Below are positions 1 through 18,421 of a stretch of DNA of 18,421 nt, in pieces. The stretch lies in the NCBI GenBank assembly GCA_015064195.1, contig SVSO01000033.1, positions 1 through 18,421 on the forward strand. The letters are read 5' to 3'. The DNA comes from Oscillospiraceae bacterium (GTDB taxonomy: Bacteria; Bacillota_A; Clostridia; Oscillospirales; CAG-272). The position numbers were made by a program, and so were the translations under genes. Below the pieces are notes generated by a model, which was not told the origin of the DNA, searched no databases, and saw nothing but the letters and a program-made list of their open reading frames with translations. The stretch's first letter is position 1. Each line of letters opens with the position of its first letter.

Positions 1-739
1 GCACAGCGACTGCGGCTCCATCGCACCCAACGGCGAAAACCGTCCGGCCATGGATGAATATGCCAAGCTTTGCGATTGGTTCATGGATGAGCGTCCGGCA
101 AAGCCTTTTATCGAAAAGGTGACGGTGGATCCCGACGGCGAGCTGAATCACTGGTGCAGGATCATGACAGGCACGGGCACCTTCAGCAAATTCGCCCATG
201 ATCGCGCACGCCTGCTGAACGGTCAGCCGCTGGAGGATGATCGGGTCTACAGCGAGGCTTTGCAGGCGATCCGGCGCATCGAAGCGGCAGGCGGCGGATT
301 TGCATTCACCACCCCCGGTGACGGCACAACTTCGGCGGATACACCGCTGATGCTGTTCGGCAATTTCCCCTATCATGGCGTCGGCCCGCTGAAATATCTG
401 AACGGCGAATTCAACCGCGTCACACTGATGCGGGACGGCGCGGTTTATGCGGCGAAAAACGGCGGCACGCTCAAGCTTCCGGCGGGCGAGTATCGGATCG
501 TCGCCGACGTGGGCAATCTGGCGGCGGCGAAGTGGCTGGCCGGTACAAAGCCCGGTGATACGGCGGTGAAATGCGGCGGCACGCTGCTGACGCTTGAAAA
601 GGATGCTGCGTACACCGAGAATGTGAGCGCATCCGGCAATGTGACGCTCACGGAATCCGGAGAGCTTGTCCTGCGGCTGACAGCGATCGACCGCGCAGAT
701 TTCGGCGAGACCTTCCGTGTTTATCTTGAAATACAATAA
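1..739 (+). CDS. C-terminal part of an unrecognised protein, possibly a carbohydrate-active enzyme (5' end outside window)
   Basis: The reading frame is open from the first bases of the window, so about 245 residues of a longer protein are visible. The ATG at position 50 is internal and has no ribosome site. I do not recognise a family. The first part (HSDCGSIAPNGENRP, then WFMDERPAKPF) looks like the end of a globular, perhaps catalytic, domain. From roughly residue 110 onward it turns glycine-rich and beta-strand-like, ending in alternating hydrophobic strands (LVLRLTAIDRA, FRVYLEIQ), as in the C-terminal beta-sandwich of many glycosidases. The gene ends 16 bases before a sugar-binding lipoprotein gene on the same strand, so the two are probably cotranscribed. 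That context, not the sequence, is the reason for suggesting a role in carbohydrate use. Confidence 0.6.
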   Translation, partial: HSDCGSIAPNGENRPAMDEYAKLCDWFMDERPAKPFIEKVTVDPDGELNHWCRIMTGTGTFSKFAHDRARLLNGQPLEDDRVYSEALQAIRRIEAAGGGFAFTTPGDGTTSADTPLMLFGNFPYHGVGPLKYLNGEFNRVTLMRDGAVYAAKNGGTLKLPAGEYRIVADVGNLAAAKWLAGTKPGDTAVKCGGTLLTLEKDAAYTENVSASGNVTLTESGELVLRLTAIDRADFGETFRVYLEIQ

Positions 740-755
740 TAATGGAGGATAGATT

Positions 756-2213
756 ATGAAAAAGCGCACCATTTCCGTAATTTTACTGACAGCGATGCTT
801 GTATCTCTGGCAGCCTGCGGTGAGGCTGCACAGCCGTCCGACACCACCGGGGCAGACACTTCCTCGGCTGATACGACCGAGGCGGTGGGCGAAGTCTCCT
901 CCCTGCCCGCAGAATATGATCTGGGCGGCTACGAGTTCCGCCTGCTCCGTCAGACCCCGGCAAAGATCGCGTGGTCGCTGAACGAATTCGCCCCCGCTGA
1001 GCAGACCGGCGAGGTGCTGAACGATGCCTTCTACGACCGCAATGCGAAGATGATGGAGAAATATAACTTCACCATCACTACCATCGAAAAGGATTCCGGT
1101 GTTCCGGCGACGGTATCCCAGTCCGTGCTGGCCGGCGACGATGAATACGACACGGCGCTGCTCAGGAGCGACGAGGTCAAGCAGAATGCCTACCTCGGCA
1201 CGTACATGAACCTGTACGATCTCAAGTATCTCGATCTGGAAAAGAGCTGGTGGAGCCAGTCCATCGTCCGCGATATGACGGTTGACGGCGTGCTGCCTCT
1301 CATCACCGGAGACATCATCGTCTGCGAGAATGAGTCCATGAATACCATCATCTACAACAGCTCCCTCGGCCGGGATTTCAACATTGAAAATCTCTATCAG
1401 ACCGTGCGTGACGGCAAGTGGACGATGGATAAGATGCTGTCCTGCATGAAGCTGGTCAACGCCGACCTTGACAGCAACGGCACATGGGATGAGAATGACC
1501 GCTGGGGTATGCTGTATGCCGACAACGCGGCGGCTCTGCCGTGGTTCGCCTGCACCGAGACCTACACCTTCACCGGATCGGGCGACAGCATCGAATATTC
1601 CGCGAATTCCGAGCGGGCTTATGCGGTTTACGAGCTTGTGCAGTCCTTCCTGTCGGATAAGACCATGGCCTTCGACTGGGCGCGGATCAAAACGGATACC
1701 GCCATCAGGCTGGCTGGCATGATGTCCAACAAGCAGGCACTGTTCGCCAACATGGTGCTGTCCTTTGTCCGCCGCAATCTCCGCGATGTTACCGCGGATT
1801 TCGGCGTGCTTCCCATGCCGAAGCTGGATGAAGCGCAGGAAAGCTATGCCACCAGCGTCAGCGTTTCCACGCCGTATGTATTTGTCCCGTCAAGTGTGGG
1901 ACATCCCGACGAGGTTGGCTTCATCCTCGAAGCACTGGCATCCGAATCGAAGCCCATCACCGAGACTTACTACAAGGTAGCCATGCAGTCCAAATACACC
2001 CGCGATGAGGAATCCTACGAAATGATCGAGCTGATGATGCAGAATATCATCTTCGATACCGGTTTTGTCATGGATTTCGGCGGCATCACAAACGAGATCC
2101 GCAAGGGTGTCATGGGCGACAACGGCTATGCATCTCTCCTTGGTGCAGGCGAAAGTGCGGCAATCGCGGCTCTGGAGGAATTTTACGAGAAAGTAGGAGA
2201 AGCGAAAAAGTGA
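756..2213 (+). CDS. Extracellular solute-binding lipoprotein, sugar ABC-transporter type (SBP family 1-like)
   Basis: This 485-residue protein should be the cell-surface substrate-capture subunit of an ABC importer. The N-terminus has a positively charged start (MKKR), a hydrophobic stretch and a lipobox LAAC with the lipidated cysteine at residue 21. An acidic, Ser/Thr-rich linker of about 30 residues follows, typical of Gram-positive lipoproteins. The mature part (for example YDLGGYEFRLL and a run of Trp-, Tyr- and Asp-rich segments) fits the large alpha/beta family-1 sugar binders, and the length is normal for them. GGAGG at 744-748 lies 7 bases before the ATG. The stop codon overlaps the start of the downstream glycosidase, indicating translational coupling. 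No permease or ATPase of an importer is encoded nearby, so partners must lie upstream of the window or elsewhere. The ligand cannot be read from the sequence. Confidence 0.88.
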   Translation: MKKRTISVILLTAMLVSLAACGEAAQPSDTTGADTSSADTTEAVGEVSSLPAEYDLGGYEFRLLRQTPAKIAWSLNEFAPAEQTGEVLNDAFYDRNAKMMEKYNFTITTIEKDSGVPATVSQSVLAGDDEYDTALLRSDEVKQNAYLGTYMNLYDLKYLDLEKSWWSQSIVRDMTVDGVLPLITGDIIVCENESMNTIIYNSSLGRDFNIENLYQTVRDGKWTMDKMLSCMKLVNADLDSNGTWDENDRWGMLYADNAAALPWFACTETYTFTGSGDSIEYSANSERAYAVYELVQSFLSDKTMAFDWARIKTDTAIRLAGMMSNKQALFANMVLSFVRRNLRDVTADFGVLPMPKLDEAQESYATSVSVSTPYVFVPSSVGHPDEVGFILEALASESKPITETYYKVAMQSKYTRDEESYEMIELMMQNIIFDTGFVMDFGGITNEIRKGVMGDNGYASLLGAGESAAIAALEEFYEKVGEAKK

Positions 2214-3829
2214 GTGTAATTAATTTAAAAAAGCCGCGTCTGCGCTGGCTGTTCGGAGGTGTGGGATTCCAGAACAGCGAGGCGACCATGACCGGGATCA
2301 TGTCGGACTCCCTGTATCATGAGGTGTTCTGCAAAACCTTCCGCGAAATATCTCCCACCTTCTCCCGCGTTTTTGCCGGCTATGCTGATTGGACACGGGA
2401 GGCTATGGATGCCTTCGCGGATTATTACGACGACACCTTCCGCAAAGCCGGAACGGTGCTGTATGCGGCTCCCGGCCGGATGCCCATGCCGACTGCTTCC
2501 TTCGATGTGGGGGATTACTGTGAAAATGTGGCGGAGCGTCTGGCGTATCTCATCAAAGAGCGGAAGCTGACCAAGCTGCGTTATTACTGCTGCACCAATG
2601 AAATGTCCTGCGGCAATACCTATGCCTATCTGTCCCGGAATCTTGACTTGTTTGCAAGGCTTCACGAGGGACTCTGCGAAGCATTCCGCCGGCATTCACT
2701 GGATGTGGGACTGCTGGCCTGTGACAGCTCCGGCTTTATGACCGATTTCAACGAAAAAAACCTCAGCTGGGCGATTAACAGCATCGACGAGGTGACGGAG
2801 TGCTACTGTGCCCATACCTATGGGCACATGAAGTATTTCGAGCCGGGCAATCTGGGATTCTACGATGCGTGCCGGGAGATGTATTCCCGCTATGTGCAGA
2901 TGGTGCTCAAGCGGGAAAAGCGGTTTGTGCTGGGTGAGATGGGACTCAAAGCTCCGTGGCAGGCGAACAGCGTCATGATCAATGATGTCTGTCTGTGTGT
3001 GGATCGTCCGGCGGATGAAGCGGTTTCTGCCGTCATGACGGCGGAGATGACCATGGCGGCCATCAATGCCGGGTGTCTTGCCACGGTGTATTGGACAATG
3101 TTCGATTATCCCGATCCCATGCTGCGGGAAAACGGGGATACACCGGAGGAAAAGGCGCGCTACGATACAGCGCGGTTTTCCGGGCATGGTCTTGGCATCC
3201 GCTACAACAAAAACGGGCTCGTCCGCTGGTGTGACGATGAGGCCGACTACAGTCCGCGCCTGCTCCTGTATACCATGGGATATATGGCAAAGCTGTTCCG
3301 AAAAGGTTCACGGGTGCTGGAAGCTGCGTGGGATGACAAGCATCTCCGCTGTGCGGCAGTAACCAATGCCGACGGCTCCATGTCTGCCGCTATCATCAAT
3401 TGGGCTGCCGCCGAACAGTCGGTGACGGTTCACTGCGAGCATCGCGTTACAAAGCCGCTGCGGGTCTATGTTTATGATGCGGCAAATCCGCCGAAGGTGC
3501 CCTGCGGCGACCTTCAGCCGTACACGCAGCTGATTCAGCAGGCGGAGGATGGCAGCTTCACCGTGGATGTGCCGGCAGCGGGAATGGTGTTTGTTACCAC
3601 CGATTACGTGGAGCGCACACCGAATGCGGTCGTCGGTCTTTCCATGAAAAGCGGCCGGCTCTGCTGGAAGCCGTCGTCGGATGCGGAGCATTGCTACTAT
3701 CGCGTTTATCTGTGCGATAAGCAGGTGGCATCCACCACCGCAGAGTATATCCGGGCAGAGAATCCGGCGGATTTGTCGGATTACCGTGTATATTCTGTTG
3801 ATCGTTGGGGCAACTGTGCAAAAACATAA
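2210..3829 (+). CDS. Intracellular clan GH-A-like glycoside hydrolase with C-terminal beta-sandwich/FnIII-like region
   Basis: The 539-residue protein has no signal peptide and should act in the cytoplasm. Two features suggest a (beta/alpha)8 barrel of clan GH-A. The first is Asn130-Glu131 (TNEMSCGN), which fits the acid/base Asn-Glu after strand 4. The second is Glu243 in VLGEMGL, which fits the nucleophile at the end of strand 7. An aromatic segment with TVYWTMFDYP follows, as expected for strand 8. From about residue 370 the protein is beta-rich, and the last ~75 residues (WKPSSDAEHCYYRVYL onward) resemble a fibronectin-III module. I cannot assign the GH family; GH39- or GH5-like enzymes are possible. 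The GTG start overlaps the stop of the binding-protein gene by four bases, with AGGAGA at 2195-2200. It probably cleaves the oligosaccharide captured by that protein, which is inference from position. Confidence 0.72.
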   Translation: MSVINLKKPRLRWLFGGVGFQNSEATMTGIMSDSLYHEVFCKTFREISPTFSRVFAGYADWTREAMDAFADYYDDTFRKAGTVLYAAPGRMPMPTASFDVGDYCENVAERLAYLIKERKLTKLRYYCCTNEMSCGNTYAYLSRNLDLFARLHEGLCEAFRRHSLDVGLLACDSSGFMTDFNEKNLSWAINSIDEVTECYCAHTYGHMKYFEPGNLGFYDACREMYSRYVQMVLKREKRFVLGEMGLKAPWQANSVMINDVCLCVDRPADEAVSAVMTAEMTMAAINAGCLATVYWTMFDYPDPMLRENGDTPEEKARYDTARFSGHGLGIRYNKNGLVRWCDDEADYSPRLLLYTMGYMAKLFRKGSRVLEAAWDDKHLRCAAVTNADGSMSAAIINWAAAEQSVTVHCEHRVTKPLRVYVYDAANPPKVPCGDLQPYTQLIQQAEDGSFTVDVPAAGMVFVTTDYVERTPNAVVGLSMKSGRLCWKPSSDAEHCYYRVYLCDKQVASTTAEYIRAENPADLSDYRVYSVDRWGNCAKT

Positions 3830-3830
3830 G

Positions 3831-3978
3831 GGGCTGCTGCAAGTTGAAAACTTGTAACAGCTCCGGGGCGCGTATGCGTCCAAATACGGTGCATATGGGG
3901 GCATCGCCCACAAAAATTGTACTCTTGATGGGTTCAGAATCGTATTTTTTGAGGTGTTGCACCTGAGTGCAACACCTC
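3831..3978. repeat. Two-hairpin intergenic cassette, copy A (convergent gene ends)
   Basis: The region between two convergent genes holds two hairpins. Hairpin 1 (3831-3863) pairs GGGCTGCTGCAAGTT with AACTTGTAACAGCTC around a GAA loop, with two G-T wobbles and one mismatch. Hairpin 2 (3951-3978) pairs GAGGTGTTGCAC perfectly with GTGCAACACCTC around CTGA. Six Ts (3945-3950) stand immediately before hairpin 2. Between the hairpins are about 85 bases with a short GGGC/GCCC stem and no open reading frame of note. Read on the minus strand, hairpin 1 is followed by CCCCTTATGTTTTT, so it may end minus-strand transcripts. The same order and the same core stems recur at 17027-17095. The likely role is transcription termination or protection of mRNA 3' ends. 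Confidence 0.65.
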
Positions 3979-3981
3979 CTT

Positions 3982-5220
3982 TCAATATTCGACAGTCAGC
4001 TCGCAAAGCTGAGCATTTTTGCCCGGCAGGGTGTTGATGAGCACGCGGGTGCCGTCGGCGTTGAACACCGGATGATGGCAGACGAAATGGCGGTTGCGGC
4101 CCCGCGGAATGCCGAAGCCTTCGTCGTTGCAGCGGGGGAATTCATGGGATTCCAGCTCATGCCCGTCCGCGCCGTAGAAGGAAACCTTGCCTGCGCGGGT
4201 ACCGTCCGGCTTCCCCACATAGCTGTCATTGACGTAAATGTCGGCGCAGGGGGATTTTGACGGATGACCGCCATAGCCTGCCTCACGGGTGATGATGCGG
4301 AAATCTGTGCCGTCGCGGCGGATTGCGGCCATCGCCTTATCGCCCACACGGCCCACATCCGCCAGATTGGAGAAGCCGATCAGGTTCTCCCCGTCCGGCA
4401 TCCATGACCAGTGTGCGCCGGTGCGCTCAAAGTTGAGATCAAGCGCCGGACGTACATCCGTGATACCGCCCTCATCACAGCAGGCGGTGAACAGGGTCAG
4501 AAGATGGGGCTCCCCGCGGCTTCTGTCTGTGCAGTGGTTGCCGAAATGGAACATGATATTCTTGCCGTCTCTCGAATAGCGCGCGCAGTAGATCATCAGC
4601 GTCAGCGGATCGCCGGTGCGCTCCATCTGCTTTTTATCCTCATAGCACAGCCGCTCATAATCGGGATGGAGGCGGAGTGCTTCCTCCACCGACAATACAA
4701 GCTCACGCTTGCCGGTGGACGGCGTGATGGAGAACAGACCGTGCTTATCGCGATCAGCAAAAGGCACGGGTGACTGCTCGGGATGATATTTTCCATCGCC
4801 GTAGCCTGCCGCATAGTAGATGCCGGACATTCCGTAGAGGATCGGCTCGCCGTAGATGGGCGCACCCTCCATATCAGCATCCACGGTGTATTCGTATCCG
4901 GTATCCAGCTCATGGGCGCGCAGCTTCGGATGGAGTACATCGCCGTCCGCCGCCTGATAATACACGGTTTTCGCATCCTTGCCCCATGCCTGCCAGAAGC
5001 CGGTGTGGAAGAAGATGGCAGTTACGCGCTGCTTGCCGAAGCGATCGATGATCTTACCGTCCGCATCCAGCACGAACACTTCACCAAGTCCCGTTTCCAG
5101 GTCGCATCCGGCGCAGAGCAGTCTGCCCGAACCGTCCGGCGCATAGGGATTCATGGAATAATAGCTGTGGACACACCAGCGGTTTTCGATGGGAAATTTG
5201 CGGATGTCGGTGATTTTCAT
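3982..5220 (-). CDS. TolB-like beta-propeller protein, similar to oligogalacturonate lyase (PL22-like)
   Basis: The protein has 412 residues and no signal peptide. It consists of repeated beta-propeller blades with WD40/TolB-style signatures: RYSRDGKNIMFHFGNH, HWSWMPDGENLIGFSN and HPVFNADGTRVLINT are successive blades with the '-DG--(I/L/V)-F' pattern. The length and several His-rich blade edges fit cytoplasmic oligogalacturonide lyases, which cut unsaturated galacturonate dimers by beta-elimination. I am sure of the propeller but not of the reaction. The start is the ATG at 5220, preceded by AAAGGAGA at about 5228-5236. The open frame runs on to 5427, but that extension overlaps the neighbouring acyltransferase gene and has no ribosome site. 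The gene lies 77 bases downstream of that gene on the same strand and may be cotranscribed. It ends 3 bases from a perfect 12-bp hairpin. Confidence 0.7.
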   Translation of the reverse strand: MKITDIRKFPIENRWCVHSYYSMNPYAPDGSGRLLCAGCDLETGLGEVFVLDADGKIIDRFGKQRVTAIFFHTGFWQAWGKDAKTVYYQAADGDVLHPKLRAHELDTGYEYTVDADMEGAPIYGEPILYGMSGIYYAAGYGDGKYHPEQSPVPFADRDKHGLFSITPSTGKRELVLSVEEALRLHPDYERLCYEDKKQMERTGDPLTLMIYCARYSRDGKNIMFHFGNHCTDRSRGEPHLLTLFTACCDEGGITDVRPALDLNFERTGAHWSWMPDGENLIGFSNLADVGRVGDKAMAAIRRDGTDFRIITREAGYGGHPSKSPCADIYVNDSYVGKPDGTRAGKVSFYGADGHELESHEFPRCNDEGFGIPRGRNRHFVCHHPVFNADGTRVLINTLPGKNAQLCELTVEY

Positions 5221-5297
5221 GGCTCGTTTCTCCTTTAATATTTTATGAATTTTTCGTCCGGCGGTAGATTTTTCCACAAAGCTGTGGTATAATAAAA

Positions 5298-5840
5298 CTA
5301 ATCGCGGCGGATCTCGCGTGCGGGAACGCCTGCCCAGATGCTGTCCGGTGCCGCATCCTTGTTCATGACCGCATTTGCGCCGATCTGAACATTGTCCCCT
5401 AACGTGATCGCACCGATGACCGCGCATCCGGAGAACAGGGACACATTATTGCCGATGTGGGGCTGGAGACCTTTCTTCCAGTCACCGCTTCTGCGGCTTC
5501 CGATGGTCACATTCTGGAAAATGCTGCAGTTTTCGCCGATCTCCACCGTCTGTCCGATGATGATGCCGGTGGGATGAGGGAATCGCAGACCCTTGCCGAT
5601 CTTGGTCTTGAAGCCGACGAAGATGGAATAGCGGCGCACCAGTGTCACCTTGGCGCGGTTTGCCAGCCATTTGTGGATGCGGCCCTTCTGCGCGGCGTGA
5701 TACTGCATTTTGCGGATGAGATACACCGCATCTGCACCGGGATTATCAGCGAGATAACGGCGCTTTTTGAAATACGAGAGCTTTTTGCCGTGGAAAACTT
5801 CAGCCTCCACAAGCTCGAGAAATTCCTGCTTGGTTGACAT
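5298..5840 (-). CDS. Left-handed beta-helix acyltransferase, serine acetyltransferase-like (LbH_SAT fold)
   Basis: This 180-residue acyl-CoA-dependent O-acetyltransferase homologue has a helical N-terminus (1-70). Hexapeptide repeats of the (I/V)G--- type follow from about residue 80 (TKIGKG, GIIIGQTVEIGEN, NVTIG, HIGNNV, VIGAITLGDNVQIG), and it ends with the usual WAGVPAREI. It aligns with the C-terminal half of CysE around PTGIIIG, where His89 matches the catalytic histidine. However, the Asp before that histidine is Pro88, and the second conserved His (in DRHPKI of E. coli CysE) appears to be Gln (GLQPHIG). The acceptor may therefore not be serine; exopolysaccharide- or sugar-modifying relatives are alternatives. 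GGAGAG at 5846-5851 supports the ATG at 5840. The gene diverges from the HAD phosphatase gene across an AT-rich gap of about 110 bases. Confidence 0.8.
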   Translation of the reverse strand: MSTKQEFLELVEAEVFHGKKLSYFKKRRYLADNPGADAVYLIRKMQYHAAQKGRIHKWLANRAKVTLVRRYSIFVGFKTKIGKGLRFPHPTGIIIGQTVEIGENCSIFQNVTIGSRRSGDWKKGLQPHIGNNVSLFSGCAVIGAITLGDNVQIGANAVMNKDAAPDSIWAGVPAREIRRD

Positions 5841-5880
5841 AACATCTCTCCAATCCTTGGTGGTTGTACTATTATCATAC

Positions 5881-5910
5881 TTGATTTGCGAAAAAAATAC
5901 CATGTACAAA
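5881..5910 (+). promoter_or_regulatory. Candidate promoter of the HAD-AIM24-phosphoesterase operon
   Basis: TTGATT at 5881-5886 and TACAAA at 5905-5910 are separated by 18 bases, a moderate match to sigma-A. It lies in the AT-rich gap between divergent genes, about 40 bases before the start codon. A palindrome (GTCATTT/AAATGAC, 5916-5934) lies just downstream. The opposite strand of the same gap carries TATGATAAT (5871-5879), which could be the -10 region of the acyltransferase gene, but I see no clear -35 for it. Confidence 0.4.
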
Positions 5911-5951
5911 ATGCTGTCATTTGCACAAAATGACTGACAGAAAGGCTTATG

Positions 5952-6599
5952 ATGAAACAGACTGCATACATTTTTGACTTTGACGGCACGCTGGTGGATT
6001 CCATGCCCGCGTGGTCGGCGAAGATGCTGAATATCCTTGCCAAAGCTGGCATTACGCCGCCCGACGGACTGATCAAGCACATCGCAACGCTCGGCGATCG
6101 CGGCACGGCGGTGTATTTTCGCGAGGAGCTTGGCGTGCCGTATTCCATGGACGAAATGTTTGCCATGATGGACGAATACGCACTGCCCCGGTATCGGGAT
6201 GAGATTCCGCTGAAGGAGACGGTGCGGGACTTGCTCGCATCCCTTAAAGAGCGCGGGCATTCGCTCCACGTGCTGACTGCCAGCCCCCACAAAATGGTGG
6301 ATCCCTGCCTTACGCGGCTGGGCATCTTCGACTGGTTCAATCACGTGTGGACCTGCGAGGATTTTGGCATGGTCAAGACCAACCCCGAAATTTACCGGGA
6401 AGCGGTGCGGCGCATCGGCTGCGGGGTGAGCGACGCGGCGTTTTTCGATGACAACGTGGGCGCGATCCGGACGGCATCCGCGGCGGGACTTTATACCGTG
6501 GGCGTATTCGATAAGACCGGCGAGGATTACATCGGCGACATGAAGACCATCGCTGACCGGTTTGTGTACACCTTCGGCGAGCTTATGACGAAACATTAA
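5952..6599 (+). CDS. HAD-superfamily phosphatase (phosphoglycolate phosphatase / beta-phosphoglucomutase type)
   Basis: The 215-residue protein has all four HAD motifs. Motif I is FDFDGTLVDS, with the nucleophile Asp9 and general acid Asp11. Motif II is Thr109 in VLTAS, motif III is Lys142 in MVKTNPEIY, and motif IV is FFDDNVG with Asp166/Asp167. The helical insertion between motif I and motif II gives a small alpha-helical cap (type C1), typical of enzymes that hydrolyse small phosphorylated sugars or related metabolites. The substrate cannot be inferred. Two ATGs are adjacent. AAAGG at 5941-5945 is 3 bases from the first (5949) and 6 from the second (5952), so I prefer 5952. It is the first gene of a three-gene plus-strand operon. 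Confidence 0.87.
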   Translation: MKQTAYIFDFDGTLVDSMPAWSAKMLNILAKAGITPPDGLIKHIATLGDRGTAVYFREELGVPYSMDEMFAMMDEYALPRYRDEIPLKETVRDLLASLKERGHSLHVLTASPHKMVDPCLTRLGIFDWFNHVWTCEDFGMVKTNPEIYREAVRRIGCGVSDAAFFDDNVGAIRTASAAGLYTVGVFDKTGEDYIGDMKTIADRFVYTFGELMTKH

Positions 6600-6621
6600 T
6601 CAACAATAAAGGAGAATCATT

Positions 6622-7380
6622 ATGCTGAAAACCAATCTTACCGGCCAGACGGCTGTCAGACGCATCACCGACACCGCCGGCTGCTTCTCGGTCATCGAGC
6701 ACAGCCACGACATTTCCACCTCGCCTGAAGCGGCGCAGAGGGCTTATTTCGCCGCGCAGATGAACATCCGCAAGCGGCAGGTCATCGCCGAGCTGCGCGG
6801 GAACGGCGTCACCATTCAGGCGGGCGCGATGCAGATGATGATGGGCGGTGTGGAAGCCGCCACCAATGTGAAGGGCGCGGGGGATCTTGTAAAGAAGCTG
6901 GTCGGCGGAAAAGTCACCGGCGAATCTGCCATCAAGCCTCAGTACACCGGAAGCGGCCTTCTGGTGCTTGAGCCGACCTATCGCTACATTCTGCTTGAGG
7001 ATATGGCGAAATGGAACGGCCGCATGGTCATCGACGACGGAATGTTCCTTGCCTGCGACGGAACGGTGGAGCTGAAGGTGGTGGCGCGGAATTCCTTCTC
7101 CTCGGCGATGCTGGGCGGGGAAGGTCTGTTCAACACCATGCTGGAGGGTCAGGGCATCGCAGTGCTGGAAAGCCCCGTGCCGCGGGATGAGCTGGTCGAA
7201 GTGGTGCTGGAAAACGATACGCTGAAGATCGACGGCAGCATGGCCATCGCGTGGTCGCAGTCTCTGCAGTTCACGGTGGAGCGCACCACCAAAACGCTCA
7301 TCGGCTCGGCGGCATCCAGCGAAGGTCTGGTGAATGTTTACCGGGGCACGGGCCGCGTGCTCATTGCGCCGGTGGTATGA
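6622..7380 (+). CDS. AIM24-family protein (TIGR00266-like)
   Basis: This 252-residue protein resembles the bacterial AIM24 family, named after a yeast mitochondrial inner-membrane protein. Family traits seen are the compact all-beta body with a central glycine-rich section (QAGAMQMMMGGVEAATNVKGAG), the SAIKPQYTGSG-LVLEPTYRYILL segment, and the ending in which a long beta region closes with GTGRVLIAP. No membrane segment or signal peptide is present. The biochemical role is not established; bacterial members often sit beside stress or envelope genes. AAAGGAGA at about 6608-6614 supports the ATG. The gene follows the HAD gene after 22 bases, and its stop codon overlaps the start of the phosphoesterase gene (ATGA), so translation is probably coupled. 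Confidence 0.82.
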   Translation: MLKTNLTGQTAVRRITDTAGCFSVIEHSHDISTSPEAAQRAYFAAQMNIRKRQVIAELRGNGVTIQAGAMQMMMGGVEAATNVKGAGDLVKKLVGGKVTGESAIKPQYTGSGLLVLEPTYRYILLEDMAKWNGRMVIDDGMFLACDGTVELKVVARNSFSSAMLGGEGLFNTMLEGQGIAVLESPVPRDELVEVVLENDTLKIDGSMAIAWSQSLQFTVERTTKTLIGSAASSEGLVNVYRGTGRVLIAPVV

Positions 7381-8210
7381 CACGAAAAAAACGATGGATG
7401 ATGGCCGCTGTTCTGGCGGTCATCGTCCTTCTTGCCATGATCGCCCTCGATGCCCGGCTCATGGTCCGGCGGTATTCGGTGGAGGCGGATCCGATCGCAT
7501 CCCCCATCCGCATCGCTCTCGTCACCGATCTCCATTCCTGCCGCTATGGGGAAAATCAGCGGGAGCTGACCTCGGCGATTGCGGAGGAGAATCCGGACAT
7601 TCTTCTGCTTGGCGGCGACATTTTCGATGACCGGATTGACGACACCGGCACGGCGGAATTTTTGGCGGCCATCGCGGGGAAATATCCCTGCTATTACGTC
7701 ACCGGCAACCACGAATGGTGGAGCGGTGAGGTGCGATTCGCGGAAAAAATGGCGATTCTGGCGGAGCACGGCATTCCGGTGCTGGCGGGAGAATGGGAAA
7801 CGCTGACCGTGCGGGGCGAGCAGATCAACATCTGCGGCGTGGATGATCCGGACGGCGCCCGTGCCGGCCATGCGGAGGCGTTTGAGCATCAGCTGGCGGC
7901 GGCAGAATCGGCGGCGGAGAACGGTTATTACACCGTTCTGCTGTCCCATCGGCCGGAGTATGGGGAAGCTTACGCGGCGCGGGACTTCGACCTTGTGCTG
8001 TGCGGTCATGCCCATGGCGGACAGTGGCGGATCCCGCTGCTGCTCAATGGGCTGTATGCGCCAGATCAGGGGCTATTTCCGAAGTTCGCGGGCGGGCACT
8101 ATACGCTGGGCGATACGGAAATGATCGTCAGCCGCGGCCTTGCGAGGGAGACAACCGTCATCCCGCGCATTTTCAACCGGCCGGAGCTGGTCATCATCGA
8201 TGTGAAATAG
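7377..8210 (+). CDS. Membrane-anchored calcineurin-like metallophosphoesterase (YaeI/YkuE-like)
   Basis: A basic N-terminus (MTRKKRW) and one hydrophobic helix (about residues 8-24) anchor the protein in the membrane, probably with the catalytic domain outside. The catalytic domain carries the complete dimetal site: Asp51 and His53 (TDLHS), Asp81 (GGDIFDD), Asn111-His112 (GNHEWW), His191 (LSHRPEY), and His211/His213 (CGHAHGGQ). The GHAHGGQ ending and overall length (277 residues) match YaeI/YkuE-type enzymes, which hydrolyse phospholipid- or cell-wall-related phosphoesters; the substrate here is unknown. The frame is open further upstream, but the ATG at 7377 overlaps the preceding stop codon and directly precedes the membrane anchor, so it is the sensible start. 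The gene is followed by an intrinsic terminator. Confidence 0.88.
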   Translation: MTRKKRWMMAAVLAVIVLLAMIALDARLMVRRYSVEADPIASPIRIALVTDLHSCRYGENQRELTSAIAEENPDILLLGGDIFDDRIDDTGTAEFLAAIAGKYPCYYVTGNHEWWSGEVRFAEKMAILAEHGIPVLAGEWETLTVRGEQINICGVDDPDGARAGHAEAFEHQLAAAESAAENGYYTVLLSHRPEYGEAYAARDFDLVLCGHAHGGQWRIPLLLNGLYAPDQGLFPKFAGGHYTLGDTEMIVSRGLARETTVIPRIFNRPELVIIDVK

Positions 8211-8212
8211 AA

Positions 8213-8247
8213 AGGGATACTGCAAATGCGGTATCCCTGAATTTTTT
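8213..8247 (+). terminator. Rho-independent terminator of the HAD-AIM24-phosphoesterase operon
   Basis: AGGGATACTGC (8213-8223) pairs with GCGGTATCCCT (8228-8238) around AAAT. All 11 base pairs form, with one G-T wobble. GA and then ATTTTTT follow. It begins two bases after the stop codon at 8210. Its T-run overlaps the stop codon of the convergent ABC gene at 8246-8248, so the two genes meet without spare sequence. Confidence 0.9.
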
Positions 8248-10531
8248 ACGATGCGGCGGTATTTTTCGGCGTCATCTTGGACATCTGACGCTGCGCCATG
8301 ACGAGGCCGTAGTAGATGCCCTTCTTTCGCATCAGCTCGTCGTGCGTGCCAACCTCAGCGATGGTGCCTTTGTCCAGCACGATGAGGCGGGTGGCGTTGC
8401 GCAGGGTGGAGAGCCGGTGCGCGATGGCGAGGGTGGTGCGATCCTTGATGAGCTTCTGGAGGGATTCCTGAATCTGCCGCTCCGTCTCGGTATCGAGGGA
8501 AGCGGTGGCTTCATCGAGAATGAGGATGCGCGGATTGTGCAGGAGCGCACGGGCGATGGAGACGCGCTGACGTTCACCGCCGGAGAGGGTGTGACCCTTC
8601 TCGCCCACCTTGGTGTTGTACGCATCCGGCAGCTTCATGATGAACTGATGCGCGCCGGCAATTTTTGCGGCGGTGATGATCTCATCCCGGGTGGCATCCG
8701 GCTTTGCGTAGGCGATGTTGTCGTATATCGTGCCGGCGAACAGGAAGGTCTCCTGCAGCACCACGCCGATCTGCGAACGGAGGCAGTCCTGCGAAATATC
8801 ACGCAGATCCACGCCGTCCACCTTGATGGAGCCGTCGCCGATGTCGTACATACGCATGAGCAGGTTGATGAGGGTGGATTTGCCCACGCCCGATTTGCCC
8901 ACGATGCCGATCATTTCGCCCGGCTCGATGTGGAGATTGACTTTTTTCAGCACATCTGTGGTTTCATCGTAGCCGAAGGACACATTCTCGAAGTCGATGG
9001 TGCCCTTGATGGCGATATCCTTAGCATTTTCTCTGTCGGCCACATCCACCTTTTCGTCGATGATCTCGAACACCTTGGCGGTGGAGGTCATGAAGTGGAT
9101 GAGACGGCGGGGCAGGCTTGCGATCCAGCGAAGCGGGCCGTAGATCATGCTCACATAAGCGGAGAACTGCGCCATTTCGCCCAGCGTCATCTCGCCGCCG
9201 ATGATCTTGTTGCCCACATAAAAGAGCAGGAAGAATTCGCCGATGCCCATGAAAAAGTTGAGCCACGGCCAGATGAGTGCCCAGATGCGCTCATTTTTCA
9301 CCTGAATATCCCGCAGGTCGGCGGAAATATCGTCGAACCGCTTGGCTTCCTTTTCCTCCATGCCGAAGGCCTTGACCACGCGGATGCCGGAGAAAATATC
9401 GTGAAGGATGGTGTTCGCCTTGGAGCTGGTGTGCCACTGGGTCTCCCACAGCCGGTGCATCCGCCGCCAGAAGAAGCGGAAGGACATGGCCACGATGGGG
9501 GCGGGGAAGATAATGAGCAGTGCCAGCCGCCAGTCGTAGATGAACAGCATCAGTGCCACGGAGATGAGGATGAGTCCCTGCTCCACAAGATCGGGGAGGG
9601 TGCCGGTGATGAACTGGCGGATCTGTCCGGTGTCGTTGTTGACACGGTTCATCAGCTCGCCGGCGGTGCGCTTGGAGATGCGGGAGATGGACATCATCTG
9701 GATCTTGCCGAATACCATTTCGCGCAGGCGGATGATGACCTTATTGCCCGCATGAATGAGGGCGCAGCTCCGGAGCATACCCAGTCCCTTGGTGAGCAGA
9801 CTCACGCCGGCCAGCGACAGGATGACCAGCACGAACTGCCAGAGCTGCACGGTTTCCGGTGTGGGCGTATCGATGAATTCGTCCACGAGAACGCGGTTGA
9901 GGTAGGGCGTCAGCAGGTTGACGGCGGCGATGAGGAAAAACAGCACGATGGACGCGAGAAGATACCATTTGTAGGGCTTGGCAATGTCCCACAGACGGCG
10001 CATCACGCCTGTTTTGTCCACACAGCGGGGGCAGACCGATGAGCCGGGCGGGAAGGGCCGTCCGCATTTTTCGCAGAACCGGTTGAGATCCCGCAGGAAT
10101 TCGGAGTGCCATTCGCCGGTCTCCTTGTAGCGGTTGATGTGCTTCATGATGGAGCCGTATTCGGCAGAGTGGGAGCCGTCACCGCGGCAGATGAGCACAT
10201 CCTCGCCGCCAACGGTGCATTCCGCCGTCACGCTTCCAACGCCCGCAGTAATGCGGAAATCGGAGGCATCGGCGAGCGGAATCTGCCGGATACGCGCGCC
10301 GTTCTGATAGACGATGAGGGAATCCTTTGTCAGTGCTGCCATGCCGTCCGCAGTCTGATTTTTGCGGTTGTCATCGGTCACATGGTCGGCGAGATTGCTG
10401 GTGAAAATGGTCAGAATCGCGTCCCGGTCGAGGGAATCGTCCATGGCGTGCAGCTGCTCCCAGAGAAGCTCCATGCGCGCCGCCAGCCGTTCTTCGGCGA
10501 TTCTGTCAATATCGATGGTTGTTTGTTCCAT
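8246..10531 (-). CDS. ABC exporter half-transporter with N-terminal soluble domain and zinc ribbon (second of pair)
   Basis: The 761-residue protein has three parts. Residues 1-145 are soluble, with a strand-rich, PH-like section (DGMAALTKDSLIVYQNG onward). Cys153/156 and Cys167/170 (CEKCG...CPRC) form a zinc ribbon. After that come six predicted membrane helices (about 185-470) of a type IV exporter and an ATPase domain. The latter has Walker A GKSGVGKST (545-553), Q-loop VLQET, signature LSGGE (649-653), Walker B with Asp673 and catalytic Glu674, and H-loop His705; all are intact. The open frame begins with GTG at 10540, but AAAGGAAG at 10540-10547 is too close to it; the ATG at 10531 has a proper spacing. 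The gene ends a four-gene operon with a paralogous half-transporter (about 3.8 kb upstream), and the two probably form a heterodimer. The cargo is unknown. Confidence 0.9.
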   Translation of the reverse strand: MEQTTIDIDRIAEERLAARMELLWEQLHAMDDSLDRDAILTIFTSNLADHVTDDNRKNQTADGMAALTKDSLIVYQNGARIRQIPLADASDFRITAGVGSVTAECTVGGEDVLICRGDGSHSAEYGSIMKHINRYKETGEWHSEFLRDLNRFCEKCGRPFPPGSSVCPRCVDKTGVMRRLWDIAKPYKWYLLASIVLFFLIAAVNLLTPYLNRVLVDEFIDTPTPETVQLWQFVLVILSLAGVSLLTKGLGMLRSCALIHAGNKVIIRLREMVFGKIQMMSISRISKRTAGELMNRVNNDTGQIRQFITGTLPDLVEQGLILISVALMLFIYDWRLALLIIFPAPIVAMSFRFFWRRMHRLWETQWHTSSKANTILHDIFSGIRVVKAFGMEEKEAKRFDDISADLRDIQVKNERIWALIWPWLNFFMGIGEFFLLFYVGNKIIGGEMTLGEMAQFSAYVSMIYGPLRWIASLPRRLIHFMTSTAKVFEIIDEKVDVADRENAKDIAIKGTIDFENVSFGYDETTDVLKKVNLHIEPGEMIGIVGKSGVGKSTLINLLMRMYDIGDGSIKVDGVDLRDISQDCLRSQIGVVLQETFLFAGTIYDNIAYAKPDATRDEIITAAKIAGAHQFIMKLPDAYNTKVGEKGHTLSGGERQRVSIARALLHNPRILILDEATASLDTETERQIQESLQKLIKDRTTLAIAHRLSTLRNATRLIVLDKGTIAEVGTHDELMRKKGIYYGLVMAQRQMSKMTPKNTAAS

Positions 10532-10561
10532 AGGGTTCACTTCCTTTCGGTCGTATGGAAG

Positions 10562-11347
10562 TCAGCAGGGTTTGATGGCGAGGGTAGCCATATACTGGGG
10601 CGCATATTCCCGGAGATGGCCGCAGCCTTCACGGTCGCGGTCCTCATAGAGATCCCGCAGGATGAATCCTGCCCGGAGCTGTCCGCCCAGCTGTTCCTCC
10701 AGCGAATGGGAGAACTGGATGGCGTTCAGATTGTCGCGCTGGGAGGCGAATTCCTCGTCGGACATGGCGATGGGATCATAGGGAAGCTTGTTCTTTGCGA
10801 TGAGGGGGAGCGTGCCGTCCTCATCGAACAGGAAGTTGAGGCCGTTGTCAAATCCCGCCAGCAGTCGTCCGCCGGGCTTCAGAATGCGGAAGCACTCGCG
10901 CCAGACCGGTTCGATCTCGCGGATGTAGCAGTTGGACACGGGATGGAAGATGAGATCGAAGCTGTCATCGGCAAAGGGCAGAGGCTTTGTCATGTCGCCC
11001 TTGATGATTTCAATGGCATATCCCTCCCGCTCGGCCATGATGCGCTCCTTTTCCAGCTGGCTGTCGGAGTAGTCGAACACGGTGCATTCCGCACCGTTTG
11101 CGGCAAAGACGGGCATCTGCTGTCCGCCGCCGGATGCCAGCCCCAGCAGCTTTTTGCCGCAGAGTGAGCCGAACCATTCCTCCGGCACAAATCGGCAGGG
11201 TGTCAGATACACCCGGCACGCACCGGCTTTTGCGGCGAGAAATTCTTCATGGGTGATGGGCAGAGTCCACGGACAGCCGTCCTTCGCCCACGCGTCCCAT
11301 GTGAGGGAGTTGATCTTCGTGTAGTCGCTTTTCCCGAAATGCTTCAT
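10562..11347 (-). CDS. Class I SAM-dependent methyltransferase
   Basis: The 261-residue protein has a Rossmann methyltransferase core: glycine-rich SAM loop GLASGGGQQMP (69-79), acidic residue Asp92 (VFDYS) for the ribose, Asp118 (KGDM), a motif-IV-like FDLIFHPVSNCYI, and LKPGG (156-160). About 60 residues precede the core, including a Trp-rich NSLTWDAWAKDGCPW. Such small-molecule methyltransferases are common in Firmicutes and their substrates cannot be predicted. The ATG overlaps the stop codon of the DUF1854 gene (ATGA) and has no strong ribosome site of its own, so translation is probably coupled. Its stop lies 30 bases before the second ABC gene. Being placed inside the ABC/DUF1854 operon suggests that it modifies the exported cargo or a transporter component, which is inference. 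Confidence 0.88.
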   Translation of the reverse strand: MKHFGKSDYTKINSLTWDAWAKDGCPWTLPITHEEFLAAKAGACRVYLTPCRFVPEEWFGSLCGKKLLGLASGGGQQMPVFAANGAECTVFDYSDSQLEKERIMAEREGYAIEIIKGDMTKPLPFADDSFDLIFHPVSNCYIREIEPVWRECFRILKPGGRLLAGFDNGLNFLFDEDGTLPLIAKNKLPYDPIAMSDEEFASQRDNLNAIQFSHSLEEQLGGQLRAGFILRDLYEDRDREGCGHLREYAPQYMATLAIKPC

Positions 11348-11994
11348 AAATACAGCTCGATCTTCTTGTAGCTCTGGCGGTCCAGCGCTTCCACGTCGGG
11401 GATCTCATAGCGGTTGCCGTCCACGTCGAGGATGTAGACCCGCTCTGTGCCGTTGGAATTGTGAGCCTTAATGATGCTGCGGAAGGTATCCTGCAGGGTG
11501 AAGGATTTTTCGCCGAATTCGCACTCGCATTTCCAGTAGGAGAAGCCGTAACGCTCCTTGATGGCGATGATCTTTTTGATGACCGGTGTGTAATATTTCG
11601 TCTCCAGCTCGTTTATGAGCAGAGTCTTGTCCGGATCGTCAAAATCGTCGAGGGAGCGGATGAAGCCGATCTCCTTTTTATCCTTGTCCAGCACGGAAAT
11701 GTAATCATAGGGCATATCAAAGGGAAATGCGCGGGAGAGGAAGATGCGGTCGGCGATCTTTTCCATCTTGCCCTCGGGAATGTCGGGATTCGGCACTTCC
11801 GCAGGCTTGTCGGATTTTTCATCCTTTTCCGCTTTTTCATCCGTCAGCAGAGCATCCTTCGGTTTATCGATGATGGCGCGCAGACCGATGAAGCCGTTTT
11901 TCTCGGTGATCTTGCAGTTTTCGCGGCTCAGGTATACAATATCCACGATGCCGCGCAGCTCGTTCGGGATGTTGTTTTCGATTTTGTCAGACAT
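11344..11994 (-). CDS. DUF1854 family protein, ABC-exporter-associated
   Basis: The 216-residue soluble protein matches my recollection of DUF1854. The diagnostic C-terminal half has FPFDMPYDYISVLDKDKKEIGFIRSL in spaced segments, an acidic LDDFDDPDKTLLINELETKYY stretch, YGFSYWKCE, and the ending ILDVDGNRYEIPDVEALDRQSYKKIELYL. A charged Lys/Glu/Asp-rich linker (about residues 45-75) separates it from a short N-terminal segment; this linker looks like an insertion. DUF1854 genes are known next to ABC exporters, notably in cyanophycin-associated clusters of other bacteria. The function is unknown; an accessory subunit of the exporter is the natural guess. GGAGG at 12001-12005 lies 6 bases from the ATG. 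The upstream ABC gene ends 12 bases away, and the stop overlaps the methyltransferase start. Confidence 0.87.
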   Translation of the reverse strand: MSDKIENNIPNELRGIVDIVYLSRENCKITEKNGFIGLRAIIDKPKDALLTDEKAEKDEKSDKPAEVPNPDIPEGKMEKIADRIFLSRAFPFDMPYDYISVLDKDKKEIGFIRSLDDFDDPDKTLLINELETKYYTPVIKKIIAIKERYGFSYWKCECEFGEKSFTLQDTFRSIIKAHNSNGTERVYILDVDGNRYEIPDVEALDRQSYKKIELYL

Positions 11995-12006
11995 AGTGTT
12001 CCTCCG

Positions 12007-14310
12007 TTACGCTTCAATGCCGATGTTTTTGAGGGCTTCCACCTGCATCTTGTAGAGCTTGTAGTAGATGCCCTTTTTGCCTATCAGCTCAAGGTGTGTG
12101 CCGAACTCCGGCATCTTGCCGTTTTCGATGACGATGAGCTTGTCAGCATCGCGCAGGGTCGAGAGTCGGTGTGCGATCATGATGGTGGTGCGTCCCTTGA
12201 CCAGCCGCTCAAGAGCGGTCTGGATCTGACGCTCGGTTTCGGTATCCATGGCCGCCGTCGCTTCATCCAGAATGAGGATCTTGGGATTGCGAAGCACCGC
12301 GCGGGCGATGGAAACGCGCTGACGTTCGCCGCCGGACAGATCCTTGTAGCCGAAGCCGATGCGGGTGGCGTATGCATCCGGCAGCTTCATGATGAAATCG
12401 TGTGCGCCGGCGATCTTGGAGGCTTCGATGATCTCATCCAGTGTGGCTTCCGGACGGGCATAGCGGATGTTGTCGAGGATGGTGCCCATGAACAGGTAGG
12501 TCTCCTGCGAAACGATGGAGATGTTCCGCCGCAGATCGGCAAAGGAAATATCCTTCACATTCACGCCGTCGATGAGAATTTCGCCGGCAGACACATCGTA
12601 GAGGCGGATGAGGAGATTTGCAAGCGTGGATTTGCCTGCGCCGGTGTGACCGACGATACCGATGACGTGGCCCGGCTCGATGTCGAAGCTCACGCCGTCG
12701 ATGACCTTGCGGTTCTTGACATAGGAGAATTCCACATCCTTGAAGGTAACGCGGCCTTCCATCGTCTCCATGGGAACGGGATGCTCCGATTCCACCACCT
12801 CCGGCACTGCGTCCATGACTTCAAAGAGACGGGAGCAGGCGTTGATGCAGTCGGTGGCCCAGTAGGTGAAGTCCACGAAGAAATACATGGGGCTGTAGAC
12901 CATGTTCATGTATGCGATAAAGGTGAGCAGCATACCGTAGGAGATGTCGCCCTTGATGACCATCCAGCCGCCAAATCCCCATGCGAAGATATTACCGAGG
13001 TAGAGAACGAAGCTGGACATGGGCCATGCCACGTTTTGGAAGTTGGAGAGGTTTTTGTCATTGGTGGCAAGCCGCTCGGAATAGCCGTTGAATCGCTTGA
13101 CTTCATTTTTCTCCTTGGAGAAGGCCTTGACCACGCGGATTCCGCCGAGGACATCGCTGAGCGCGCTGTTCATGGAGCGGGAGCTGGAATAGCGTTTTGC
13201 GTGGAGCTTGTCGAGGCGGGTGAAGATGAACCGCACCAGCATGACGAATACCGGAATGGTGATGAGGGACAGGAATGCCAGCAGCGGCTCGAAGCAGAAC
13301 ATGATGATGACCAGCGCGATGATCTGCACCACATTGATGAGGAAGTATGGCAGACCGTCGCAGAAGAAGCCGTAGATGGTTCCCGCATCGTTGTTGACCT
13401 GCGTCATGAGACCGCCCGTCTGACGGCCGGTGAAGAAGCTGATGGACAGCTTCTGGATGGCGTTGAAGATGGTCTGCTTCAGGTCATAGGTGATAAGGGC
13501 GGCGATCTTTGACGTGATGACGCCGTTTATCATGTTGAGCAGGATGGTGAAAATGCGCATGGCGAGGATCATGCCCAGCACCAGCAGGATCTCACCGTAG
13601 AAGTTTCCGTCCTCCTTCAGCACCTCATCATAGTAGAATGCGGAGCTGACATAGGGGGAGAGCACGCCCAGTGCGCTCATAATGATGAGCACGGAGAGGA
13701 TGATGAGGAGCTGCACCTTATATTTGAGGAAGAAAACGCTCATTCTGCGGATGAGCTTGCCCTTGTCCATGCACCGCGGACAGATCTTGCGGTTGGAATC
13801 GGGATAGCGCGAGCCGCACTTAGGGCAGAACAGGGAGGCTTTGGAATCGTCCTCGTCCAGTTCAAAGGGCTTGCCTTCCTTGGCCTTTTTCACATACTTC
13901 ACGAACAGATTCATCTGCGATTTGCAGGTGTTGGTGAACCGTGCAAGCAGGATCTGCGCTTCGGATTTGGTATTCTTCGCCACGAGTCTGCCGGATGACA
14001 GCAGATCCTCCACGGCGAAATTGTCCAGCTCCTCGAGTGTGTGGCACTCATAGGAAAGCTCGGTGAAGGTCGCTTCCAGCCGTGATGCATGGGCGGGAGC
14101 GAAGACTTTGTTTATGTTTTTCTTTTCGGTCAGCGTGACCATGCCGGAAATGATCATCAGCTCCTCGGCGGTGGCGACAAGATAGGTATCGCAGTGCGTA
14201 CCGTCCTGCATCATATCGCCCCGGGCTATGAGCAGAAGCTTATCCTCCGCCACGCCCTTTTGATCGAGAAGCTTAAGAAGTCCCGACGGATAATTATCCA
14301 GTGCAACCAA
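12007..14310 (-). CDS. ABC exporter half-transporter with N-terminal soluble domain and zinc ribbon (first of pair)
   Basis: Starting at a TTG (14308-14310) the protein has 767 residues. The first ~155 are soluble (LVALDNYPSGLLKLLDQKG, then a strand-rich PH-like part). A zinc ribbon follows with Cys162/165 and Cys177/180 (CPKCG...CPRC). Six predicted membrane helices (about 195-490) and a complete ATPase domain come next: Walker A GHTGAGKST (554-562), Q-loop VSQET, LSGGE (658-662), Walker B Asp682 with Glu683, and His714. The frame is open to a GTG at 14364, but that codon lies in the loop of a 5' hairpin and lacks a ribosome site. GGAGG at 14319-14323 is 8 bases before the TTG, so I prefer the TTG. 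It is the first gene of the operon, under a perfect sigma-A promoter, and a paralogue of the last gene. Both ATP sites of a heterodimer would look active. Confidence 0.88.
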   Translation of the reverse strand: MVALDNYPSGLLKLLDQKGVAEDKLLLIARGDMMQDGTHCDTYLVATAEELMIISGMVTLTEKKNINKVFAPAHASRLEATFTELSYECHTLEELDNFAVEDLLSSGRLVAKNTKSEAQILLARFTNTCKSQMNLFVKYVKKAKEGKPFELDEDDSKASLFCPKCGSRYPDSNRKICPRCMDKGKLIRRMSVFFLKYKVQLLIILSVLIIMSALGVLSPYVSSAFYYDEVLKEDGNFYGEILLVLGMILAMRIFTILLNMINGVITSKIAALITYDLKQTIFNAIQKLSISFFTGRQTGGLMTQVNNDAGTIYGFFCDGLPYFLINVVQIIALVIIMFCFEPLLAFLSLITIPVFVMLVRFIFTRLDKLHAKRYSSSRSMNSALSDVLGGIRVVKAFSKEKNEVKRFNGYSERLATNDKNLSNFQNVAWPMSSFVLYLGNIFAWGFGGWMVIKGDISYGMLLTFIAYMNMVYSPMYFFVDFTYWATDCINACSRLFEVMDAVPEVVESEHPVPMETMEGRVTFKDVEFSYVKNRKVIDGVSFDIEPGHVIGIVGHTGAGKSTLANLLIRLYDVSAGEILIDGVNVKDISFADLRRNISIVSQETYLFMGTILDNIRYARPEATLDEIIEASKIAGAHDFIMKLPDAYATRIGFGYKDLSGGERQRVSIARAVLRNPKILILDEATAAMDTETERQIQTALERLVKGRTTIMIAHRLSTLRDADKLIVIENGKMPEFGTHLELIGKKGIYYKLYKMQVEALKNIGIEA

Positions 14311-14343
14311 AATTGGCACCTCCGTTTTGTCAGTATGGGCAGA

Positions 14344-14374
14344 AAGAACGCCGTCTGACACCACCGGCGTTCTT
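14344..14374 (-). promoter_or_regulatory. Leader hairpin in the 5' untranslated region of the ABC/DUF1854 operon
   Basis: On the minus-strand transcript, AAGAACGCCG (from 14374) pairs perfectly with CGGCGTTCTT (to 14344) across an 11-base loop. TCTGCCC follows, without a long U-run. It lies between the predicted transcription start near 14388 and the ribosome site at 14319-14323. It could stabilise the message, act as an attenuator or bind a protein. The sequence alone does not distinguish these. Confidence 0.55.
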
Positions 14375-14395
14375 CATTCAAACAGTCATAAGTTT

Positions 14396-14424
14396 ATTAT
14401 ACAATTATTGGAGTAAATTGTCAA
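14396..14424 (-). promoter_or_regulatory. Perfect sigma-A promoter of the ABC/DUF1854 operon
   Basis: On the minus strand, TTGACA (14424-14419) and TATAAT (14401-14396) both match the consensus exactly, with a 17-base spacer. Transcription should start near 14388-14390, giving an untranslated leader of about 78 bases before the TTG start. Confidence 0.88.
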
Positions 14425-14505
14425 TATAAAAATGAATTTTAGACGAATATTATTGAAAAATAATGGTCAAAATGCGCAAAAATAGTGAATAATTTTGTAC
14501 AAACC

Positions 14506-14525
14506 GAAAAAAATTGCTTTTTTTC
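14506..14525. repeat. A/T-tract palindrome upstream of the GH106-like promoter
   Basis: GAAAAAAA and TTTTTTTC form a perfect 8-bp inverted repeat around TTGC. It ends 10 bases before the -35 box of the plus-strand promoter. It may act as an UP-like, bent-DNA element or an operator. It lies in a 111-base AT-rich stretch (14425-14535) between two divergent promoters that otherwise shows no gene. Confidence 0.45.
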
Positions 14526-14535
14526 AAAATTCCTC

Positions 14536-14564
14536 TTGACACATCGCCTCAAGTGTGGTATCAT
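14536..14564 (+). promoter_or_regulatory. Strong sigma-A promoter of the GH106-like gene
   Basis: TTGACA (14536-14541) and TATCAT (14559-14564) are separated by exactly 17 bases. This is eleven of twelve consensus positions. An imperfect inverted repeat, AATCTAA/TTTGATT (14568-14587), lies just downstream of the -10 box, where a repressor could bind; the gene starts at 14617. Confidence 0.85.
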
Positions 14565-14616
14565 TTCAATCTAAGATAGGTTTGATTTATGGATGAAACA
14601 ATAGGAGAATATTGTT

Positions 14617-17016
14617 ATGCTGAACGGTAAAACTGCAAAGGAATATAAGGAGCTGCGGCGGCTCTTTGCTGCCATGCCCATGGAGTATCGGCCCGTTCCG
14701 TTCTATCATATGGACGGCTGCTTCGCCGAGAACGGTGTGCTTTGTGAGGATGCGGCGAAAAATATCGTACAATACAAAAAGAGCGGCTACGGCGGATTAT
14801 GCCCGCTGCCCGTATCTGCTGCCGCCGGTCATCGTGCAACCTCGCCGGAATTCGGTACGGCGGACTACTATGACAGCTATAAGGCACTGCTTGACAAGGC
14901 AAAAGAGCTGGATATGCGGATCATTTTCTACGATGATCTGGATTTTCCAACCGGCCGCGCAGGCGGTGAGATGGCGCGCGCATTCCCCGGCTCAACGGCG
15001 CGGATGCTCTGCCGGTACGAATATGAGTGCATGGAGGGGCAGAAGATCTGCCGCGAGCTGCATTCGGGCGGCGATGTGACACTCATGTCGCTGGTGGCCG
15101 TGGAGGTGGATGACCGGCACGTCATCGATCTGCGGGAATTCATCGAGGACGACTGCGTCTGCTGGACGGTGCCGGACGGAAACTGGAATATTGAAGAATA
15201 TGTCTGCACCTCTGCGGAAAACGGCTATGTCAACTACATGAACTACGACGCCTGCATGGATTACATCTCCCTCACCTACAAGCGGTTTGCGGATCGGTAT
15301 CAGGATTACATCGGCGATGTGGTGAACATGACCTTCTTTGACGATCTCCAGTATCAGGCCCCCAACCGCCGGATGTGGGACGATCGCTTCAACGAAATTT
15401 TTGAGGAAAAATACGGCTTCGATCCTGCGCCCTGTTATCCGGCGCTGTGGGAGGACATCGGCGAGGACACGCCTCATTACAAGGCACTGCTCATGGACTG
15501 CCGCGCCCATATGTTTGCGGACGGATTTTTCAAGGCGGTGGGCGATTTTACCCGCCGCAACGCGCTGGCTTCGGTGGGTCATGTGGCCGAGCCGAAGGAT
15601 GCTTCCGGCTCATGGCTGTACGGCGATCATTTCCTGTGGCGCAGACACGGCGGCGCGGTGGGACTGGATCTCATCCACGCCTATATGTACGGCTTCAACG
15701 GTCTGAAGCTGGCCTCCAGCGCGGCGTATAACTACGACATCGACACGGTTGCCTGCGAGATCTACGGCGCATATCGTCAGCTGGATCGGCGCATTCTCTA
15801 CTGCGAGGCCATGAATGCCTTCGCGAAGGGCGTGAATTTCATGATCCCTCACACCCTGTGGCTGTCGGGTCACGCCCGCATTCCCCATGAAGTTTCCCAT
15901 CGCAATTATAAATTCAAAGCGGATGTTCCGGAGCTGCTCGATTACATGACCCGCTGTCAGACTCTGCTTCGCGGCGGACGGCATATCGCGGATATTGCAG
16001 TGCTTTATCCCATTCATTCCATCCATTCTCAGGAATTTTTATACGAATCCGAGCCGAAGGGCTGGGAATTCTCCACCACGCCTGCCAATGCGGATTATGT
16101 GACGCTCATCAACACCATCACCGCATTTTCCGGCCGGGATGTGACGGTGATCCATCCCGAGGTGATGAGCGAGCGTATGACGGCGGACGACGGAATGCTG
16201 TATCTTAACAATACGGTGAATTTCGAGCGGTACCGCGTGCTGTTCATGCCGGGAATGTCCATGATCAGTCTCGACAATCTGCGGATGATCAAGAAATTCT
16301 GGGAGGGCGGCGGCATCCTCATTGCCACAGTGGAGCTTCCGTCCCGGGCCATGGAGTTTACGCCGGATAAAAATGCGGACGCGGAGGTGCGCCGCATCAT
16401 CGGTGAGATCTTCGGCACCAGCGGCACGGATCGCGATTCCATGACGGAGCGGCTGGAGAAGCATAACGAAAACGGCGGTATCGCGTATTTCCTGCCCTCG
16501 GACAAAACGGCGGCGGACGGCGTTTACCATGTGGACAGCAAGGCAGTGGATGAGATCCTCGACAATCTGCCGGTGGTCTATGATGTGGAAATGCTGAACA
16601 TCCCGCGGCTGGACGATCAGGGAATGCTCAGCCTCATCCTGCCCGCATTTGTAAACCACGGCGTGGCGGATGCGCTGATCAAGGGCGGCGTATTCAGTTA
16701 TATCCACAAGCGGCAGGAAAACTGCGACGTGTATTTCTTCGCCAATTCGACGGCGGCGGATTACGACGGCAGAGTGCTGCTGAGAGGCGAGCACAATCCG
16801 GAGCTGTGGAATCCCCATACCGGCAAGATCCGTAGGGCGGATTATGAGCTTGTCAACTGGCGCGGCGAGGTGTACACCAAGGTTGCGCTCAAGCTTGCCA
16901 GCGCGGAGTCGGTGTTCATCGTGAGCAGTCCGGAGAAGGAGCTGCTCGACATTATCCGTGATGCGGTTGATCCGCGCACCATCGAAGTTTTTGTGGCGGA
17001 CGAGAATAAGAAATAA
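14617..17016 (+). CDS. GH106-like glycoside hydrolase (alpha-L-rhamnosidase-related), cytoplasmic
   Basis: The 799-residue protein lacks a signal peptide. Its opening resembles GH106-type enzymes: EYRPVPFYHMDG near the N-terminus, a barrel strand with MRIIFYDDLDFPTGRAGGEMA (read in parts), which fits the usual 'YDE-G-PSG-AGG' signature, and later a TFFDDLQYQAP segment. A beta-rich region with WTVPDGNWNIEEY (about residues 185-200) interrupts the barrel. The middle (about 400-600) has VNFMIPHTLWLSG and a beta-amylase/GATase-like LFMPGMSMIS. The C-terminus (about 680-790) is beta-strand-rich. The family removes terminal rhamnose from pectic or other glycans, but many GH106-like proteins are uncharacterised, so the sugar specificity is open. 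AGGAGA at 14603-14608 supports the ATG. It appears to be a single-gene transcript with its own strong promoter and a downstream bidirectional terminator. Confidence 0.76.
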   Translation: MLNGKTAKEYKELRRLFAAMPMEYRPVPFYHMDGCFAENGVLCEDAAKNIVQYKKSGYGGLCPLPVSAAAGHRATSPEFGTADYYDSYKALLDKAKELDMRIIFYDDLDFPTGRAGGEMARAFPGSTARMLCRYEYECMEGQKICRELHSGGDVTLMSLVAVEVDDRHVIDLREFIEDDCVCWTVPDGNWNIEEYVCTSAENGYVNYMNYDACMDYISLTYKRFADRYQDYIGDVVNMTFFDDLQYQAPNRRMWDDRFNEIFEEKYGFDPAPCYPALWEDIGEDTPHYKALLMDCRAHMFADGFFKAVGDFTRRNALASVGHVAEPKDASGSWLYGDHFLWRRHGGAVGLDLIHAYMYGFNGLKLASSAAYNYDIDTVACEIYGAYRQLDRRILYCEAMNAFAKGVNFMIPHTLWLSGHARIPHEVSHRNYKFKADVPELLDYMTRCQTLLRGGRHIADIAVLYPIHSIHSQEFLYESEPKGWEFSTTPANADYVTLINTITAFSGRDVTVIHPEVMSERMTADDGMLYLNNTVNFERYRVLFMPGMSMISLDNLRMIKKFWEGGGILIATVELPSRAMEFTPDKNADAEVRRIIGEIFGTSGTDRDSMTERLEKHNENGGIAYFLPSDKTAADGVYHVDSKAVDEILDNLPVVYDVEMLNIPRLDDQGMLSLILPAFVNHGVADALIKGGVFSYIHKRQENCDVYFFANSTAADYDGRVLLRGEHNPELWNPHTGKIRRADYELVNWRGEVYTKVALKLASAESVFIVSSPEKELLDIIRDAVDPRTIEVFVADENKK

Positions 17017-17020
17017 CGCA

Positions 17021-17065
17021 AAAAGAGACTGCTGCAGGTTGAAAACCTGCAGCAGTCCTGTTTTT
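17021..17065. terminator. Bidirectional intrinsic terminator between the GH106-like and fucosidase genes
   Basis: GACTGCTGCAGGTT (17027-17040) and AACCTGCAGCAGTC (17044-17057) form a perfect 14-bp stem with a GAA loop. On the plus strand it is followed by CTGTTTTT. On the minus strand it is followed by TCTTTTT (the AAAAAGA at 17020-17026). It can therefore end both convergent transcripts. It is hairpin 1 of the two-hairpin cassette. Confidence 0.9.
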
Positions 17066-17095
17066 GGGAGGTGCTGCGCCGATGTGCGGCACCTC
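17027..17095. repeat. Two-hairpin intergenic cassette, copy B (convergent gene ends)
   Basis: Hairpin 1 is the bidirectional terminator at 17027-17057. Hairpin 2 (17068-17095) pairs GAGGTGCTGC with GCGGCACCTC, with one wobble, across an 8-base loop. A run of five Ts lies between them. The order, the stem cores (CTGCTGCA-GTTGAAAAC- and GAGGTG-TGC) and the T-run before hairpin 2 all match copy A at 3831-3978; here the two hairpins are about 75 bases closer together. Confidence 0.68.
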
Positions 17096-17104
17096 TTTCG
17101 TGCA

Positions 17105-18070
17105 TTATTTTGCTCCCCGCAGGATGTTCACCGACGGCTCAGGAACACGTCCCAGCGCGTCGGGGCCGATATTCAGCAGATAGTTGATGCCGCGGGCATT
17201 CAGATGCTCGCGGATTTCGCGGATGCGGGCAGCATCCTTCCAGTTGTCGTCATAGGGGAGATAGCCCCATGTGTCGTTTAATGTGCAGGCGGATTCGTAG
17301 AGCGTATCTTTGTAATCGGAGGGGATCTCGTTGTCACCGGTGGAGGTGTAGTCGCCGAGACCGTTGCCGATGCGGGAATTGATGAGGCAGTCGGGCTGAT
17401 GCTTCTTGACGAGGTCATACAGCACGCGGCTCTGCTCCTCTGTGATGGTCATCGGAACATCGAACCAGATGAGCACCAGATCGCCGTAGCCGGTGAGGAT
17501 TTCCTCCACCTGCGGCAGGATCTTCTTTTCAAAACAGCGGTCGAAGCACTTTGCCTCCCGGTTCGGGAAGTCCCAGCTGTTGTCCCATGACGAGCCGGCG
17601 CACTTCCAGAAGGATTTGTAGCCGCCGCCGTCCGGTTCATGCCAGTCGAGATCCTGAGAATAGTAGAGGCCGAATTTCAGCCCGTGCTTATAGCAGGCTT
17701 CCGCAAGCTCCGCGCAGACATCGCGCCCGAATGGGGTCGCGTCAACCACGTTGTATTTGTCCGCCTTCGAGTGATACATGGCAAAGCCGTCGTGATGCTT
17801 GGCAGTCATGACAAGATATTTCATGCCTGCTTCCCTGGCGAGCAATGCGATCTCCTCTGCGTTGAAGAATACAGGGTTAAACGCGGAGGCCAGCTTTTCG
17901 TATTCCTGATTGGGAATCGCAAAGTAAGACTGCGCCCATTCGCCGTAGCGGCAGCGATCCTGTTCCAGCGGGATGCGCTTATTCTGCCATTCGCCGCCGA
18001 GGACAGAGTAGAGTCCCCAGTGGATCATCATGCCGTAACCGGCATTCCGGAACCATTCTTTGTTTGTCAC
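17105..18070 (-). CDS. GH29 alpha-L-fucosidase, short single-domain form
   Basis: The 321-residue protein is a retaining exo-alpha-L-fucosidase of family GH29. Visible features are MMIHWGLYSV near the N-terminus, TAKHHDGFAMY with His91/His92 in the fucose pocket, GLYYSQDLDWHEP, and LVLIWFDVPM with Asp204 as the probable nucleophile. Downstream are LINSRIGNG and NDTWGY. It ends soon after YLLNIGPDALGRVP, the close of the barrel, so the C-terminal beta-sandwich of the longer (400-plus residue) enzymes is absent. Similar short forms appear to be common in Firmicutes, so this need not be truncation. No signal peptide is present, so it acts in the cytoplasm on imported oligosaccharides. The start is GTG at 18070: an in-frame stop lies two codons upstream, and GGAG sits 11 bases away. 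Confidence 0.92.
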   Translation of the reverse strand: MTNKEWFRNAGYGMMIHWGLYSVLGGEWQNKRIPLEQDRCRYGEWAQSYFAIPNQEYEKLASAFNPVFFNAEEIALLAREAGMKYLVMTAKHHDGFAMYHSKADKYNVVDATPFGRDVCAELAEACYKHGLKFGLYYSQDLDWHEPDGGGYKSFWKCAGSSWDNSWDFPNREAKCFDRCFEKKILPQVEEILTGYGDLVLIWFDVPMTITEEQSRVLYDLVKKHQPDCLINSRIGNGLGDYTSTGDNEIPSDYKDTLYESACTLNDTWGYLPYDDNWKDAARIREIREHLNARGINYLLNIGPDALGRVPEPSVNILRGAK

Positions 18071-18109
18071 GATACTTCACACTCCAATGATAAATATTGA
18101 TGTAAACAT

Positions 18110-18138
18110 ATTATAACTCCAAAAGAAATGGCGTACAA
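18110..18138 (-). promoter_or_regulatory. Probable promoter of the fucosidase gene
   Basis: On the minus strand a perfect -10 box TATAAT (18115-18110) is preceded, with a 17-base spacer, by TTGTAC (18138-18133), a weak -35. The start codon is about 40 bases downstream. The AT-rich leader contains TGTTTACATCA, which could be part of an operator. A weak -35 beside a perfect -10 would suit an activated or repressed sugar gene. Confidence 0.6.
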
Positions 18139-18178
18139 GGCAATTTCCGGCAGAAAGCATGGATATTCCGGTAAAATG

Positions 18179-18421
18179 TCAATATCGGTCGATGTCGATC
18201 CGTGTCACATCGCAGATGATTTCTTCGCCGAGGAACATGGAGGCGATGCTTTCGAAATCCTGCGGCTCATCGCTGACAAAATAGCGCACCCTGCCGCCCT
18301 CACTCCTGAGCAGTCTGCGCTCCGCAAGGATCGCCGCAAGCTCGGATGCTGCGGCGGCGGATACATTGATGAGCGCCGCATCCGGCAGAACACGGGCGAT
18401 GGACGGCGCGATGATGGGATA
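18179..18421 (-). CDS. murI: Glutamate racemase, C-terminal part (5' end outside window)
   Basis: The frame is open to the window edge and gives the last 80 residues. It starts at YPIIAPSIARVLPDAALINVS, which matches the segment just after the second catalytic cysteine of glutamate racemase (the usual CTHYP motif, cut here between His and Tyr). AAAASELAAIL, then a variable loop, then VRYFVSDEPQDFESIASMFLG, is the standard family ending, where E. coli-type enzymes have FYTTG--- FEEIAS-WLG. The enzyme makes D-glutamate for peptidoglycan, so this gene is housekeeping and marks the end of the carbohydrate region. The fucosidase begins 108 bases downstream on the same strand but has its own predicted promoter. 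The catalytic Cys itself lies outside the window and cannot be checked. Confidence 0.88.
   Translation of the reverse strand, partial: YPIIAPSIARVLPDAALINVSAAAASELAAILAERRLLRSEGGRVRYFVSDEPQDFESIASMFLGEEIICDVTRIDIDRY

Follow-up and report, generated by a model that had tools for sequence, protein, structure and literature searches.

Type IV (ABCB-like) exporters include MsbA and P-glycoprotein, as well as TM287/288, which is a heterodimer. A stretch of 18,421 nucleotides from an Oscillospiraceae bacterium (contig SVSO01000033.1; the whole stretch is hereafter the window) encodes two ABC proteins, ABC1 and ABC2, that match MsbA, Sav1866 (2hyd), TM_0288 (3qf4) and P-glycoprotein strongly in sequence and share their ABC_membrane plus ABC_tran architecture, but differ from all four in carrying an N-terminal domain predicted to be PH-like together with a zinc ribbon, and in having a DUF1854 protein as a partner; compared with these exporters, the two ATP sites of the window pair both look canonical. 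An ABC protein with a DUF1854 partner is also the common element of the NCBIfam families NF052233 and NF052234, named as cyanophycin metabolism-associated ABC and DUF1854 proteins, respectively, and a passage of one published account mentions an unclassified ABC transporter adjoining two cphA genes (PMC10687191). Neither DUF1854 nor PF08909 was found as a word in the open-access literature searched.

According to the open reading frame listing and Pfam, the four genes of interest form one operon on the minus strand of the window, in the order ABC1, DUF1854, methyltransferase and ABC2, with the gaps and overlap that an earlier note on this DNA had given. ABC1 (12007..14364) and ABC2 (8246..10540) each encode a putative PH-like domain, a zinc ribbon and a type IV ABC exporter half (PF00664 + PF00005), and are separated by the genes for the DUF1854 protein (11344..11994; PF08909, E 8.4e-32) and for a class I SAM-dependent methyltransferase (10562..11347; Methyltransf_11, E 1.9e-18). 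The gap between ABC1 and DUF1854 is 12 nt, DUF1854 and the methyltransferase gene overlap by 4 nt (ATGA), and the methyltransferase gene is followed by ABC2 after 21 nt (GTG start) or 30 nt (ATG start). ABC1 probably starts at the TTG at 14310, giving a protein of 767 rather than 785 amino acids, as indicated by a good Shine–Dalgarno sequence (GGAGG) and by the same start position in relatives.

A sigma-70/sigma-A type promoter, TTGACA-17-TATAAT, precedes ABC1 on the minus strand (14396..14424); the earlier description of it as perfect is borne out by a 12/12 match at 14424-14396. Each of the five close relatives examined has a comparable promoter ahead of ABC1, matching at 12 of 12 positions in loci L001 (where the spacer is 18 nt), L002, L004 and L007 and at 11 of 12 in L003, so that the window promoter is unlikely to have arisen by chance. 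Its strength and conservation suggest a steady, housekeeping-like expression. Between the promoter and ABC1 there is a leader hairpin (GAACGCCG...CGGCGTTC; window 14330-14375, minus strand), and among the leader regions of the five relatives a strong hairpin, different from that of the window, occurs only in L002. At the opposite end, a terminator-like hairpin of 11 pairs (8213..8238, listed on the plus strand) separates ABC2 from a convergent gene (7251-8210); terminator-like sites in the region are no more numerous than by chance (7 versus 6.3 in shuffles), and the role of this hairpin as a terminator is only suggestive. On the plus strand, a GH106-like rhamnosidase gene (14617-17016) diverges from ABC1 and has a relative (~72% identical) at the same position in L003, L004 and L007, while the neighbouring gene group includes an AIM24-family protein (PF01987; 6622-7380).

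Both ABC proteins contain Walker A and B motifs, an LSGGE signature and an H-loop, so that the ATPase motifs are complete in each, and the fusion of PF00664 to PF00005 assigns them to the type IV (ABCB-like) exporters. Their N-terminal regions carry a CxxC-CxxC zinc ribbon, predicted from sequence, and a soluble domain with a predicted PH-like fold. This combination is a hallmark of the ABC family to which they belong, the ribbon being present in 106 of 109 ABC rows (including five second fetches of genes already counted, from L106, L109 and L110); the three rows devoid of a ribbon correspond to two other ABCs of L013 and to one truncated gene of L099. The N-terminal domain and ribbon reported in the earlier note are indeed present in both proteins, but cannot be regarded as unusual within the family.

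The recurring unit is ABC1-DUF1854-ABC2, as revealed by the tabulation of DUF1854 neighbourhoods that had been proposed as a check. Scanning genome contigs with the window DUF1854 protein provided 74 related loci, a sample that favours close kin, given that six peptide patterns of the window's own DUF1854 were used to find them. ABC1 is located just upstream and ABC2 just downstream of DUF1854, on the same strand, in 30 of the 74 (tblastn; ABC matches below 200 bits were ignored for these loci and those below 150 bits for the family table described below). The same order is kept in L007, with two extra genes, and in L018, where ABC1 and DUF1854 flank a restriction-enzyme gene, while in L017 and L019 ABC1 is present and the sequence ends soon after DUF1854. 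A single ABC upstream and none downstream of DUF1854 characterizes 32 of the 74 loci, mostly outside Bacillota, seven of which have less than 1.5 kb after DUF1854, where a second ABC could therefore be missed. Five of these single-ABC loci are Bacillota by title (L042, L044, L048, L050 and L055) and the others belong mostly to Poribacteria, Planctomycetota, Armatimonadota and Latescibacterota. No ABC was detected in the expected place in eight loci (L034, L035, L036, L038, L039, L046, L054 and L057): the sequence starts within 0.9 kb of DUF1854 in L046 and L054, and the ABC is on the opposite strand in L057. DUF1854 has no adjacent ABC in the first five, in which its neighbours include a D-serine dehydratase-like protein (L034 and L038), an LpxH-like phosphoesterase (L035) and homoserine dehydrogenase (L039).

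At a threshold of E 1e-30, 53 of the 146 genomes in the family of L007 contain DUF1854. Among the best 30 DUF1854 places of the family, 29 display the ABC1-DUF1854-ABC2 arrangement and the thirtieth is in L007's own genome, where the flank examined ends within the methyltransferase gene; five of the 30 repeat genomes already represented among the 74 loci (L001, L004, L007, L008 and L011). The Pfam model found DUF1854 in ten of ten further genomes, namely nine family genomes with no match at E 1e-30 and G455. PH-ribbon ABC proteins were found in all 12 DUF1854 genomes tested, in two of which (G034 and G038) they lie on a different contig from DUF1854. The two-ABC form, which in this sample occurs in Bacillota and their close relatives, is a variant of a widespread system composed of a PH-ribbon ABC and DUF1854. 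A second, diverged ABC1-DUF1854-ABC2 triad exists elsewhere in the genome in three species of the window's genus (L099, L100 and L101).

In a FastTree phylogeny of 104 ABC rows (calculated without L060, L106, L109, L110, rows shorter than 590 amino acids and one other ABC of L013), all 37 ABC1 rows lie on one side of a single fully supported branch, beside the ABC2 clade, a split that is partly built in because each row was labelled ABC1 or ABC2 according to the window protein that it matched best. The same species groups are repeated in the two clades, a mirroring that is not built in by the labels and that would be expected after one duplication followed by joint descent. The distances of ABC1 and ABC2 correlate with r = 0.96, and those with DUF1854 at ~0.945 (25 loci), values that shared species history alone can produce. 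Together with the complete ATPase motifs of both proteins, the mirrored clades make it likely that the two form a heterodimeric exporter, DUF1854 being its third subunit. Those same motifs, and the existence of single-ABC systems in other phyla, mean that ABC1 and ABC2 could in principle be two separate homodimeric exporters sharing an operon and a regulator-like DUF1854; however, such an arrangement is decidedly unlikely in view of the co-inheritance of ABC1 and ABC2 in the triad loci and of the correspondence between their clades.

The DUF1854 protein of the window is a clear member of PF08909 (110.2 bits versus a gathering cut-off of 26.8) and shares with the Pfam family the motif DVDGNRYE, near-invariant in an alignment of 70 sequences; in contrast to the family, it has a charged linker at approximately residues 45-75, poorly conserved in the same alignment. 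Two genomes (L102 and L103) encode an in-frame fusion of DUF1854 to the ABC1 C-terminus, which physically ties DUF1854 to the ABC1 side; these genomes additionally hold a single-ABC locus (L048 and L050). The suggestion that DUF1854 is an exporter partner is supported in the sense of a linked, probably cytoplasmic, one.

The best NCBIfam matches of the window proteins are NF052233 for ABC1 and ABC2 and NF052234 for DUF1854, as would be anticipated for a member of that cyanophycin metabolism-associated pair, exporting for example beta-Asp-Arg. However, all three scores fall far under the curated cut-offs, with 536.6 (ABC1) and 558.5 bits (ABC2) against 880 and 71.9 bits (DUF1854) against 150. 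The likeness is one of profile matches, and the window differs further in having two ABC halves and, as previously noted, no cphA or cyanophycinase gene among the window proteins scanned. In a survey covering 50 of the 74 loci, cyanophycin synthetase (TIGR02068) exceeded its cut-off in only one of the 50 DUF1854 genomes, that of Sporomusa sp. KB1, in which ~2.1 Mb of the same contig separates cphA (2.19 Mb) from DUF1854 (4.30 Mb). Since many of the genomes are incomplete MAGs, a single absence of cphA means little, but 49 of 50 is telling. No cyanophycin-linked copy of the exporter was seen in the analysis. The transfer of a cyanophycin link to the window system is thus disfavoured, an exporter of this kind being highly improbable. 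The cyanophycin-based database name may mislead annotation, given that 49 of 50 such genomes had no synthetase above the cut-off.

The methyltransferase matches Methyltransf_11/25 above the gathering cut-off, which identifies it as a class I SAM-dependent enzyme of a large family (7,752 matches among 7,999 candidates scored). Its closest solved relative is the SAM-dependent methyltransferase 8k76 (E 2.3e-77), which matches the window enzyme over nearly its full length; the 8k76 record names no function, nothing ties 8k76 to an exporter, and a literature search for a paper on it found none. The earlier note had envisaged a methyltransferase-dependent cargo, such that the enzyme would modify the substrate, or a lipid, exported by ABC1/ABC2. 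The 4-nt overlap, which amounts to translational coupling with DUF1854, speaks for such a role, as does the same operon position of the enzyme in L007; in the methyltransferase tree the window and L007 enzymes are sisters (97/96). On the other hand, L007 is the only one of the 74 loci with a methyltransferase between DUF1854 and ABC2. L007's genus comprises six species genomes; a close DUF1854 occurs in five, among them four (G001-G004) whose triad lacks the methyltransferase. Indeed, L001-L004 have triads devoid of the enzyme, although their ABCs are 76-81% identical to those of the window. When ABC1, ABC2 and DUF1854 are concatenated, the tree groups the window with L001 and L002 (97/95) and L007 with L003 and L004 (89/86); the sister relationship of the methyltransferases despite this split requires one gain followed by two losses, multiple gains, or exchange between species.

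A similar picture emerges from the wider searches. At E 1e-30, relatives of the methyltransferase were found in 20 of 146 family genomes, all 20 of which have DUF1854, a co-occurrence that would fit a shared function but says little because DUF1854 is so common in the family. The two genes adjoin in G007 only; they are 20 kb apart in G141 and on different contigs in the remaining 18, a few of these contigs being short or starting at the gene. An order-wide search at E 1e-90 found relatives in 15 of 295 genomes (including G110, already seen), and neither DUF1854 nor an ABC was present in the 1.5-kb flanks of eleven of these loci. In L163 (G193; 116-3004), a methyltransferase relative directly precedes a 670-amino-acid ABC exporter, which favours an exporter connection even though this protein has no zinc ribbon and is ~26% identical to ABC1; no such ABC adjoins the sister gene in L164. 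Four metagenomic pairs of DUF1854 and methyltransferase proteins come from contigs of the same size within each pair (1892, 3658, 3805 and 44402 bases), which suggests, from contig size, that further close relatives may keep both genes together. Unrelated genes also occur within the operon, indicating that it accepts insertions: DUF1854 is separated from the methyltransferase gene by a Cass2/GyrI-like effector-binding gene in L007 (6308-6841) and from ABC1 by a gene for a TdeIII restriction endonuclease in L018 (3253-4050). With the enzyme beside DUF1854 in one of 74 loci besides the window and in one of 30 family loci (again from L007), and missing from the triads of four congeneric species, a methylated or methyltransferase-dependent cargo is unlikely. 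The situation comes close to the one that the earlier note regarded as telling against a new system, a methyltransferase beside DUF1854 in this genome alone, L007 being the exception. The methyltransferase is probably a lineage-restricted insert, either a passenger or a lineage-specific accessory, and not a core part.

The gene content and its conservation, the two mirrored ABC clades, the predicted PH-like fold, the intact ATPase motifs and the two natural fusions point, with a probability of about 0.72, to a heterodimeric type IV (MsbA/P-glycoprotein-like) ABC exporter formed by ABC1, ABC2 and a DUF1854 subunit, with the methyltransferase as a passenger or accessory; the dedicated two-half exporter postulated earlier is in this respect supported. 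ABC1 and ABC2, on the basis of their co-inheritance, would assemble as a heterodimer, and two canonical ATP sites would form between their nucleotide-binding domains and drive export. The N-terminal PH-like and ribbon domains of both halves would be cytoplasmic and, with DUF1854 docking near the C-terminus of ABC1, may constitute a module at the inner face of the membrane with a role in gating transport or in recruiting cargo or partners. An amphiphilic or envelope-type compound would be a guess for the cargo, prompted by the closeness to MsbA-like exporters.

A broader proposal, tentative and on balance rather doubtful, is that PH-ribbon ABC1 and ABC2 with DUF1854 constitute a near-universal, constitutive exporter or flippase with three subunits in gut Clostridia, derived from a multi-phylum single-ABC ancestor and gated in the cytoplasm by the PH-like domains and DUF1854 in a manner not known from any other ABC exporter, whose cargo is modified in one lineage by the methyltransferase. 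The system represents a conserved, unstudied exporter of gut Clostridia, which offers concrete handles in its PH-ribbon domains, its mirrored ABC clades and its natural fusions.
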